Shown here piece after piece: positions 1-64,000 of a stretch of DNA of 64,000 nucleotides. The translations under genes were made by a program, and so were the position numbers. The notes below the pieces were generated by a model. The model was not told where the DNA came from. It did not search any database and worked only from the letters and a program-made list of their open reading frames with translations. The stretch spans positions 8,311,001 through 8,375,000 of the forward strand of contig NZ_JARUBN010000001.1 of NCBI RefSeq assembly GCF_029626265.1. The letters run 5' to 3'. Source of the stretch: Micromonospora sp. WMMD1102 (GTDB taxonomy: Bacteria; Actinomycetota; Actinomycetes; Mycobacteriales; Micromonosporaceae). The first letter of the stretch is position 1, and each line of letters opens with the position of its first letter.

Positions 1-1009
1 GATGGGGCTGCTCCGGGTCGGCAGTACCCCGGGCACGGTGGCCGCGCACCCGATCATCCGTACCCTGGCCGGCCAGGTGCGGCGCACCGGGGTGCGCCGC
101 GAGGTCGAGCTGGACCTGCCCCGGGGCCGCGACGGCGGGATGTCCGACCCGCTCGGCGTGCACCTGCGGGCGATGGGGCTGGGCGCCGGATACGTGGCCG
201 TCGAGGCGGCCGACGTGACCGAGTCGCACCGGGTCGCCCGGGTACGCCGGGACTTCGTGGCGAACGTCAGTCACGAGCTGAAGACCCCGATCGGCGCGTT
301 GCAGCTGCTGGCCGAGGCGCTGCTGGACGCCACCGACCAGACCGCCGGAAACGGCACACTCGACCCGTCCGAGGACATGGCGGCGGCCCGCCGGTTCGCC
401 GAGCGGATCCAGCACGAGTCCACCCGGCTCGGCAAGCTCGTCAACGAGCTGCTCGAACTGACCCGGTTGCAGGGCGCCGAGCCGCTGCCCGCGCCGGAAC
501 CGGTCGCGCTGGACTGGGTCACCGCCGAGGTGGTGGACCGGACCCGCACCGCCGCCACCGCCAGGGAGATCACCGTCGTCGTCGAGGGGGAGCGGGACCT
601 GACCGTCTACGGCAGCGACAGCCAGATCGCCACCGCGGTCAGCAACCTGGTGGAGAACGCGATCGCGTACTCGGCGGAGCGGACGCGGGTCACGGTGGCG
701 CTGCGCAGCACCGGGGACCATATCGAGATCGCCGTCACCGACCAGGGCATCGGGATCGCCCCGGACGACGTCGGCCGGATCTTCGAGCGCTTCTACCGGG
801 CCGACCAGGCGCGGTCCCGGCAGACCGGTGGCACCGGCCTCGGGCTGGCGATCGTCAAACACATCGCCACCAACCATGGCGGCCGGGTCGAGGTGTCGAG
901 CACCCTGGGTGGTGGCTCGACGTTCACCCTCCGGCTGCCCGCGCGTCCGCCGGACGCCTTCCTACCGCCAGCACCGTCAGTTGAGATCGAGACCGGTTCG
1001 TTCGGATAG
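1..1009 (+). CDS. senX3: Sensor histidine kinase SenX3, 5' truncated by window start
   Basis: Membrane sensor kinase of the phosphate-responsive SenX3-RegX3 pair; the N-terminal membrane part lies outside the window. Visible are the end of a PAS-like region, the HisKA box NVSHELKTP with the phosphorylated His near base 272, and a full HATPase_c domain (N box VSNLVENAI, then DQGIGI and GTGLGLAIVKH). The regulator gene starts 33 bases downstream in the same direction, as in mycobacterial and streptomycete senX3/phoR loci. By family knowledge it phosphorylates RegX3 under phosphate limitation. The reading frame enters at base 2. Identity rests on the domain pattern plus the neighbouring regX3 and ppx. 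Confidence 0.93.
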   Translation, partial: MGLLRVGSTPGTVAAHPIIRTLAGQVRRTGVRREVELDLPRGRDGGMSDPLGVHLRAMGLGAGYVAVEAADVTESHRVARVRRDFVANVSHELKTPIGALQLLAEALLDATDQTAGNGTLDPSEDMAAARRFAERIQHESTRLGKLVNELLELTRLQGAEPLPAPEPVALDWVTAEVVDRTRTAATAREITVVVEGERDLTVYGSDSQIATAVSNLVENAIAYSAERTRVTVALRSTGDHIEIAVTDQGIGIAPDDVGRIFERFYRADQARSRQTGGTGLGLAIVKHIATNHGGRVEVSSTLGGGSTFTLRLPARPPDAFLPPAPSVEIETGSFG

Positions 1010-1041
1010 TTCCGGGCGTACCGACAAAGAGAGGAAAGTCC

Positions 1042-1725
1042 GTGGCCCGCGTACTCGTGGTCGAGGATGAGGAGTCGTTCTCCGACGCCCTCTCCTACCT
1101 GCTGCGCAAGGAAGGATTCGAGGTCTCGGCCGCCGCGACCGGCCCGGCGGCACTCACCGAGTTCGACCGTACCGGCGCGGACATCGTGCTGCTCGACCTG
1201 ATGCTGCCCGAGATGTCCGGTACCGAGGTGTGCCGGCAACTTCGTCAGCGCTCCCAGGTGCCGATCATCATGGTCACCGCCCGGGACAGCGAGATCGACA
1301 AGGTGGTCGGGCTGGAGATCGGCGCCGACGACTACGTCACCAAGCCGTACTCGCCGCGCGAACTGGTCGCCCGGGTCCGGGCGGTACTGCGCCGGCGCGG
1401 CAACGAGACGATCGAACCGGGCACCCCGACGCTCGCCGCCGGCCCGGTCCGGATGGACATCGAGCGGCACGTGGTGACCGTCGACGGCTCCCCGGTGCAG
1501 CTTCCGCTCAAGGAGTTCGAGCTGCTGGAACTGCTGCTCCGCAACGCCGGGCGGGTGCTCACCCGGGGACAGCTGATCGACCGGGTCTGGGGCGCGGACT
1601 ACGTCGGCGACACCAAGACCCTCGACGTACACGTCAAGCGGCTGCGTTCGAAGGTCGAGCCGGAGCCCTCCGCGCCGCGCTTCATCGTCACCGTCCGGGG
1701 CCTGGGCTACAAGTTCGAGCCGTAG
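1042..1725 (+). CDS. regX3: Response regulator RegX3, OmpR/PhoB family
   Basis: A 227-residue DNA-binding response regulator. The receiver domain occupies about residues 1-115, with acidic pocket E8/D9/E10, phosphoacceptor D52 in LLDLMLP and the conserved K101 in the VTKPYSP loop. The OmpR-type winged helix spans about 130-226 and ends in the usual VRGLGYKFEP. The GTG start is set by a strong ribosome site, GAGGAAAG, at 1031-1038. By family it controls the phosphate regulon with SenX3, and the exopolyphosphatase gene 1 kb downstream fits that theme. A hexamer repeat begins just 8 bases after the stop. Confidence 0.95.
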   Translation: MARVLVVEDEESFSDALSYLLRKEGFEVSAAATGPAALTEFDRTGADIVLLDLMLPEMSGTEVCRQLRQRSQVPIIMVTARDSEIDKVVGLEIGADDYVTKPYSPRELVARVRAVLRRRGNETIEPGTPTLAAGPVRMDIERHVVTVDGSPVQLPLKEFELLELLLRNAGRVLTRGQLIDRVWGADYVGDTKTLDVHVKRLRSKVEPEPSAPRFIVTVRGLGYKFEP

Positions 1726-1732
1726 GCCGGGT

Positions 1733-1799
<67 letters not shown>

Positions 1800-1809
1800 G
1801 TGGCTCGGC

Positions 1810-2736
1810 TCAGCTCCGGGTGTTGCGCGGCCTGCGCTGCGGCGCCGGCCGGCGGCCGGCGGCGGCCGCCTTCGGGCTCGCCGGCTCCCGGCCCGCCTCC
1901 TGCGGACGGTCCAGCACCGGGTCGGCCCCGGCGGTCGCCGGATGCGTCGCCACCAGGCCGCGCCGCTCCCGCTCCGCGCAGAGCTCGGCCAGTTTCGCGT
2001 ACGCCGCCTTGCCGACCAGCGCGGTCAGTTCCGGCTCGTACGACAGGTACATCGGCTCGGTGCCGACGTGTGCCTCCGGTGACGAGGTGCACCACCAGTC
2101 GAGGTCGTGCCCGCCCGCGCCCCAGCCCCGCCGGTCGAACTCGCCAAGCGTGCTGACCAGCACCTTCGTCCCGTCCGGCCGCTTCACCCAGTCCTGGTCG
2201 CGGCGCACCGGCAGTTGCCAGCAGACGTCCGGCTTGTATTCCAGTGGATGCACGCCGTCGCGCAGCGCCTGGGCGTGCAGCGCGCAGCCGCCCCCGCCGG
2301 GGAAGTCGGCGTCGTTGAGAAAGACGCACGGCGCCTCCTCGCCCCGGGTCGCCGTACGCCGGGCCGGGGTCTCGCCGTCCACCGAGTCCAGCTCGGTGTA
2401 GTTCTTGAAACCGCGCCGGTAGTGCTGCCAGGTCTGCGGCGTGAGCCGCTTGACGGCCGAGCGGACCCGCTTCTCGTCGTCGGCGTCGGTGAAGAACGCG
2501 CCGTGCGAGCAGCAGCCGTCGGCGGCCCGGCCGGCGATGATGCCGTGGCAGGTCTGGCCGAAGACGCAGGTCCAGCGGGAGAGCAGCCAGGTCAGGTCGG
2601 CCCGGACCAGGTGTTCGGGGTCGGCCGGGTCGGCGAACTCGATGAACTCCCGGGGGAAGTCGAGCGGTACCTCCCGACTGCGTGGGTCGGCGGGGTCGTC
2701 CACCAGGATCCGGAGCTGGTCGCGTGCTGCTGCCAC
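1810..2736 (-). CDS. Conserved Cys-rich protein, YkgJ/DUF3109-like
   Basis: A 308-residue cytosolic protein with no signal peptide. Cysteines cluster at about residues 57-77 (TCVFGQTC and DGCCSHG) and about 139-175 (PCVFLN, GGGCALH, DVCWQLP). That spacing suggests a metal or Fe-S site, as proposed for YkgJ-type Cys-cluster proteins. The C-terminal 40 residues are basic, Pro/Ala-rich and probably disordered. It is convergent with regX3 and divergent from ppx, and such a gene recurs near ppx in actinomycetes. The exact biochemical role is not known to me; the DUF assignment is by eye. Confidence 0.72.
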
Positions 2737-2789
2737 CCGCCCAGCCTACGCCCGCTTTCCGCCCACGACCTGCGTCTAGTGTCTTTGCC

Positions 2790-3755
2790 ATGCGACTCGG
2801 CGTGCTTGATGTCGGTTCCAACACGGTGCACCTTCTGGTCGTGGACGCCCACCACGGCGCACACCCCTGGCCGGCGCACTCGGAGAAGGCGGTGATCCGG
2901 CTCGCCGAGCAGATCGGCCGGGACGGCGCGCTGACCGTGGCCGGCGCGGACGCGCTGGTGGCGGCGGTGAACGAGGCGAAGATGGCGGCGGCCCGGCTGA
3001 CCGCCGACGACGTGCTGGCCTTCGCGACCTCCGCGGTCCGGGACGCCACCAACGCGGCCGAGGTGCTGACCCGGGTCCGGACCGAGACCGGGGTACGCCT
3101 CCAGGTGCTCTCCGGCGCCGACGAGGCCCGGATGACCTTCCTCGCCGTACGCCGGTGGTTCGGCTGGTCGGCGGGGCGGCTGCTGGTGCTGGACATCGGC
3201 GGCGGCTCGCTGGAGTTGGCCGCCGGGATCGACGAGGAACCGGAGTTCGCCCAGTCGTTGCCGCTCGGCGCCGGCCGGCTCACCCGGGACTGGCTGGACG
3301 TGGGGCCGGAGAGCACGCACACCCCGTCCTCGGCGTCGGTGGCGAAGCTTTCGGCGTACGTCGAGGAGATGCTGGACACCGTGGTCGACGACACCGTCGA
3401 GGTCGGCTGGGACCGGGTCGCCGCCACCAGCAAGACGTTCCGGACCCTGGCCCGGCTGGCCGGGGCGGCGCCCTCGTCGGCCGGGCTCTGGGCCCGGCGC
3501 CGGCTCTCCAGGACCGGGCTGCGGCAGGTGATCGGCTTCATCCGGCACATCCCGCCGAGCAAGCTCGCCGAACTGGAGGGCGTCGGCGCGCGCCGGGCGC
3601 ACCAGCTGCTGGCCGGGGCGATCGTGGCCGAGGCGGCGATGCGCCGGCTCGGGGTGGCGGACCTGGAGATCTGCCCGTGGGCGCTGCGGGAGGGGGTGAT
3701 CCTGCGCCGGCTCGACCTGCTGGAGCCGGCCCAGGGGCTGAGAGAGCCGGTCTGA
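2790..3755 (+). CDS. ppx: Exopolyphosphatase / guanosine pentaphosphatase (Ppx/GppA)
   Basis: A 321-residue protein of the ASKHA fold that removes terminal phosphate from polyphosphate or pppGpp. The first phosphate-binding loop, [11 protein letters not shown], is at residues 6-16 and the second, [11 protein letters not shown], at about 132-142. The ATG at 2790 is chosen because the family always starts just before the LDVGSNT loop; in-frame codons upstream would add unrelated sequence. It resembles the short mycobacterial Ppx1 rather than the 500-residue E. coli enzyme, lacking the C-terminal HD-like domain. Its place next to SenX3-RegX3 fits phosphate homeostasis. Confidence 0.93.
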
Positions 3756-3836
3756 CCTGCGTTTTCGCCCTCCGTGGAGGTTCTGCGCCCGGTCCGCTAG
3801 CGGGTGCGACGCGCCGGGTCGGGCTACCCTGAAGCC

Positions 3837-4640
3837 GTGACCACCCGCGTACTGCTGTCCAGCTCCTCGGTCTTTCCCGAGCCGACCGCGGCCGCCTTCC
3901 AGTTGGCGGCGGCGCTCGGTTACGACGGCGTCGAGGTGATGGTCTGGACCGACGCGGTGAGCCAGGACGCCGGGGCGCTGCGCGGGCTGGCCACGCACTA
4001 CGACGTACCGGTGCTCTCGGTGCACTCGCCCTGCCTGCTGGTCACCCAGCGGGTCTGGAGTCCCGACCCGTGGGAGCGGCTGCGCCGCTCGGCGGAGCTG
4101 GCCGAGACGCTGGGGGCGCCGACAGTGGTGGTGCACCCGCCGTTCACCTGGCAGCGGGAGTACGCCCGCTCGTTCGTCGACGGTCTCGGCAGGCTCGGCG
4201 ACGAGTTCCCCGGGATCCGGTTCGCGGTGGAGAACATGTACCCGGTCCGGATGGCCGGCCGGGAGTTCGTGCCGTACATGCCGGGCTGGAACCCGACCGA
4301 GACCGGGTACCCCGCCTACACCCTGGACCTGTCGCACTGCGCCGCCTCGCACAGCGACGCGCTTGAGATGGCGGACACGATGGGGGCGGCGCTGGCGCAC
4401 GTACACCTCGGGGACGGCACCGGGGAGGGCCGCGACGAGCACCTGGTGCCCGGCCGGGGCACCCAGCCCTGTGCCGAGCTGCTGACCTCGCTCGCCGGCC
4501 GGGGTTTCACCGGCTCGGTGGCGGTGGAGGTCTCCACCCGGCGGGCCCGCAGCCGGGCCGACCGGGAGGGCGACCTGCGGGCGTCGCTGGAGTTCGCCCG
4601 GCAGCACCTGTCCGCGCCGACCCCGGTCGACGCCCGCTGA
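3837..4640 (+). CDS. Sugar phosphate isomerase/epimerase family (TIM barrel, AP endonuclease-2-like)
   Basis: A 267-residue Xylose-isomerase-like TIM-barrel protein (family AP_endonuc_2), matching the gene that follows ppx in mycobacteria (Rv0498 type). Family features are the early [11 protein letters not shown], the metal-ligand region [16 protein letters not shown] near the middle and [11 protein letters not shown] with HLVPGRG near the end. GTG at 3837 gives [11 protein letters not shown], the usual family start. No clear ribosome site is visible, so the start is moderately sure. The substrate is not known for this subgroup. Confidence 0.85.
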
Positions 4641-4742
4641 GCGGCACGGTCCTGCCGTCGCTCGGAGCGGTACCGTCGGATATTCCTGCCGTCGTCCCGA
4701 GTGGTCCCGTCGGGCGGCAGGGGAGTCGTCGTCGCCGTGCGG

Positions 4743-5738
4743 TCAGCCGGCGGCAGGGCAGGGTGTGCCGTTCAGGGTCACCCCGTCGGGCGGGCCGGGC
4801 AGGGTGCCGGAGTCCAGATAGAGGTCGAGGGCGAGCGTCTCGCCGACGCTGAACTCGTCGCTCCAGCCGGACCACCAGAGCACCACGTCCCGGCCGTGCT
4901 GCGCGAAGGCGTGGCCGGCGTACCCGATCCGCTGGTCGCCGGGGAGGGTGAACCGGACCGACCAGCCGGCCAGCGGCGCGGGTCCGGTGTTGGTGACCAG
5001 GACGACGGCCGGCCGGCCGGCGCCGGCCGCCCGGAACGCGGCCCGGCAGGCGGCGGTGGGGTCGACGGCGGTGCGGAACCGGGTGCGCGCTGACGGTGCC
5101 GAGACGTTTCCGGAGACGTCCCGGGCGACCAGGTGGACGTCGTAGTTCAGGTCCGGGATGAGCCGCCGCACGGTGGTCGAGGTGGTCGAGCCGCCGCCGA
5201 GCACCGTGGCGTTGCCGGTGCCCTCGGCCGAGCCGTGGAGCAGGTAGGTCGGTGCCGAGGCGTTGTCGGTCGACGGCGTCCAGTCCAGCGTGACGCTGGT
5301 GGCGGTGACCTGCGACGGCACCGGCGCGCCGGGTGGGCTCGGCGGCTCGGAGTCGACCGGTGCCGGGTCGGTCCGGAAGGTGACCGGCGCGGAGAACCGG
5401 CTGTGGTTGCGGCCGTCGGAGGCGCGCACCATCCAGGTGTACGAGGTGTCCGGCGTCAATGCCGTGAACCGGTACGACGGGACCGGGGTGTTGCCGTGGA
5501 ACCCGTTGCCGCCGTCGCGCAGGTACCAGACCTCGTACCCGGTGACGCCGACGTCGTCGGTGGACGGGCGCCAGGTGAGCAGGGCCGAGGTTTCGGTGAC
5601 CTCGGTGGCGACCGGGGTGCCGGGTGTGCTGGGTGGTCTGTCGACCGGCCCGGCGAGCGCGGGTGACGTGCCGCCCGGCCCGGCGGCGGCGACGACCAGG
5701 GTGCCGAGCGTGGCCAGCAGGGCGGTGCGGATCGCCAT
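4743..5738 (-). CDS. Secreted fibronectin type III x2 + CBM2 cellulose-binding protein
   Basis: A 331-residue secreted protein with a signal peptide at about residues 1-29 (cleavage after SPALA). Two fibronectin type III modules follow at about 36-118 and 125-210, then a family 2 carbohydrate-binding module at about 225-328 bounded by two Cys, with VLVTNTGPAPLAGWSVRF and the late NGTPC. No catalytic domain is present, so it is a binding or scaffold-like protein, plausibly acting on cellulose or chitin outside the cell. GGAGGCAG just before the ATG fixes the start. It lies downstream of the lipoprotein gene on the same strand with a 69-base gap. Confidence 0.85.
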   Translation of the reverse strand: MAIRTALLATLGTLVVAAAGPGGTSPALAGPVDRPPSTPGTPVATEVTETSALLTWRPSTDDVGVTGYEVWYLRDGGNGFHGNTPVPSYRFTALTPDTSYTWMVRASDGRNHSRFSAPVTFRTDPAPVDSEPPSPPGAPVPSQVTATSVTLDWTPSTDNASAPTYLLHGSAEGTGNATVLGGGSTTSTTVRRLIPDLNYDVHLVARDVSGNVSAPSARTRFRTAVDPTAACRAAFRAAGAGRPAVVLVTNTGPAPLAGWSVRFTLPGDQRIGYAGHAFAQHGRDVVLWWSGWSDEFSVGETLALDLYLDSGTLPGPPDGVTLNGTPCPAAG

Positions 5739-5807
5739 CTCTGCCTCCGGGCGGTAATGGGGCCATCAATCGACTACTGTCGATTATCGTCGCCGTTCGC
5801 TGTGCCG

Positions 5808-6317
5808 CTACCGCGAGTTGACATTTAGGTAGACGGTGCCGCTGGACATGTCGATATAGACGACGCCGCTGTACCGGTTGGTGCGGACGTCCGCCTCGAA
5901 CTGCTGGCTGTGTCGCCAATCATCGGAGGCCGGCAGCAGCGGACGCAGCGCCTCTGGCAGCCGCGCGTCCCAGCCTGCGGGCGCTGCCGCCCACTGGTAT
6001 CCGGTCTTCGCCGCCGCGAGGTCGTCCGGCCGCAACACCACAAGGCCCTGGATCAACACGTCCGACGGACCCGGAACGCCGGATGAGCCGCCGGCGACCG
6101 AGCCCAGCCAGTGCACGTCGGCGAAGTCTCCCAGCCTGGGAAATCGCCGGGCGATCGGCTCACGATCCGTGCGAACTGCTCCCGCTGACATGCCACTTCC
6201 CTCCGTAGCCCGGTCGACGGGCGGGCTGTGGGCGGGTTGGTCCGTACAGCCGGCCAGACCCGCCGACAACAGCAGCGCGCTGGCAAGGAGGGCGGCGCGC
6301 AGAGTCCGGTCAGCCAC
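5808..6317 (-). CDS. Lipoprotein, possible partner or immunity protein of the upstream T7-like effector
   Basis: A 169-residue predicted lipoprotein: a short basic N-terminus, hydrophobic stretch and lipobox LAGC with the lipidated Cys at residue 24. The GTG start at 6317 is chosen because it overlaps the upstream stop codon by 8 bases, which implies translational coupling; an ATG at 6344 is also in frame. The mature part is soluble, ends in VYIDMSSGTVYLNVNSR and has no domain I can name. Tight coupling to a large WXG-like protein and outer-face location would fit an immunity protein or an export partner (inference). Confidence 0.72.
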   Translation of the reverse strand: MADRTLRAALLASALLLSAGLAGCTDQPAHSPPVDRATEGSGMSAGAVRTDREPIARRFPRLGDFADVHWLGSVAGGSSGVPGPSDVLIQGLVVLRPDDLAAAKTGYQWAAAPAGWDARLPEALRPLLPASDDWRHSQQFEADVRTNRYSGVVYIDMSSGTVYLNVNSR

Positions 6318-7695
6318 TGTCTCGGCCGTCCGCGCGATCCTCACCCGGGGCGTTGCGCTCCGTGTCGCTATCCCTGGATATCGTCACACTCTCCGGATCG
6401 CCAAGCGTCCAGGTGACCGTACGCTCCAGTTCGCCATACGTCCGGAACTCCCTTGCCCAGCCAAGGGTGGAAAACCTGCCGTTCTCGTCGTCCGCGGCTC
6501 CGGTCGCGATGTCCGCTGCTCCGGCGTTGAAGTTGTACATGTCCTCGGCGTTGACCCGGATTCGCATAGTCACCTGGTCGCCGTCCACGACCACCTCCGA
6601 ATTGCCGTACACCGCGTGGTCGCCCAGGGTCTTCTGCCAGTTCTCGGTGCTCGCCGGGTACGCGCCGGCGAGCTCCCCGGCCGAGGTCGGGGCGCCGGTC
6701 ATCTGAAACGCCGTCTGGCCGGTCTCCCGAAGGATCCGCTCCGCCTCCTGCCGTGCGGACGCGATCTCGCTGTCCACCGCTCTGCGTATGCCGGAGTCCT
6801 CGGCATACGCCTCCTCGTAGTCGACCCAGAGGTCGGTGCCGCTGCCACCCATGTAGTGGGCGTAGGCGGCGGTCGCGTCGTCCAGGTCGGGCCGAAGCAA
6901 CTGACCCGCTTTGAGTTTGGCCCGCCACTCGTTCCAACTCGCGTAGTCGCCAGGGGTGGGCGTGACGGTCGGGTCGTACGGAAAGTCGTTGTCGAACGAC
7001 AGTGACGGCACGCTGGGTGGACCGATGTGGTACTTGCCGTCGCCGGTGTCGTCCAGCCCCGGCGTCCTGTCGACGATCTCACTGCTCAGATCCGAGTTGG
7101 CGAGAAAGTCTGGCAGCATCTCATAGGCGGCCCGGAGCCTGGGCAGCGCGTCCTCGCGCGCCTGGGTCTCCAGGCGGACCGCGTCGGCGTACGCGCTGGT
7201 GGCCGTCTCCCACAAGGCATCGGCCTGTACCCGGATCTTCTCGATCTCGTCGCGCTGGCCTAATTCGATGAGAAAGTCGGTAGCTCCGGTGGTGGATCTG
7301 AGGTCGTGCCATTGACGCAACGGGTCCGATAGCCGCACCGCCACCGACTGCGTGGCGGCGATCGACGCGATCAACGATCCCAACGACTCCTCCGCGGCGA
7401 TTCCCTGTGCGACTCGTCCCTTGGCCCGGGACTGCGCGTCCGCGTAGTCGAGGACTGCCATGCCCGCCTTGTCGAAACCGTCGTAAAGTCCTTCGGCAAG
7501 ATCTATTGCCTCGGTGAGTCGGCGTTCGTACGTGTCCCTGGCGTCGGAGCGCCACTCCACCGTGCCGGACAAGCCGCCGAGAGTCGGCAGCGCCGCCCTG
7601 ATGATCTGCCTGGTGCGCAGGCACTCGTCACCGTAGGCGCTGACGAAGGCGGGAGTCATCGCTTCGATGTACCTGACCGCATCCCGATAGGCCAT
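6310..7695 (-). CDS. WXG100-like long protein, candidate type VII-secreted effector
   Basis: A 461-residue protein without a signal peptide. The first 220 residues are almost all helical, with a WXG-like turn at W48 (VEWRSDARDTY) and a long coiled-coil character, as in N-terminal export domains of large ESX substrates. Residues 240-461 are a separate compact domain rich in Trp, Tyr and Asp (GSGTDLWVDYEEAYAED, MYNFNAGAADIATG, GRFSTLGWAREF). It starts 6 bases after the EspC-like gene and overlaps the lipoprotein gene. The C-terminal domain could be a toxin or a surface enzyme; I do not recognise it. Confidence 0.65.
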   Translation of the reverse strand: MAYRDAVRYIEAMTPAFVSAYGDECLRTRQIIRAALPTLGGLSGTVEWRSDARDTYERRLTEAIDLAEGLYDGFDKAGMAVLDYADAQSRAKGRVAQGIAAEESLGSLIASIAATQSVAVRLSDPLRQWHDLRSTTGATDFLIELGQRDEIEKIRVQADALWETATSAYADAVRLETQAREDALPRLRAAYEMLPDFLANSDLSSEIVDRTPGLDDTGDGKYHIGPPSVPSLSFDNDFPYDPTVTPTPGDYASWNEWRAKLKAGQLLRPDLDDATAAYAHYMGGSGTDLWVDYEEAYAEDSGIRRAVDSEIASARQEAERILRETGQTAFQMTGAPTSAGELAGAYPASTENWQKTLGDHAVYGNSEVVVDGDQVTMRIRVNAEDMYNFNAGAADIATGAADDENGRFSTLGWAREFRTYGELERTVTWTLGDPESVTISRDSDTERNAPGEDRADGRDSG

Positions 7696-7701
7696 ACCAG
7701 C

Positions 7702-8037
7702 CTAGCCTCCTCGCTGATCCGCGCTCCGGAATGTCGAGTGGGTCAGAAAGTCCGACATCTTCTGCTCGGCGGCCGTGTCGGTCTGCTGGTATCCGCCTGC
7801 CGCCGCGTCTACCCGAGCGGACAGTGCCGACAGTAGAGCCAGTAGGTCTTGATATTGATCGTGTGCGAATCGCCCGAAGGCTTCCATGACCTTCGACATC
7901 TCCGGATGACTGGCGGGCGCCTTGATCCAGTCAAGCAAGAAAAGATCGAATTGGCCTGTCTGTAGGTCATCGGAGAGATCGTACAACTTCGCGGCAGCGC
8001 CAGTGAGCGTCGAAGGATCTACGTGGAAGTCCGACAT
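7702..8037 (-). CDS. EspC-like ESX-associated small protein
   Basis: A 111-residue helical protein resembling the EspC/DUF2580 family of small type VII secretion-associated proteins: an N-terminal MSDFHVDPSTLTGAAAKL, a central long helix, and a second helix with AFGRFAHDQYQDLLALLSAL. GGAGG seven bases before ATG 8037 fixes the start, so an upstream in-frame ATG at 8082 is rejected. It is the first gene of a three-gene minus-strand set with the WXG-like protein and lipoprotein. No EccC ATPase or other ESX machinery gene is in the window, so export would use a system encoded elsewhere. Confidence 0.68.
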   Translation of the reverse strand: MSDFHVDPSTLTGAAAKLYDLSDDLQTGQFDLFLLDWIKAPASHPEMSKVMEAFGRFAHDQYQDLLALLSALSARVDAAAGGYQQTDTAAEQKMSDFLTHSTFRSADQRGG

Positions 8038-8167
8038 GCAACCTCCTTCAATGTATAAACGGACTCTACTTGCCGTCGGCAATGCGGTCCATGATCAGAA
8101 ATTGCGGATTCCTGGCTTTGCCTGATCTTTTCGTTTGCCGCGCTGGTACGACACGCGATCCGGGTGA

Positions 8168-8196
8168 TTGCTGGGAAAGACTGGAACTTGTACCCT
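8168..8196 (+). promoter_or_regulatory. Predicted promoter of gene A, leaderless type
   Basis: A -35 like TTGCTG at 8168-8173 and a -10 like TACCCT at 8191-8196 are separated by exactly 17 bases. The GTG of gene A lies 7 bases after the -10, so transcription would begin at or next to the start codon, giving a leaderless message. The same arrangement is duplicated at 13129-13157. Confidence 0.6.
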
Positions 8197-8203
8197 TCGG
8201 CTC

Positions 8204-9073
8204 GTGGCCGGCTCCATGGAAGCGCTGGAACGCAGGATCGACGCCCTCCGGGCCGAGATCCGGCGCTCGGTGGTGGCCAGGGACGCGGCCCGGACCAGGG
8301 GACTTCGCGCCGAGTTGCGGGCCGCCGAGCAGGAGTGGGAAACGGCGATCACCGAGCTGGCCGAGGAGACCGGTGACACCGGCACCGGCCGGCCGGCGGC
8401 GAACTCGCTTCTTCCGGTACGCGACCAGGTGCACCACGCCCTCACCCTGCTCTCGGTGCCGGCGGCGCCGAAGCTGGTCGCCGAGGTGCACGCCGCGTTC
8501 TTCGGCACGGCGGCGGCCGGTGCGCTCGCCGCCGGCAGGCTCACCCACCTGCGCCGGGACGAGAAGCGCTCGTTCAGCTCGGCGCCGTACGCGCGGCCGT
8601 ACTATCTCTGCGCGGCGCTGACCGCCGAGCACCTGGCACCGGCGCGCGGCCTGGTCGCGGTCTCCACCTGGCCGCTGGAGCGGCGGATCGTCGGCCCGCT
8701 CAGTCCCCGGGTCGACTTCCTCACCGCCGCCGTCCGGGTCGCCGAACGGGCCGGTACGGTGCCGGCCGGCAACCCCAGCCTGGCCCGGCTGGTGTGGCGG
8801 TTCGCCAGCAACATCCCCGGCGCGCTCGACACCACCGGCCGGCCCGACACCCTGGACCCGGGAACGGTCATCCGGGCGGCCGAGGCGGAACGGGTGGTGC
8901 ACGCCGACGCCGACCAGGCGCACCGGGCGGCGGCGGCCGAACGGGCCCGCCGGCAGCTCGACCAGCTCGACCAGCTCTTCGGTAATACGCTGCGGACACT
9001 TCCGGGCACCACGACCCGGCGGGGCGGCACGAAGCCGGCGGGCAACCCGACGGTCCAGGAGAAGACGGCATGA
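8204..9073 (+). CDS. Gene A: coiled-coil plus winged-helix protein of a putative DNA-processing island
   Basis: A 289-residue protein. Residues 1-55 form a charged coiled coil (LERRIDALRAEIRR). About 65-115 read as a winged helix (VHHALTLLSVPAAPKLVAEV, then LTHLRRDEKRSF), followed by an Arg-rich region and a C-terminal coiled coil. It is probably a DNA-binding or regulatory component. The GTG at 8204 fits the leaderless promoter; ATG 8216 is the alternative. Its stop overlaps the start of nuclease gene B by 4 bases, so the two are coupled. Its first ~106 bases with promoter reappear upstream of gene C. Confidence 0.7.
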   Translation: MAGSMEALERRIDALRAEIRRSVVARDAARTRGLRAELRAAEQEWETAITELAEETGDTGTGRPAANSLLPVRDQVHHALTLLSVPAAPKLVAEVHAAFFGTAAAGALAAGRLTHLRRDEKRSFSSAPYARPYYLCAALTAEHLAPARGLVAVSTWPLERRIVGPLSPRVDFLTAAVRVAERAGTVPAGNPSLARLVWRFASNIPGALDTTGRPDTLDPGTVIRAAEAERVVHADADQAHRAAAAERARRQLDQLDQLFGNTLRTLPGTTTRRGGTKPAGNPTVQEKTA

Positions 9074-10269
9074 CGACCATCAGCATGGACACCGGCCGGA
9101 GCGCCGCCGAGCGGTTGGCCGCGATCCGGGGCGCGGCGAAGCCGAAGCGGCACAACGCGCGGACGATCGCCGCGCTGACCCGCAACCCGGGCTGCGCCCG
9201 GCGGGCGGTGCTGGACACCGCAGGGGTGGACAAGCAGCGGCTGGCGGCGTACGTCGACTTCCCGGCCTGGTTCGGGCAGTCCGGCTTCGCCATCGCCCGG
9301 GGCAACGCGTTCGAGGCGCAGGTCAAGGCGAGCGGCGCCGCCGAGCTGGTGAAACTGCTCCGGGAACGGCTCGGGCTGCCGATCCCCGAGGTGGCCTACG
9401 ACGACCTGGAAACGGTGACCGGGCGGGAGAAGGAAACCCCCGAGGTCCGGTACGCCCGGTCCCGCGCCCTGCTGCTGCGGGCCGCCGCCGGTGCCGACGG
9501 TGCCGGCACGCTCCTCGACCATCCGCTGCTCGCCCTCGACGTGGCGGGCCAGCGGGTCTATCTCGAACCGGACCTGATCGCCTTCCGGCACGAGGGGCGG
9601 TTCCACGTCGTCGAGATCAAGTCGTTCGCGGTGGTGGACGGGCAGGCCGATCCGGCCAAGGTGTCGGCGGCGGCGATCCAGTCGGCCGTCTACGTGCAGG
9701 CGATGCGGGCGATGCTGGCCGAGGCCGGGCACGACCCGGAGATCGTGTCGCACGACGTCGTACTCGTCTGCCCGCGCGACTTCTCCAACTCCCCGACGGC
9801 GGTACTCGTCGACGTACGCCGGCAGTTGGCCGTGCTGCGGCGGCAGCTGCGCCGGATGACCAGGGTGGAGGCGATGCTCGCCGCGCTGCCGCCGGACCTC
9901 AGCTTCGACCTGGCGCCGGACGCCGACGGTGTGCCGACCCGCTCCCCGGAAGCACTTGTCGACGCCCTGCACAGCGTCGACGCCCGGTACGTCCCGGACT
10001 GCCTGTCGGTCTGCGAACTGGCCTACTTCTGCCGGGCCGAGGCGCGCGGCTGCACCGCCGCGCTCGGCACCTCGACCCGGGAGGAACTGGGTGGGATCGA
10101 GCGGGTCGAGACCGCGCTCGGGCTGGCCAGCGGCAGGCTGGAGGCGGCCGAGGACCAGGCGGAGGCGGCGGCACTGCTCCGGAACGCCGCCCGGCTCCGC
10201 GCCGAGCTGCTGCCGGCGGCCGGGCGGGTGGCGGCGTCCGTCCCGGCCGACGGGCGCCCCGCCCACTGA
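9070..10269 (+). CDS. Gene B: Cas4/RecB-like PD-(D/E)XK nuclease with Cys cluster
   Basis: A 399-residue nuclease candidate. The core is visible at about residues 160-225: LEPDLIAFRHEG followed by VVEIKS (the D...ExK catalytic set) and the downstream Gln-containing helix AAIQSAVYVQAM. One Cys near the N-terminus (RNPGCARRAVL, about residue 39) and a C-terminal cluster C-x3-C-x5-C-x6-C (DCLSVCELAYFC, ARGC) match the Fe-S layout of Cas4, AddB and Dna2 nucleases. No CRISPR array or other cas gene is near. Coupled to A by ATGA overlap. With helicase D it could form a split Dna2-like nuclease-helicase (inference). Confidence 0.8.
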   Translation: MTTISMDTGRSAAERLAAIRGAAKPKRHNARTIAALTRNPGCARRAVLDTAGVDKQRLAAYVDFPAWFGQSGFAIARGNAFEAQVKASGAAELVKLLRERLGLPIPEVAYDDLETVTGREKETPEVRYARSRALLLRAAAGADGAGTLLDHPLLALDVAGQRVYLEPDLIAFRHEGRFHVVEIKSFAVVDGQADPAKVSAAAIQSAVYVQAMRAMLAEAGHDPEIVSHDVVLVCPRDFSNSPTAVLVDVRRQLAVLRRQLRRMTRVEAMLAALPPDLSFDLAPDADGVPTRSPEALVDALHSVDARYVPDCLSVCELAYFCRAEARGCTAALGTSTREELGGIERVETALGLASGRLEAAEDQAEAAALLRNAARLRAELLPAAGRVAASVPADGRPAH

Positions 10270-10306
10270 GAGCTGGCTGGCTGCCACCGGCACCGCGCAC
10301 CGGCCG

Positions 10307-13012
10307 CTACCTAGGGTCGCGTACGTCCCGGAGGACGGAGACCGGACGCCCGTGCGGGTCGGGCACGCTGGCGGTCACGTTCCGCACGGTGACACCGTCG
10401 ATGTGTCGTCGGTACCAGCCGTAGCCGGGTGGGGCGGTCCAGTGCCATGCCTCCGGATAGCGGCCGTCGTACTCGTCGGGTTCGACCGGAGTGGCGGCGC
10501 CGCCGGAGAGCAGGTCGAACCGGATGTCGTCGAGCAGTACGTCGTAGATCCCGGCCGTGCCGCCGGCCTCGCGGGTGCCGGAGAGCAGCGCGGCGTTGCC
10601 GAGGTGGTTGGCGGGGCGGCCGTCGGCGATCCCGGTGGCGGTGATGTCCTCGAAGCGCAGCCCGCTCACCCACCTCGGGTCACGCGCCGGATGCGGCACC
10701 CCGGCGCCGTCGACCCAGACCCGGCGGCCGATCAGGACGAAGACCGCCCGGCGGATCCGGTCGACGGTGATCCGCCGGAACGTGACATCGTGGACCGCGC
10801 CGCCGTCGACGGCGGTGATCACCAGCGCGCCGATGGTGACGTTCTTGACCAGCACGTCCTCGACCACGATGCCCTGGAACACGCCGTGGCTGGCGGTGCC
10901 GAGCTTGACCCCGTTGGCCCGGGTGGAGGCGCCGACGGTGGAGAGTCGCACCACGGCACCCCGCACACCGTGGCTCGGTGATTCCGGCTGCACCTGGGCG
11001 CTGTCCGTCGGGTGGGTCTTGAAGCAGATCGCGTCGTCGTCGGCGAATACCGCGACCCGCTCGACGAGCAGGTCGTGGCTGTCGACGATGTCGATGCCGT
11101 CCCGACCGCCGACGATGCTGCTGTCGATGTCGACGTCCGCGATGGTCAGTCCGTCGATCTCGGTCGGCACCAGTCCCCAGGCACCGGAGTCCTTGAGGTG
11201 GATGTCGCGGATCGTGACGTCGGTGCCCCGGGCCAGATAGACGGCGGCCGGGCCGGTCCGCTCCGGCGTCAACCCGGTCCACGGCGGGTTCCGGCCGTCG
11301 CCGTCGACCACCCCGCCGCCGGTGATCAGCAGGTTGTCGGCGCGGTGCGCGAAGAGCAGGGCCCGCTGCACCAGCCCGCCGACGAACGGCGGATTGTCGG
11401 CGCCGCCCCGCAACGGCGGATAGGCGGCCTCGTCCCGGCTGCCCAACAGTTTCGCGTCCGGGGCGACGAAGAACGTCAGGTCCGACTTCAGGCGTACGGT
11501 GCCGGACCGGAAGACCCCGCCGGCCAGCAGTACGGTGCCACCGGCCGGGGTGGCGTCGACGGCCCGCTGGATCGCCGGACCGTCGTTGGTGACTCCGTCG
11601 GCGACGGCCCCGTGATCGCGTACGTCCACGACGGTGCCGGCCGGGACGGGCAGCGGGTTCTGGTGCACGAGTACCCGGTCGACGAGCAGGGTGCCGGTCT
11701 GGCCGGTGCCGACGGCGAACCACAGCCGGCCGATGTCGGCGGCGGCCGGATCCCGGAACGCGTACCTGGTGGGTGCGGCGGTGCTGCCGCCGGTGGGGTG
11801 GCGCCGGCCGTCGACGTACGCGGTGAACTGCCGGGCGGAGACGTCCAGCACCAGCCGGACGGTGTACCACTCGCCGGGGCGGACGCCCGAGACCAGCACA
11901 TGGTTGGCGCTGCCGGTGACGAGTTGCAGGTGCCCGTTGCTGAACTGGAGCGCCGCCGCCGTACGCCCGTCCGCGCTCTGCGCGTAGAGCGCGACCTTGA
12001 CCCCGGCGGTCTCCTCGGTACGCAGGTTCGCCAGCACGTTCACCGTGCCACCCTGGGCGGGAAAGCTGCGTACCGCGCCGACCTCGCCGGAGGTGCCGGT
12101 CTTGGCCAGCCGCAGGCTGCGGTCCTCGACACTCGGCACCGCGGCGACAGCCGGGGTGCCGCCGGTGCTGGTCAGCGTGTAGCCGGGCGGCGGTGGTCCG
12201 CCGACCGGCGTCTCGTCGAACAGGTCGAACGCCTGGTAGGACACGGTCGGATCGGGCACCCGGCGCAACGAGACGTTGTCGACGTGCAGGATTCCGGGAT
12301 AGCCGGCGCCGATGCCGAAGGTGAGCCTGCCGACGTCGGCGGTGGGCTGCCGGAACGGCGCGTCGGCGAGCAGTCGCGCCCCGTCGACGTAGAGGTCGAA
12401 CCGCTGCGGCCCGGTACGCAGCACCACCCGGACGGCGTACCAGCGCTGGGCCGACGCCGGGGCGAGGACCGTGCCGGGGCCGGCGACGTGGAACCGGCCG
12501 TCCCGGATGGCGATGCTGGCCGCCGGGGTACCGGTGGAGCCGGCGACGTAGAGCACGTTGAACCAGCCGGTGGCCCGGTCGACCCGGACTCGGGCCGCCG
12601 CCTCCACGGTGCCGGCGAGCGGGTTCGCGGCGCTGCGTTCGGCGGCCACGCCGGCCGCCGTACCGGACCTGGCGATCCGCAGGCTCCGGTCGGTCTGGTC
12701 GGGCAGTGCCGCGACGCCGACGGTGCCACCGGAGGTGTCGGCGCCCCAGCCGGCCGGAACGCTGCCGGTGCCGGCGTCGTTGAAGTGCTCGCTCACCGCG
12801 CTCGTCGCACCCGGCCCGGCCGCGAGCGGCACCCCGGCGGCGGCGGACGGCACCCCAGCGGCGACGTGCGGCACCGGCGTGGCGACGTCCGGCGCCGGTG
12901 CCGCGACGTGTGGCAGGCGTGCCGTCAGGGCGGCGCCGGTGGTCGGTTCGACCGGGTGCGGCGGGTGACCGGCCAGCAGAGGCACCAGAACCAGGGCGAT
13001 CGAGAGGCGCAC
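10307..13012 (-). CDS. Secreted GH28/pectate-lyase-like beta-helix protein with two LamG-like domains
   Basis: A 901-residue predicted exported protein with a short signal peptide (MRLSIALVLVPLLAG). Two jelly-roll LamG-like or DUF1080-like modules (about 70-250 and 260-455) each contain a DLYVDG/TAYVDG strand. The C-terminal right-handed beta-helix starts with VVDVRDHGAVADGVTNDGPAI (a 20-residue window of it is typical of rhamnogalacturonase-type folds). Acidic residues of GH28 type occur in GRDGIDIVD and ADDDAICFK. Likely cleaves pectin-like polysaccharide. It is transcribed against its neighbours and splits the A-B and C-D gene pairs, so it looks like an unrelated insertion. Confidence 0.75.
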   Translation of the reverse strand: MRLSIALVLVPLLAGHPPHPVEPTTGAALTARLPHVAAPAPDVATPVPHVAAGVPSAAAGVPLAAGPGATSAVSEHFNDAGTGSVPAGWGADTSGGTVGVAALPDQTDRSLRIARSGTAAGVAAERSAANPLAGTVEAAARVRVDRATGWFNVLYVAGSTGTPAASIAIRDGRFHVAGPGTVLAPASAQRWYAVRVVLRTGPQRFDLYVDGARLLADAPFRQPTADVGRLTFGIGAGYPGILHVDNVSLRRVPDPTVSYQAFDLFDETPVGGPPPPGYTLTSTGGTPAVAAVPSVEDRSLRLAKTGTSGEVGAVRSFPAQGGTVNVLANLRTEETAGVKVALYAQSADGRTAAALQFSNGHLQLVTGSANHVLVSGVRPGEWYTVRLVLDVSARQFTAYVDGRRHPTGGSTAAPTRYAFRDPAAADIGRLWFAVGTGQTGTLLVDRVLVHQNPLPVPAGTVVDVRDHGAVADGVTNDGPAIQRAVDATPAGGTVLLAGGVFRSGTVRLKSDLTFFVAPDAKLLGSRDEAAYPPLRGGADNPPFVGGLVQRALLFAHRADNLLITGGGVVDGDGRNPPWTGLTPERTGPAAVYLARGTDVTIRDIHLKDSGAWGLVPTEIDGLTIADVDIDSSIVGGRDGIDIVDSHDLLVERVAVFADDDAICFKTHPTDSAQVQPESPSHGVRGAVVRLSTVGASTRANGVKLGTASHGVFQGIVVEDVLVKNVTIGALVITAVDGGAVHDVTFRRITVDRIRRAVFVLIGRRVWVDGAGVPHPARDPRWVSGLRFEDITATGIADGRPANHLGNAALLSGTREAGGTAGIYDVLLDDIRFDLLSGGAATPVEPDEYDGRYPEAWHWTAPPGYGWYRRHIDGVTVRNVTASVPDPHGRPVSVLRDVRDPR

Positions 13013-13117
13013 GGCCCGGGACTGTAGCCGATATGGAGCCGTCGGGCGGTCCTGGTGCCCGGCTGACGGGTCCCGCTTGGACGGGCTCTGCCCCGGGGAG
13101 GTTCGTCGACGCCACGG

Positions 13118-13223
13118 GATCCGGGTGATTGCTGGAGAACACTGGAACTTGTACTCTCCGGCTCGTGGCCGGGTCCGTGGAAGTGCTGGAAGGCAGGGTC
13201 GACGCCCGCCGAGCCGAGATCCG
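13118..13223 (+). repeat. Degenerate direct duplicate of 8157-8262
   Basis: This stretch aligns without gaps to 8157-8262 at an offset of 4961 bases, covering the promoter, start codon and first ~20 codons of gene A. Weaker similarity continues downstream. The promoter elements and GTG are kept, with substitutions scattered between, so the duplication is old rather than recent. Confidence 0.88.
13129..13157 (+). promoter_or_regulatory. Predicted promoter of the C-D operon, duplicate of the gene A promoter
   Basis: TTGCTG at 13129-13134, 17-base spacer, TACTCT at 13152-13157, then a GTG 7 bases later at 13165. The conserved spacing despite substitutions elsewhere in the repeat argues that this promoter is under selection. 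Confidence 0.6.
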
Positions 13224-13335
13224 CCGCGCGGTGCCGGCCCGCGACCCGGGCCCGCGCCGCGCGGTGCCGGCCCGGCTCCGCGCCGAGCCGCTGCCGACGG
13301 CGGCGGGAGCGGGAGCGGCGGTCGGGGCGGTGTGA
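13165..13335 (+). pseudogene. A': short remnant of gene A, now a leader ORF of gene C
   Basis: A 56-codon frame whose first ~20 residues (VAGSVEVLEGRVDARRAEIR) match the start of gene A, then drift into Pro/Ala/Arg-rich sequence and stop at a TGA that overlaps the GTG of gene C (GTGA). It lacks the winged helix. It is either a decayed copy or a translated leader that couples translation to gene C. Confidence 0.7.
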
Positions 13336-14855
13336 GTACCCTGACCGCGCTGGCCCGGGCCGAGGCGGTGGCGGCCGGGCGCGCCCAGCGGATCACCACC
13401 GTGCGCCACCTGCACGTAAGCGACCGGCCGCTGGTCTTCATCCCGCTGAGCATGGCCGGCGAGGCGAACGCGCCGCTGGCCGCACTGGTCGGCGACGACC
13501 CGGCCGCGCCGACGCTGCTGGTGGTGCCGCAGCCGCGTAACCGGGACCAGCGGTTCGGCTTCGCCGCCGAGCTGGCCGAGGTGCTGCTGCCCTATCTGGA
13601 CAGCTTCCGGGGTGTCACCGAGGCGGTCACGGCCAACCGGGGCAGGGAGGTTCGCTACCGGTACGTCGACGCGCCGCAGGTACTGGTGCCCAACTCGGCC
13701 GGGATCGGCTTCGTCCGGCTCTTCGGGCGGTCGACCCGGTTCCGGCGTACCGACGGGGACTATCCGGTGCACCCGTCGGTGCCGCTGCTCGGGCAGTGGC
13801 TGACGTTCCTGGCCGACCGGGCCGAACATCCCGGCTCGGGAATGCTGCTGGCGATGACCGAGGCGCTCGGACTGCACTGGGCGACCGGGCAGTCCGCGCT
13901 TGAGGACGCGCACCTGGCGGCGTTGCTGGCCTGGATCGACCCGGTCGACGGGCGCACCGGTGCCGACGCGGCCGCGGCGGCCGAGGACCCGCTGCGCTGG
14001 CCGCCGGCCGGGCCGGTCACCGACCCGACCTTCGACAACGAGATCCTGGCGCCGGCGATGACCGGCTACGAGGAGGCGGCGGCGAGTGGCGACGAGGCAC
14101 TTCGGTCCCGGGCTCTGGGCGTACTCGAAGAAGCCGTGCGGTCGCAGCTTCGGCCGACCTGGGAGCTGATGTGGCGGGGCGTGGCGCTGCTCCGGGGACT
14201 GCCGGCCGGGGCGCGGGTGGCCGGTCGCTGGGCCGAGGACCGGGACGTGTTCGGCAATTTCGCGCTCTATGTGGACGGTGGCGGCCATCCGCAGCCGCGC
14301 CGCGACGGGGCGGTCAACGCGGCGCACCGGCTGCACCGGCTGGAACGGGCGGCACAGTCGTACGCCGTGCAGCGCGCCTACGACGACCCGCTGGTGATGG
14401 CCGATCACCGGCTGACCGGGGAGGCTTTCGTCGGTGAGGTGACGCTGGCGGCCCCGAACCGGATCGACGACAGCGGGAAGCGGCGGGTGCTGCGGCCCCG
14501 GATCCAGGTGACGACGGCGGACGTGGTGCTGGTGCCGGTGGGGACGGTGCTGCACTCGCCGAACCGGCCGGGGCAGCGGGCCCGGGTCGTCTTCGTCACA
14601 CCTGATCCGGCCTCGGGGCGGAACGACGTGGTGCTGGAGTTGTCGGGTGGGTTGGGGCGGTCGCTGACCCCGGCGCCGGGGAGCGTGCCGGAGCTGGGGG
14701 ACCGGCTCTGCTACACGACGCTCTCCGACTCCTTCATGCCGCCGGGGGAGTTCCCGAGCCGGGACGAGACGCCGTGGACCCACGGCGGGCCGCCGCAGGC
14801 GTACGAGGAGCCGGTCGCGCCGAGCGCCGACGACGCCCGGGAGGAGTGGTCGTGA
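13332..14855 (+). CDS. Gene C: unrecognised protein coupled to helicase D
   Basis: A 507-residue soluble protein with no family I can name. The N-terminal third is helical then alternating strand/helix (LVFIPLSMAGEANAPLAALV, LLVVPQPRNRD). The middle is helical and acidic, and the C-terminus has basic strands (GKRRVLRPRIQVTTADVVLV). No transmembrane segment or classical nuclease motif is visible. The start overlaps the A' stop and the end overlaps the helicase start (GTGA at 14852), so C and D are translated together. A role as partner, loader or sensor of the helicase is inference from this coupling. Confidence 0.7.
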   Translation: MSTLTALARAEAVAAGRAQRITTVRHLHVSDRPLVFIPLSMAGEANAPLAALVGDDPAAPTLLVVPQPRNRDQRFGFAAELAEVLLPYLDSFRGVTEAVTANRGREVRYRYVDAPQVLVPNSAGIGFVRLFGRSTRFRRTDGDYPVHPSVPLLGQWLTFLADRAEHPGSGMLLAMTEALGLHWATGQSALEDAHLAALLAWIDPVDGRTGADAAAAAEDPLRWPPAGPVTDPTFDNEILAPAMTGYEEAAASGDEALRSRALGVLEEAVRSQLRPTWELMWRGVALLRGLPAGARVAGRWAEDRDVFGNFALYVDGGGHPQPRRDGAVNAAHRLHRLERAAQSYAVQRAYDDPLVMADHRLTGEAFVGEVTLAAPNRIDDSGKRRVLRPRIQVTTADVVLVPVGTVLHSPNRPGQRARVVFVTPDPASGRNDVVLELSGGLGRSLTPAPGSVPELGDRLCYTTLSDSFMPPGEFPSRDETPWTHGGPPQAYEEPVAPSADDAREEWS

Positions 14856-16240
14856 GTTCTGCTCCTCCTGGCCTGTTCGTGCCCGGTGGTGGAGCTGTGC
14901 TGCCCGGTGGTGGAGCTGGACGGTTGGCGCTGCCGCCGGGTGAGGCGGCCCGGCGGGTGGTCGAGGAGGTGCTGGCAGACCTGCGGAACGGGGACCACCG
15001 GGGGGTGGTGGTCGACTCGCCCCCGGGGGCCGGGAAGTCGACGCTCGTGGTGCGGGCGGCGGGCGAGCTGGCCGAGGCGGGCGAGCCGCTGATCGTGATC
15101 GCCCAGACCAACGAGCAGGTCGACGACCTGATCGACCGGCTGGCGCGGGCGAAGCCGGAGCTGCCGATCGGGCGGCTGTCTGCGAACGAGTACACGGCGA
15201 CGGACCGGATCAGGAACTATTCGACGGTCCGGGTCGCGGCGAAGGTCGCGGACCTGGGCGGGTCGTCCGTGATCATCGGTACGGCGGCCAAGTGGGCGCT
15301 GGTCTCCGAGGGACGCTGGCCGTGGGCGATCGTGGACGAGGCGTACCAGATGCGGTCCGACGCCCTGCTGCGGGTGGCCGGCCGGTTCGACCGGGCGTTG
15401 TTCGTCGGTGACCCCGGGCAGCTGGATCCGTTCTCGACGGTGGAGACGGAACGCTGGACCGGGCTGACCTGGGATCCGATGCAGTCGGCGGTGGCGGCGC
15501 TGCTGCGGCACAACCCGGACCTGCCGGTACACCGGTTGCCGGTCTCGTGGCGGCTGTCGGCCTCGGCCGCCCCGGTGGTGGCCGAGGCGTTCTATCCGTT
15601 CACCGGCTTCTCGGCCGGGACTACTGCTGCTCAGCGATCTCTGTCTTTTGCGACGGCCGGGTTCGGTGGCGGGCCGGTGGACGAGGCGTTGGAGCTGGCG
15701 GCGGCTGGTGGGTGGGCGTTGTACGAGCTGCCGGCCCGGCACACACTGCGGACGGATTCGGAGGCGGCGGACGCCTGTGCGCGGTTGGCGTTGCGGGTGT
15801 TGGAGCGGGGTGCGGTGGCGGTGTCGGAGCGTGCTCCCGAGGGTGTTCCGGTGACCGCTGACCGGATCGCGGTGGGGGCGGCGCACCGGGACCAGGTGGC
15901 GGCGGTCCGGGCGCGGCTCGGGGCGGCCGGCGCGGGGATCACGGTGGACACGGCGAACCGGTTGCAGGGGCGCGAGTACGACGTGGTGATCGTGCTGCAT
16001 CCGCTGTCGGGGCGGCGGGACGCCACCGCGTTCCACCTGGAGGCGGGGCGGTTGTGTGTGCTGGTGTCGCGGCACCGGCACGCGTGTGTGGTGGTGGCGC
16101 GGGCGGGGATCGCCGAGCTGCTGGACGCCCATCCGTCGACCGAGCCGGTGCACCTGAACGTACCGGTCAGGTTCCCCGACGGCTGGGAAGCCAACCAGTC
16201 GGTGCTGGCACATGTCGCGAGCCGTCCAGCGCGCGCTTGA
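14852..16240 (+). CDS. Gene D: SF1B (Dna2/Upf1-like) helicase or AAA_12-type ATPase
   Basis: A 462-residue helicase. Walker A is DSPPGAGKSTLV (about residue 55), with motif Ia region VIAQTNEQVDDL, motif II IVDEAYQM, motif III VGDPGQLDPF and motif IV region PVSWRLS. Motif V is TANRLQGREYDVVIV and motif VI VSRHRHACVV. The TANRLQG-REYDVV form is typical of Upf1/Dna2-like helicases rather than UvrD. No nuclease domain is fused, but a Cas4-like nuclease is encoded by gene B in the same island. It ends 28 bases before the convergent stop of the PLD-helicase gene. Confidence 0.85.
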   Translation: MSSAPPGLFVPGGGAVLPGGGAGRLALPPGEAARRVVEEVLADLRNGDHRGVVVDSPPGAGKSTLVVRAAGELAEAGEPLIVIAQTNEQVDDLIDRLARAKPELPIGRLSANEYTATDRIRNYSTVRVAAKVADLGGSSVIIGTAAKWALVSEGRWPWAIVDEAYQMRSDALLRVAGRFDRALFVGDPGQLDPFSTVETERWTGLTWDPMQSAVAALLRHNPDLPVHRLPVSWRLSASAAPVVAEAFYPFTGFSAGTTAAQRSLSFATAGFGGGPVDEALELAAAGGWALYELPARHTLRTDSEAADACARLALRVLERGAVAVSERAPEGVPVTADRIAVGAAHRDQVAAVRARLGAAGAGITVDTANRLQGREYDVVIVLHPLSGRRDATAFHLEAGRLCVLVSRHRHACVVVARAGIAELLDAHPSTEPVHLNVPVRFPDGWEANQSVLAHVASRPARA

Positions 16241-16267
16241 CTTCGGTACGGCGGAGGCGAGCTGGCC

Positions 16268-19200
16268 TCAGGCCGCGATACTCCGGGCAGTCGCATAGAC
16301 GTCCGGTGGGAGCGGACTGTCGAGCCGCCACAGCACCCGCATCGGTCGACTGCCGGTGTGCGAGTCGTAGGTCATTCGGCCGGCATACAAGTACGGCGGC
16401 GCGCCGAGGTCGCCGTCCCGGACCTTCGTCTCCCGCACGAAGAGATGCACGGTCGACCCGATCTCGGCATGGCGGATGTACCGCTGTCCGGTCGGAGACG
16501 CCGCCGACGTGGTGCTCTGCGACTCCCATTGGAAGAACTCGTCGGTGATGGCTCGGTCGGCGTACATGGTGGTGGGAGAATAGTGGTGCTCAGACTTGCG
16601 GAGCGTGACGAAAAAGAGATCGGCCTGCTCTTCCGGGACCCACTTGACGCCCTCGCGAAGCTGGGTCGGGTTGGGTACGCCGAAGCCGGCACAGGCTTCG
16701 TCACGGCTGTATCGGGCGTGCACTCGTAGCGGGACGGTCGCCGAGACCGGTCCGGGCGTGAGCCGGTGGATGCGGTCTTCCAGCACGTCAGCCAGCTGGA
16801 CGAGTTCGTCGCACCGGTCGGAGTGCGCCCAGAGTCGCCGCAGCCCTTCCTCCGTGCGATCGAGCGGGATCTTGTTGCCCCACAACATGATGTGCAGAAG
16901 GTTTGCCAATCGTCCACCGCTCGGGCGTCGCTTGGCGGCGACCCGGCGAAGCATGGCGAGGCGGTCCGGGTCGTCCAGGTGCAGCATGCGACCGATGGCG
17001 GCGCCAAGGGCTACGTCATCTGATCCGACAGGGCCATCGCACAGGCCGGCTCGGCGACGGAGCCCGGTCCAGCCGCCGAGGCTCTTGCGACGGTAGATGT
17101 CATCCAGCTCCAGGCCGGTCTCGCGCAGGAAGTCGGCGAGGCTGACATCTCCGAGCTCCTGTAGCTCCTTGCTGAGGTAGGCCGTCGAGGTGGGCAGCGC
17201 GGCCTTGATGTTGGCCAGGACGATGTCCTTTGCTACCCGGTCGAGTTCGATGTGACAGCCGCTGGGCAGGTGAGGGAAGTCGTCTGCGACAGCCTGGGGC
17301 AGTCCTCGGCGGCTGACGCCGGTCAGTGCCCGCCATCGGAGGTCGAAGCGGAAGTTGGCGTGCTGACCGCCGATGAAGTCGAGCACGGTAAGGCAGCCTT
17401 TGCCCTCGTCAAGACGCAGGCCCCGACCGAGCTGCTGAAGAAAGATCGTCGCGCTCTCGGTGGGGCGCAGCATCAGGATCGTGTTGACCATAGGCAGGTC
17501 GACGCCCTCGTTGAACAGGTCGACGGTGAAAAGAACCCGCAGCTCGCCTCGGCGGAACTGGTCGATCAAACGCCTGCGTTGATCTGTGTCGAGGCGCGAG
17601 GTCACGGCTGCGGACCGTACCCCGGAACGATCGAACGACTCGGCCATGCGCTCGGCGTGGACGACGCTGACGCAGAAGGCCAATGCCCGCATCTGCGCGA
17701 CATCCACCTTGTCGCGTACGGCTCGCAGGATCTTCGAGGTGCGCGCCTGGTTGCCGGTGTAGAGCCCGCTCAGCTCACTTGGGTCATAGCCCTGGCCGCG
17801 CCGCCAGCGCAGCGTCGACAAGTCGACGTCGTCATGCAGCCCGAAGTATTGAAAGGGTGCCAGGAGTTGTCGTTCGAGCGCTTCCCACAGGTGCAGCTCG
17901 ACTGCTGTTCGTCCGTCGAACCAGCGACGCACGTCGCCGCCGTCCGCCCGGTCCGGTGTCGCGGTCAGGCCGAGGAGCACCCGGGGTTCGAGCCGTTTCA
18001 GGACGCGGGAGTACGTGGGTGCTTCGGCGTGGTGGAACTCGTCGACGATCACCATGTCAAACCGGTTGGGTGGCAGGTCTCCGTCGCCGAGCCGGTGCAG
18101 GGATTGGATCGAGGCGAAGACGTGCCGCCAGTCGCGTGGTTTCTCGCCCCCGACCAGCACCTCGCCGAAGCTGCCCTGGTGCAGTACTTGCCGGAAGACC
18201 GAGCGGCTCTGTCGGAGGATCTGCTCCTGGTGTGCGATGAAGAGCAGGCTGTCAACCTTGCGGTCGTTCCGGAGACGGCGGTAGTCCAGGGCGGCGACCA
18301 CCGTCTTGCCGGTGCCAGTGGCCATTACCACCAGGTTGCGGTGGCGGCCGTGGACCAGTCGCTCGGCTTCGAGGTCGGCGAGGATTTCCCGCTGGTAACC
18401 GTACGGGTGGACGTCGATGTTCGTGATCTCGATGTCGGCCTCGGCGGTGTCGATCAGCCGGTGAACGCGCGGGAGCCGTTGCCGGCGTTCATGCCGTAGA
18501 GCCTGACGGAGCCGGTCGCCATGCTCCGCCGGGTCGTACGCCTCAAAGGCCGGATCGTTCCAGTAGTCGGTGAACGTCGCCTCGAAGGTGTTGGTGACAT
18601 GTGGCTGCTCAAGACTGGAGACCCGGACATTCCACTCCAGGCCGTCGACCAGAGCTGCGCGGGACAGGTTAGAGGAGCCGACGTACGCGGTGACGACCCC
18701 ACTGGCCCGGCGAAAGAGCCAGGCTTTGGCGTGCAGCCGGGTGGTCTTCGTCTCGTACGACACCTTGACTTCGGCGCCCAGTTCGGAGAGCCGATCCACT
18801 GCGCGTTGGTCAGTAGCGCCGAGGTAGGTCGTGGTGATGACTCGGAGACGGCCGCCCCGAGCGATCAACTCCCGGACGGATCGTTCCAGCATGCGTACGC
18901 CGTACCAGGTGATGAAGGCGCAGAGCAGGTCGACATGGTCTGCCGAGGCCATCTCGGCGTTGACCTCATGGCCGATGCGTGGCTGATGCCGCCCGTTGAC
19001 CAGGAGAGCGCCGGTTGACAGCGGAGTGGTAGGCCGGACGGGGAACTGCGGCGCGGCTGGTGGTGTCGGAGGCTGCGCAATGGCCGTGAGGAGCTGCCGG
19101 TGCGCCTCAGCCAGCTGGTCATCGTTCCCGACCGCTCGCGGCTCGATGTCGGCGATGCGCTCGGCGATGCGGTTGGCCATCTCGATCTGCCTGGCGAGTC

Positions 19201-19393
19201 GCTCGCTGTCGCTGCCGCCGACGGAGCGCAGCGCGCGTTGGACCAGGGTGGTGATATGCCGTGCCAGCACGACGTGGGCATCCGCTGGGTCAAGGTCGGC
19301 TCGTTCGACCAGTTCCGGATCGAAGGCCCGAAGCTTGCTCGCGAGCCTGTTGGTGATGAGGTGTTCGTAGATGCCCCGCGCCAGCTCCGTCAC
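16268..19393 (-). CDS. PLD nuclease-SF2 helicase-DUF3427 protein
   Basis: A 1041-residue multidomain protein. After a helical N-terminus, a phospholipase-D-type nuclease domain is at about 165-290 (LHAKAWLF with GSSNLSRAAL). An SF2 helicase follows: motif I MATGTGKTVVAAL (about 375), motif II VDEFHHAEAP, motif III LLGLTATPDRADG, motif VI QLGRGLRLDEGKG. The last ~350 residues match the layout of DUF3427 proteins. Such fusions are common in bacterial defence islands and in restriction-like systems. It is convergent to helicase D and divergent from the SitI3-like gene. Confidence 0.85.
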   Translation of the reverse strand: MTELARGIYEHLITNRLASKLRAFDPELVERADLDPADAHVVLARHITTLVQRALRSVGGSDSERLARQIEMANRIAERIADIEPRAVGNDDQLAEAHRQLLTAIAQPPTPPAAPQFPVRPTTPLSTGALLVNGRHQPRIGHEVNAEMASADHVDLLCAFITWYGVRMLERSVRELIARGGRLRVITTTYLGATDQRAVDRLSELGAEVKVSYETKTTRLHAKAWLFRRASGVVTAYVGSSNLSRAALVDGLEWNVRVSSLEQPHVTNTFEATFTDYWNDPAFEAYDPAEHGDRLRQALRHERRQRLPRVHRLIDTAEADIEITNIDVHPYGYQREILADLEAERLVHGRHRNLVVMATGTGKTVVAALDYRRLRNDRKVDSLLFIAHQEQILRQSRSVFRQVLHQGSFGEVLVGGEKPRDWRHVFASIQSLHRLGDGDLPPNRFDMVIVDEFHHAEAPTYSRVLKRLEPRVLLGLTATPDRADGGDVRRWFDGRTAVELHLWEALERQLLAPFQYFGLHDDVDLSTLRWRRGQGYDPSELSGLYTGNQARTSKILRAVRDKVDVAQMRALAFCVSVVHAERMAESFDRSGVRSAAVTSRLDTDQRRRLIDQFRRGELRVLFTVDLFNEGVDLPMVNTILMLRPTESATIFLQQLGRGLRLDEGKGCLTVLDFIGGQHANFRFDLRWRALTGVSRRGLPQAVADDFPHLPSGCHIELDRVAKDIVLANIKAALPTSTAYLSKELQELGDVSLADFLRETGLELDDIYRRKSLGGWTGLRRRAGLCDGPVGSDDVALGAAIGRMLHLDDPDRLAMLRRVAAKRRPSGGRLANLLHIMLWGNKIPLDRTEEGLRRLWAHSDRCDELVQLADVLEDRIHRLTPGPVSATVPLRVHARYSRDEACAGFGVPNPTQLREGVKWVPEEQADLFFVTLRKSEHHYSPTTMYADRAITDEFFQWESQSTTSAASPTGQRYIRHAEIGSTVHLFVRETKVRDGDLGAPPYLYAGRMTYDSHTGSRPMRVLWRLDSPLPPDVYATARSIAA

Positions 19394-19453
19394 CTCGGAG
19401 AGGCTAGCGGCTCGTCCGTTGCGTTGGATGGACTCGTAAGATAGGCACCGCTC

Positions 19454-19911
19454 ATGGCAATGGAATACGTGCTGTACGCCTCCGCCGACCTGGCGGCCGA
19501 AAAGCTTCGGACTTTCATCGCGAATGCCACCGGCGGCGAGGTCCTGGGCAACTTCGTCCGGTGTGACGCGCTTGACGTGACCGCTCGCGAGGAAGATCCG
19601 GACGAGCTGTCGCCGGCGCCAACATCCTCGGCTTCGACCATCGGGTGACCGCGACGTTTCGGTTGTCGAACCGGGCCACCGAAGACGCGCGTGACGATGC
19701 CACCCGGGCGATGATCCGGGTGGTACTGGCGTTCTTCAACGACTATCCGGCGTACGGCTTGCTGCTGTACAACGGCGAGCGGATCATCCTGCAGCGGGTG
19801 CAGGGCCCCGGTGGGATCGACAGCGACTGGGAGGACTGGGCAGAGATGTCCGGTATGCGGCAGTTGGTCGCCGGCCTGGAGAGTCGCCGCCTGCCGCAGC
19901 CCCTGCTGTAG
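19454..19911 (+). pseudogene. SitI3-family immunity-like gene, frameshifted
   Basis: Two frames together read as one SitI3-like protein. 19454-19648 gives MAMEYVLYASADLAAEKL up to about residue 55. The sequence then continues in another frame through GANILGFDHRVTATFRLSN and LLLYNGERIILQRVQG to the stop at 19911. The change of frame falls within about 19600-19620 and is explained by a one-base indel. SitI3 proteins are immunity proteins of contact-dependent toxins (known from Myxococcus). Either a decayed immunity gene or a sequencing error; a reinitiating ATG-less GTG at 19645 makes a split gene less likely. Confidence 0.7.
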
Positions 19912-19924
19912 CTCCGGCAGAGAC

Positions 19925-19950
19925 GGCAACCCCGGCCGGTGGGGGTTGCC
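19925..19950 (+). terminator. Hairpin terminator after the SitI3-like gene
   Basis: A perfect 9-base stem, GGCAACCCC pairing with GGGGTTGCC, with an 8-base loop, starts 13 bases after the stop at 19911. No U-tract, as is usual in high-GC actinomycetes. Confidence 0.6.
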
Positions 19951-19989
19951 GGCGCGGCGTCCAGTGCCGCGAGCTGTGCAGAAACTTAA

Positions 19990-20079
19990 GGGTTGCGGCG
20001 CCAGCGCACGGCGTGGGAGCACCGCCTGGACCGCCTCGGCGCGGTCCTCGACGACCAGAAGAAGGAGCCAGGATCATGA
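19990..20079 (+). pseudogene. C-terminal remnant of an ArsR-family regulator
   Basis: The frame ending TGA at 20077-20079 encodes about 29 residues, including QRTAWEHRLDRLGAVLDDQK, the usual C-terminal helix of ArsR regulators that precede AHSA1 genes. A stop codon at 19987-19989 closes the frame upstream, so the DNA-binding domain is missing. Its stop overlaps the AHSA1 start by 4 bases, the normal arrangement of the intact pair. The break lies just after the terminator of the previous gene, suggesting a deletion joint there. Confidence 0.7.
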
Positions 20080-20519
20080 CCGGACACTCGGTGAAACACA
20101 GCACGTTCATGCTGGAGCGGACCTACGCCGCCGCACCCGCCGCGGTCTTCGCGGCTTGGTCCGACCGCGACACGAAGGCGAAGTGGTTCGCGGCCGAGGA
20201 CGACCGCTACACGCTGGACTTCCGGGTCGGCGGCACCGAGGCCGTACACGGCAGCGTCCCGGCCGACCTCGTCGCGCGGAGCGAATACCACGACATCGTC
20301 CCCGGCGAGCGCATCGTCTACACCACCGCCCTGTTCGGTGACCGGGTCCTCTCGACCGTGTCGCTGACCACTGTGCAGTTCGCCCGCGACGGTGACGGGA
20401 CGCGCCTGGTGCTCACCGAACAGGGCACCTTCCTGGACGACCAGGAACAGCCCGGGTGGCGCGAGCAGGGCACCGGTGACTGGTTGGACGCCCTCGGCCG
20501 GCACGTGGCCCAGCGATGA
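20076..20519 (+). CDS. SRPBCC/AHSA1-family protein
   Basis: A 147-residue START-like (SRPBCC) protein of the Aha1-like, bacterial group: N-terminal FMLERTYAAAPAAVFAAWSD, KAKWFAAEDD in the first third, GGTEAVHGSVP, and a C-terminal amphipathic helix DWLDALGRHVAQR. The fold binds hydrophobic ligands; no enzyme activity is certain. The ATG at 20076 has an AAGGAG site (20061-20066). It is the intact middle gene of an operon whose regulator and following gene are both truncated, so its control has probably changed. Confidence 0.85.
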   Translation: MTGHSVKHSTFMLERTYAAAPAAVFAAWSDRDTKAKWFAAEDDRYTLDFRVGGTEAVHGSVPADLVARSEYHDIVPGERIVYTTALFGDRVLSTVSLTTVQFARDGDGTRLVLTEQGTFLDDQEQPGWREQGTGDWLDALGRHVAQR

Positions 20520-20764
20520 CGGCGGACAGCGAGCGGCAGATTCGCGAGCTGCTGGAGGCCAGGACCCGCGCCTTCGGCCGCCGCGATGCCGGCACGGCGG
20601 CCACCGCCTACCACGAAGACCTTGTGCTGTACGACGCGGTCGGCCCGTTCGTCCGCTGCGACGAGGATCCGACCGGCCGGCTGGAGAGGTGGATCGCGTC
20701 GTACCGCACGGCAATTGGGCACGAGATCTGCGACCTGGAGGTCACCGCCGGACCCGATCTGTAA
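20516..20764 (+). pseudogene. SnoaL/NTF2-like protein, C-terminally truncated
   Basis: 82 residues matching only the first half of a SnoaL-like (NTF2 fold) protein: a helical start RQIRELLEARTRAFGRRDAG, AYHEDLVLYD and GRLERWIASYRTAIGHEI. Full members are about 130-140 residues, with a C-terminal sheet that is absent here; the frame stops at EVTAGPDL. The start overlaps the AHSA1 stop (ATGA). It probably lost its 3' half by deletion. Confidence 0.65.
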
Positions 20765-20875
20765 GTTCGCCGACCCACCTGCCCCGGAATCGCCGCCACC
20801 ATCCCGGCCTGTCACCGGGCGGCGCCCCGTCGACAGCACGGAGCAGGACCAGCAGCCCCGCAACGGCGGTTACTG

Positions 20876-21121
20876 GTGAGCGCGGCGAACTGGGTGATCC
20901 ACCTGCCGACCACCCTCACCGAGCGGCAGGCGGCCGTCGAACTGCTCGTCGCGCTGCGCACCTCCCTGGCACATATGCCCGTACTCGACTTCGGGGAGGC
21001 GACCGTGTCGGAGGAGGACGAGCAGTCGACGCGTACCCGAATCTGGTGTGACGCCCCGATCGGCGAGCCCCGCGCCGGCGCCGGCAGCCGGCGCTGCGAG
21101 CGGCTGGTCGACCACCCCTGA
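20876..21121 (+). CDS. Small hypothetical protein
   Basis: An 81-residue frame from GTG 20876. The first 60 residues look like a real folded domain (WVIHLPTTLTERQAAVELLVALR), while the last 20 are Arg/Gly-rich and may be read-out beyond a deletion. No ribosome site is clear. I do not recognise a family. Confidence 0.4.
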   Translation: MSAANWVIHLPTTLTERQAAVELLVALRTSLAHMPVLDFGEATVSEEDEQSTRTRIWCDAPIGEPRAGAGSRRCERLVDHP

Positions 21122-21135
21122 CCCTGCGCCGCCCA

Positions 21136-21471
21136 CTAACGGCGACCGACGTGCCCCTCGAAGTCGGCCGAGACGTCGTGGTGGCTGACCCGCTCGTCCC
21201 AGCGGGTCAGCACCCGCCGGGCCGGCTCCGCGACGACAGCCCGCTCCGGATCCTCTCCGGCGAACGCGCGTACGTCGTCCATGCTGGCGAAGAAGGTGAG
21301 CGAGGTGAACAGGACCTCGTCGCCGTCCTGTCGGCGCAACAGACGGGCACCGGAGAAGCCGGGGACCTGCTGGAGGTGTTCGGCGACCTCGGACCGGTAG
21401 TGACGCTCGTAGTCGTCCGCCGTCGCCACCGGAGCCCATCCCTGCCACATCCGCGCGATCATCGTCGCCAC
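21136..21471 (-). CDS. Antibiotic biosynthesis monooxygenase-like (ABM) domain protein
   Basis: A 111-residue single ferredoxin-like alpha/beta barrel protein: MIARMWQGWAP, a helix DDYERHYRSEVAEHLQQVPGF, then ARLLRRQDGDEVLFTSLTFF and a second helix SMDDVRAFAGED. This is the dimeric ABM/YgiN pattern, associated with quinone or polyketide oxidation or heme degradation. The His pair in the C-terminal part (VSHHDVSAD) fits some family members. Divergent from the next gene. The real start may be the second Met (residue 4). Confidence 0.75.
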   Translation of the reverse strand: MATMIARMWQGWAPVATADDYERHYRSEVAEHLQQVPGFSGARLLRRQDGDEVLFTSLTFFASMDDVRAFAGEDPERAVVAEPARRVLTRWDERVSHHDVSADFEGHVGRR

Positions 21472-21607
21472 CCGTTCCTTCCCGAGCCGTCAATGCCGGT
21501 GCCATCCAACACGGTGCCTGTCCAGCCGTGCCGACCATCCCGGTGCGTCGATGGCGAAATGTGCCAGGATAGTCGTACATGGATGTCTGGGCTGCGGGAG
21601 GACCTCG

Positions 21608-22177
21608 GTGGCGTTCTGGCGCGTCATGGACCGTGTCCGGCTCGAAGCCGGGCACGTCCTCGACCGCCCGTCCGCGCAGGGTATGCACAGCATCCAGTAC
21701 TGCGAGACCGCCCGGATCGCGATCCGCCCGGCGCACGGCAAGGCGGCCCAGTCGATCCACTGCGGACATTGCGGACAGCTCGTCCCGTTCACCGTCTTCT
21801 CCGTCGCGTTGACCCGGTGGCGTCGCTGCTACGCCTACGGGTTGGGTGTCGCCCTGCTGGGTGTCGCCGTGCTGCTCTACGGCGTCGGCATCGACGCGGT
21901 CGTCGGGGCCGACAACCCGGTGTGGCCGCTGCTGCTCGCCGGTGCGGAGACGACCCTGATCGTGCTGGCCGGCACGGTGCTCGGCTACGCCGCCGTGTTC
22001 GAGCACGGGGTCCGGTCACCGCTGCTCTGGCGCGGCGGCGGAGTACCCCGCGACGGGCACCTGGCGATGGTCGACCCGCACCTCGGCCGGAAGCCGTCGG
22101 CCCGCGACGGCCGCCTGGTCCCGTCGGTCCACCACCATCCGCCGGACGAGTATCCGAGAAGGTCGGGTTGCGCCTGA
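21608..22177 (+). CDS. Two-TM membrane protein with CxxC zinc-ribbon-like knuckle
   Basis: About 189 residues from GTG 21608, set by GGGAG at 21596-21600. A soluble N-terminal part carries CGHCGQL. Two hydrophobic segments follow (about residues 81-105, YGLGVALLGVAVLLYG, and about 112-138, LLLAGAETTLIVLAG), then a His/Pro-rich tail. I do not recognise a named family. The CGHC knuckle with only one more distant Cys (QYCETAR) may bind a metal. Confidence 0.55.
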   Translation: MAFWRVMDRVRLEAGHVLDRPSAQGMHSIQYCETARIAIRPAHGKAAQSIHCGHCGQLVPFTVFSVALTRWRRCYAYGLGVALLGVAVLLYGVGIDAVVGADNPVWPLLLAGAETTLIVLAGTVLGYAAVFEHGVRSPLLWRGGGVPRDGHLAMVDPHLGRKPSARDGRLVPSVHHHPPDEYPRRSGCA

Positions 22178-22341
22178 ACGACGGGAGCCCGTGCCGGAAC
22201 CCCTTCGTGCAGGTCAACTGCCGGTCCGGCTCGGCAGGCCGGTGAAGCCGCGATGAAACGGCTACCTGCTCCACTGGCGACGGCAGGTCGGTTCGTCGTT
22301 CGAGCGTGACACCAGATGAAGCGTCAGACAGAGGGAGTTCT

Positions 22342-23658
22342 GTGGTAGCCAGGCGAACGTTGTTGAGAGGTACGGCCGCGGTCGGAGTGTCGGCGGTGAC
22401 CGGTGGCGTGCTGGCGGGCGCTTCGGCCGGGCCGGCGTCGGCCGGCGGCACCGGGGGAGGGCACCAGCCGTGGCGGACGGGTCTCTCCCGCCTGCACGAC
22501 GCCATGGCGGCTCGGGTCGCGCAGGGCAAACTCGTCGGGCTCGTCTATCTCGTCGCCCACCGGGGCGCGGTGCACGTCGGAACGCTCGGATCCCTGGCGC
22601 CGGACGGCGCCAAGCCGATGCGGCGTGACACGCCGTTCCGGATCGCCTCGATGACTAAGCCGGTCGTCGCGGCGGCGGCGATGATGCTGGTGGAGGAGGG
22701 CCGGCTCGCGCTGCACGAGCCGGTCGACCGGCTGCTTCCCGAGCTGGCCGGTCGGCGCGTGCTCAGCCGGGTCAACGGGCCGCTCGACCAGACCGTTCCG
22801 GCGTCGCGCCCGGTCACCGTCGAAGACCTCCTGACCTTCCGGCTGGGCCATGGGCTGATCTTCGAACCGAGTTTCCAGCCGCCGTACCCGGTGATCGAGG
22901 CCGCGAAGGAAATGCGGCTGGTGATGGCGGAGCCGGATCCACGCACACCGCACGGGCCGGACGAGTGGATCCGGCGCTTCGGCACCCTGCCGTTGATGCA
23001 CCAGCCCGGCGAACGCTGGCAGTACAACACCGGGTCGCTCGTGCTCGGTGTGCTTGTCGCGCGGGCCTCGGGGCGACCGTTGCAGGAATTCCTGCGCGAG
23101 CGGCTGTTCCGGCCGCTGGGCATGCGACACACGGGATTCTCTCTGCCGGCCGCCGACGCGCGCCGGATGCCCGGCCTCTACGCGGCGGACCCGGCGACCG
23201 GACAGTTGCGGCTACAGCCGGTCTCGCTGCCGCAGGAGTGGACCCGGCCGCCCGCGTTCCCCTCCGGCGCCGCTGGGCTGGTGTCGACCATCGACGACTA
23301 CCTGGCGTTCAGCCGGATGCTGCTCGACGGGGGCGTCCGGCACGGCCGGCGCCTGCTCTCGGCGGAATCGGTCCGACTGCTGACGACCAACCACCTGACG
23401 CCGCAGCAGCTCGCCTCGGCCGGGACGTACCCGCTGATGGGACGCGGCTGGGGCTACGGCATGGGGGTCACCGTCGTGCCGGACGAGATTTCCGAGCCGG
23501 GCCGCTACGGCTGGGAGGGCGGCTACGGCACCGCCTGGTTCAACGACCCGAACCGGGACCTGATCGCGATCGCGCTGACCCAGACCGTCGACTTCCTCTC
23601 CGACGGCGGGTCCGACGAGTTCCAGCGGCTGGCGGCGGCAGCCTGCGTACGAAGTTGA
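22342..23658 (+). CDS. Tat-exported beta-lactamase-family serine hydrolase
   Basis: A 438-residue class C beta-lactamase/D-Ala-D-Ala carboxypeptidase-like hydrolase. The N-terminal twin-arginine signal ARRTLLRG with an AXA site (GPASA) suggests folded export. The nucleophile is in IASMTKP (S-x-x-K), the second motif is YNTGS (Y-x-N), and the GWEGGYGT loop near the C-terminus stands for the KTG-like third motif. GTG 22342 follows a good GAGGGAG site at 22331-22337. Substrate is unknown; esterase activity is as likely as beta-lactamase. Confidence 0.88.
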   Translation: MVARRTLLRGTAAVGVSAVTGGVLAGASAGPASAGGTGGGHQPWRTGLSRLHDAMAARVAQGKLVGLVYLVAHRGAVHVGTLGSLAPDGAKPMRRDTPFRIASMTKPVVAAAAMMLVEEGRLALHEPVDRLLPELAGRRVLSRVNGPLDQTVPASRPVTVEDLLTFRLGHGLIFEPSFQPPYPVIEAAKEMRLVMAEPDPRTPHGPDEWIRRFGTLPLMHQPGERWQYNTGSLVLGVLVARASGRPLQEFLRERLFRPLGMRHTGFSLPAADARRMPGLYAADPATGQLRLQPVSLPQEWTRPPAFPSGAAGLVSTIDDYLAFSRMLLDGGVRHGRRLLSAESVRLLTTNHLTPQQLASAGTYPLMGRGWGYGMGVTVVPDEISEPGRYGWEGGYGTAWFNDPNRDLIAIALTQTVDFLSDGGSDEFQRLAAAACVRS

Positions 23659-23734
23659 CGGTCCGAGGGTCCTGACGGTCCGCCGAGTCGGCACGTACTG
23701 TCGGCGGACCGTCCCGGGATCCGAGGAGACGTCC

Positions 23735-25594
23735 ATGGCACAGCAGCCGAGCCGGCGCGACTTCCTCCAGGGCGCCGGACTTGTCGGAGCCGGGCTGGTC
23801 AGCGGCGGCACCGCCGGAGCGCTGCTGCCGCCCGCCACCCTCGCCTGGCAGCGGCTCGGCGGCGACGACGAGTCCGGCACCGACCCCGGCTCACCCCGGT
23901 TCACCATCGCCGTCATCCCGGACACCCAGTATCTCTTCGACGGTGAGCGGAGCGACCCGGAGCCGCTGGCCGCGACGCTACGCTGGATCGTGGCGCACCG
24001 GGCGGAGCGGAACATCGTCTTCACCGCCCACCTCGGCGACATCGTGCAGAACGGCGCCCCCGCCGAGCTGGCCCGAGCCGGCGAGGTCTTCGGGATCCTC
24101 GACCGGCACCGGGTGCCGTACAGCGTGCTGGGTGGGAACCACGACGTCGACCCGTCCCGCACCGACGACGTACGCGGGCCGAGCGGCTATCTGGAGGTCT
24201 TCGGGCCGCACCGGTTCCGCCACCTGCCGACGTACGGCGGTGCGACGCCGGACGGCTACAACACGTACCACGTCGTCCCCGCCGCCGGGCGGGACTGGCT
24301 GCTGCTGGCGCTGGACTGGCGGCCGTCGGACGGCACCCTCGACTGGGCCCGGTCGGTGCTGGCGGCGCATCCGGGCAGCCCGGCGATCCTGACCACGCAC
24401 GAACTGGCCGACGCCGACCACACCGGCGCCACCTGGCTCGCCGGGCACGGCCAGCGGCTCTGGGACCGGCTGGTCCGGGACAGCGACCAAATCTTCCTCA
24501 GCCTGAACGGGCACTACTGGCCGCCGGGCCGGCTGGTGCTGCGCAACTCCGCCGGCCGGGACACGCACGTGCACGTCACCAACTACCAGGACAGGTACTA
24601 CGGCGGCAGCGGGATGCTCCGGCTCTACTCGTTCGACCTGGCCCGGAACACCGTCGACGTCGAGACGCTCTCGCCGTGGATCCTCGGGCAGCCGCCGCGG
24701 GAGCGTACCGCGCCGGCCCGGCGGGAGGTCGAGCTGACCGACCCGGCCAACCGGTTCAGCCTGGCCGTCGACTTCGCCGAGCGGTTCGCCGGCTTCGCCC
24801 CGGTCACCCGCCGCCCGCCGCGCGGACCGGCCACCGTGGTCGGCGACGGGATCGTGGCGTACTGGCGCTTCGACCAGCGGCCGGACGGCGAGGCGGTGCC
24901 GGAGAGCTTCCGGATCGACGACCTCTCCGGCCGGGGCAATCCGCTGACCCGGGTCAGCCTGCCCGGCAGCGGGCCGGCGGCGCTGCGCTGGTCGGCCGAA
25001 CACCACGCCGACCAGCCGGCGCACGCCAGCCTGTTCTTCACCGGCGGCAGTCGACCACCCCGGGGTGGCTACCTGCGTACCGTCGACGGCGCCCCGCTGA
25101 ACGCCGCCACGTTCCCGCACGGCTACACCGTCGAGGCGTACCTGAAACTGCCGCCCGACGTCCGGGAAACCGACTCGGCCGGGATGTGCGTGCTGAGCCG
25201 CGCCGGCACCGGCCGGGACGTCGGCAAGACCGGGGGCGACCCGGCGGAGCCGGTCGCGCTGCTCGGCTTCTCCGCCGGGATGGCGTTGAGGTGGGCGGTC
25301 TTCCCGGTCGGACTCGACGGCATCGTCGCCAACTGGAGCCACGAGCTGCGGCCCGGCGAGTGGGTGCACGTCGCCGTGGTGAACGACGGCCGGCTCAGCA
25401 CTCTCTACGTCGACGGCGCCCGGTTGCTGCGCAACCCCACCACCCCGGCGTCCGGGCTGGCCACCGCCGGCGAGCCGTGGCTGGTCGGGGCGTACCACCG
25501 GGACCGGGTGGTGTGGCAGGGCTTCTACGGGTGGATCGGGGACATCCGGATCGCGGACCGGCCACTGCCGCCCGACCGCTTCCTGCTGGCCTGA
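23735..25594 (+). CDS. Tat-exported metallophosphoesterase with C-terminal LamG domain
   Basis: A 619-residue exported protein. SRRDFLQG forms a twin-arginine signal. The calcineurin-like phosphoesterase domain (about 55-340) shows the metal ligands: VIPDTQYL, HLGDIVQNG, LGGNHDVD and SLNGHYW. Residues about 385-619 form a concanavalin/LamG module (VEAYLKLPPD, LSTLYVDGARL, FYGWIGDIRIADRPL), which binds carbohydrate or protein outside the cell. The family includes cell-wall or phosphodiester hydrolases. GGAGAC before ATG 23735 supports the start. Confidence 0.88.
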   Translation: MAQQPSRRDFLQGAGLVGAGLVSGGTAGALLPPATLAWQRLGGDDESGTDPGSPRFTIAVIPDTQYLFDGERSDPEPLAATLRWIVAHRAERNIVFTAHLGDIVQNGAPAELARAGEVFGILDRHRVPYSVLGGNHDVDPSRTDDVRGPSGYLEVFGPHRFRHLPTYGGATPDGYNTYHVVPAAGRDWLLLALDWRPSDGTLDWARSVLAAHPGSPAILTTHELADADHTGATWLAGHGQRLWDRLVRDSDQIFLSLNGHYWPPGRLVLRNSAGRDTHVHVTNYQDRYYGGSGMLRLYSFDLARNTVDVETLSPWILGQPPRERTAPARREVELTDPANRFSLAVDFAERFAGFAPVTRRPPRGPATVVGDGIVAYWRFDQRPDGEAVPESFRIDDLSGRGNPLTRVSLPGSGPAALRWSAEHHADQPAHASLFFTGGSRPPRGGYLRTVDGAPLNAATFPHGYTVEAYLKLPPDVRETDSAGMCVLSRAGTGRDVGKTGGDPAEPVALLGFSAGMALRWAVFPVGLDGIVANWSHELRPGEWVHVAVVNDGRLSTLYVDGARLLRNPTTPASGLATAGEPWLVGAYHRDRVVWQGFYGWIGDIRIADRPLPPDRFLLA

Positions 25595-25698
25595 CCTCCA
25601 CCAGCGCCCGGACCCACCAGCGCCCGGACCCAGCAGCGCCTGGACCCCTGTCGGCGACCGCACGCTGCCGGGGTGGACGACCGATAGAGTCGGACGGC

Positions 25699-26227
25699 GT
25701 GGCCGAGGAGACGAGTCGGGTCCGGATCGAGCCGTGGAGCGAGGACGACCTCGACCTGCTCCGCCGGATCAACACCCCGGAGATGAAGCGGCACCTGGGC
25801 GGCCCGGAGACCGAGCGGCAGCTCCTCGCCCGGCACGAACGCTACGTCCGATCCGGTGGTACCGGCCCGGGTTGCATGTTCCGGGTGGTCGCCCTGCCGG
25901 ACGGCACACCGGTCGGCAACGTCGGCTACTGGGAGCGTGTCTGGCACGGCGAGACGGTCTACGAGATGGGCTGGAACATCCTGCCGGCGTACCAGGGGAG
26001 GGGGCTGGCCACGGCCGCGCTGCTGGCGGTGGTGGAGGTGGCCCGCGCCCGGCGGAGGCACCGGTACGCCCACGCCTATCCCTCGGTCGGGAACGCCGCC
26101 TCGGAACGCGGTCTGCCGCAAGGCCGGTTTCGAGCTGCTCGGCGAGACCGACTTCGAGTTCCCGAAGGGGCGGCTGATGCGTTCCAACGACTGGCGACTC
26201 GACCTCACCGGCGTCCGGGCTGGCTGA
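25699..26227 (+). pseudogene. GNAT acetyltransferase, frameshifted near its C-terminus
   Basis: From GTG 25699 the frame reads a GNAT protein (IEPWSEDDLDLLRRINTPEM, MGWNILPAYQGRGLATAAL with the acetyl-CoA loop) up to SVGNAAS. The expected continuation NAVCRKAGFELLGETDF and the C-terminus ending LDLTGVRAG are in the next frame and stop at 26227. A single extra G at 26103-26104 accounts for the shift. As read, the enzyme would end in about 50 unrelated Arg-rich residues. Recent mutation or base-call error cannot be separated here. Confidence 0.75.
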
Positions 26228-26272
26228 CGTCGCGCGCTGCGGCCCGGTCGGATCGCGCGTAACGTCCTGCTG

Positions 26273-26701
26273 GTGCACCGGTCCCGGACCTACGCGGTCA
26301 TCATCGACATCCCGGAAGCCGAGGTCGGCGCCGGCTCGGCCTTCTGGTCGGGGGTGTTCGGCACACCGGCCCGGCCGGAGCCGAACGAGCCGGAGTTCAG
26401 GTCGCTGCGCGGCGCGATCCCCGGCCTGGTGACGGCGATCCAGTCGGTCGACGCCGACGCCCGCTACCACCTCGACATCGAGACCGACGACGTCGCCGCC
26501 GAGGTCGCCCGGCTGGTCGCGCTCGGCGCGACCGAGGTGGCGATCTGGCAGGAGTGCCACGTGCTCCGCGCGCCCGGCGGGCACCTGCTCTGCGTGATTC
26601 CGGTGCAGAGTGATCCCGAGGTGTTCCGCGCCGAGGCGCGGAGCTGGCCGGACCAGCCCGCCGATTCGGACAGTTCAGATAGTTTGGACAGTGCGCGCTG
26701 A
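26273..26701 (+). CDS. VOC/glyoxalase-like protein
   Basis: A 142-residue vicinal-oxygen-chelate fold protein with two half-modules: YAVIIDIPEAEVGAGSAFWSGVFG in the first, and YHLDIETDDVAAEVARLVALGAT with VLRAPGGHLLCVIPV in the second. This is the form of the common actinobacterial VOC proteins of unknown substrate. The metal-binding His/Glu set is only partly clear. GTG at 26273 is the best start. The last ~20 residues (Asp/Ser-rich) are probably disordered. Confidence 0.75.
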   Translation: MHRSRTYAVIIDIPEAEVGAGSAFWSGVFGTPARPEPNEPEFRSLRGAIPGLVTAIQSVDADARYHLDIETDDVAAEVARLVALGATEVAIWQECHVLRAPGGHLLCVIPVQSDPEVFRAEARSWPDQPADSDSSDSLDSAR

Positions 26702-26851
26702 GCGGACGGCGCGGCGCCGACAGCCCGGAGCAGCCGGCGCCCGGGTCGGGACAGGGCAGCACCGGGCGGCGCTGTCGACCCTCGGGAGTGGTGACTGCGC
26801 CGGATGGGCGGCGGCGCCCCTGCCGGTCGGCCGGGCGCCACCGCGCGATGG

Positions 26852-27460
26852 TCAGCCGACCGTTGCCGGGGTCTTCTCCTCGACAGCTGCCGCCACGGCC
26901 GGCGCCTGCGCCTCCACGGCGGCCGGCGCCTGCGCCTCCACCGCGGCCCGCTTACGGGCCCGATGTGCCGCGACGTGCGACCGGGTGGCGCAGCGCTCCG
27001 AGCAGAACCGGCGGCAACAGTTGGACGAGGTGTCCAGATAGACGTTGCCGCACCGGTCGTCGGCACAGACACCGAACCGGGAACTGCCGTACTCGCACAG
27101 CCAGACCGACAGGCCCCAGACGGCACCGGCGAGGAACTCGGCGCTCACCGAGGCACCCCGACTGGTGACGTGCATGTGCCAGTCCTTGGCGTCGTGCCCG
27201 GAGATGCGTGGCTGGACGGGAAAGATCTCCAGAAGCGAATTCAGCTCGGTCACCGCGTCGGCGTCCCGTCCCGAGGAACCGAATTCGAAGACGTCCCGCA
27301 GGCGCTTCTGCGCGCGCCGGAAGGCGGCGACGTCCCGTTCGGTCACCTCGTCGCGCATCCAGCCGTGCTCGTCGGTGAAAACGGCCCGCAGGTCGTCGAG
27401 ATCGTCGAGTCGTGCGTTGACGAGATCGACCCCGGTCCGGGCGTACGCGTCGAAGTTCAC
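26852..27460 (-). CDS. CGNR zinc-finger protein with ABATE domain
   Basis: A 202-residue predicted transcription regulator. The N-terminal ABATE domain (about 1-120) carries FRRAQKRLRDVFEF, and the C-terminal CGNR-type finger is seen in RCGNVYLDTS with CCRRFCSERCATRSHVA. The tail is an Ala/Glu-rich repeat (VEAQAPA twice). CGNR proteins are putative stress or antibiotic regulators. The stop lies 391 codon-free bases from nothing notable; the next gene upstream is the synthase ending at 27479. Confidence 0.82.
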   Translation of the reverse strand: MNFDAYARTGVDLVNARLDDLDDLRAVFTDEHGWMRDEVTERDVAAFRRAQKRLRDVFEFGSSGRDADAVTELNSLLEIFPVQPRISGHDAKDWHMHVTSRGASVSAEFLAGAVWGLSVWLCEYGSSRFGVCADDRCGNVYLDTSSNCCRRFCSERCATRSHVAAHRARKRAAVEAQAPAAVEAQAPAVAAAVEEKTPATVG

Positions 27461-27478
27461 CCGACAACCGTAGACGAC

Positions 27479-28660
27479 TTACGGCTCCCGTGGTGCGTCC
27501 ACGTAGTGAGGAAGGAACCGCGCGTAGCCGTCGGTGATCAGGCTCCGGCTCTCCCGCAGTCCGGCGCCGGCCGCCTCGCCGGCCACCACCCAACTGCCCA
27601 ACACAAGGTGATTATCCGAAAACGACGGTAACGCCCGGAATTGTTGGTAACACCATCGCTCGTCGCCGTATATGCCTGGATTATCGATCTCTCCGTCGGC
27701 GGTCACGATCCGGACCGAACCGCCCTCCCGGCCCAGCAGCGGCTTCACGACGTACTCAGGCATTCCCCGGGGCGAATCGAGGTACGCCGGCAGCAGGTAC
27801 GGGTGGTCGGGATAGAGCTCCCAGAGCACGGCCAGCAGCGCCTTGTTGGACAGCAGCAGCTTCCAGGCCGGCTCGATCCAGGTGGTCGGGGTACCCGGAT
27901 CCAGTGCCGGGCGGCCGTACGGCTCGGCGAGCATCCACTCCCAGGGATAGAGCTTGAAGCAGGTGAGGATCGGCGGACTCACCCCGTCCGGACCGGGCGG
28001 GCCGGTGAACCGGCGGCCGTCCCAACCGATCTGGAGCATCGGCAGCAGCTCGGTCTTCAACCCCGCCTGCCGGGCCGTCTCGGCGAGATAGCCGGCGGTC
28101 ATCTGGTCCTCGCCGGTCTCCTCCTCGTCCGACCAGGCGACGTGCACCAGCGGGTCGTGCAGGCCGGCGCCGATCCGCTGCCAGGCCGCGACCAGCCGCT
28201 CGTGCACGCTGTTCCACTGGTCCAGCTCGGGGCGGGTGTCCTCCAGCCAGTACCACTGGATCACCGACGCCTCCACCAGCGCGGTCGGGGTGTCCGCGTT
28301 GTACTCCAGCAGCTTCGGCGGCCACGAGCCGTCGTACCAGAGGTCGAACCGGCCGTAGAGGGTGGGCGGCTGCTCGCGCAGCGACCGGGTGACCGCGTCG
28401 GCGGCCCAGGCCGGGATGCCGAACTCGGCGAACCTGTTCCGCGCCACCACGTGCTCGGCGGCGGCCACCGACATCCGGTGCAGCTCCTCGGTCGCCTCCT
28501 CCAGCCGGAGCACCTCGTCGAGGTCGAAGGCGTAACAGGCGCTCTCGTCCCAGTACGACATGAGGCCGCCGTCCGGCAGCTCGGTGTCGGCGTAGACGAG
28601 GCCCTGGGCGCGTACCGTCGCCGACCAGTCCGGGCGAGGTGTGCTCGTCTCCCGGCGCAC
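27479..28660 (-). CDS. Glutathionylspermidine synthase family protein (YgiC-like)
   Basis: A 393-residue ATP-grasp amide ligase of the GSP_synth family. Recognisable blocks are YWDESACYAFDLDEVLRLEEA at the start, GRFDLWYDGSWPPKLLEYNAD, SDEEETGEDQMTAGYLA, and the C-terminal YVVKPLLGREGGSVRI ATP-binding loop. These match YgiC/YjfC, which lack the amidase half of true glutathionylspermidine synthetase. GTG 28660 lies 2 bases after the lipoprotein stop, a layout like ygiB-ygiC in enterobacteria. The substrate is unknown, and actinomycetes lack glutathione, so another peptide or polyamine is likely. Confidence 0.87.
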   Translation of the reverse strand: MRRETSTPRPDWSATVRAQGLVYADTELPDGGLMSYWDESACYAFDLDEVLRLEEATEELHRMSVAAAEHVVARNRFAEFGIPAWAADAVTRSLREQPPTLYGRFDLWYDGSWPPKLLEYNADTPTALVEASVIQWYWLEDTRPELDQWNSVHERLVAAWQRIGAGLHDPLVHVAWSDEEETGEDQMTAGYLAETARQAGLKTELLPMLQIGWDGRRFTGPPGPDGVSPPILTCFKLYPWEWMLAEPYGRPALDPGTPTTWIEPAWKLLLSNKALLAVLWELYPDHPYLLPAYLDSPRGMPEYVVKPLLGREGGSVRIVTADGEIDNPGIYGDERWCYQQFRALPSFSDNHLVLGSWVVAGEAAGAGLRESRSLITDGYARFLPHYVDAPREP

Positions 28661-28662
28661 CG

Positions 28663-28956
28663 TCAGCCGCCGCAGGAGGCGAGGTGGGTGCCGAAGCCGC
28701 CCCGCTCGGGGAGCACCTCGGCCGCACCGCCGGCCGGCCTGCCGCCGGACTCGGCCGAGGCGTACGCGGCCGGGACGTGAGCGGCCGGGGCGTACTCGGC
28801 CAGGGCCAGCGAGCGGGGGCGTGGGGTGCTCGGCCGGGAGTCGCAGTCGTCGTCGTCCCCGACCTGGTTGCACCCGGAGAGGGTGACGGCGAGGGCGGTG
28901 AGCGCGCCCAGCTGCACGCTCGCGGACCGGAGACGGCGGCGCGAAACTTTTTCCAC
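28663..28956 (-). CDS. Small lipoprotein, YgiB-like partner of the YgiC-like ligase
   Basis: A 97-residue predicted lipoprotein: N-terminal basic VEKVSRRRLRSA, hydrophobic core and lipobox LSGC with Cys at residue 29, followed by an acidic DDDDCD patch and a Pro/Ser/Ala-rich tail ending THLASCGG. GTG at 28956 is the only start codon close to the signal. It is separated by 2 bases from the downstream ligase, so both form one transcript. In E. coli YgiB plays the same positional role. Its function is not known. Confidence 0.72.
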   Translation of the reverse strand: MEKVSRRRLRSASVQLGALTALAVTLSGCNQVGDDDDCDSRPSTPRPRSLALAEYAPAAHVPAAYASAESGGRPAGGAAEVLPERGGFGTHLASCGG

Positions 28957-28998
28957 GAGATCGTTGTAACCGATCCGCGCCACTGCCGAACACCCACA

Positions 28999-29058
28999 GG
29001 TGTAAGGAAGGGCCCCCGCTACAGCAAAAAACGATATGCGGGGGCCCGTCCTTACACC
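28999..29058. repeat. Long interspersed-type inverted repeat (REP/MITE-like hairpin)
   Basis: Two 21-base arms, 28999-29019 and 29038-29058, pair with one mismatch around an 18-base A-rich loop. The core AAGGAAGGGCCCCC / GGGGGCCCGTCCTT is like repeats I know to be abundant between genes in Micromonospora. It lies between two divergent genes, 43 bases upstream of the lipoprotein start and 54 bases before proline dehydrogenase, so it could affect both mRNAs. Confidence 0.8.
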
Positions 29059-29111
29059 GCGACGGCTCCGGTCGTCGGGTACGGGCAACCGGCGGGCGTT
29101 ACGCTCGGCTC

Positions 29112-30032
29112 ATGCTCCGATCGGTCATCCTCGCCGCCTCCCGGTCATCCCGGATCGAGCGGCTCGTCGAGACGGCCCCGCTGACCCGGGACGTCGTACG
29201 CCGGTTCGTCGCCGGCACCAGCACCGACGACGCGCTGCGCGCCACCCGCCAGCTCGTCGCCGACGGTCTCGCGGTCTCCCTCGACCACCTCGGCGAGGAC
29301 ACCGTCAGCCCCGACCAGGCCACCACCGTCCGGGACGAGTACCTGAACCTGCTCGGCGGGCTCGCCGAGGCCGGGCTCACCCCGCCGGCCGAGGTCAGCG
29401 TCAAACTCTCCGCGCTCGGCCAGAAGTTCGACGAGCGGCTGGCCCGGGAGCACGCGCACGCGATCTGCGCCGCCGCCGCGGCGGCCGGCACCACGGTCAC
29501 CCTGGACATGGAGGACCACACCACCACCGACTCGACGCTGGACATCCTGGCCGAACTGCGCAAGGACTTTCCGGGTACCGGCGCGGTGCTCCAGGCGTAC
29601 CTGCGGCGTACCGAGGCGGACTGCCGGGAGCTGGCGACCGCGGGCTCGCGGGTGCGGCTGTGCAAGGGCGCCTACGCCGAGCCGGAGTCGGTGGCGTTCC
29701 AGTCGGCCCGGGAGGTGGACAAGTCGTACGTCCGGTGCCTCAACATCCTGCTCTCCGGCCAGGGGTACCCGATGATCGCCACCCACGACCCCCGGCTGAT
29801 CGCCATCGCCGAGGACCGGTCCCGGTGGTTCGACCGCACCCCGCAGGAGTTCGAGTTCCAGCTCCTCTACGGAGTACGCCCGGACGAGCAGGCCCGGCTC
29901 GCCGAAGCCGGCCAGACCGTGCGCGTCTACCTGCCGTACGGCACCGACTGGTACGGCTACCTGATGCGCCGGCTCGCCGAACGCCCGGCCAACCTGGCGT
30001 TCTTCGCCCGCGCCGTGGCGACCCGGAAGTAA
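29112..30032 (+). CDS. Proline dehydrogenase (monofunctional PRODH)
   Basis: A 306-residue FAD enzyme of the PutA PRODH fold that oxidises proline to pyrroline-5-carboxylate in the first step of proline catabolism. Core blocks: SVKLSALGQKFD, VTLDMEDHTTTD, AVLQAYLRRTEADC, RLCKGAYAEPESVAFQ, IATHDPRLI and FQLLYGVRPD, ending with VYLPYGTDWYGYLMRRL. Length is typical of Gram-positive monofunctional enzymes. The usual partner, P5C dehydrogenase, is not adjacent here. ATG 29112 is well supported by the family start. Confidence 0.92.
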   Translation: MLRSVILAASRSSRIERLVETAPLTRDVVRRFVAGTSTDDALRATRQLVADGLAVSLDHLGEDTVSPDQATTVRDEYLNLLGGLAEAGLTPPAEVSVKLSALGQKFDERLAREHAHAICAAAAAAGTTVTLDMEDHTTTDSTLDILAELRKDFPGTGAVLQAYLRRTEADCRELATAGSRVRLCKGAYAEPESVAFQSAREVDKSYVRCLNILLSGQGYPMIATHDPRLIAIAEDRSRWFDRTPQEFEFQLLYGVRPDEQARLAEAGQTVRVYLPYGTDWYGYLMRRLAERPANLAFFARAVATRK

Positions 30033-30163
30033 CCGGGGGACAGCACCCGGCGGGCCGCTCCCGCCCGGCGGCGGGACCCGACGGTCGGCTCCACCGGGCA
30101 GGTGCCGGTCGATGAGTTGGTCCGGCTGGGATTCGGCCGGTTTGCCTGGCATCCTCGGACGCC

Positions 30164-30934
30164 ATGGACTTCTCCCGCGCGATGGCGGCGCTGCGTGCCG
30201 CCCTCGCCGACTCGCCCCGGGCGCAGGGCGCTGCCGACCTGGTCGAACAGCTCCTCGCCCTGGTCCGCCCGTCGATCGGCCTCGCCGTGCCGGCCCGCTC
30301 CCGCAACGGTGCGTCCGCCGGCCCGGTCGCCGGCTGGTACGGCGGGCTTCCCGGGCTGCCGGAGGGGGTGCCGTGGCCGCACCACCAGGGGCGGCCGATG
30401 ACGCTGCTGGCCCGGCTCGACTGTGCCGCGCTGGCGCCGCTGCTCGGTCCGGAGTGGACGCTGCCCCGGGACGGGGTGCTGCACTTCTTCGCCGACGAGT
30501 GGGTCCACGCCGACTTCGGGGCGGATCCCGGCGACGACGGTTGCGCCGTGCTGCACGTACCCGTCGGGCAGCCGGACCGGGTCGCGCCGCCGGACGCGGT
30601 GGTGATCCCGGCGCTGCCGCTGGTCGGTGCCCCGGTGCTGGCCGCACCGGACTACGAGGACCCGGAACTGGCGCCGGTCTTCTCGACCGACCCGCCCCGG
30701 GTGATGGGCCTGGTCACCGAGATCCGCGACCGGCTGCCGACGGTCCGGCACCGGCTGCTGGGTTGGTCGGACAGCCCGGTGGCGGCGCTGCCCGGTCACC
30801 GGCCGCTGCTGTCCCTGGAGGCCGAGCAGGGCACCGCCTGGGGCGAGCTGGTCGGCGTCTCCTTCTGGCTCGAGGACCGGGACCTGGCGGCGGGCCGGTT
30901 CTCCCGGGTACGCCGGGTCCTCGACGTCGCCTGA
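30164..30934 (+). CDS. DUF1963 (YwqG-like) protein
   Basis: A 256-residue cytosolic protein with the YwqG/DUF1963 pattern: GGLPGLPEGVPWPHHQGRPM, TLLARLDCAAL, then LHFFADEW and LPTVRHRLLGWSDSPVA, and the C-terminal WGELVGVSFWLEDRDLAAGRF. Members are widespread and uncharacterised, often near toxin-immunity loci. It stands alone between proline dehydrogenase and the large repeat protein. Confidence 0.85.
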   Translation: MDFSRAMAALRAALADSPRAQGAADLVEQLLALVRPSIGLAVPARSRNGASAGPVAGWYGGLPGLPEGVPWPHHQGRPMTLLARLDCAALAPLLGPEWTLPRDGVLHFFADEWVHADFGADPGDDGCAVLHVPVGQPDRVAPPDAVVIPALPLVGAPVLAAPDYEDPELAPVFSTDPPRVMGLVTEIRDRLPTVRHRLLGWSDSPVAALPGHRPLLSLEAEQGTAWGELVGVSFWLEDRDLAAGRFSRVRRVLDVA

Positions 30935-30945
30935 TCCGCCGGCCT

Positions 30946-31007
30946 GATCCGCCGGCTCGCCGCGCCGCCGATCCGCCGGCTCGCCGCGCCGCCGATCCGC
31001 CGGCTCG
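30946..31007. repeat. 24-base tandem repeat, 2.6 copies
   Basis: Two identical copies at 30946-30969 and 30970-30993 and a partial third (30994-31007), beginning GATCCGCCGGCTCG. It lies in the intergenic space after the DUF1963 gene. No function is evident. Confidence 0.8.
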
Positions 31008-31190
31008 TCGGACCCGCCTGGGTGGACGGCCGCGCCGCGGTCGCCGGGTACCCGTGGACGCGCATCCGGCCCGCCGAGGGAACGATCTGTCGATCGTTGC
31101 CCCCGACGGACCGGATGCGTCCGCTCCGTCACCGGTCGTGGTGTCCGTTACCGGTCACCCGCCACCGGTCACCTGCCCCGATGCCGGGAC

Positions 31191-33563
31191 TCAGGCGAAG
31201 CAGTTGTCGATCTCTTCGGTGCCGGCGCAGTTGTCCGGCCGGTTCTTGCTGATCACGGTGTCGTCGTCCACCTTGACCCTGCCGTGCTCCGCGAAGAGCC
31301 CGCCGCCCTTCTTGGTGGCGTCGTTCTCCACGATCTTGCTCTTCTTGAGTACCAGCGAACCACCCTCGACCGCGATGCCGCCGCCGACCGAGTGGGCGCC
31401 GACGGCGCTGTTCTCGGTGATCTGGGTGTGCCGCACGATCACCTCGGACTTCTGTGCGAAGATGCCTCCGCCGTCGCCCCGGGTGGTGTTCTTGGTGATC
31501 TTGCTCTCGTCCACCGTGAGCAGACCCTTGACGGTGGCGATGCCGCCGCCGTCCCCGGTGCCGAGGTTCTTGCTGACGTGCAGACCCCGGACGGTCAGGG
31601 TGGCGTCCTTGTTGAAAAGCCCGCCGCCGACCTTCGCGGTGTTGCCGTTGACCTCGCCGTCCGAGACCTTGGTCCGGGCCGAGACGCTGGCGATGCCGCC
31701 GCCCTCCGCCGCGTTGTTGTGCTCGAAGGCGCTCTTGGTGATGTCGGCCGCCCCCTGGTAGTTGGCGAGCCCACCGCCGGCCTTGTCGGCGCTGTTGGTG
31801 AAGAACTCGGACTTCTCGACGGTGAGCACACCACCGTTGAGGACGCCGCCGCCGTTACCGGCGGAGTTGTTGTCCTCGAACTTGCTCTCGACGATCGCCA
31901 GGTGGCCGTCGTTGAAGATCGCGCCGCCGCCGCCGCTCTTGGCGAGAGCGGTGCTGTCCGAGATCGTGACCCGCTTGACCGTGGCGGTACCGCCGTGGTC
32001 GATCGAGATCGCGCCGCCCTCGTCCGCCCGGCCGTTCTCCAGGAAGACCTCGCTCAGCTCCAGCTCGCCACCGTCCCGGACGGTGAAGAAGCGGAAGTCG
32101 TGGGCGTACGTGTCCCGGGTGATGGTCGCACCCTCACCCTTGATCTTGATCGGCGCCTTGATCACCGGCAGACCGGACCGGTCGTGCTTCTTGTCGGTCT
32201 TGCCGTTCTTACCGTTCTTACCGGTCTTGGCCGACGCGCCGGCGCTGCCGTTGGTCGACGCGGCGTCGGCCGGCATGCCGTCGGTGGCCTTCCCGCCCTT
32301 GCCGTCGTGCTTCTCCCCGCTGTCACCGGAGCCGGTGAGCGTGTAGGTGCACTTCGGCGCGAGCTTCAGACTGCCACCGCCCTGGGCGTTGGCGTGCACA
32401 AGTGCGGCGACCAGCGCGTCGGGGTCGCACGGGACCGAGGTCACCTTGTCCTCGTGCTTCTCCGAGTCCTCGCGCTTGTCCGACTCGCAGCCCTCGCGGC
32501 CATCGTGGCCGCCCTGGGACCCGCCGTTCCAACCCGAGCCCTCCGAGCCGGAGCCGTTCTGGCTGCCGCCCTGGGATCCGCCGTGCCAGCGGGAACTGTC
32601 GGAGCCGGGGGCCTCCCCGGACGAGCCGTTCTCGCCGCCACCCTGCCAGCCGGAGCCGCCCTGCGAGCCGCCTTGCGAGCCGCCCTGTGAGCCGCCCTGC
32701 CAGCCGGAGCCGCCCTGCGAGCCGCCTTGCGAGCCGCCTTGCGAGCCGCCCTGCGAGCCGCCCTGCCAGCCCGACCCGCCCTGTGAGCCGCCCTGCCAGC
32801 CGGAGTCCTTGGACTCCTCGTGCTTGTCCTTGGCGTCCTTGGACTCGGTGGCCGGTCCGGCCTTGGGGTCCTTGGTTGCCGTGGGTCCGGCCTTCGGGTC
32901 CCGGGTCGTCGTCGGTGCCGGCTTGGCGTCCTCGTGCTTGTCCTTGGCGTCCTTGGATCCGGTGGCCGGTCCGGCCTTGGGGTCCTTGGTTGCCGTGGGT
33001 CCGGCCTTCGGGTCCCGGGTCGTCGTCGGTGCCGGCTTGGCGTCCTCGTGCTTGTCCTTGGCGTCCTTGGATCCGGTGGCCGGTCCGGCCTTGGGGTCCT
33101 TGGTTGCCGTGGGTCCGGCCTTCGGGTCCTTGGTCGCCGCCGGTCCCGCCTTCGGGTCCTTCGACTCCTTCGACTCCTCGGCCTTCTTGTCGCCGTGGCC
33201 CTGCCAGCCGCCACCGGGCTTGCAGTAGTCCTGCCAGTTGCCGCCCGCGGAGTCCCCGCCACCGGCGTGCGAGCCCTGCTCGCCCCCGGATTCGGCCTTC
33301 GGGTCCTTGGACCCGTGGTCCTTGCCCGGGTCCTTGCCGTGGTCATCCTTGTCGTTGTCGGCGCGGACCACGGACAACTGCCTGAGGTCCACGCCTGACA
33401 GGCCCTGGTCCCCGGCCATCGTGGCCACCCCGGTCAGGCCAGCCGCGCCGGCTACCAGGCTGCCAGCGACGATGCCCCCGGCTAAGAACCACCGGGACCG
33501 CCGCCTTCTTGGCCGCGTCGTGGACTGACCAGGATCGACGTGGCTCCCTTGGAATTCGGACAT
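31191..33563 (-). CDS. Repeat-rich surface protein with C-terminal right-handed beta-helix
   Basis: A 790-residue exported protein. A basic N-terminus and hydrophobic segment (about 25-50, WFLAGGIVAGSLVAGAAG) act as anchor or signal. A low-complexity stalk follows at about 75-400: Lys/Asp/Pro-rich 38-residue repeats (DPKAGPTATK..KPAPTTTR), then Gly/Ser/Gln blocks of GWQGGSQGGS. The C-terminal ~300 residues form a beta-helix with GGGI/GGGL turns recurring about every 22 residues, like polymorphic surface proteins or pectate-lyase-like adhesins. No catalytic site is obvious. AGGGAG before ATG 33563 fixes the start. Confidence 0.82.
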   Translation of the reverse strand: MSEFQGSHVDPGQSTTRPRRRRSRWFLAGGIVAGSLVAGAAGLTGVATMAGDQGLSGVDLRQLSVVRADNDKDDHGKDPGKDHGSKDPKAESGGEQGSHAGGGDSAGGNWQDYCKPGGGWQGHGDKKAEESKESKDPKAGPAATKDPKAGPTATKDPKAGPATGSKDAKDKHEDAKPAPTTTRDPKAGPTATKDPKAGPATGSKDAKDKHEDAKPAPTTTRDPKAGPTATKDPKAGPATESKDAKDKHEESKDSGWQGGSQGGSGWQGGSQGGSQGGSQGGSQGGSGWQGGSQGGSQGGSQGGSGWQGGGENGSSGEAPGSDSSRWHGGSQGGSQNGSGSEGSGWNGGSQGGHDGREGCESDKREDSEKHEDKVTSVPCDPDALVAALVHANAQGGGSLKLAPKCTYTLTGSGDSGEKHDGKGGKATDGMPADAASTNGSAGASAKTGKNGKNGKTDKKHDRSGLPVIKAPIKIKGEGATITRDTYAHDFRFFTVRDGGELELSEVFLENGRADEGGAISIDHGGTATVKRVTISDSTALAKSGGGGAIFNDGHLAIVESKFEDNNSAGNGGGVLNGGVLTVEKSEFFTNSADKAGGGLANYQGAADITKSAFEHNNAAEGGGIASVSARTKVSDGEVNGNTAKVGGGLFNKDATLTVRGLHVSKNLGTGDGGGIATVKGLLTVDESKITKNTTRGDGGGIFAQKSEVIVRHTQITENSAVGAHSVGGGIAVEGGSLVLKKSKIVENDATKKGGGLFAEHGRVKVDDDTVISKNRPDNCAGTEEIDNCFA
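32821..33129. repeat. 114-base direct repeats inside the beta-helix protein gene
   Basis: Copies begin at 32821, 32935 and 33049 (the last one partial), nearly identical at the DNA level and encoding the 38-residue Lys/Asp/Pro stalk unit. Shorter Gly/Ser/Gln repeats follow at about 32650-32800. Copy number is expected to vary between strains. Confidence 0.9.
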
Positions 33564-33989
33564 CAAGCTCCCTGCCTTTCGAATACAAGACACGGCCGCA
33601 CCATCTGGGGCGCGGAGGGCCACAAATAGGTTTGCAGCCACTTATCGTCACCGTACGGTGGTGTTCGGCGCATGGCGGGCCTTCGTGAAGAAAACCCACG
33701 AATCAGTGGAATCCAGGCAGGTCCACGCTGGAAAAGCGCTAATCGGATAGATGCGGGGCCAGATAGCGCCAATCTGTTTCCGGGCAGAAAACTGCATAGC
33801 AAGCATTTCCCGGACGTACGTCGCGGCAGGGCGGAGCAGTGAAGTTCGGGCACGATTCGTACATCGGGCGCACGAGGGGGCAGTGGTGTCGAGGAGCGCG
33901 TTGTCGTCGTGAGTGCGTACGAAGGGCGATATCCGGGTCAGGGTTCCTCCGGATGGTCGACACGCGACCGGGACGAGGAAACTGGACCG
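33564..33989. other. Divergent intergenic region, 426 bases
   Basis: Lies between the beta-helix protein gene and the membrane protein gene and must hold both promoters. GC content is lower than the coding DNA around it. I see no repeat, RNA gene or clear operator in it. A GTG at 33909 opens a longer frame for the plus-strand gene. Confidence 0.5.
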
Positions 33990-34742
33990 GTGACCGCGCC
34001 GATCGACACGTACGTCTCGGCGGTCGGTGACCGGCTGCGGGGGTCCGCCCGACTGCGGGCTGACATGCTGGCCGAGATCCGGGACGCGCTCGCCGACGCC
34101 GCCGAGGGTTACCGGCACGCCGGGCTGACCGCCCCGCAGGCGCAACGGCTGGCCGTCCGGGAGTTCGGTGCCGCCGAGCGGATCGCGGCGGGCCTCCAGG
34201 ACGTGCTGGCAGTGGCACAGGGACGGCGTACCGCCCTGCTGCTCGTCGGCGTGCTCGGCGGGCAGTACGGCGCCTCCGAGCTGCTGGGCCGGCTCGGCGG
34301 CTGGCAGCGCTTCTGGGACGGTGCCGAGCCGGGGGCGGCGTACCTGTGGCTGGCCCGGACGACGGACACCTTCGCCGGGCTCGCCCTCGGTGCCGCCCTC
34401 GTCGCGGTCGTACTGCTGCGCTGGGGACCACGGCATGTCGACATCCCTCCGGCGGCGATCCGGCTGACCGCCGTACTCGCCTCGGTGGTGGTCGGGGTGA
34501 CAATGGTCTGCGGCGGGCTGCTGGCCGTACTGCCGCCGGAGGGCGGGGGCGTGACGGCGCTGGCCGGCGCGGTGGGCTCGGTGGCCTCCTCGGCCCTGCT
34601 GCTCGGGTCGGCCCGGCAGTGCTGGCTGGCCGCCGCCGAAGTTCCGGAATCCCCGTCGACGCCCCCGGCGGCCGGCTCGGGAAGCGGCCCGGCAGGGGCA
34701 GGTTCGCGCGGCTGGACGTTTGGTCGTACTCTCCGGCCGTGA
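33990..34742 (+). CDS. Permease-prefix-domain membrane protein
   Basis: About 250 residues. The N-terminal ~85 residues match the 'permease prefix domain 1' pattern (TAPIDTYVSAVGDRLRGSARL, LAEIRDALADAAEGYR, AQRLAVREFGAAERIAA). Four hydrophobic segments follow. GTG 33990 gives the usual MTAPIDTY start; GTG 33909 adds 27 residues that look unrelated. Such proteins usually pair with a PadR regulator, which is missing here. The stop overlaps the GTG of the peptidase gene (GTGA). Confidence 0.7.
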   Translation: MTAPIDTYVSAVGDRLRGSARLRADMLAEIRDALADAAEGYRHAGLTAPQAQRLAVREFGAAERIAAGLQDVLAVAQGRRTALLLVGVLGGQYGASELLGRLGGWQRFWDGAEPGAAYLWLARTTDTFAGLALGAALVAVVLLRWGPRHVDIPPAAIRLTAVLASVVVGVTMVCGGLLAVLPPEGGGVTALAGAVGSVASSALLLGSARQCWLAAAEVPESPSTPPAAGSGSGPAGAGSRGWTFGRTLRP

Positions 34743-36340
34743 CCGACGGGGATTACCGCCACCGCCCACCGGCCGACGACCAGCCGCCGAGCACCCCTCC
34801 GCCGGCCGCCGACCAGCCCTGGAGCGGGCCCCCGCCGACCGCCGATCGGCCCTGGGCCGGTCCTCCGCCGGCCGCCGACCAGCCGTTCGGCGGTCACCAG
34901 CCCACCGGCTACCCGGCCGGTCCGTCGTACCCCGGTCCTCCGGTCGGCGGCTACCCGATGCCTCCTGGCGGCTACCCGGTGCCCGGCGGTCATCCGGCAC
35001 CTGGTGGTAATCCGGCGCCCGGCGGCTACCCGGTGCCGGCCGGGTTGCTTCCGCCGCCGCGTCGCCGTCGGTGGCCGCTCTGGGTGGGACTCGGGACCGT
35101 CGTGGCGCTGCTGCTCTGCGCGGCGCCGGTGGCGATCGGGGCGGTACTGCTGGACCGGGTCGCCGGCCCGACCGGCCCGGCCGCCGGTGCCGGGGCGGTG
35201 GCCAGTCCCAAGGCCGGCGACCCGGCCACGGTCACCGGAGACTGGCTCACCGAACAGATCCGCGGCCTGCTCGACGGTCAGGCGAAGGCGCTGCTCGGCG
35301 GCGACGAACAGGGCTACGTCGGGCTCGCCCAGCCGAACACGGCGATCGCCCGCCAGCTCCGGCGCGACTTCCGGACCCTGCGGGCGATGCGGGTCAGCAA
35401 GTGGGAGCCGAAGCTGCTGGGCCGGGTGAGCGAACTCAACACCGCCGGCGAGTGGCGGGCCAACCTGACCGTCGCGCACTGCTTCGTCGGCCCGGACTGC
35501 GAGCCGAACGAGATCACCATGGTCACCCGGTGGAAGGACACCGCCGGGCAGCCGCGGCTGTTCGCCATCGACACCGACCGGACCGGCGGGCCGGGCCGCC
35601 CCCGACCCTGGGAGAGCGACGAACTGGTCGCCTCGATCGGCGAACGTACCCTGGTCGCCGCGCCCCGGGCGTTCCGGGACCGGCTGCCCGACCTGCTCCG
35701 CGAGGGGGAGCGGGCAGCCAAGGTCGCCGACCGGTACGCCGTGGACGGCTCCCCGCCCGAGCGCTACCTGATCTTCTACGCCGGCCCGAACGAGTGGAGC
35801 CGCTGGTACGGCGGCAACCGCGCGGAGTGGACCGCCGGATACGCCGTACCGGTCGGCGGTGACCAGTACGACCTGGTGCTCAACTCCAAGGCCGTGGTGC
35901 CGGGCCAGTACGCGGACCTGATGCGGCACGAGTTGACCCACGCCTCCTCGCTGGCCGGGGCCGGCCGGATCGACGACGACGCCTGGTGGCTGGTGGAGGG
36001 GCTCGCCGAGCACGCCGCCGCCGGTGGCCGGCCGGCGAGCCGGTACGACAGCCTGGACGACGTCGACCGGCTGGTGAAGTCGGGCTGGAACGGCGAGCTG
36101 GCGGACGTGTCGCCGAGCGCCCGCTCCGAGGACTGGCACGTCGCCGGCAGCTACGGGGTCGGCTACCTCGCCGTACGGCATCTGGTGGACCGGTTCGGCG
36201 AGCAGAAGGTACTCGCCTTCTTCAAGGCGGTGGTGCACGACGGCCGGTCCGAGGTGGACGCCTCCCGGGAGATGTTCGGCCGGGACTGGGCCAAGTTGCA
36301 CGACGAGTGCGTGGCGTACGCGAAGAAGACCGCCCGCTGA
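34739..36340 (+). CDS. Membrane-anchored HExxH metallopeptidase-like protein
   Basis: A 533-residue protein. Residues 1-100 are Pro/Gly/Tyr-rich tail repeats (GGYPVPGGHPAPGG), and a single transmembrane helix follows at about 112-135 (LWVGLGTVVALLLCAAPVAIGA would be 20+; core VALLLCAAPVAIGAVLL). The extracellular part contains RHELTHASSLAG at about residue 395, with the third ligand Glu in WLVEGLAEHAA, the gluzincin pattern. Translation is coupled to the membrane protein upstream. Substrate is unknown; a processed cell-surface partner is an inference. Confidence 0.75.
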   Translation: MTDGDYRHRPPADDQPPSTPPPAADQPWSGPPPTADRPWAGPPPAADQPFGGHQPTGYPAGPSYPGPPVGGYPMPPGGYPVPGGHPAPGGNPAPGGYPVPAGLLPPPRRRRWPLWVGLGTVVALLLCAAPVAIGAVLLDRVAGPTGPAAGAGAVASPKAGDPATVTGDWLTEQIRGLLDGQAKALLGGDEQGYVGLAQPNTAIARQLRRDFRTLRAMRVSKWEPKLLGRVSELNTAGEWRANLTVAHCFVGPDCEPNEITMVTRWKDTAGQPRLFAIDTDRTGGPGRPRPWESDELVASIGERTLVAAPRAFRDRLPDLLREGERAAKVADRYAVDGSPPERYLIFYAGPNEWSRWYGGNRAEWTAGYAVPVGGDQYDLVLNSKAVVPGQYADLMRHELTHASSLAGAGRIDDDAWWLVEGLAEHAAAGGRPASRYDSLDDVDRLVKSGWNGELADVSPSARSEDWHVAGSYGVGYLAVRHLVDRFGEQKVLAFFKAVVHDGRSEVDASREMFGRDWAKLHDECVAYAKKTAR

Positions 36341-36432
36341 CCGGCGCGGCCCGCCGACTGCCAGCATGCTGACCGGGGCGGCCCGCCGGCTGACAGCATG
36401 CTGACCGGCGTGGCCCCCCGGCTGACAGGCGG
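36337..36432. repeat. 32-base tandem repeat, three degenerate copies
   Basis: Copies at 36337, 36369 and 36401, each starting CTGACCGG and containing CAGCATG, begin at the stop of the peptidase gene and fill the space before the MacA-like gene. Function not evident; it may act in termination or be slippage-derived. Confidence 0.75.
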
Positions 36433-36500
36433 CGGGCGGCCGGCTCGCCGGCCCGCGCGTCCTGCCAGGTGGTGACGGTGGCACCTCGTACCATTGCGGC

Positions 36501-37937
36501 GTGCGTCGCGCCTCTCCGCCGCGCCTGTCCGCAGCGCCGCGGCCCCGGACACCCGTGCGGCCCCGTCGACCCGTATTATCCGCCACCATCCTCGCCGCCA
36601 CCGTCCTGTTCGGTCTCTCCGCGGCCTCCTGCGAGTCCGACCAGCAGGTCGGCCTGGCCAGTGTGGAACGGGCCGACGTCGCCGAACTCGTCGACGCGCC
36701 GGCCAGCGTGACCGCCCGGGCGGCGGCCACGCTCAGCGCGCCCGCCGACGGCGTCCTGGCCGAACTGCGGGTCGGGCCGGGTGCCCGGGTCAGGGCGGGC
36801 CGGGTGCTCGCGGTCGTGGAGTCGCCGTCCGCCCGGGACCGGCTGGCCAAGGCCCGCCGCGCGCGCGACGCGGCCCGCGCCGCCGGGCGGGGCGTCGGCG
36901 GCGGTACCGACCTGTCCCGGTTGCGCCGCAGCACCGACCGGGCGGCGGCGCAGGCGTTCCGGGCCGCCCGGGACGCCGCCGGCAGGCTCACCGACCCGGC
37001 CGCCCGGACCGCGCTGCTCGCCCAGGTCAAGGTCGCCGAGCGGCAGTACGCGGCGGCGGCCGAGAGCGCCGGTGCGGCGGTACGCGCCGTCAACCGTGGC
37101 GTCGCCGGGATGAACTCCGCGGTACGCGCCCTCTCCGCCGCCCAGCGCCTCCAGGCCGAGCAGGCGTACGACCTGGCGAAGGCGACCGTGGACGCGCTGG
37201 TGCTGCGGGCACCGATCGGCGGGGTGGTGCAGCTCGGCGGCCCGGCGTCCCCGGCTGCCGGTGCCGGTACCGCCGACGCGCTGGCCGGACTGCTCGGCGC
37301 GACCGGCGGGCTCGGCGCCCCGGCCGGAGTCGATCCGGCCGGAATGCTCGGCACGGGCAACCCGACCGCGCCGGTGGCCGGCGTCGACGGGGCGGTGCCG
37401 GTCGGCGGCCGGGTGAGCGCGGGCACCCCGATCCTGACCGTGGTGGACCTGACCGACCTCGGGTTGGTCGCCGAGGTGGACGAGACCGACGTGCTGCTGG
37501 TCGACCAGGGGGTGCCGGCGAGTGTGGAGCTGGACGCCGCCACCGGGGCGGAGTATCCGGCCCGGGTCCGCTCGGTCGACGTACTGCCGACCACCTCGGC
37601 CCGGGGCGGTGTGTCGTACCGGGTGCGCCTCTCGCTCGGCCCCGGGAGCTTCGCCGACGGGCGGGCCGCCCCGGCACCGCGCCCCGGGATGAGCGCGGTC
37701 GTCCGGCTGCGGGTCCGCGAGGCGGCCGGCGCGGTGACCGTACCGGCGGCGGCGCTGCACTCGGCGGACGGCCGGGACGCGGTCTGGGTGGTCGAGGACG
37801 GGATCGCCGAGCAGGTGCCGGTGACGGTCGGCGTGCAGGGGCAGGACCTGGTGCAGATCGTCAGCGGGGTGGAGCCGGGCCAGCAGGTGGTGGTCAGCGG
37901 CGGCGACCAGGTGCGCCCCGGAGAGCGGGTACGGTGA
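36501..37937 (+). CDS. MacA/HlyD-like periplasmic-type adaptor lipoprotein
   Basis: A 478-residue membrane-fusion-type protein. It has an N-terminal signal with a lipobox-like SAASC. The barrel-sandwich (lipoyl-like) domain reads [23 protein letters not shown]. Then comes a helical hairpin (AARAAGRG to [11 protein letters not shown]), with a Gly/Ala/Pro-rich insertion at about 255-295, and a beta-barrel ([23 protein letters not shown]) with a C-terminal MPD-like domain. It forms an operon with the ATPase and permease (GTGA overlaps), so the trio is a MacAB-type export system. Lipidation is likely, since Gram-positives have no outer membrane. Confidence 0.87.
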
Positions 37938-38857
37938 CCGCCGCCCGGCGTTCCGGGGTGGCGGTCGAGGCGGTCGACCTGGTCCGGACGTACGACCTGG
38001 GCGGGGTGTCGGTGGCCGCGTTGCGCGGCGTCTCGCTGACCATCCCCGCCGGTGACTACCTGGCGGTCGTCGGGCCGTCCGGGTCGGGCAAGTCGACGCT
38101 GATGCACCTGCTCGGCGGCTTGGACCGACCCTCCGGCGGCCGGCTGGTGATCGGCGGCCGGGACGTCGCCACGCTGGACGCCGGGGAACTCGCCACGCTG
38201 CGCAACGAGACCATCGGCTTCGTCTTCCAGTCGTTCCACCTGCTGCCCCGGACGTCCGCGATCGACAACGTGGCGCTGCCGCTCGTCTACCGGGGGGTCG
38301 GTGGCCGGCGGCGGCGGGAGCTGGCGGCGGCGATGCTGGGCCGGGTCGGCCTCGGGCACCGGCTGGACCACCGGCCCAACCAGCTCTCCGGCGGTGAGCA
38401 GCAGCGGGTGGCGATCGCCCGGGCCCTGGTCACCGATCCGGTGCTGCTGCTCGCCGACGAGCCGACCGGCAACCTGGACAGCGCCACCGGCGAATCCGTG
38501 CTGGCTCTGCTGGAGGAGCTGAACGCCGCCGACGGGGTGGCGCTGGTGCTGGTCACCCACGACCGGGAGGTCGCCGAACGCGCACACCGGCAGATCACCA
38601 TGCGCGACGGCCAGGTGGTCGCGCCGGCTGCCGAGCCGGCCCGGGCGGCGCGGCGGGAGCCTGAGATAGTAGATCCCGCTCCCAGCGCGGAGTCCCGACG
38701 AGCGTCCGGAAGCGACTCGGGGCACCCGTCCGGTGGCTCCGGTGGCGCCACCGGAGCCACCGGACGCCGTGAACCATCCGGTCCCGGTCCCGCCGGGGAA
38801 CACCAGGCCGACGCGCCGTCCGGGCGCGGTGTCGGGGCGGCGGGGAGCGGCTCGTGA
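37934..38857 (+). CDS. MacB-type ABC transporter ATPase
   Basis: A 307-residue ATPase of the MacB/LolD class: Walker [13 protein letters not shown]-loop [11 protein letters not shown], signature [15 protein letters not shown], Walker [15 protein letters not shown]-loop [11 protein letters not shown]. Residues beyond 230 form an extra Gly/Ser/Pro-rich tail of about 75 residues not typical of MacB, possibly disordered. The start and end overlap neighbours by 4 bases. It powers the adjacent FtsX-like permease. Confidence 0.93.
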
Positions 38858-40038
38858 GGATCGCCGAGGCGTGGCGGGTCGCGCTGGACGCCCTGGCGGC
38901 GAACCGGCTGCGCAGCATGCTCACCATGCTCGGGGTGGTGATCGGGGTGGCCGCCGTGGTGGTGCTGGTCGCCATCGGCACCGGCGCCAAGCGTGAGGTG
39001 GAGCAGCAGGTCGAGGGACTCGGGTCGAACCTGCTGGTGGTGGTGCCCGGCCGGCTCGACTTCGGCGCGGCACCGGCGGTCTCCCGACTCTCCCTGGCCG
39101 ACGTCGAGGCGGTCAACCGGGTGGTCGGCGATCCGCGCCGGGTGGCGGTCACGGTCACCTCCGGCGAGACGGTACGCGCCGGTACCCGCTCCGCGTTCAC
39201 CACCGTGCAGGGCGTACTGGAGACGACTCCCGAGGTCTTCGTCCGGGATCTCGACCGGGGCGGCTACCTGACCTCGTCCGACGTGGACACCAGCCGCCGG
39301 GTGGCGGTGCTCGGCGCCACGGTGGCGGGTACCCTCTTCGGCGACCGGGAGCCGGTCGGGCAGCAGGTCGCGATCGCCGGGGTGCGGTTCCGGGTGGTCG
39401 GGGTCTTCGCCCCGCTCGGCCAGAGCCTCGGGGTGGACCGGGACGACGAGGTGCACATCCCGGTCACCGCCGCACACCGGCTCTACGGCACCCAGCGGAT
39501 CGACGGGATCGCGATCAAGGCGCCGGACCGGGCGGAGATCGACGACCTCGGCCAGCGGGTGGTGGCCGAGCTGACCCGACGGCACCCGGACACCGAGTTC
39601 AGCGCGGTGACCCAGGAGCAGATCCTCGGCGTACTCGGGGACATCCTCGGGGTGCTCACCGGGGTACTCGCCGCGATCGCCGGCATCTCGTTGCTGGTCG
39701 GCGGCGTCGGGGTCTCCAACATCATGCTGGTCTCGGTGCGCGAGCGGACCCGGGAGATCGGCCTGCGCAAGGCGGTCGGCGCCCGTCCCCGGGACATCGG
39801 GGTCCAGTTCCTGCTGGAGGCGGTACTCCTCACCGCGCTGGGCGGGGTGCTCGGGATGGGGCTCGGGGTCGGCGCCGCGCTGCTGGTGGCCGCCCTCTCC
39901 CCGGTGCCGGCGGTGGTCACCTGGTGGTCGCTGGCGCTCTCCTTCGGGGTCTCGGCGGCGGTCGGGATCATCTTCGGGGTGGTGCCGGCCCAGCGTGCCG
40001 GTCGGCTGGACCCGGTCGTCGCACTCCGTGCCGAATGA
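38854..40038 (+). CDS. MacB-type FtsX-family permease
   Basis: A 394-residue ABC permease with four transmembrane segments: one near the N-terminus (about 25-50, [19 protein letters not shown]), a large extracytoplasmic MacB_PCD domain (50-265), and three C-terminal segments of the FtsX domain ([47 protein letters not shown]). The [15 protein letters not shown] loop is the usual coupling helix. GTGA overlap with the ATPase. Likely exports a lipid, peptide or antibiotic, not an identified substrate. Confidence 0.92.
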
Positions 40039-40219
40039 CCCGTGTTGGGAGGTTCCAGGAGCTTCCCAGGCGTCGACCGGCGGGTCAGGGGTGAGCAATT
40101 GTCCGAAGGGATCGCGCCGGTCACAGCCGTCCCGTTACCGTACTGGTAACACGCGCGTAGCTGCGGCGCGGAAGCATCCCGCCGGGCACGCGCCGGGGAT
40201 TGGGATGGGTTGGTGAGCC

Positions 40220-40432
40220 ATGACGGGATCACCACAACCGGACAGCCGAATGCCGGAGGTCAGGTTCCTGACCGTCGCCGAGGTGGCGACGCTGATGCGG
40301 GTCTCGAAGATGACGGTCTACCGGCTGGTGCACTCCGGCGAGCTGACCGCGGTGCGGGTCGGTCGGTCGTTCCGGGTGCCGGAGCACGCCGTGCACGACT
40401 ACCTGCGCGGTGCCTTCCAGGAGACGGCCTGA
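40220..40432 (+). CDS. Small MerR/excisionase-like HTH protein
   Basis: A 70-residue DNA-binding protein with a single helix-turn-helix of the excisionase/MerR type: FLTVAEVATLMRVSKMTVYRLVHSGEL followed by VGRSFRVPEHAVHDYL (only parts quoted). It matches Rv0500A-type proteins, which sit before the bS22 gene in mycobacteria, so it is a backbone gene and not a phage relic. ATG 40250 is an alternative start. The ~180-base gap before it ends the MacAB operon. Confidence 0.85.
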   Translation: MTGSPQPDSRMPEVRFLTVAEVATLMRVSKMTVYRLVHSGELTAVRVGRSFRVPEHAVHDYLRGAFQETA

Positions 40433-40715
40433 CGGCGCAGCCGCGAGACGCTGACGGGTGAGCCGCGATGTCGGAGGGGCCGGGGCCGGTCGCGCCGCCG
40501 GACGGTGGGCGGTCCCGGGGTGCCCCGGGCGGTTCTCCGTGGGGGCGCTTTCGCCCGGCCGACGGCCGCGGGCTAGTCTGGACCGCGACCGTGGCCACGT
40601 GCCGACATGGGTGCGAGCCCGTCGTGCCGGCCCGGTCCGTTGTCCAGCTCGGTAGCCGGCGACACCTCCGGGTGGCGCCGGCCCGATCAGCACGTCGCAT
40701 CAGAAGGGCTGTCGT

Positions 40716-40817
40716 ATGGGCTCGGTGGTCAAGAAGCGCCGCAAGCGCATGGCCAAGAAGAAGCACCGCAAGCTGCTGCGCAAGACCCGCGTCCAGCGTC
40801 GCCGTCTCGGCAAGTGA
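40716..40817 (+). CDS. Small ribosomal subunit protein bS22 (AURKAIP1/COX24 domain)
   Basis: A 33-residue, strongly basic protein ([20 protein letters not shown], then [13 protein letters not shown]), the actinobacterial-specific ribosomal protein known from mycobacterial ribosomes as bS22. AGAAGGG at 40702-40708 gives the ribosome site. The position between the HTH protein and the epimerase is the same as Rv0500B. It is too short to be found by length-filtered gene calling. Confidence 0.95.
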
Positions 40818-40936
40818 CCCCGGCCGGGCGTCTGCCCGGCCGGCGGTGAGCCGGTCAGCTGTCGACCTTCGGAGGCCCACGTGACGACGTCGCGGCGGTC
40901 CGGGCCCGGCCCGGGTCGTCCCGTGCGGAGCGCGAG

Positions 40937-42250
40937 GTGACCCCCGGTAGCACCCCCGGTGCGCCGGGGGTCGTCGTGGTGACCGGGGTCAGCCGCTTCC
41001 TCGGCGCGCATGTCGCGTCGCGGCTCGTCGCCGACGGGCGGATCGCCCGGGTCGTCGGCCTCGACACGCACGAACCGGCTGCCGAGATCGCCGGCCTGCT
41101 CGACGGCGTCGAGCGGGTCCGGGCCGACGCGGGTGCGGTGAGCACCATCGTCGACGAGTTGGGTGCCGACGCCGTCGTGCACCTGGCGCTGGCCACCGCC
41201 GCCGACCCGCAGCAGGGCGGGCGGGCGGCGATGAAGGAGCAGAACGTCATCGGGACGATGCAGCTGCTCGCCGCCGCCCAGCGGGCGCCCCGGCTGCGCA
41301 AGCTGGTCGTCCGCTCGTCGACGGCCGCCTACGGGGCGTCGTTCCGGGATCCGGCGGTCTTCACCGAGGACACCGAGCCGCGGGCCGTGCCGCGTGGCGG
41401 CTTCGCCCGGGACATCCTCGACATCGAGGGGTACGTTCGCGGCTTCCGGCGCCGCCGTCCCGACGTCACGGCCACCGTGCTGCGCTTCGCGCCGTTCATC
41501 GGCTCGATGGCGGACACCACGCTGACCCGGTACTTCGCCCAGCCGGTGGTGCCGACGGTGCTCGGCCGGGATCCCCGGCTCCAGTTCGTACACTTCGACG
41601 ACGTGCTGGAGGTGCTGCACCGGTCGGTGGTGGAGGAGCACCCGGGGACCTTCAACGTCGCCGGGCCGGGGGTGCTGGCGCTCTCCCAGGCGATCCGTCG
41701 GGCCGGCCGGGTCGCCCTGCCGGTGGTGGAGCAGGGGCTCTCCGGCGCGGCCGGGCTGGCCCGGGTGCTGGGCTTCGGATGGTACGGCCTCGACCAGGTC
41801 GACCTGTTCGTGCACGGCCGGGTGGTCGACACCACCCGGCTGACCACCGAGTACGGCTTCACCCCGCGCTCCACCGCTGCCGCCTTCGACGAGTTCATCG
41901 CCAGCCGCCGTGACGGCACGGTGCTCGGGCCGGAGCAGCTCCGCCGGGCCGAACAGATGATCATGGACGGTATCCGGCAGACCCGCGCGACCGTCCGGGA
42001 CCGGATCGCCCAACTGGGCGCCGTCGAAAGTGCCGCCGTGGCAGACCCCGCCGCCCCACCGGCCGGAGCCGGTCCGGCCGAGGGTGCCCGCCCGGCCGAC
42101 GGGACCGTGCTGGCCGACGGCACCGAGCCGGCTGAGAGCAGCGGCCCGATCGACAGCACCGGGCCGGCCGACAGCAGCGGGCTGGCCGGGCGCGCCGGAT
42201 TGGCCGACGGTGCCGGGCCGGTGAAGCGGGGTGGCCGAGATGACCGGTGA
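40937..42250 (+). CDS. NAD-dependent epimerase/dehydratase (GalE2-like)
   Basis: A 437-residue extended SDR. The Rossmann motif is VVVTGVSRFLGAHVA, the Tyr site region reads RSSTAAYGASFRD, and LRFAPFIG and VQFVHFDDV-like blocks follow. Residues above about 365 are a Gly/Ala/Asp/Ser-rich low-complexity tail with repeats like GPADSSG, absent in mycobacterial Rv0501. The tail overlaps the acyltransferase start. Substrate is unknown; by context it may modify a lipid head group or wall precursor. Confidence 0.85.
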   Translation: MTPGSTPGAPGVVVVTGVSRFLGAHVASRLVADGRIARVVGLDTHEPAAEIAGLLDGVERVRADAGAVSTIVDELGADAVVHLALATAADPQQGGRAAMKEQNVIGTMQLLAAAQRAPRLRKLVVRSSTAAYGASFRDPAVFTEDTEPRAVPRGGFARDILDIEGYVRGFRRRRPDVTATVLRFAPFIGSMADTTLTRYFAQPVVPTVLGRDPRLQFVHFDDVLEVLHRSVVEEHPGTFNVAGPGVLALSQAIRRAGRVALPVVEQGLSGAAGLARVLGFGWYGLDQVDLFVHGRVVDTTRLTTEYGFTPRSTAAAFDEFIASRRDGTVLGPEQLRRAEQMIMDGIRQTRATVRDRIAQLGAVESAAVADPAAPPAGAGPAEGARPADGTVLADGTEPAESSGPIDSTGPADSSGLAGRAGLADGAGPVKRGGRDDR

Positions 42251-43205
42251 CGGCAGCGGGCTGGACCAGCCGGCGCGGCGCAACGGACACCGGCCCGGAC
42301 CGCCCGGACCCACGAGCGGGGCGACGACCGGACCGCCCGACCCGGCCGTGGCCGACCGGCCCGGGGACGTCTGGGACCGGCGGGTCGCCGCCGGACTCGC
42401 CTTCCTGCGCCGACGCCTCTCCGGGCAGTACGAGGTCGACGAGTTCGGCTTCGACCCCGAGCTGACCGACCAGGTCTTCCACCCGGTGCTGCGCCGGCTC
42501 TACCGCGACTGGTTCCGTACCGAGGTCTTCGGTGTGCACCACCTGCCGGTCGACGGTGCCGGGCTGGTCGTCGGCAACCACGCCGGCACAGTCGCGATGG
42601 ACGCGCTGGTGCTGGCGGCCGTGCTGCACGACCGGCATCCGAAGAACCGCTACCTGCGACTGCTCGGTGCCGACCTGGTCTTCCGGATGCCGGTCGTCTC
42701 CGAGCTGGTCCGCAAGACCGGCGGCACGGTGGCCTGCAACTCCGACGCCGAGCGGCTGCTCGGCCGGGGTGAACTGGTCGGCGTCTTCCCCGAGGGTTTC
42801 AAGGGTGTCGGCAAGCTCTACGCGGACCGCTACAAGTTGCAGCGGTTCGGTCGGGGCGGTTTCGTCTCCGCCGCGCTGCGCACCGGTACGCCGATCGTCC
42901 CGGTGGCGATCGTCGGCGCCGAGGAGACGTATCCGATGCTCGCCGACCTCAAGCCGCTGGCCCGGCTGCTCAAGTTGCCGTACTTCCCGGTGACGCCGAC
43001 GTTCCCGTGGCTCGGCCCGCTCGGTGCGGTGCCGCTGCCGAGCAAGTGGCTGATCGAGTTCTGCCCGCCGATCCCCACCGCGCACCTGGTTGACTCCGCC
43101 GACGATCCGCTCGTCGTCTTCAACCTCGCCGACCAGGTACGCGAGACGATCCAGCAGACCCTGCACCAGTTGCTGGAGAAGCGCCCCGACCCGTTCGGCC
43201 CCTGA
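42240..43205 (+). CDS. 1-acyl-glycerol-phosphate acyltransferase-like (PlsC family)
   Basis: A 321-residue membrane-associated acyltransferase. Motif I is VVGNHAGTVAMD (N-H-x4-D), the second block GGTVACNSDAERLL, and motif III GVFPEGFKGV. It matches Rv0502, which follows the epimerase in mycobacteria. The ATG at 42240 is preferred because AGCGGGG lies 8 bases upstream; GTG 42231 is possible. It overlaps the end of the epimerase gene, so the two are coupled. Probable role: lysophosphatidate acylation in phospholipid synthesis. Confidence 0.87.
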   Translation: MTGDGSGLDQPARRNGHRPGPPGPTSGATTGPPDPAVADRPGDVWDRRVAAGLAFLRRRLSGQYEVDEFGFDPELTDQVFHPVLRRLYRDWFRTEVFGVHHLPVDGAGLVVGNHAGTVAMDALVLAAVLHDRHPKNRYLRLLGADLVFRMPVVSELVRKTGGTVACNSDAERLLGRGELVGVFPEGFKGVGKLYADRYKLQRFGRGGFVSAALRTGTPIVPVAIVGAEETYPMLADLKPLARLLKLPYFPVTPTFPWLGPLGAVPLPSKWLIEFCPPIPTAHLVDSADDPLVVFNLADQVRETIQQTLHQLLEKRPDPFGP

Positions 43206-43274
43206 AACCGCACCCGGCCCGGGCGTCAACGGGCCCGGTCGCGCGGAGGCGTCGGCGGGCCGGTCGCGGAGCGG

Positions 43275-44177
43275 TCAGCGGGTCAGCCGGCGCCGCAGCG
43301 CCAGCCCGGCGGTCACCGCGCCGGCCAGCAGCCCGGCGGCCACGGTCGAGGGTACGGCGATCCGGGCCGCCTTCCGCCCGGTCCGGAAGTCGTGCACCGA
43401 CCAGCCGTGTTCCCGGGCGTGCCGCAGCAGGGTGCCGTCCGGGTTCACCGCCACCGCCCGCCCGACGGCGGAGAGCATCGGCAGGTCGTTGGCGGAGTCG
43501 CTGTAGGCGGCGCAGCGGGTGAGGTCCAGCCCCTCCACCGTGGCGAGCTGGACCACCGCGTCCGCCTTGGCCGGCCCGTGCATCAGGTCGCCGACCAGCC
43601 GGCCGGTGTACGCCCCGTCCTCGATCTCGGCGACGGTGCCGATCGCACCGGTCAGGCCGAGCCGGGCGGCGATGATCCGGCCGATCTCCACCGGCGCGGC
43701 GGTGACCAGCCACACCCGCTGGCCGGCGTCGAGGTGCTGCTGGGCCAGCGCCCGGGTGCCGGCCCAGATCCGGGGCGCCATCAGCTCGTCGAAGATCTCC
43801 TCGGTGAGCCGTTCGACGTCCTCGACCCGCCAGCCGGCGACGAAGGCCAGCGCCGCCTCCTTGACCCGGGACATGCTGCCAGCGTGTTCGACCGCGAGCA
43901 CCCGGAACCGGAGCTGCTGCCAGGCGAACCGGGCCAGGTCGCCGGTGGTGAGGTAGTTGCGGGCGGCCAGGCCGCGGGCGAACCAGTAGATGGAGGCGCC
44001 CTGCATCACCGTGTTGTCCACGTCGAAGAAGGCCGCGGCTGCGGGGTCGGTCCGGGCCGGCGGAGCCGGTGGGGCGTCCGGTCCCGACTCGGCCCAGCCG
44101 GCGGTGTGGCCGTGCTCGTCGGTGCTGACCGTCAGCGTCTCGTCGGGGCCGACGGTGACCTTGCGGGCGCGGACCAC
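43275..44177 (-). CDS. HAD-IB family phosphatase with C-terminal membrane helix (SerB1-like)
   Basis: A 300-residue HAD enzyme: motif I FFDVDNTVM, motif II VTAAPVE, motif III region KADAVVQLA, motif IV YSDSANDLPML. The last 25 residues form a transmembrane helix (VAAGLLAGAVTAGLAL) before RRRLTR. It corresponds to the Rv0505c-type SerB1 gene of the backbone. It probably acts on a phospho-lipid or phosphoserine-like substrate at the membrane. GTG 44177 follows GGAGG by 8 bases. Opposite in direction to the acyltransferase. Confidence 0.85.
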   Translation of the reverse strand: MVRARKVTVGPDETLTVSTDEHGHTAGWAESGPDAPPAPPARTDPAAAAFFDVDNTVMQGASIYWFARGLAARNYLTTGDLARFAWQQLRFRVLAVEHAGSMSRVKEAALAFVAGWRVEDVERLTEEIFDELMAPRIWAGTRALAQQHLDAGQRVWLVTAAPVEIGRIIAARLGLTGAIGTVAEIEDGAYTGRLVGDLMHGPAKADAVVQLATVEGLDLTRCAAYSDSANDLPMLSAVGRAVAVNPDGTLLRHAREHGWSVHDFRTGRKAARIAVPSTVAAGLLAGAVTAGLALRRRLTR

Positions 44178-44318
44178 GCGGGAACCTCCTCGCTGGGCGT
44201 ACACAGCGAGGGTAGCCGGATCGGTCGAAGCGCACCCGGTGTCCGGCCGCGCCGCTGCCCGTACGGGCCGGTGCGCCGAGGGCGTCGCCGCCGGATGGGA
44301 AGGGGTGGGGAGCGGCGC

Positions 44319-45398
44319 TCAGCCGCCGACCCGGTGCACGGGTTCGCTAGTGGTCCGGTCGCGCATCGCCGGTGGCTGTTCCGGGCTCGCCGTCGGGGCG
44401 GGTGCCTTCGGCGCCGAGGTACGGTCCGGGGCGCGTGGCGCCTCCTCCGGGGTACGCCGCTCGCCGTCCTCCTCGGTCGCCGGGGGCGCCGAGTCCGGTG
44501 CGGTGCCGGCCGGACCACGGTTGCTCGGGCAGGCCCGGGGCAGCGGTCCGATCGAGTCGGCCCGGCCGGTCGCGCCGGTGCCGCAGGCCAGTGCGGCCCG
44601 GAGGTTCGCCGACCGCTGCCGTACGTCGTCGAGCAGGGTCAGCGATTCGTTCGCCCGGCTGCGGGTGGCCCGGGTGGTGTCCTCGAAGAGCCGGGCGATG
44701 CCGGGCCGCTGCTCGCGCAGGAAGCTGTCCACGGCGTCGAGCGCCGCCTGGTCCCGGCGCTGCGCCGCCGCGCTGGTCAGCAGCTTGATGCCCTGTCGGG
44801 TGTCGGCGTCCATGTCGTCGAGGACGGCGGAGAAGCCGAGGTTCTGGCCACCGACCGCGGCGGCCTCGGCGAGCCGGGTACGGGCGAAGTCGAGGAAGAG
44901 CTGTCCTCGGCTCAGGTCGGAGCTGGCCAGGGCGAGCTGGGCGCGTTCGGTGTGCCGCTTCATCCCGTAGAGCGCGTCGCCGGGTACCGCGTTCTCGCTG
45001 GCGGCGGCCATCCCGGAGACGGCGATCGCACCGACCGCGACGCCGAGGACGACGGCGCCCCTGGCCCGGGCCCGGGTGCGTGGCCCCCGGAAGGCGGGGT
45101 GAGCGGCCCGGCGGGCGGCGGATTGGCCACCGCCGTCGACGATCGCCTCGTCGGTGGCGGTCGCACCGATCCCTTCCCGTTCGGCGGTGGCGACCAGCAT
45201 GGCGCGCAGGCCGGCCCGGAAGTCCGGATCGACCTCTACGGCGGACGGCACCTCCCGGAGTCGTCGTCCGATGGTCAACGGCTGTGCCAGGTCGTCGTCG
45301 ACGCGGGACCGGACGTGGTGGCGACGGCCTCCGCCGGCCTCGTCGAGCAGCTGCGCGAAGCGCTCGGCGCGTTGGCGGTAGAAGGTCTTCCAACTCAC
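44319..45398 (-). CDS. rsbN: DUF5667 / RsbN-like membrane anti-sigma factor
   Basis: A 359-residue single-pass membrane protein. The cytoplasmic N-terminus (about 1-110) would bind sigma; one transmembrane helix at about 114-134 (VVLGVAVGAIAVSGMAAA) leads to a helical outer domain (DALYGMKRHTERAQLALA). A Pro/Glu-rich tail ends the protein. It follows bldN on the same strand, as rsbN does in Streptomyces, where RsbN inhibits sigma-BldN. GTG 45398 is chosen because AAGGGAGG sits 8 bases upstream; GTG 45407 would be too close to that site. Confidence 0.78.
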   Translation of the reverse strand: MSWKTFYRQRAERFAQLLDEAGGGRRHHVRSRVDDDLAQPLTIGRRLREVPSAVEVDPDFRAGLRAMLVATAEREGIGATATDEAIVDGGGQSAARRAAHPAFRGPRTRARARGAVVLGVAVGAIAVSGMAAASENAVPGDALYGMKRHTERAQLALASSDLSRGQLFLDFARTRLAEAAAVGGQNLGFSAVLDDMDADTRQGIKLLTSAAAQRRDQAALDAVDSFLREQRPGIARLFEDTTRATRSRANESLTLLDDVRQRSANLRAALACGTGATGRADSIGPLPRACPSNRGPAGTAPDSAPPATEEDGERRTPEEAPRAPDRTSAPKAPAPTASPEQPPAMRDRTTSEPVHRVGG

Positions 45399-45663
45399 CG
45401 CCGACACCTCCCTTCGCTGGTCGCGATGCTGCGGTCGGCGTCGTCTCGCCGTGGCGGGTACGACGGTGGCTGACCTCAGGACCAGGCCACCGTGCCCGGG
45501 ACCGGATCCGCTCTTCGACCGACCGGTCGGCGGGCCGTCGGGCCGACCACCGGTCGCACCCGGACAAACGGTCGGTGGGGTCGACCGGTTACGGGCGGGT
45601 GGCGGGAAATACTACGAAGAGTGAGCGGCGTCACGATCCGTCCCCGGGACCGGCGGCAGCACC

Positions 45664-46638
45664 TCACGGCTGGAATCCGTCCGGCAGCAACCTGGCCAGG
45701 GCGCGGACCGCGCGGTACTGCAGGGCCTTGATCGCACCTTCGTTCTTACCCATCGCCTGGGCGGTCTCCGCGACCGAGAAACCCTGTAGGAAGCGGAGAA
45801 CTATGCATTCCTGCTGCTCGGGGTTGAGTTGCTTGACGGCGGTCAGCAACGCGACGTTCGTGATGTGCTCGACCACCGCCGCTTCCGGGCTGCCCTCCGG
45901 CCCCCGATCCTCGCGGTCCGCATCCAGAACGTCACCCGTAGTAACTTCCAGGCGGTACCGGCCGGACTTGAAGTGGTCCGCGACCAGGTTCCGGGCGATG
46001 GTCACCAGCCAGGCGCCCAGGTCGCGGCCCTGCCAGGTGAAGCTGCCGATCCGCTTCAGCGCCCGCAGGAAGGTGTCCGAGGTGAGGTCCTCGGCGAGTT
46101 GCCGGTTGCCGACCCGGAAGTAGACGAACCGGAAGACCGTGTCGACGTACCGGTCGTAGATCAGGCCGAACGCCTCGGGCTCGCCGGCCTGGGCCCGTTC
46201 GACAAGTGCCCAGACCTCCCGGGCCGGGTCCGACTCGTCCGGCCGGGACGGATAGCCGGTCGGGGGTGCGCCGCCGCCGGAACCGGTCGTCTTCTCGGTG
46301 GCCGGCACCACCGGCAGCAGCGCGGTCTCGCTCTCCGGTAGGTCGGTCCGGCCGGGCGGCGCCGTGGCCCCCGGCTGGGCCGGCATCGCCGGGCGGGCCG
46401 GACTGGCCACCCGGCCGCCGACCGGTCGGGCGTTGCCGCCGGGGGTGTTGTGCCGGGGCGGCGTCTCGTTCGGATGTGGACGATTCCGGATCCGCTTCGA
46501 GCCCCCGTCGCCACGTACCGCCAGGCTCAACATGTCGTCCATGGAGACGCGGAGCCGGTCCAGGCCCTCGGTGAGAGCTAGGCGGGTGTTCCGTAGCGTG
46601 CCGCCGGTCGCTCCGTCGGCGTATCCGTGTGTGCTCAC
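45664..46638 (-). CDS. bldN: ECF sigma factor BldN
   Basis: A 324-residue ECF sigma factor. Residues 1-135 are a Pro/Gly-rich pro-sequence, as in Streptomyces pro-BldN, which is trimmed before activation. Region 2 reads AFGLIYDRYVDTVFRFVYFRVG and AEDLTSDTFLRALKRIGSF, and region 4 QECIVLRFLQGFSVAETAQAMG. The match with BldN is striking throughout. GGGAGGTCCA before GTG 46638 fixes the start. BldN drives genes for aerial growth (chaplins, rodlins). The next gene downstream, 265 bases away, is the RsbN-like anti-sigma. Confidence 0.95.
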   Translation of the reverse strand: MSTHGYADGATGGTLRNTRLALTEGLDRLRVSMDDMLSLAVRGDGGSKRIRNRPHPNETPPRHNTPGGNARPVGGRVASPARPAMPAQPGATAPPGRTDLPESETALLPVVPATEKTTGSGGGAPPTGYPSRPDESDPAREVWALVERAQAGEPEAFGLIYDRYVDTVFRFVYFRVGNRQLAEDLTSDTFLRALKRIGSFTWQGRDLGAWLVTIARNLVADHFKSGRYRLEVTTGDVLDADREDRGPEGSPEAAVVEHITNVALLTAVKQLNPEQQECIVLRFLQGFSVAETAQAMGKNEGAIKALQYRAVRALARLLPDGFQP

Positions 46639-47259
46639 TGGACCTCCCCGGCCGGCCGAGGCCGCGGGACCGGTCGCCGGGACCCGGCCGCGATGGGAGC
46701 CGTGGCCGTACCCGCGCCGGGGGCGGGGCGGTCCGGCACGGCGGTTCCGGGGTGCGCCGTACTACGGCACACGCCCCACAGCTGCTGGTGCAGTGCTCTC
46801 ACAGGCACGGCGGCCTCCTCGGGCTGAGGGGTGTCGACTCACGGCAAAAGGGGTGAGCCGACCCGAGTGATGATAGGGCCAACGTCACCCATGTGCGGCA
46901 AGTCCGTTACACAGAGCCAAAGTATTTCCGCCAAGACACCCGAACGAGGCGCACAGCTTGTGCGCTGTCAGATGCCTGACAATGCGCTATGGAGGGCCCT
47001 GAGCAGGGAAAACGTGCGGACACGCCAATGCGCGACGGGCCTTGGGCGCGCCGCCGCGAGCATGTTAGAGGCGGATCGGTCGGGTTGGGAGGCTGATATC
47101 CGAAACCCGTTACGGTCTGCTGGACCGTACCCTGAGCAGCCACGGAAGTCGAGGGAAGTTCCACGTCGAGGGAAGTTCCACCCGGGACGGCACCGCCGGC
47201 TCGGTGGCGGCGGTCCTCAGGGCGCGGGCGGACCGGCTTCTGTGCCACACTCAGCGACC
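46639..47259. other. Divergent region upstream of bldN and the AMP ligase, about 620 bases
   Basis: Non-coding on present evidence. It contains a 17-base direct repeat, GTCGAGGGAAGTTCCAC, at about 47147-47180, 80 bases before the ligase start, and several short hairpins. The bldN promoter should lie at its left edge. The GTGA...TCAC pair near 46866-46887 might be a BldD-type half-site pair, but this is too weak to call. Confidence 0.5.
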
Positions 47260-48909
47260 GTGCAGGATGGACCGGACACCCCCGCCGAGCCGGCCGCGGT
47301 CACCCTGGCCGACCGGGTACGCCTCGCCGCCACCGCCCGCGCCGACCAGCCGGCGCTGATCTCGGCGGACGGCGCGACGCTGAGCTGGGCCGAACTGGAC
47401 GGTGCGGTGGACCGGGCCGCAGCCGCGCTGAGCGCCCTCGCCGGGCCTGCCGACGACCATCCGGCCCGGGTCGCGATCGCCCTGCACAACTCGCCCGACT
47501 TCGCGGTGGCGTTCTTCGGCACCCAGCGGGCCGGGCTGGTCGCGGTGCCGGTCAACCCGGCGCTGACCGCCCCGGAACTGCGGCACATCCTGGCCGACTC
47601 GGCGGCGAGTGTCCTGATCTGCACCGAGCAGGTCCGGTCCGCCGTCGAGGGAATCCGAGCCGACCTGCCGGCACTGACCGAACCGCACACCACACTGCCG
47701 AACCCGCCCGGACAGCCGGCGCGCGACCCGGCCGGACCGGCGGATCCGGAGGCGGTCGCGGTGCTGCTCTACACCTCCGGCACCACCGGCGAACCGAAGG
47801 GGGCGATGCTGTCGCACCGGGCGCTGCTCGCCAACCACGAGCAGATCGGCCGGATCACCCCGCCGGTGGTCGGGCCGGACGACCGGGTGCTGCTGGCGCT
47901 GCCGCTCTTCCACGCGTACGGGCTGAACGCCGGGCTGGGCGCGGTGGCGTACCACGGGGCGTGCGGGGTGCTCGTCGAGCGGTTCGAGCCGGCCGGCGTA
48001 CTGGAACTCGTCGCCCGGCACCGGGTGAGCGTGCTTGTCGGCGTACCGTCGATGTTCCTCGGCTGGACGATGCTGCCGGAGGCGCCGACGGCGGCCGGGG
48101 TGCCCGCCGGCCCGGCGCTGCGCACCGCGATGGACTCGGTGCGGGTGGCGATCTGCGGCGCCGCTCCGCTGGCCGTCGGCGGCGCGACCCGGTTCGCCGA
48201 GGCGACCGGCCGGCAGATCCAGGTCGGCTACGGGCTGACCGAGACCGCTCCGGTGCTCACCACCACACTGGCGGGCACGCCGGCCGAGTCGAACTCGATC
48301 GGCCGGCCGATCCCCGGTGTCGAACTGCGACTCGTCGCCGCCGACGGCGAGGAGCTGTGGCGGGACGGCTCGGTCGTCGACCCGGCCGGCGGTGCGGACG
48401 ACGCCGACGAGCCGGACCTGGAGTTCTCCTCGCCCGGCACCGACCCCGGCGAGATCGTGGTCCGGGGCGCCAACCTCTTCTCCGGGTACTGGCCGGACGG
48501 GCACGGCGGCCCCGACCCGGACGGCTGGTGGCACACCGGCGACGTGGCGTACGCCGACGCGGCCGGCGACCTCTTCCTGGTGGACCGGCTCGGCGAGCTG
48601 ATCCTGGTCAACGGCTTCAACGTCTATCCGCAGGAGGTCGAACGGGTGCTCGGCGGGCACCCGGAGGTGGTCGAGTCGGTGGTCGTCGGGGTCCCGCACC
48701 CGACGGCCGGCGAGGCGGTGACCGCCTACGTCGTGCGGTCCCCGGAGGGTACGGTCTCCGCCGCCGAGCTGGCCGCACACTGCGCCCGCAACCTGGCCCG
48801 GTTCAAGTGCCCGAGCAGGATAGAGTTCGTCGGTTCCCTGCCGCTCTCCGCGATCGGCCGGGTACGCAGATCGGTGATCCGCTCAAGGGGGTCGAGTGAC
48901 GACGAGTGA
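47260..48909 (+). CDS. AMP-dependent acyl-CoA synthetase/ligase
   Basis: A 549-residue ANL-superfamily ligase. The P-loop-like motif is LLYTSGTTGEPKGAMLSH, the A5-type motif GYGLTETAP, A7 WWHTGDVAY, A8 region DRLGELILVNGFNVYPQEVE, and the C-terminal Lys motif is seen as the end LSAIGRVRR, where the Lys appears replaced by Arg (GRVRR instead of GKxxR/K). The substrate is probably a fatty or aryl acid. GTG 47260 is used; GTG 47242 is an alternative. The 3' end overlaps the glutaredoxin-like gene by 14 bases. Confidence 0.85.
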   Translation: MQDGPDTPAEPAAVTLADRVRLAATARADQPALISADGATLSWAELDGAVDRAAAALSALAGPADDHPARVAIALHNSPDFAVAFFGTQRAGLVAVPVNPALTAPELRHILADSAASVLICTEQVRSAVEGIRADLPALTEPHTTLPNPPGQPARDPAGPADPEAVAVLLYTSGTTGEPKGAMLSHRALLANHEQIGRITPPVVGPDDRVLLALPLFHAYGLNAGLGAVAYHGACGVLVERFEPAGVLELVARHRVSVLVGVPSMFLGWTMLPEAPTAAGVPAGPALRTAMDSVRVAICGAAPLAVGGATRFAEATGRQIQVGYGLTETAPVLTTTLAGTPAESNSIGRPIPGVELRLVAADGEELWRDGSVVDPAGGADDADEPDLEFSSPGTDPGEIVVRGANLFSGYWPDGHGGPDPDGWWHTGDVAYADAAGDLFLVDRLGELILVNGFNVYPQEVERVLGGHPEVVESVVVGVPHPTAGEAVTAYVVRSPEGTVSAAELAAHCARNLARFKCPSRIEFVGSLPLSAIGRVRRSVIRSRGSSDDE

Positions 48910-49153
48910 CGCCCGGCTGACCCTGGTCACCCGGCCCGGCTGCCACCTCTGCGAGGTCGCCCGGGAGGCGGTCGAGCGGGTGGTGGCGGTGACCGGCGAC
49001 CGGTGGACCGAACTCGACGTCACCGGCGACCTGGAGCTGGAACGGGAGTACGGCGACCGGCTGCCGGTGGTGCTGCTCGACGGCCGCGAACACGGCTACT
49101 GGCGGGTCGAGGAGGAACGGCTGCTCCGCGACCTGACCGCCCCCCGGACCTGA
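48896..49153 (+). CDS. Glutaredoxin-like (DUF836) small redox protein
   Basis: An 85-residue thioredoxin-fold protein with the redox motif GCHLC at residues 15-19, a helix VAREAVERVVAV, the cis-Pro region DRLPVVLLDG and a C-terminal helix. It fits the glutaredoxin-like Rv0508-type gene, placed before hemA in the mycobacterial backbone. It overlaps the ligase 3' end, so it is co-transcribed. Target unknown; mycothiol-linked redox is a reasonable guess for actinomycetes. Confidence 0.87.
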   Translation: MTTSDARLTLVTRPGCHLCEVAREAVERVVAVTGDRWTELDVTGDLELEREYGDRLPVVLLDGREHGYWRVEEERLLRDLTAPRT

Positions 49154-49180
49154 GGCCCGGGTAGCGCGTATCGTGCTCGG

Positions 49181-49822
49181 ATGCGTGAGCACCTCGTCTG
49201 GGACTGGAACGGCACCCTGCTGGACGACCTGACCCTGGTCGTCGCCGCCACCAACGTGGCCCTGGCCGGTGCCGGCGGGCCGGCGGTGACCGCCGAGGAG
49301 CACCGTACGCAGTTCCGCCGGCCGATCGCGGACTACTACGCGGAGGTACTGGGCCGGGCCGTGGACGTCGACGAGTTCACCCGGCTGGACCAGCTCTTCC
49401 ACGAGGCGTACCGGGTCGGGCTGGCGAGCTGCGCGCTGGCCGCCGACGCCGAGGTCGCGATCCGGTCCTGGCCGGGCACCCAGTCGCTGCTGTCGATGTG
49501 GTTCCACGACGAGCTGGTGCCGGCGGTCGACCGGTACGGGCTGACCGCCGTCTTCGGTCGGGTCGACGGGCTGCGCGGCACCGTTGGCGGCGACCGCAAG
49601 GCCGCCCACCTGGCCCGGCACCTGGCCGAGGCCGGCATCGACGGCAGCTCGACGGTGCTGATCGGCGACTCCGTCGACGACGCCGAGGCGGCCGACTCGG
49701 TGGGTGCCCGGTGTGTCCTCTACACCGGCGGGTTCACCGACGCGGCCCGGCTGCGCGCCGCCGGCTGGCCGGTCGCCGACTCGCTCACCGAGGCCGTCAC
49801 CCTTGCCGCCAAACTGGATTGA
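49181..49822 (+). CDS. HAD-family hydrolase (phosphoglycolate phosphatase-like)
   Basis: A 213-residue HAD hydrolase with a class I cap. Motif I is VWDWNGTLLDD, where the usual second Asp (general acid) of DxDGT is Asn. The later motifs are intact: a Lys in GGDRKAAHLARH and the acidic pair in IGDSVDDAEAADSVG. The first Asp nucleophile is present, so turnover is possible but the general acid step would be weakened. It starts 28 bases after the glutaredoxin-like gene. The 3' end overlaps the convergent flavin reductase by 26 bases. Confidence 0.82.
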   Translation: MREHLVWDWNGTLLDDLTLVVAATNVALAGAGGPAVTAEEHRTQFRRPIADYYAEVLGRAVDVDEFTRLDQLFHEAYRVGLASCALAADAEVAIRSWPGTQSLLSMWFHDELVPAVDRYGLTAVFGRVDGLRGTVGGDRKAAHLARHLAEAGIDGSSTVLIGDSVDDAEAADSVGARCVLYTGGFTDAARLRAAGWPVADSLTEAVTLAAKLD

Positions 49823-50354
49823 TCGTGACCATCGCGGGGGTCGGCTCGGCCGCTGCCGGACGGTCCGGGCTCCGCAGCGCCTGGTACCCGTGGCGAAACC
49901 TGATCAGCGGTTGCGCTGGCCGACCGCCGTGTACCTCGGCCCGGCGCACCCGTGCCGCCATCACGACATGGTCGCCGATCGGTTGTTCGGTCTCCGGGGC
50001 GCAGATGAACCAGGCGAGGCTGTCGACCAGGACCGGGCACTGGTCGATGGTGACGGTCTCCTGGCCGTGGAACCTCCGCGGCCCGACGGCGGTGGCGAAC
50101 TGGTCCGCCACCGAGGCGCCCGTTTCGGGCAGTACGTTCACCGCGAACACCCCGCGTGAGCGCAGCACTGCGAGAGTACGGGAGGTGTGCTGGAACGAGA
50201 GCAACAGCCGGGGTGGGTCGAGGGTGAGAGTGCACAGCGCGCTGACCGTCATCCCCACCGGACCGTCCGGCCCGTGGGCGGTCACCACCGACACGGCGGA
50301 GACCAGGTGGGCGAACGCACCGCGTACCCGTTCCGGAGTTGGCTCACCATTCAT
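49797..50354 (-). CDS. Flavin reductase-like FMN-binding protein
   Basis: A 185-residue flavin-reductase-domain protein. FAHLVSAVSVVTAHGPDGPVGMTVSALCTLTL (parts: VGMTVSALCTL) binds FMN, followed by PPRLLLSFQHTSRT, FAVNVLPE and GDHVVMAARVRRAEVH. It resembles the NADH:FMN reductase partner of two-component monooxygenases. ATG 50354 with GAAGGACG is preferred to an upstream start. Lies 43 bases after the TPR gene on the same strand, suggesting one transcript before the IS insertion. Confidence 0.8.
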   Translation of the reverse strand: MNGEPTPERVRGAFAHLVSAVSVVTAHGPDGPVGMTVSALCTLTLDPPRLLLSFQHTSRTLAVLRSRGVFAVNVLPETGASVADQFATAVGPRRFHGQETVTIDQCPVLVDSLAWFICAPETEQPIGDHVVMAARVRRAEVHGGRPAQPLIRFRHGYQALRSPDRPAAAEPTPAMVTINPVWRQG

Positions 50355-51575
50355 GATGTCGTCCTTCGTCGTCTGTGATCGGGAGTGGGGCGATTCCTCA
50401 GGCTCGTGCGAGGACCGTCTGCTCCATGAGGGCGCGGACGCAGCTGGCTTGCCGGCGGTGCAGTTCGGCATGGTCGGCGTCCTGGTACCCGGCTGCGCGG
50501 TTGTAGTCGGCCATCGCCTGTTGCCAGGATCCGAGTGACTGGTGCAGATAGCCGCGGTTGAGGTAGGCGGCGCCGTCCGGACGGGTCGCCACGCACCGGT
50601 CGGCGTCGCGGAGGGCGCTGTTCAGGTCTCCCTTGGCGAACCACGCACTGCTGCGGTTCTTCAGCGCGGCCGTGTGTCCCGGGTTCGTCTCCACCGCCGC
50701 CGTGAAATCTGCCAGGGCGGCGTCCAGATCACCCGTCGAGAGCCGCACGAGTCCGCGTACACAGAGCAGGTCCGCGTGCCGGGGGTCGATGCGCAGCCCC
50801 ACCTCGGCGTCCTCGCCCGCCTCGGCCAGCCGCCCGGCCCGATAGTGCAACGTCGCCCGTTTCAACCTGGCGGAGAGGTGTCCCGGATTCAGCTCCAGGG
50901 TGTGACCGTACTCGTCCAGCGCATGGTCGTCGTCATCGAGCGCCGCGTGGGCCAGTGCGGCGTTGAGATGCATTTCCGGGCGCGGCGGGCCGGCCTGGAG
51001 AGCCAGCCGGTAGTCGGTCAGCGCGGCCTGGTGGTCACCGAGAGCATGATGGCTGGTGCCCCGCTTGAAGTGCAGTTCGGCGCAGAACGGCTCCAGTGCG
51101 ATCGCCTCGCTGTAGGAGGTGACCGCGGAGTCGAACCTCTTCAGCGCCGCGTACACCCGGGCCCGGTTCTGGAGGAATATCGGGCTCTCCGTCTGGTGCC
51201 GGGCGGGGCACAGCCGGCGGATGTCCGCAAGCCCTTCCTCCAGCAGGCGCAGCGCGTCGTCCGGCCGCTTGTCGCGGACGGCCAACAACGCCCGGAAGTT
51301 CTTCTCCAGGAAGATGCGGTTGCCGATCTCGCGGGGACTCTGCGGGAGGCGGTCGATGTGCTTGATGGCCAGATCCGCGTACTCCGCCGCCGCGGAGAAG
51401 TCCCGGTGCGGCGCGGCGCGGAATCGGGCCCGCATGATCGCCCGAGCATAGTTGCAGGTCGTCTGCACGACGGGGTCATCACCGGCGGACGACCGGGTGG
51501 CGCAGAACTCCTCGGCGTCGTCGAGGCGGCCGAGCAGCAGAAGAGCGTTGACGGTGATCGCCGTCAGGGTGCGGG

Positions 51576-52943
51576 CAGGGCTATTGCGTGTTTGGTCGAG
51601 TGGCCGTTGAACTGGGGATTCCCGGGGTGGGCGGACCCTTGCGGGGTTGAGGAAGGCGGGTGAGGCCTGTAGGTGATCATGGAGTTCTCGACGCTCCCGG
51701 ACACCTTGAGGACCTCACCCGCGATGTCAGCATGCCCGATTCAGGTACTGTCCGCAGTTCGCACCCCCACCGACTCGCCACCGCGCCTTGTCACCGAGGG
51801 TGAAGAAGCTGGGCTCCAGCACTCGTTGGCCACCATCGCGGACCCCCGGTCCCCGCGTGGGGCGCGTTACCCGCTCGTCGGGCTACTGACCGTCGCGGTG
51901 TGCGCCGTGACCGCCGGCGCATCATCGTTCGCGGCCATCGCGGACTGGCTGCACGACCTCGATGACCTCGCCAGGGCCCGGCTCGGGTTCATCCGCGCCG
52001 TCCCGGCCGCGACCACGATCTGGCGGCTGCTGACCAGGTTGGACGCTGACCTGCTGGCCACCGTGCTCGCCGACTGGCTGCGTACCCGCGTCCCGCCTCC
52101 GGTCACGCCCCGACCTCGGCGGTACCGGATCGTCATCGCCATCGACGGCAAGACCATGCGCGGCGCCCGCCGCGCCGATGGCAGCCGGGTCCACCTGCTG
52201 TCCGCGCTGGACACCAGCACCGGCATCGTGCTCGCTCAGGTCACCGTGGCCGCGAAAAGCAACGAAATCCCCGCGTTCACCCCACTGCTGGACGCGGTCG
52301 AACAGGTTCTGGGTAGCCTGGACGGCCTCATCTTCGTGGCCGACGCCCTCCATACACAGACCAGCCACGCGACCGAGGTCGCCGCTCGCGGCGCCGACCT
52401 GCTCATCCCGGTCAAAGGTAACCAGCCGACCGTGTTTGCCCAGCTCAAGGCCTTGCCCTGGGCCCAGGTCCCGGTGGGTGACCGACGCCGCGAAACCGGT
52501 CACGGCCGGCGGGAGACCCGCACGGTCAAGGCGCTCACCGTAGCCACCCCCGGCGGTCTGCTGTTCCCTCACGCCGAGCAGGCCGTCCGGATCACCCGCA
52601 CCCGCACCCTCAAGGGCAAGACCACCAGGGAAACCGCCTACTACACCATCTCCCTCCCCGCCGAGCACGCCCAACCCGCGGACCTGCAGTCCTGGGCCCG
52701 AAACGAGTGGCTGATCGAGAATCAGGTCCATCATGTCCGCGACGTCACGTTCCGTGAAGACCTCCACCAAGCCAGAACCGGCACCGGCCCCGCAATCATG
52801 GCGACGCTACGTAACACCGCGGCCAGTTACCACCGCACCAACGGCGATACCAACATCGCCCGCGCCACCAGACGCGCCGACCGTCGCCCGCACGACCTCA
52901 TCACTGCAATGACCAGCAGCTACCCCAGAACGCAATGACCCTG
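51576..52943 (+). mobile_element. ISAs1-family insertion sequence, complete
   Basis: Length 1368 bases. The ends CAGGGCTATTGCG and CGCAATGACCCTG are imperfect inverted repeats. A perfect 10-base target duplication, AGGGTGCGGG, flanks it (51566-51575 and 52944-52953), which fits the 8-10 bases made by ISAs1 elements. One transposase fills it. It interrupts the TPR gene and is probably recent. Confidence 0.93.
51679..52938 (+). CDS. ISAs1-family transposase
   Basis: A transposase of about 420 residues with the N-terminal DDE_Tnp_1_assoc part (LATIADPRSPRGARYPLVGLL) and the catalytic core. Asp in VIAIDGKTMRGAR and FVADALHTQ, and Glu in RNEWLIENQVHHVRDVTF, form the DDE set. IDGKTMRG and YYTISL are typical of the ISAs1 family. 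The stop lies 5 bases before the right end of the element. It appears intact. Confidence 0.93.
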   Translation: MEFSTLPDTLRTSPAMSACPIQVLSAVRTPTDSPPRLVTEGEEAGLQHSLATIADPRSPRGARYPLVGLLTVAVCAVTAGASSFAAIADWLHDLDDLARARLGFIRAVPAATTIWRLLTRLDADLLATVLADWLRTRVPPPVTPRPRRYRIVIAIDGKTMRGARRADGSRVHLLSALDTSTGIVLAQVTVAAKSNEIPAFTPLLDAVEQVLGSLDGLIFVADALHTQTSHATEVAARGADLLIPVKGNQPTVFAQLKALPWAQVPVGDRRRETGHGRRETRTVKALTVATPGGLLFPHAEQAVRITRTRTLKGKTTRETAYYTISLPAEHAQPADLQSWARNEWLIENQVHHVRDVTFREDLHQARTGTGPAIMATLRNTAASYHRTNGDTNIARATRRADRRPHDLITAMTSSYPRTQ

Positions 52944-53139
52944 AGGGTGCGGGACGTGCCGACGTCCTCCGGCTCGGCATGCCGGTCCGCGACGCGCGCG
53001 GTGTGCAGCGCTGCCTCGTAGAAGCCCACCGCCAGGTAGTGCTCGGCCGCGCCGGTGAAGGTACGGACGACCAGTTCTCCCGGTGCGGTGCTGCGTTCCA
53101 GATGGTGTACAGCGGTTGAAAGTCTGGGGTCTGTTTCGG

Positions 53140-53730
53140 TCATGGCGGTTCTGGTTCGAGGCTGAGTCCGGTCTGGGCGAGGAAGCCGGGGATCAGGTCG
53201 GGTCGGTACTGGATGCGTTTGAGTCGGTTGCGGATGATCGCGGCGAGGTGGTTTACGTCGTCGACGGCGAGGTTGCCGAGGCTGGGCTTCATCGTTGACC
53301 ACAGGCCCTCGACGGGGTTGAGGTCAGGTGCGTACGCGGGTAGCTGGACCACGGTCAGCCACCGGTGGCGGGCGGCGATGAGTTGACGCGTCGCGGTGCT
53401 GGTGTGGGTGTTGACTCCGTCCCAGATCAGGATGATCGGGGCGTGGAGCCGGTGGTGCGCGGCGGTGACCAGGGTGGCGTAGTCGTCCTCGGACAGGCTG
53501 CGGCGCTCGCCCCTACGGTTGCGGTGAACGCGCAGGCGGTAGAAGACGTGGCCGCGTTGGCCGGGCTTGTAGGCGATCAGCCCGGCGATCGAGACCCGGC
53601 CCGAGCCCTTGCCCGACACCCGCACGACGGGAGTGTGGCCCTTGCGGGCCCAGGTCCGGGACTTGGGCGGGCGGAGGGTCTGTCCGGCCTCGTCTTCGAA
53701 GACGATCCACGCTCCGGTCGCCGCCGCTAG
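53140..53730 (-). CDS. IS630 transposase OrfB (DDE catalytic part)
   Basis: The frame is open from about 53730, overlapping the OrfA stop, and reads LAAATGAWIVFEDEAGQTLRP by parts: catalytic Asp in VFEDEAGQ, second in LIWDGVNTH, Glu in NPVEGLWS. A -1 ribosomal frameshift near the OrfA stop would fuse both halves, as in other IS630 elements. The first ATG/GTG-type start inside it is at 53625, after the first catalytic residue, so fusion is needed for activity. Confidence 0.82.
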   Translation of the reverse strand, partial: LAAATGAWIVFEDEAGQTLRPPKSRTWARKGHTPVVRVSGKGSGRVSIAGLIAYKPGQRGHVFYRLRVHRNRRGERRSLSEDDYATLVTAAHHRLHAPIILIWDGVNTHTSTATRQLIAARHRWLTVVQLPAYAPDLNPVEGLWSTMKPSLGNLAVDDVNHLAAIIRNRLKRIQYRPDLIPGFLAQTGLSLEPEPP

Positions 53731-54254
53731 CCTCGTACCTTGGCCCAGGTGGTGGCCCGCCAGGCGGCGATCGCGTCCTCATCACGCTGCACGGCCCGGT
53801 GTTTGGGTACCTGAGGGGTGTAGCCCATGCGGTGTAGCAGGTAGGACATGCCGCGCAGGGTGTAGGAGACGTGGAACAGTCGGCCGATCAGGGTGGCGAC
53901 CCGGGCCAGGGTCCACCGTTGGTCCTCGGTCCAGCCGTGTGCGGCCGGTCCGAGGTCCAACTCGGCCCGTAGCCGCAGTAGCTGGTCAGGTGAGAGTCGG
54001 GAGACGTTCCCACCCGGGCCGGTCGAGGCCAGGGCGGTCATCCCACCCGCACGCCAGCGGCGCCGCCACTGGTAGACCGACTTCGTCGACACTCGCAACC
54101 TGGCCGCGACCTGGGTCGCTGGCACATCGACGGCGAACATCCTCGCGGCCTGCATCCGTACCTGTTCCCGCTTGGCCCGTCCGGCTGCGGACAGACCACC
54201 ACTATCGGCGTACCTCACACCCCAGGTATAGATCGACGCCGGCCATACGTCCAT
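53727..54254 (-). CDS. IS630 transposase OrfA (helix-turn-helix part)
   Basis: 175 residues. A helix-turn-helix, VAARLRVSTKSVYQWRRRW, and a winged segment DQRWTLARVATLIGRLFHVSY with the RMGYTPQVPKHRA linker. The same 175 residues occur unchanged in copy 2 at 56697-57224. It ends with a TAG at 53727; the catalytic half follows in the -1 frame. Confidence 0.9.
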   Translation of the reverse strand: MDVWPASIYTWGVRYADSGGLSAAGRAKREQVRMQAARMFAVDVPATQVAARLRVSTKSVYQWRRRWRAGGMTALASTGPGGNVSRLSPDQLLRLRAELDLGPAAHGWTEDQRWTLARVATLIGRLFHVSYTLRGMSYLLHRMGYTPQVPKHRAVQRDEDAIAAWRATTWAKVRG

Positions 54255-54263
54255 AGTGGTTGA

Positions 54264-55181
54264 TCACACCCCGGCCATCCAAAGCAGACCCCAACCATTC
54301 AACCGCTGTAGCACCCGGTTGATCTGCCGGTTCCCGGCTCGGGAAAGTCGGTGGCGGACCTGCTCTCCGGAGGACGCGTCGATGGGGGCGGTGCCGTTCC
54401 AGGAGGCGAAGTGGGCCCGGTCCGGGAATCGGGTGATGTCACTGACCTCGACCAGTAGCCGGGCCGCCCCGGACGGTCCGATGCCGTGCAGGTCCATCAA
54501 CGTGGTCCCGGTGGAGGCCACAAGCTCTTTCAGTTCCTTGTCGGCTTCCTTGGAGCGCCGGTAGACCCGTTCGAGGTCACCGATAAGCTCCGCGGCGACC
54601 CGCCGTCGGGCCTTGCCGACCGTGTCTCGGGGCCGGACCGTGGCCAGCAACGCTTTGGCTTGGGCGGCGGACAGGCTCTTCTTCGCCCCACCCGGAATCA
54701 GTTCCAGTAACAGTTGGTGCAGCTGGGACACCATCCGGGTGTGGTCCTCGCCCAAAGAGCGGCGCCGGTCGACCAGGATCCGCAGCAGGGCAAGCTGCTC
54801 GTCGTTGACCACCGGCCGCAGGCCGGCCATGCGGGTGCCGACAAGCGCGATGGAGTGCGCGTCGGTGGCGTCGGTCTTGCGACCCTGGCCGGTGGCGAAC
54901 ACCCGCGCCCTGGCCGACAACTTCGGCGGCACGTCGACGACCTGCTCACCGTCGGCCAACAACCGGTTGGCGATGTGCCGTCCGATGCCCTGACAGCCCT
55001 CGATCGCCCAGACCCGGCTCGCCCACTGGCTGGCGTACTTCCTCATCGCCGCGTAGCCAGCTCGGTCGGTGTCGAACCGGCCGCCGCCGACGACGGTCTC
55101 GTCGCAGGCCATGACCTCGATCGTGGCAGAGCGCTTGTGCGGGTCCATCCCGATGACCACACGATCCGACGTGACCTTCAA
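54264..55181 (-). pseudogene. IS110-family transposase, C-terminally truncated
   Basis: DEDD recombinase domain visible: IGMDPHKRSATIEVM (D), WAIEGCQGIG (E) and GRKTDATDAHSIAL (D, D), then the Transposase_20 domain with LHGIGPSGAARLL and RHRLSRAGNRQINRVL. At this last residue (54309-54311) the IS630 end takes over, adding 15 foreign residues to a stop at 54264. Full members continue about 50 residues more. A TTG at 55181 is the likely start, placed 5 bases after a GGAGG. Catalytic domain intact but the serine-containing C-terminal end is lost. Confidence 0.85.
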
Positions 55182-55482
55182 CGCGTCCTCCGATGCTCGA
55201 TCCACCTGGTTGTCGAGCCGGGAGGGCAACGCTACTTCGAGCCGAGCAAACCCCTCTTGAGCCTCTCCCCGCCCTGGGGCGACACCCGGGCCGCGCAGGC
55301 CAGATGAGAGCCACACGACCAGCGTGGACAGCCGAATTGAGAGCGACGGCCCGGGCGCCTAGACCGAAGCCTGGCCGGGCCACGGTCACAGGTCAATGAA
55401 ACAAGTAGCCGAATACAGTGCGCGCGATCTTGCCGCGATCAACGTCTGCAGCAGGCGGCCAGGCAGCGGCGAGATCGCTGGC
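55182..55482 (-). other. Upstream region of truncated IS110, possible bridge RNA location
   Basis: About 300 bases without a convincing gene. In the IS110 group the guide (bridge) RNA is encoded in the non-coding end upstream of the transposase, which here is this region. I cannot define its ends or loops by eye. The right boundary of the element is somewhere before the next gene. Confidence 0.35.
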
Positions 55483-56481
55483 ATGGAGTCGCATCGGACG
55501 GTCGATGCCAGGGCGGTACTCTCTGGTGTTGTGGCCGACTCGCCCCCGCCGGCATGGGTTGATGACCTCTTCCCGTTTCCTACCCCGCGCGCGTTCTGCA
55601 CGCTGGTGGACATCGCCTGGCAGGCCGCCTGTACTTCCTTTAAAGAGTCGGGAACCTATGCCTACGGCCTGCTGGAGACCCACTACGACTTCATGTTCGA
55701 CCTGGCCATGATTCCTCGCCCGCCCAATGGCTGGGAGTGTGACCCGGAATTTGACGTTGAGACCCGAAAGCCGTCATTACCGTTGTTCGCCACGCCGGAG
55801 TTCGTGTCCTTCGGCGCGCTGGGCGACGGCGGGCATATCGGGTGGCTGGTGCCCGCGCCGGAACTCGGGCGGCGAGACCATCCGGTTGCCCTGGCCAGCG
55901 GTCATGACTTCGGCGTCACCTTCATCGGTGCGGACACCCGTGCCGGTCTGGAATTCATGCTGTCACGCGCGTTGCGGTGGTTCCGCGAGGACCCGGAGCC
56001 GGCGTTGGCCGACTCGCGTGCCCAGGATCGGCAACTCATCGACCGGCTGGCCGCCGAACTCGGTGTACACCCGGACCCGGATCGAAAGTATGCGGGATCA
56101 TCGTGGAAATACGGATGGGTAGTCGAACGGGACAGAAAGTTTCAACTCGAGTTCGACGTGCCTGAGGGGTGGCGGCACGATATCGGCGAGGACGGCATCG
56201 GGGTGCTCGCCCCAGCCGCCGCATACGCCGACTGGTCGCCGGTGGTCGCGGACGTCCGTTTGCGGAATGAGCCGCTGCAGCCAGTGCTGTCCGCCGCCGC
56301 ACGCGCGCTTGATGCCGGACATCCTGCGACTGCGTTACTCGGGCTCAAGGATACGTTCGTCAACGCGCCGAGTTGCTACTTTGGTGACCTCAAGCCACTC
56401 TGGGCGCGAGCGTACCAAGATCTCGGCCGGCCCGAATTCGCGGAACGCCTCGACCTCATGACAGGCACCTACCACCCCTGA
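55483..56481 (+). CDS. Unrecognised protein between insertion sequences
   Basis: 332 residues from ATG 55483 (an in-frame ATG at 55396 adds 29 poorly folded-looking residues). Acidic, Trp/Tyr-rich and soluble, no signal peptide. Segments such as FVSFGALGDGGHIGWLVPAPEL and HDFGVTFIGADTRAGLEFML recall SUKH-like or knot-binding immunity proteins, but I cannot assign a family. The C-terminal part has helical repeats (ALDAGHPATALLGLKD, LWARAYQDLGRPEFAERL). GC content is slightly lower than the backbone genes. It stops where the IS5 scrap begins, so it may be cargo. Confidence 0.55.
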   Translation: MESHRTVDARAVLSGVVADSPPPAWVDDLFPFPTPRAFCTLVDIAWQAACTSFKESGTYAYGLLETHYDFMFDLAMIPRPPNGWECDPEFDVETRKPSLPLFATPEFVSFGALGDGGHIGWLVPAPELGRRDHPVALASGHDFGVTFIGADTRAGLEFMLSRALRWFREDPEPALADSRAQDRQLIDRLAAELGVHPDPDRKYAGSSWKYGWVVERDRKFQLEFDVPEGWRHDIGEDGIGVLAPAAAYADWSPVVADVRLRNEPLQPVLSAAARALDAGHPATALLGLKDTFVNAPSCYFGDLKPLWARAYQDLGRPEFAERLDLMTGTYHP

Positions 56482-56640
56482 TTCACTCGTCCCGACGGCT
56501 GCGGATCGTAGCAGGTCGAACAAGAGTTGTCGGCGATCGCCTCGTAGGAACAGCCGAACCGCAGCCCTTGAATCAGCTTGTCGAACACGATCCGGTCATC
56601 GACCCACCGCCGGTGAAAGCTAACCGGCGGCTCGGCCAGA
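56482..56640 (-). pseudogene. IS5-family transposase N-terminal fragment
   Basis: The minus strand reads LAEPPVSFHRRWVDDRIVF and LIQGLRFGCSYEAIAD, the start of an IS5-group transposase. A shifted frame then reads TIRSRRDE with the Trp codon turned into a stop. The fragment is cut at 56640 by IS630 copy 2. Clearly non-functional. Confidence 0.75.
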
Positions 56641-56642
56641 TA

Positions 56643-57248
56643 CAGCGGTTGAATGGTTGGGGTCTGCTTTGGATGGCCGGGGTGTGATCAACCACTATGG
56701 ACGTATGGCCGGCGTCGATCTATACCTGGGGTGTGAGGTACGCCGATAGTGGTGGTCTGTCCGCAGCCGGACGGGCCAAGCGGGAACAGGTACGGATGCA
56801 GGCCGCGAGGATGTTCGCCGTCGATGTGCCAGCGACCCAGGTCGCGGCCAGGTTGCGGGTGTCGACGAAGTCGGTCTACCAGTGGCGGCGCCGCTGGCGT
56901 GCGGGTGGGATGACCGCCCTGGCCTCGACCGGCCCGGGTGGGAACGTCTCCCGACTCTCACCTGACCAGCTACTGCGGCTACGGGCCGAGTTGGACCTCG
57001 GACCGGCCGCACACGGCTGGACCGAGGACCAACGGTGGACCCTGGCCCGGGTCGCCACCCTGATCGGCCGACTGTTCCACGTCTCCTACACCCTGCGCGG
57101 CATGTCCTACCTGCTACACCGCATGGGCTACACCCCTCAGGTACCCAAACACCGGGCCGTGCAGCGTGATGAGGACGCGATCGCCGCCTGGCGGGCCACC
57201 ACCTGGGCCAAGGTACGAGGCTAGCGGCGGCGACCGGAGCGTGGATCG
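56643..57248 (+). mobile_element. IS630-family element, copy 2, 3' truncated
   Basis: Its left end CAGCGGTTGAATGG with TA at 56641-56642 is identical to one end of copy 1, in opposite orientation. Identity with copy 1 stops abruptly after 57248, so only the first ~606 bases remain. It interrupts the IS5 fragment. Confidence 0.9.
56697..57224 (+). CDS. IS630 OrfA, second copy, without catalytic half
   Basis: 175 residues identical to OrfA of copy 1 at 53727-54254. The -1 frame runs only as far as GAWI before the element ends, so no DDE domain can be made. It might still bind the element ends. Confidence 0.9.
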   Translation: MDVWPASIYTWGVRYADSGGLSAAGRAKREQVRMQAARMFAVDVPATQVAARLRVSTKSVYQWRRRWRAGGMTALASTGPGGNVSRLSPDQLLRLRAELDLGPAAHGWTEDQRWTLARVATLIGRLFHVSYTLRGMSYLLHRMGYTPQVPKHRAVQRDEDAIAAWRATTWAKVRG

Positions 57249-57478
57249 AACCGCCACCACGTCCGGCGGTCGGTGGCGGGCTGGGAGCTTGTCCGGGCAG
57301 GGCGGCGCGCCCGGTGTGAGTGGCTCGGACCAGGGGCTCGGCCAGGAGCATCCGTACCTGCGCGTTCCCGCGCCTGATCGGACACCTCAACTGGTCGTTC
57401 GACCTGTTCGACGTATTGCCGGCCGCCCTCGGCGGTGCGATTATCGATCGCCTGATCTCGCTACGGGGGCGATGCGGC

Positions 57479-58447
57479 ATGCTGGACGCACTTGGACTAT
57501 CTACAAGGGACGAAGCGGTGTACACCGCGATGCTGGCGCATCCGCAGCTGGGCATCGCCAGACTCGCCGAACACCTGTCGACCACCGACGACGATGTCCG
57601 GGCCGCGCTGGAGAATCTGGCCGATCTGGCTCTGGTCCGTACCGACCCGGCAGGTGGGCTCCGGGCGGCCCGGCCGCAGGCCGGACTCCTCCCGCTGCTG
57701 ATGAGGGCGGAGGCGGAGATCGTCGCGCGGCAGCACCAGATCGCGGCGACCAGGGACGCCATCACGTCGATCGCGACGACCTACCAGGCGGCTGACGCGC
57801 AGGAGGCCGTCAACCGCCTCGACGGCATCGAAGCCGTACGGGAGCGGTTGGCCGAGCTCGCCGGATCCGTGCGGTTCGAATGCGTGTCCTTCAGCCCGGG
57901 CGGCGCACAGTCGGACGCGACGATCTCGGCCGAGGCGCCGCTGAACCAGCAGGCGCTCGAACGCGGGGTGACCATTCGCAACCTGTACCTGGAGAGTTTC
58001 CGCAACGACTCGGCCACGCTCGCCCACGCCCGGGCGATGGCCGCGATCGGCAGCCAGAGCCGGACCGTTCCCGCGCTACCCATGCGGATGGTGATCGTCG
58101 ATCGGCGGCTCGCTCTCGTGCCGTCCGATCCGGACGACCCCTCGGCCGGGGCCCTGGAGATCGAGACACCCGCGCTCGTCCTCGCGCTGTACTCGCTGTT
58201 CGAGCAGATGTGGCATACCGCCACACCGTTCGGCGATGCTCCGGTCCCCGACCTCGACGGCATCACCGGGCAGGAACGCGAGTTGCTGCGGCTGTTGGGC
58301 GCGGGCCAGACCGACGAGGCCGTGGCGCGGACCCTGGCCCTCTCGGTGCGGAGCGTGCAGCGGATGATGGCATCCATCACGGACCGGCTGGAAGCGTCGA
58401 GTCGCTTCCAGGCCGGTGTCGAGTCCTGCCGGCGCGGTTGGGTCTGA
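57479..58447 (+). CDS. TrmB-like/LuxR-type transcription regulator
   Basis: A 322-residue regulator. The N-terminus resembles a TrmB-type winged helix (LGLSTRDEAVYTAMLAHPQ, ARLAEHLSTTDDDVRAALENL). The middle is a ligand-binding-like domain, and the C-terminal HTH is LuxR type (ITGQERELLRLLGAGQTDEAVARTLALSVRSVQRMM). This layout is common in actinobacterial regulators of secondary metabolism. ATG 57479 is preferred. It is next to the IS630 fragment, so upstream DNA has been replaced. Confidence 0.82.
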   Translation: MLDALGLSTRDEAVYTAMLAHPQLGIARLAEHLSTTDDDVRAALENLADLALVRTDPAGGLRAARPQAGLLPLLMRAEAEIVARQHQIAATRDAITSIATTYQAADAQEAVNRLDGIEAVRERLAELAGSVRFECVSFSPGGAQSDATISAEAPLNQQALERGVTIRNLYLESFRNDSATLAHARAMAAIGSQSRTVPALPMRMVIVDRRLALVPSDPDDPSAGALEIETPALVLALYSLFEQMWHTATPFGDAPVPDLDGITGQERELLRLLGAGQTDEAVARTLALSVRSVQRMMASITDRLEASSRFQAGVESCRRGWV

Positions 58448-58613
58448 CCCCGATCCCGACTACGGTGCGGGCGTGCGCGGTCACGGTCTCGGTCGGCAGT
58501 CGCGACCGCCCGGCGCGCTGCGACTTCTGGCGACAGCCCGGGTCGACCGGTGCGCAGTGCATCCGGTCATGAAATTTCCGGGGCGACCGGGCCCCGCGGT
58601 GTGTGCACCCGTG

Positions 58614-58638
58614 TCCGGGGCCCGGCGAGGGCCCCGGA
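58614..58638. terminator. Hairpin terminator between convergent genes
   Basis: A perfect 10-base stem, TCCGGGGCCC pairing with GGGCCCCGGA around a 5-base loop, stands 5 bases past the stop of the response regulator and 166 bases past the stop of the LuxR gene. It can serve both. Confidence 0.7.
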
Positions 58639-58642
58639 TTCG

Positions 58643-59326
58643 CTAGCCGCGCAGGTAGGCGAGGACCGCGAGGACCCGGCGATGCTGCTCCTCGTCCGGC
58701 GGCAGTCGCAGCTTGGTGAAGATGTTCCGGACGTGTTTCTCCACCGCGCCGTCGCTGACCACCAGCGCCCGGGCGATGGCGGTGTTCGAGCGACCCTCGG
58801 CCATCAGCCCGAGCACCTCCCGCTCCCGTGGGGTCAGCTCCCGCAGCGGGTCGTCCCGGCGGCGCCGGACGAGCAGCTGGCCGACCACCTCCGGGTCGAG
58901 CACGGTGCCGCCGGAGGCGACCCGGCGCAGCGCGTCGAGGAACTCGTCGATCGCCGCCACCCGGTCCTTGAGCAGGTAGCCGATGCCACCGCCCCCGGCA
59001 CCACCGCTGGGCTTGACGGTGGCGAGCAGGTCGTCGGCGTACGACACCTCGACGTACTGGGAAAGGACCAGGATCGGGGTACGCGGCACCCGCTGCCGGG
59101 CCTCCACCGCCGCCCGCAGCCCCTCGTCGGTGTGCGAGGGCGGCATCCGGACGTCCACGATCGAGACGTCCGGCCGGTGCGCGACGATGGCGTCGACGAG
59201 TGCCGTGCCGTCGCCGACCGCGGCCAGCACATCGTGTCCGTGCTCGGTCAGCAACCGGACCAGCCCCTCGCGGAGCAGGACGGCGTCGTCGGCGATAACT
59301 ACCCGCATGACGTCGTTGTCTACCAC
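58643..59326 (-). CDS. NarL/LuxR-type response regulator
   Basis: A 227-residue response regulator. Receiver: acidic pocket IADDAVLL, phosphoacceptor in SIVDVRMPP, conserved Lys in YLLKDRV. The HTH reads LTPREREVLGLMAEGRSNTAIARALVVS by parts with VEKHVRNIFTKL. A GAGAGG site before GTG 59326 supports this start; ATG 59308 is possible. Follows its kinase gene by 31 bases on the same strand. The pair probably controls cell-envelope or antibiotic stress genes. Confidence 0.93.
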   Translation of the reverse strand: MVDNDVMRVVIADDAVLLREGLVRLLTEHGHDVLAAVGDGTALVDAIVAHRPDVSIVDVRMPPSHTDEGLRAAVEARQRVPRTPILVLSQYVEVSYADDLLATVKPSGGAGGGGIGYLLKDRVAAIDEFLDALRRVASGGTVLDPEVVGQLLVRRRRDDPLRELTPREREVLGLMAEGRSNTAIARALVVSDGAVEKHVRNIFTKLRLPPDEEQHRRVLAVLAYLRG

Positions 59327-59357
59327 TGCCGGCCTCTCGGACGGGTGCCGGGGCGGC

Positions 59358-60668
59358 TCAGCACGGCAGTTCGGCCCGGATCTCGGTCGGTCCGCCGGGC
59401 GGGCTGAGCACGCTGAGGGTGCCGTCGTTGGCGCGTACCCGGTCGGCGAGGCCGGCCAGGCCGTGTCCCTTGGACAGGTGCGCCCCGCCCTCGCCGTCGT
59501 CGATCACCACGATCCGCAGTGCCCGATCCTCGCGGGTCACCGTCAACCAGCACTCGGTGGCCCGGCTGTGCTTGGCGACGTTCGTGAGCGCCTCGGCCAC
59601 CACGAAGTAGGCCGTCGACTCGACAGCCGGGTCCGGGCGGCCCTCCCGGGTGCCGAGCCGCGGGTCGACGGCTAGCTCGACCGGGATCAGCCCGCGCCCG
59701 GCGAGTGCGGCCAGGGCGCTGGGCAGGCCCCGGTCGACCAGGATCGGCGGGGCGATGCCCCGGGACAGCGCGCGCAGTTCGGCCAGGGTGTCGCGGGTCT
59801 GGGCCAGCGCCTCGCCGAGGGTCTGCCGGGCGGCTTCCGGGTCCGAGTCGAGCTGCTGCTGAGCCCGGCTCAGGTCCATGGCCAGCCGGACCAGCCGCTG
59901 CTGCGGCCCGTCGTGGATGTCCCGTTCGAGCCGGCGCAGCGCGGTGGCCTCGGCGGAGACGGCGGCCCGCTTCTGCTCCTCCAGCACGGTGATCCGGTTG
60001 CGCATCTCCGCCACCCCGGTGAGCAGCGCGCGGCCGAGCGAGGCTTGCAGCAGGGCACAGCCCCGGACCACCAGCGGCAGGGTGATCAGGAAGAAGACTC
60101 CGAGCGCGGTGTTCAGCCCGATCCGGGCGGCGGCGCTGTCGCCCAGCCCGAGCAGCTCGTGCAGGCCCTGGTCGCCGGGGACCTGCGGGATCGCCCAGTC
60201 GTACGCCCAGTAGAAGCTGCCGCCGATCGCGCAGGCCCACCAGACGACGGTGGTGACGAAGGTGCCGACCGCCGCCACCAGCCTGATCCAGCCGTGTGCG
60301 AGGTCGAGCCAGGACTGGGCGTCGGCGATCGGCACGAAGATCCGCCGCCAGGCGCTGGCTCCGGGCTCGGCGGTGCGGTAGCGGGGGCGTATCCGGGGCT
60401 GCCGGAGCACCGCCGGCATCCGCAGCCGTTCGATGTCGGCGAAGCCACGGGCGGCGTAGAGGGTGCCGGTCAGGATCGGCAGCCCGGTCACCGTCACCGC
60501 CAGCCCGGCGCTGAGCGCGACTCCGACGACCAGTACGACGAAGCTCGCCACGGCGAGGGGGAGGCTGAGTACGACGTAGCCGGAGTCGATGGCGAGCTGG
60601 CGCAGCATGCCCCTGCCGGCGCCCGGTTCGGCGCCGGCGGTCAGGCCGTTGGCGGTGGTCGTGGTCAT
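59358..60668 (-). CDS. NarL-family sensor histidine kinase with PutSensor-like membrane domain
   Basis: A 436-residue kinase. The N-terminal half holds about four transmembrane segments (VVLSLPLAVASFVVLVVGVA, FVTTVVWWACAIGG and others) in the arrangement of the putative sensor domain found in actinomycetes. HisKA_3 reads RLERDIHDGPQQRLVRLAMDL with the phospho-His, and the ATPase ends with GHGLAGLADRV. MTTTT at 60668 is the preferred start. The Gln-Gln after the DG box is common for this group. Partner regulator is the next gene. Confidence 0.9.
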   Translation of the reverse strand: MTTTTANGLTAGAEPGAGRGMLRQLAIDSGYVVLSLPLAVASFVVLVVGVALSAGLAVTVTGLPILTGTLYAARGFADIERLRMPAVLRQPRIRPRYRTAEPGASAWRRIFVPIADAQSWLDLAHGWIRLVAAVGTFVTTVVWWACAIGGSFYWAYDWAIPQVPGDQGLHELLGLGDSAAARIGLNTALGVFFLITLPLVVRGCALLQASLGRALLTGVAEMRNRITVLEEQKRAAVSAEATALRRLERDIHDGPQQRLVRLAMDLSRAQQQLDSDPEAARQTLGEALAQTRDTLAELRALSRGIAPPILVDRGLPSALAALAGRGLIPVELAVDPRLGTREGRPDPAVESTAYFVVAEALTNVAKHSRATECWLTVTREDRALRIVVIDDGEGGAHLSKGHGLAGLADRVRANDGTLSVLSPPGGPTEIRAELPC

Positions 60669-61087
60669 GTTCTCGACGCTAGGCATCGGCGCGGTCGGTC
60701 CCCATCCCATCGGCTGGTCTCTTCACGGTAGGGCTGTCCCCACCCGGCGGGGAAATCCGCGCGCCGCACCCGGCGGTGCTGGCCCACCCGCACCCGGCGG
60801 TGCTGGCCGACACGCGCACGCCGATCCTGGCGGAGGCGACCCGCGCACCCCACGACCGGCCGGCGGGCTTGGCCCCGAATGTAATGGTGGACTCGGGAAA
60901 TCGACGGGGCTTCAGGATTGTCGATCTTGGCGAATGGGCGGGTCGATCGGCCGGCGTGGCTGCGGCGAGTTGGTGAGATAAGTCGGACTTAGGTAATAAT
61001 CGCCGTGCCGGCTCCGGGCGGCCCGGAAACCGATCTTGTATGTGGAGGCGCAGGTGAGGCGTTATCGCGGTCTATCAAGATCGCGAT

Positions 61088-61116
61088 TTGTGCGTGTCTT
61101 CACAAGCGCCTACTCT
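61088..61116 (+). promoter_or_regulatory. Rex operator overlapping the rex promoter
   Basis: TTGTGCGTGTCTTCACAA at 61088-61105 is an 18-base match to the Rex consensus TTGTGAANNNNTTCACAA with two differences in the left arm. A -35 (TTGTGC, 61088-61093) and -10 (TACTCT, 61111-61116) with a 17-base spacer lie on it, so Rex bound here would block RNA polymerase. It lies 120 bases upstream of the rex start and suggests autorepression by NADH/NAD ratio, as shown in Streptomyces. Confidence 0.75.
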
Positions 61117-61224
61117 GTTAGTCCGACGAGCCCTGCTAGCACAGCCGGTCGTAGCGGTCGGCAGCGGGTGCACCGAAAAGACCTGCCGGTCCGGCTGGTC
61201 GAAGATCGCACGGCACGGAGTCGT

Positions 61225-62124
61225 ATGAGTCAGCACCGCCCGATAGGCACGCCCGGCCGCGCCGGTGCCGTGCCGGCGCTTCCGGACCTCCCCGAGGCGA
61301 CGGTCGCCCGGCTCCCGGAATACCTCCGTGCCCTGCACAATCTCGCCGAAACCGGCAACGACACGGTCTCCAGCGAGGAGCTCGCGGCAGCGGCCGGAGT
61401 CAACTCGGCCAAGCTGCGCAAGGACCTCTCCCAACTCGGGTCGTACGGCACCCGGGGGGTGGGCTACGACGTGGCCCTGTTGATCGACCAGATCGAGTTC
61501 GTGCTCGGGCTCACCCAGTGCCGGTCGGTCGCGCTGGTCGGTGTGGGTAATCTCGGTCACGCCCTCGCCGGGTACGCCGGCTTCACCGGTCGTGGTTTCC
61601 GGATCGCGGCGCTCTTCGACGCCGACCCGGCCCGGCTCGGCGAGGAGATCAGCGGGCTGACCGTCCGGCACATCGACGAGCTGCCCCGGGTGGCCGCCGA
61701 GGAGAGCATCGCGATCGGCGTGATCGCCACCCCGGCCACCGCCGCGCAGAGCGTCGCCGACCAGCTGGTCGCGGCCGGGGTGACAAGCATCCTCAACTTC
61801 GCGCCCTGCGTGCTGGCCGTCCCGGACGGGGTCGACGTGCGCAAGGTCGACCTCGCCATCGAGTTGCAGATCCTCTCCTTCCACGAGCACCGCAAGGCGG
61901 CCCTGACCGGCCTGCCCGCGACCACCGGGCCGGGGCTCGCCGGCTCGGGCGGCCCCGGGCTCACCGGCTCGGCCGGCGGACTGGGCACCCCGCACGGCGG
62001 CACCCTCGGCGGCGCCACCAACGGGCTGACCGCGCTGCCCGGCGGTCTGGCCGCCACCGGCACCACCGAGGCGACACCCACCGGGAAACTCCGGCCGACG
62101 AGTGCGGAGGCGGTCGGCTCATGA
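61225..62124 (+). CDS. rex: Redox-sensing transcriptional repressor Rex
   Basis: A 299-residue NAD(H)-sensing repressor. The winged helix N-terminal half reads LPEYLRALHNLAETGNDTVS and GVNSAKLRKDLSQLGSYGTRGVGYD by parts. The Rossmann domain has VGVGNLGHALAGYAGF. The C-terminal ~60 residues are an extra Gly/Ala/Thr-rich tail that Streptomyces Rex has only in shorter form. ATG 61225 gives the usual start length. The stop overlaps the hemA ATG (ATGA), so rex, hemA and hemC are translationally linked, as in Streptomyces. Confidence 0.95.
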   Translation: MSQHRPIGTPGRAGAVPALPDLPEATVARLPEYLRALHNLAETGNDTVSSEELAAAAGVNSAKLRKDLSQLGSYGTRGVGYDVALLIDQIEFVLGLTQCRSVALVGVGNLGHALAGYAGFTGRGFRIAALFDADPARLGEEISGLTVRHIDELPRVAAEESIAIGVIATPATAAQSVADQLVAAGVTSILNFAPCVLAVPDGVDVRKVDLAIELQILSFHEHRKAALTGLPATTGPGLAGSGGPGLTGSAGGLGTPHGGTLGGATNGLTALPGGLAATGTTEATPTGKLRPTSAEAVGS

Positions 62125-63590
62125 ACCTGCTCGTCGTAGGTGCGTCGCACCGCACCGCTCCGGTCGCCATCCTGGAGCGGCTGGCCGTCGCCGGCACCGA
62201 GCTGCCGGAGATCCTGGCCCGGCTGCTCGCCCAGCCCTACGTCGGCGAGGCGGTGGTCGTCTCGACCTGCAACCGGGTCGAGGTCTACGCCGCCGCCACC
62301 GGCTTCCACGGCGGGCTCGGCGACATCTGCGCGGTGCTGGCCGGGCACGCCGGAGCCGTACCGGCCGAGCTGGCCAACCACCTCTACGTGCACTACGACG
62401 GCGCGGCGGTGGAGCACGCCTTCCGGGTCGCCGCCGGGCTGGACTCGATGGTGGTCGGCGAGGCGCAGATCCTCGGCCAGCTGCGCGACGCCTACCACGC
62501 GGCGAGCGAGGCCGAGGCGCCCGGCCGGCTGCTGCACGAGCTGATGCAGCAGGCCCTCCGGGTGGGCAAGCGGGCGCACGCCGAGACCGACATCGACCGG
62601 GCCGGACAGAACGTGGTCAGTGCCGCGCTCGACCTGGCCGCCCGGCACTTCGGCGGCGACATCGCGGGCCGCCCGGTGCTGGTGGTCGGGGCCGGCTCGA
62701 TGGGCGCGCTGGCCGTGGCCACGCTCTCCCGGCTGGGCGCCGGCCCGGTGGGGATCAGCAACCGGGGTCACGACCGGGCACTCCGGCTCGCCGAGGCGTA
62801 CGGCGCCACGGCGGTGCCGATCGCCGAACTCGCCACCGCCCTCTCCACAGTGGACATCGTAGTGGCCGCCACCGCGTCGATCGAGCCGGTCCTCACCCGG
62901 GCGACGGTCTCCCGGGCGTTGCGGGAGCGCGCCGCCGACCGGACCGACCCGCTGGTCCTGCTCGACCTCGCCGTGCCCCGGGACATCGAGCCGGCCGTCG
63001 CCGAGCTGCCCGGAGCGGTGGTGATCGACATCGACGGGCTGGCCGCGGCCCAGCCGATCGGCCCGGCCGCCACCGACACCGCTGCGGTGACCCAGATCGT
63101 CAGCTCCGAGGTCGAGTCCTTCCTCACCTGGCTGCGCGGCGCCGACGTCGCGCCGACCGTGGCCGCCCTGCGGGCCCGGGCCGACGAGGTGGTCGCCGCC
63201 GAGCTGCGCCGGCTCGCCCAGCGCCGGCCGGACCTCACCGACGACCAGCGTGCCGAGGTGAGCCACGCGGTGCACCGGGTGGTGCAGCGGCTGCTGCACT
63301 CGCCGACGGTGCGGGTCCGGCAACTCGCCGCCGAGCCCGGCGGCGACCAGTACGCCGCCCTGCTCCGGGAACTCTTCGACCTGGAGGTGCCGGTCACCTC
63401 GCAGGCGGACACCGTGCCGGAGCTCGCCGCCGCCGAGCTGGCCGGAGTACCGGCCGGCAACCGGTTGACCGGGCTGGCCGGGTTGCCCGGCCTCGGTGAC
63501 CTGCCGGCGATCGACGGCCAGGCCGACCTCGGCGCCGGAGCGGCCCTGCGCGCCCAGGTGCCCCGACAGCAGTCCGGAGGAGAACGATGA
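62121..63590 (+). CDS. hemA: Glutamyl-tRNA reductase HemA
   Basis: A 489-residue enzyme that reduces Glu-tRNA to glutamate-1-semialdehyde, the first committed step of heme/tetrapyrrole synthesis. The catalytic Cys is in VVSTCNRVEVY (about residue 50). GASHRTAPV marks the N-terminus, NADPH binding is VVGAGSMGALAV, and the C-terminal dimer helix follows (VQRLLHSPTVRVRQLA). A ~45-residue tail at the C-terminus is poorly conserved. It overlaps rex and hemC by 4 bases each. Confidence 0.96.
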   Translation: MNLLVVGASHRTAPVAILERLAVAGTELPEILARLLAQPYVGEAVVVSTCNRVEVYAAATGFHGGLGDICAVLAGHAGAVPAELANHLYVHYDGAAVEHAFRVAAGLDSMVVGEAQILGQLRDAYHAASEAEAPGRLLHELMQQALRVGKRAHAETDIDRAGQNVVSAALDLAARHFGGDIAGRPVLVVGAGSMGALAVATLSRLGAGPVGISNRGHDRALRLAEAYGATAVPIAELATALSTVDIVVAATASIEPVLTRATVSRALRERAADRTDPLVLLDLAVPRDIEPAVAELPGAVVIDIDGLAAAQPIGPAATDTAAVTQIVSSEVESFLTWLRGADVAPTVAALRARADEVVAAELRRLAQRRPDLTDDQRAEVSHAVHRVVQRLLHSPTVRVRQLAAEPGGDQYAALLRELFDLEVPVTSQADTVPELAAAELAGVPAGNRLTGLAGLPGLGDLPAIDGQADLGAGAALRAQVPRQQSGGER

Positions 63591-64000
63591 GCGAGCGGAG
63601 CGGCACGAGCGTGCTGCGGCTCGGCACCCGGGGCAGCGCACTCGCGCTCGCCCAGTCCCGGACGATCGCCGAGGCGGTGACGGCGACCACCGGCCGCCCG
63701 GTCGAACTGGTCGAGATCGTCACGGCCGGCGACCGGTCCAGCGCCCCGGTGCACCGGCTGGGTGTCGGGGTCTTCGTCTCGGCGCTGCGCGACGCGCTGG
63801 TCGCCGGAGAGATCGACTTCGCGGTGCACTGCTACAAGGACCTGCCGACGGCCGTTCCGGCCGGGCTGCACATCGCGGCGACACCGCCCCGGGAGGACCC
63901 GCGCGACGCGCTGGTCGCCAGCCACGGCCGTACCCTGGCCGAACTGCCCCCCGGCGCCACCGTCGGCACCGGTGCGCTGCGCCGGATCGCCCAGTTGCAC
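63587..64000 (+). CDS. hemC: Porphobilinogen deaminase HemC, 3' truncated by window end
   Basis: The first 138 residues of the enzyme that joins four porphobilinogens to hydroxymethylbilane: MSERSGTSVLRLGTRGSALALA, then VEIVTAGDRS, FVSALRDALVAGEIDFAVHCYKDLPT (parts) and TVGTGALRRIAQL. The common HS(L/Y)KDLPT box has Cys in place of Ser here. The cofactor Cys and the C-terminal domain lie beyond the window. ATGA overlap with hemA. Confidence 0.96.
   Translation, partial: MSERSGTSVLRLGTRGSALALAQSRTIAEAVTATTGRPVELVEIVTAGDRSSAPVHRLGVGVFVSALRDALVAGEIDFAVHCYKDLPTAVPAGLHIAATPPREDPRDALVASHGRTLAELPPGATVGTGALRRIAQLH

What the first reader, a model, noticed from the sequence alone, without database searches (positions are those of the whole stretch)
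8157..16240. Four-gene Cas4-like nuclease / SF1B helicase system (A-B-C-D), a candidate undescribed DNA-processing or defence module
Seen: A is coiled coil plus winged helix, B a PD-(D/E)XK nuclease with a Cas4/Dna2-like Cys set, C unrecognised, D an Upf1/Dna2-type helicase. A-B and C-D are each coupled by 4-base overlaps. Known: Dna2 fuses a Fe-S nuclease to an SF1B helicase. Inference: B and D are a split Dna2-like machine, with C as adaptor and A as regulator, and the set belongs to a defence island with the PLD helicase next door. I know no named defence system with this exact set.
Basis: partly seen in the sequence, partly recalled or inferred. Interest (0 to 1): 0.78.

Follow-up and report, generated by a model that had tools for sequence, protein, structure and literature searches.

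The report
Split Dna2-like helicase-nuclease operon
Soil actinobacteria carry an unnamed set of genes that looks like a DNA-cutting and DNA-unwinding machine split into separate proteins, with its own genetic switch; because it is nearly universal in the Streptomyces sampled, it is probably a DNA-end-processing tool of the cell that some mobile defence clusters have also borrowed.

Summary
The four genes are real and belong together: A (8204-9073), B (9070-10269), C (13332-14855), D (14852-16240). B and C are adjacent in 119 of 120 loci; the exception is this window, where a reversed GH28 gene lies between them. B keeps D, ExK, QxxxY and four Cys in the order of Cas4-type nucleases, though no profile match was significant. 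D is an SF1B (Upf1/Dna2-type) motor. C is a strictly linked partner of no known family. 'Split Dna2-like machine' is supported at motif level; activity is untested.

'Defence module' is only partly supported: C is in 79 of 81 Streptomyces, patchy elsewhere, and its tree is largely by family. Some mobile copies sit beside SbcCD and Wadjet near ends of linear replicons.

New: CTGG-N6-CTGG repeats precede A in 63 of 78 A-bearing loci and precede B in 0 of 42 without A. This genome has two strict sites: before A and, on a shrunken duplicate, before C.

Best mechanism (0.55): DNA-end resection or degradation, B cutting, D pulling, C coupling, A regulating. No name found in the libraries and papers searched.

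The parts
8171..8196 (+). Operator/promoter of A: CTGG-N6-CTGGAA repeat (10-bp phase) followed by a TACCCT -10-like box
   Evidence: -10 box by eye
8204..9073 (+). A: coiled-coil protein, proposed dedicated regulator (start GTG 8204 or ATG 8216)
   Evidence: DNA binding not shown
9070..10269 (+). B: Fe-S RecB/Cas4-type nuclease by motifs (C42, D168, E182xK184, Q204xxxY208, C311-x3-C315-x5-C321)
   Evidence: profile match to phage Cas4 not significant (86, 96)
10307..13453 (-). Inserted GH28/LamG gene (ORF limits; true start probably near 13012, by eye), not part of the machine
13109..13252 (+). Duplicate of A's upstream and first codons (85% identical to 8148-8291)
13132..13157 (+). Second operator copy, upstream of C
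13165..13335 (+). 56-codon leader ORF: A's start fused to B's end, stop overlapping C's start by four bases
13332..14855 (+). C: strictly linked partner of unknown family; proposed coupling subunit
14852..16240 (+). D: SF1B (Upf1/Dna2-type) helicase
16268..19393 (-). Neighbour facing D: PLD-helicase-DUF3427, type IV restriction enzyme match; not counted as part of the machine

Best explanation
A-B-C-D is an actinomycete operon for a DNA-end-processing helicase-nuclease built from separate subunits. D loads on single-stranded DNA and moves 5' to 3' (inferred from SF1B kin). B cuts the strand fed to it through an Fe-S-braced RecB/Cas4-type site (motifs shown, activity inferred). C couples motor and nuclease (inferred from strict linkage; its helical then beta-rich C-terminal side may stand in for the stalk and small barrel that Dna2-type helicases carry before the motor core). 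The gene order B-C-D matches the order nuclease, linker, motor within Dna2 (that order is recalled). In Streptomyces it is mainly a vertically inherited genome-maintenance tool; extra copies travel with Mre11-Rad50 (SbcCD) and sometimes Wadjet, where it would resect or degrade ends that those nucleases open. A is a dedicated regulator acting at CTGG-N6-CTGG repeats upstream of its own gene (association shown, binding inferred). In this strain an inserted GH28 gene split the operon, and a shrunken duplicate supplies the C-D half with a second operator and a coupled leader ORF.
For: Motifs of B, invariant or nearly so in 116 homologues and in the order of phage Cas4-type exonucleases; D nearest Smubp-2 and Dna2 among solved structures; B-C adjacency 119 of 120 loci, C-D 99 of 120; D kept in 13 of 13 genomes of the type where it is not next to C; C in 79 of 81 Streptomyces; tree of C largely by family; SbcD divergent from A in 7 of 11 accessory Streptomyces loci, in two plasmids and in L081 and L082; operator counts 63 of 78 against 0 of 42, background 234 of 24,200; two strict operator sites in the 8.9 Mb genome, both at this system.
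Against: Profile comparison of B with phage Cas4 proteins is not significant, and the weak PDDEXK_1 matches (4 of 28, best E 0.0098) are no better than unrelated ones in the same scan. Seven B proteins (L083, L086, L133, L222, L223, L228, L229) lack the catalytic set, so cutting is not needed everywhere. Outside Streptomyces the set is patchy. A has no recognised DNA-binding domain. 15 of 78 A-bearing loci lack the strict repeat. No structure or activity data.
Confidence: 0.55

Rival explanations
1. A defence system in its own right: the set senses and degrades phage or plasmid DNA, with A switching it on.
For: Type IV restriction enzyme match next to D here and near D in L060, L063, L065 and L233; Wadjet beside L219, L220, L230 and, for B-C-D, L069; patchy outside Streptomyces; mobile accessory branch.
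Against: 79 of 81 Streptomyces carry C; tree largely by family; no PADLOC match for A (beyond a weak coiled-coil one), B or C; most window neighbours checked are ordinary.
Confidence: 0.28
2. A tool for the ends of linear replicons (telomere processing or protection).
For: SbcCD-linked copies lie 21.5 kb from both ends of the G505 chromosome, 15.4 kb from an end of G404 and about 12.8 kb from the end of the linear plasmid NZ_CP108489.
Against: Accessory copies without SbcCD in G492 and G466 lie more than 1.5 Mb inside; the core copy is interior, for example at 3.81 Mb of 10.68 Mb in G505; genera not known for linear chromosomes carry it (recalled). Only three complete replicons with SbcCD-linked copies were placed, and gene ends are also a general site for accessory genes.
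Confidence: 0.1
3. It acts on RNA: D is a Upf1-like RNA motor and B an RNA-cutting nuclease, as proposed for CoCoNuT systems.
For: D is of the Upf1/Dna2-like kind; Upf1-like CnuH helicases belong to systems predicted to target RNA (PMC11090510, title and passages).
Against: B's motif set is that of DNA nucleases (Cas4, Dna2); some mobile copies accompany DNA systems (SbcCD, Wadjet).
Confidence: 0.05

Closest known systems
Dna2 and bacterial Bad (Dna2-like helicase-nuclease; PMC7430649, abstract and passages)
   Same: Four-Cys RecB-type nuclease together with an SF1B helicase; D matches Dna2 (E 4e-5)
   Different: Here nuclease and motor are separate genes, with an extra partner C and regulator A; no significant profile link of the nuclease part was obtained
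AddAB / AdnAB helicase-nucleases (AdnAB described as main helicase-nuclease of Streptomyces, PMC5869714, passage)
   Same: Nuclease plus SF1 motor for DNA ends (function inferred here)
   Different: D matches AAA_11/AAA_12 (SF1B) and UvrD_C_2 only weakly (E 0.0036); nuclease is not fused to the motor
Cas4 and solo-Cas4 nucleases (PMC5704561, passages)
   Same: Order C ... D ... (D/E)xK ... QxxxY ... C-x2/3-C-x5-C
   Different: No significant profile similarity; B mostly has C-x3-C where the phage proteins have C-x2-C; constant partners C and D
Wadjet (JetABCD) and SbcCD
   Same: Neighbours of some mobile copies
   Different: Separate gene sets; neither contains A, B, C or D
Mokosh and CoCoNuT defence systems
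   Same: Related SF1 helicases (MkoA/MkoC match D at E 5e-10 and 7e-10; CnuH)
   Different: B and C matched no PADLOC model

Membership tests
Dna2/Bad | RecB-type nuclease motifs with four Fe-S Cys | tested here: met
   Motif level only: 116 homologues; cluster itself not testable
Dna2/Bad | SF1B (Upf1/Dna2-like) helicase | tested here: met
Dna2/Bad | Nuclease and helicase in one polypeptide | tested here: not met
   B and D are separate genes with C between
Dna2/Bad | 5'-3' unwinding and ssDNA cutting | not testable with these tools
   Needs purified proteins
Cas4 | Motif order and Cys pattern | tested here: met
   one residue longer first Cys spacing in most B proteins
Cas4 | Significant profile similarity | tested here: not met
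   hhalign probability below 1% against eight phage Cas4/RecB-like proteins
Cas4 | cas1/cas2 neighbours | not tested
   No systematic search for them was made
AddAB/AdnAB | UvrD-type helicase fused to nuclease | tested here: not met
   B and D separate
Wadjet | JetA, JetB, JetC, JetD proteins | tested here: not met
   A-D matched no Jet model (D of L220)
Known anti-phage systems of PADLOC 2.0.0 | Match of the constant proteins to a model | tested here: not met
   None for B and C; A only LmuB at E 0.023; D only to the helicase part of other systems
Defence system in general | Protects against phage or plasmid | not testable with these tools
   Needs a challenge assay in laboratory strains
Defence system in general | Patchy, mobile, defence-linked distribution | tested here: inconclusive
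   79 of 81 Streptomyces but 38 of 51 and 24 of 61 elsewhere; SbcCD/Wadjet beside some copies

The most novel reading that the evidence does not exclude
Filamentous actinomycetes possess a further class of DNA-end helicase-nuclease next to RecBCD/AddAB/AdnAB: a three-subunit Dna2-type machine with a new subunit family (C). Mobile versions pair it with Mre11-Rad50 and sometimes Wadjet near the ends of linear replicons, a bacterial analogue of the eukaryotic Mre11-Rad50 to Dna2 resection line, under a one-operon regulator (A) with its own 10-bp-phased operator.
Probability: 0.35. Interest if true: 0.85.

Novelty: new variant of a known kind. Interest (0 to 1): 0.7.

Why it matters
A gene set whose C is in 79 of 81 sampled Streptomyces, with two of three core proteins outside Pfam and NCBIfam cut-offs, appears to encode a DNA-end-processing machine in bacteria known for linear chromosomes and genome plasticity. 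If it works as proposed it would add a second helicase-nuclease line beside AdnAB, give a bacterial setting of Mre11-Rad50 next to a Dna2-like set, and explain a recurring neighbour of some Wadjet systems. The A-operator pair is small and makes the regulation directly testable.

Tried and rejected
Rejected or not borne out: (1) Cas4 membership; profile comparisons not significant. (2) A phage-borne origin; C and D have no match in the phage collection. (3) A global regulon for the operator; of 16 exact matches to CTGGNNAANNCTGGAA in 12 whole genomes 12 lie at this system and 4 elsewhere in two Actinomadura genomes, not followed up; the control pattern gave one match in all. (4) C as a Cas4-type nuclease; no match to that profile. 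(5) A 958-aa SF1 protein elsewhere in this genome as a fused counterpart; set aside by eye. (6) 'PLuB', the best NCBIfam match to D: an exception model with cut-off 999, which the papers searched did not explain. (7) 'SseB' names given by a source to two C homologues had no Pfam support. Literature searches for a name; I saw listings with abstract starts, and passages of six papers; none described the set.

Limits: loci are partly redundant (L066 and L233 are one genome, L226 and L227 one genome, L145 and L065 share contig length and coordinates), so counts over 78, 116, 120 or 121 loci are not independent and the p-value ignores relatedness. Two of the 42 A-less loci (L113, L135) and some A-bearing ones (for example L123) are cut short upstream. 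One search kept 80 of 581 relatives; searches list 120 of 3052 and of 3360 hits. Left out before alignment: proteins with internal stops, genes with split matches. The tree holds 87 of 121 rows, rows over 90% identical being dropped unless on a priority list; 21 of its 83 inner branches are weak. Genome samples are draws from larger groups. Secondary structure is a propensity estimate. Micromonosporaceae are not one clade in the C tree.
Full report
What is there. The window's nearest relatives are Plantactinospora (C is 96% identical to a protein of Plantactinospora sp. WMMB782). Genes A (8204-9073), B (9070-10269), C (13332-14855) and D (14852-16240) are on the + strand; A-B and C-D overlap by four bases. 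A, B and C have no match over a Pfam or NCBIfam cut-off; in PADLOC B and C have none and A only LmuB at E 0.023; D matches AAA_11 and AAA_12. PHROGs gave nothing convincing for A, B or C.

They belong together. Of 61 related genomes C is found in 26 and B in the same 26, plus one 21.6-bit B match in a 27th. D reaches 341 bits or more in 25 of the 26; the exception, G031, is 80% complete and its contig ends at C. The 35 C-less genomes have no D above 42 bits. Over 120 loci B and C are adjacent in 119, and the one exception is this window; C and D are adjacent in 99, and A-B-C-D contiguous in 72. In Micromonospora-type genomes D is not next to C, but 13 of 13 such genomes searched have a strong D. 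In the four for which I hold both places (G009, G014, G016, G253) D lies on the same strand downstream of C, about 36, 9, 34 and 49 kb away. Of 18 A-less loci's genomes searched for A, 13 have none.

The machine. Across 116 B proteins C42, D168, C311, C315 and C321 never vary; E182 and K184 are kept in 110, Q204 and Y208 in 114. Eight phage proteins annotated as Cas4 or RecB-type exonucleases show the same motif order with C-x2-C-x5-C. B mostly has C-x3-C-x5-C; the divergent L083, L084 and L086 have C-x2-C-x5-C. Against this reading: profile comparison with those phage proteins is not significant; PDDEXK_1 touches four of 28 B homologues at best E 0.0098, no better than unrelated families in the same scan; seven B proteins lack the catalytic set (L083, L086, L133, L222, L223, L228, L229). 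D's closest solved relatives are Smubp-2 and Dna2; all 105 D proteins checked have Walker A and GDxxQ. Walker A begins about 55 residues into D, leaving little room for the domain that Dna2-type helicases carry before the motor (recalled); C shows a long helical and then a beta-rich stretch on its C-terminal side in a rough propensity estimate. That C supplies this part is inference.

Distribution. C is in 79 of 81 Streptomyces, 38 of 51 genomes of the genus of G009, 24 of 61 in the family of G113, 70 of 394 in the class and 11 of 296 in the phylum sample, all 11 within this class. C has no match in 50,697 phage records and three in 72,556 plasmid-collection records, one of them an 11.85 Mb record; D has none in the phages. 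In a tree of 87 C proteins the core Streptomyces/Kitasatospora, Nocardia, Actinomadura/Spirillospora and Streptosporangium/Nonomuraea rows each form a supported group; Micromonosporaceae fall in several places; the accessory Streptomyces copies lie in one 16-row clade of moderate support (91), together with L078, L081 and L082. So the set is core in Streptomyces and patchy but largely family-wise elsewhere, with a mobile branch. This is the main reason why I do not call it a defence module outright.

Mobile copies. I fetched 11 accessory loci from 10 Streptomyces genomes; all 11 have A-B-C-D in order. SbcD lies divergently upstream of A in 7 of 11 (L224, L225, L226, L227, L230, L231, L232; six genomes), with SbcC also detected in 6 of the 7. 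The other four (L222, L223, L228, L229) have neither, and it is these four whose B lost the catalytic set. JetABCD lies beyond D in L230, its last gene cut by the end of the stretch. Two Streptomyces plasmids (L219, L220) have A-B-C-D followed by JetABCD, with SbcD/SbcC upstream, fragmentary in L219; PADLOC identifies the L220 genes as Wadjet I. SbcCD matches also lie upstream of A in L081 and L082, outside Streptomyces. In L069 B-C-D is followed by JetA2 and JetC2. Positions: 21.5 kb from both ends of the G505 chromosome, 15.4 kb from an end in G404, about 12.8 kb from the end of the linear plasmid NZ_CP108489. The other SbcCD-linked loci lie on draft contigs and cannot be placed. Accessory copies without SbcCD in G492 and G466 lie more than 1.5 Mb inside. 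Wadjet enrichment towards Streptomyces chromosome ends is published (PMC10482375, abstract and passages).

A dedicated operator. Upstream of A there are 10-bp-phased repeats of CTGG, mostly CTGGAA. CTGG-N6-CTGG occurs within 150 bp upstream (plus 30) of A in 63 of 78 A-bearing loci, in 0 of 42 A-less loci upstream of B and in 0 of 78 A-bearing loci upstream of B; random 180-bp stretches of the same loci have it in 234 of 24,200. The spacing is specific: N6 63 loci, N16 21, every other spacing from 0 to 21 six or fewer. With T allowed for the first C and a longer stretch, 69 of 78 have it; of the nine without, some have a near form and some are cut or broken at A's start. In 12 whole genomes the pattern CTGGNNAANNCTGGAA has 16 matches, 12 at this system. 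This genome has two, both here; five of the six other genomes of the genus have one each, at the system; G001 has none, its site being a variant. So A and the operator go together, which fits A as its own regulator. No DNA-binding domain was recognised in A, so this remains association.

What happened in this strain. Between B and C lies a reversed GH28/LamG gene, with no match in the stretches of six other genomes of the genus. Just before C, 144 bp (13109-13252) are 85% identical to A's operator and first codons, and about 40 bp (13270-13307) match B's end at 90%. Together they form a 56-codon ORF (13165-13335) whose stop overlaps C's start by four bases. The operator copy matches the pattern exactly, and this window is the only one of 121 loci with the repeat upstream of C. 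The likely history is a duplication of the front of the operon, loss of the middle of the copy, and arrival of the GH28 gene in between; the order is inference. C-D thus seems to keep the same control as A-B.

Neighbours. D faces a PLD-helicase-DUF3427 protein that matches type IV restriction enzymes. A close relative faces D in L060, L063 and L065, up to about 2 kb away, and in L233. L061 lacks it within the stretch, L062 has only a short match farther off, and L064 ends at C. Other window neighbours checked (10 proteins) are ordinary or without family.

How it most likely works. Shown: linkage, motifs, operator association, distribution. Inferred: B cuts DNA, D pulls it 5' to 3', C couples them, A controls the operon. 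I rate DNA-end processing for genome maintenance, with accessory copies recruited to SbcCD/Wadjet clusters, at 0.55; a defence system in its own right is the main rival (0.28). The nearest published machine I found is Bad, a Dna2-like single polypeptide with four Cys and 5'-3' helicase activity (PMC7430649, abstract and passages); AdnAB is described as the main helicase-nuclease of Streptomyces (PMC5869714, passage). This set differs by being split, by C and by A, so it is filed as a new variant, not as a member of Dna2 or Cas4.

Noticed in passing
window 10307-13453 (-): GH28/LamG gene inserted between B and C; no match in the 19-kb stretches of six other genomes of the genus.
   Followed up: partly
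L226 and L227 (G505, 21.5 kb from each chromosome end): Identical SbcCD-ABCD copies at both ends, as expected of long terminal inverted repeats; a match to the type IV restriction enzyme lies nearby.
   Followed up: partly
L222, L223, L228, L229; also L083, L086, L133: B lacks the E/K of the nuclease motif but keeps all four Cys and D168: a possibly non-cutting form.
   Followed up: no
L063:10258-11379 (+): A RhuM-family gene lies between C and D, another interruption of the operon.
   Followed up: no
G450, G453, G454 (L205-L209, L214-L216): Micromonospora-type genomes with a second D and an A about 3-4 kb apart on one contig, probably second complete copies.
   Followed up: no
L069:445-9154 (-): B-C-D is followed on the same strand by JetA2 and JetC2 of a type II Wadjet.
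   Followed up: partly
L251, L253, L254, L255 (G900, G901): Four matches to the operator pattern away from this system in two Actinomadura genomes.
   Followed up: no
L265:1790-4666 (-): A 958-aa SF1 helicase elsewhere in the same genome with a C-terminal extension that looks nuclease-like by eye.
   Followed up: no
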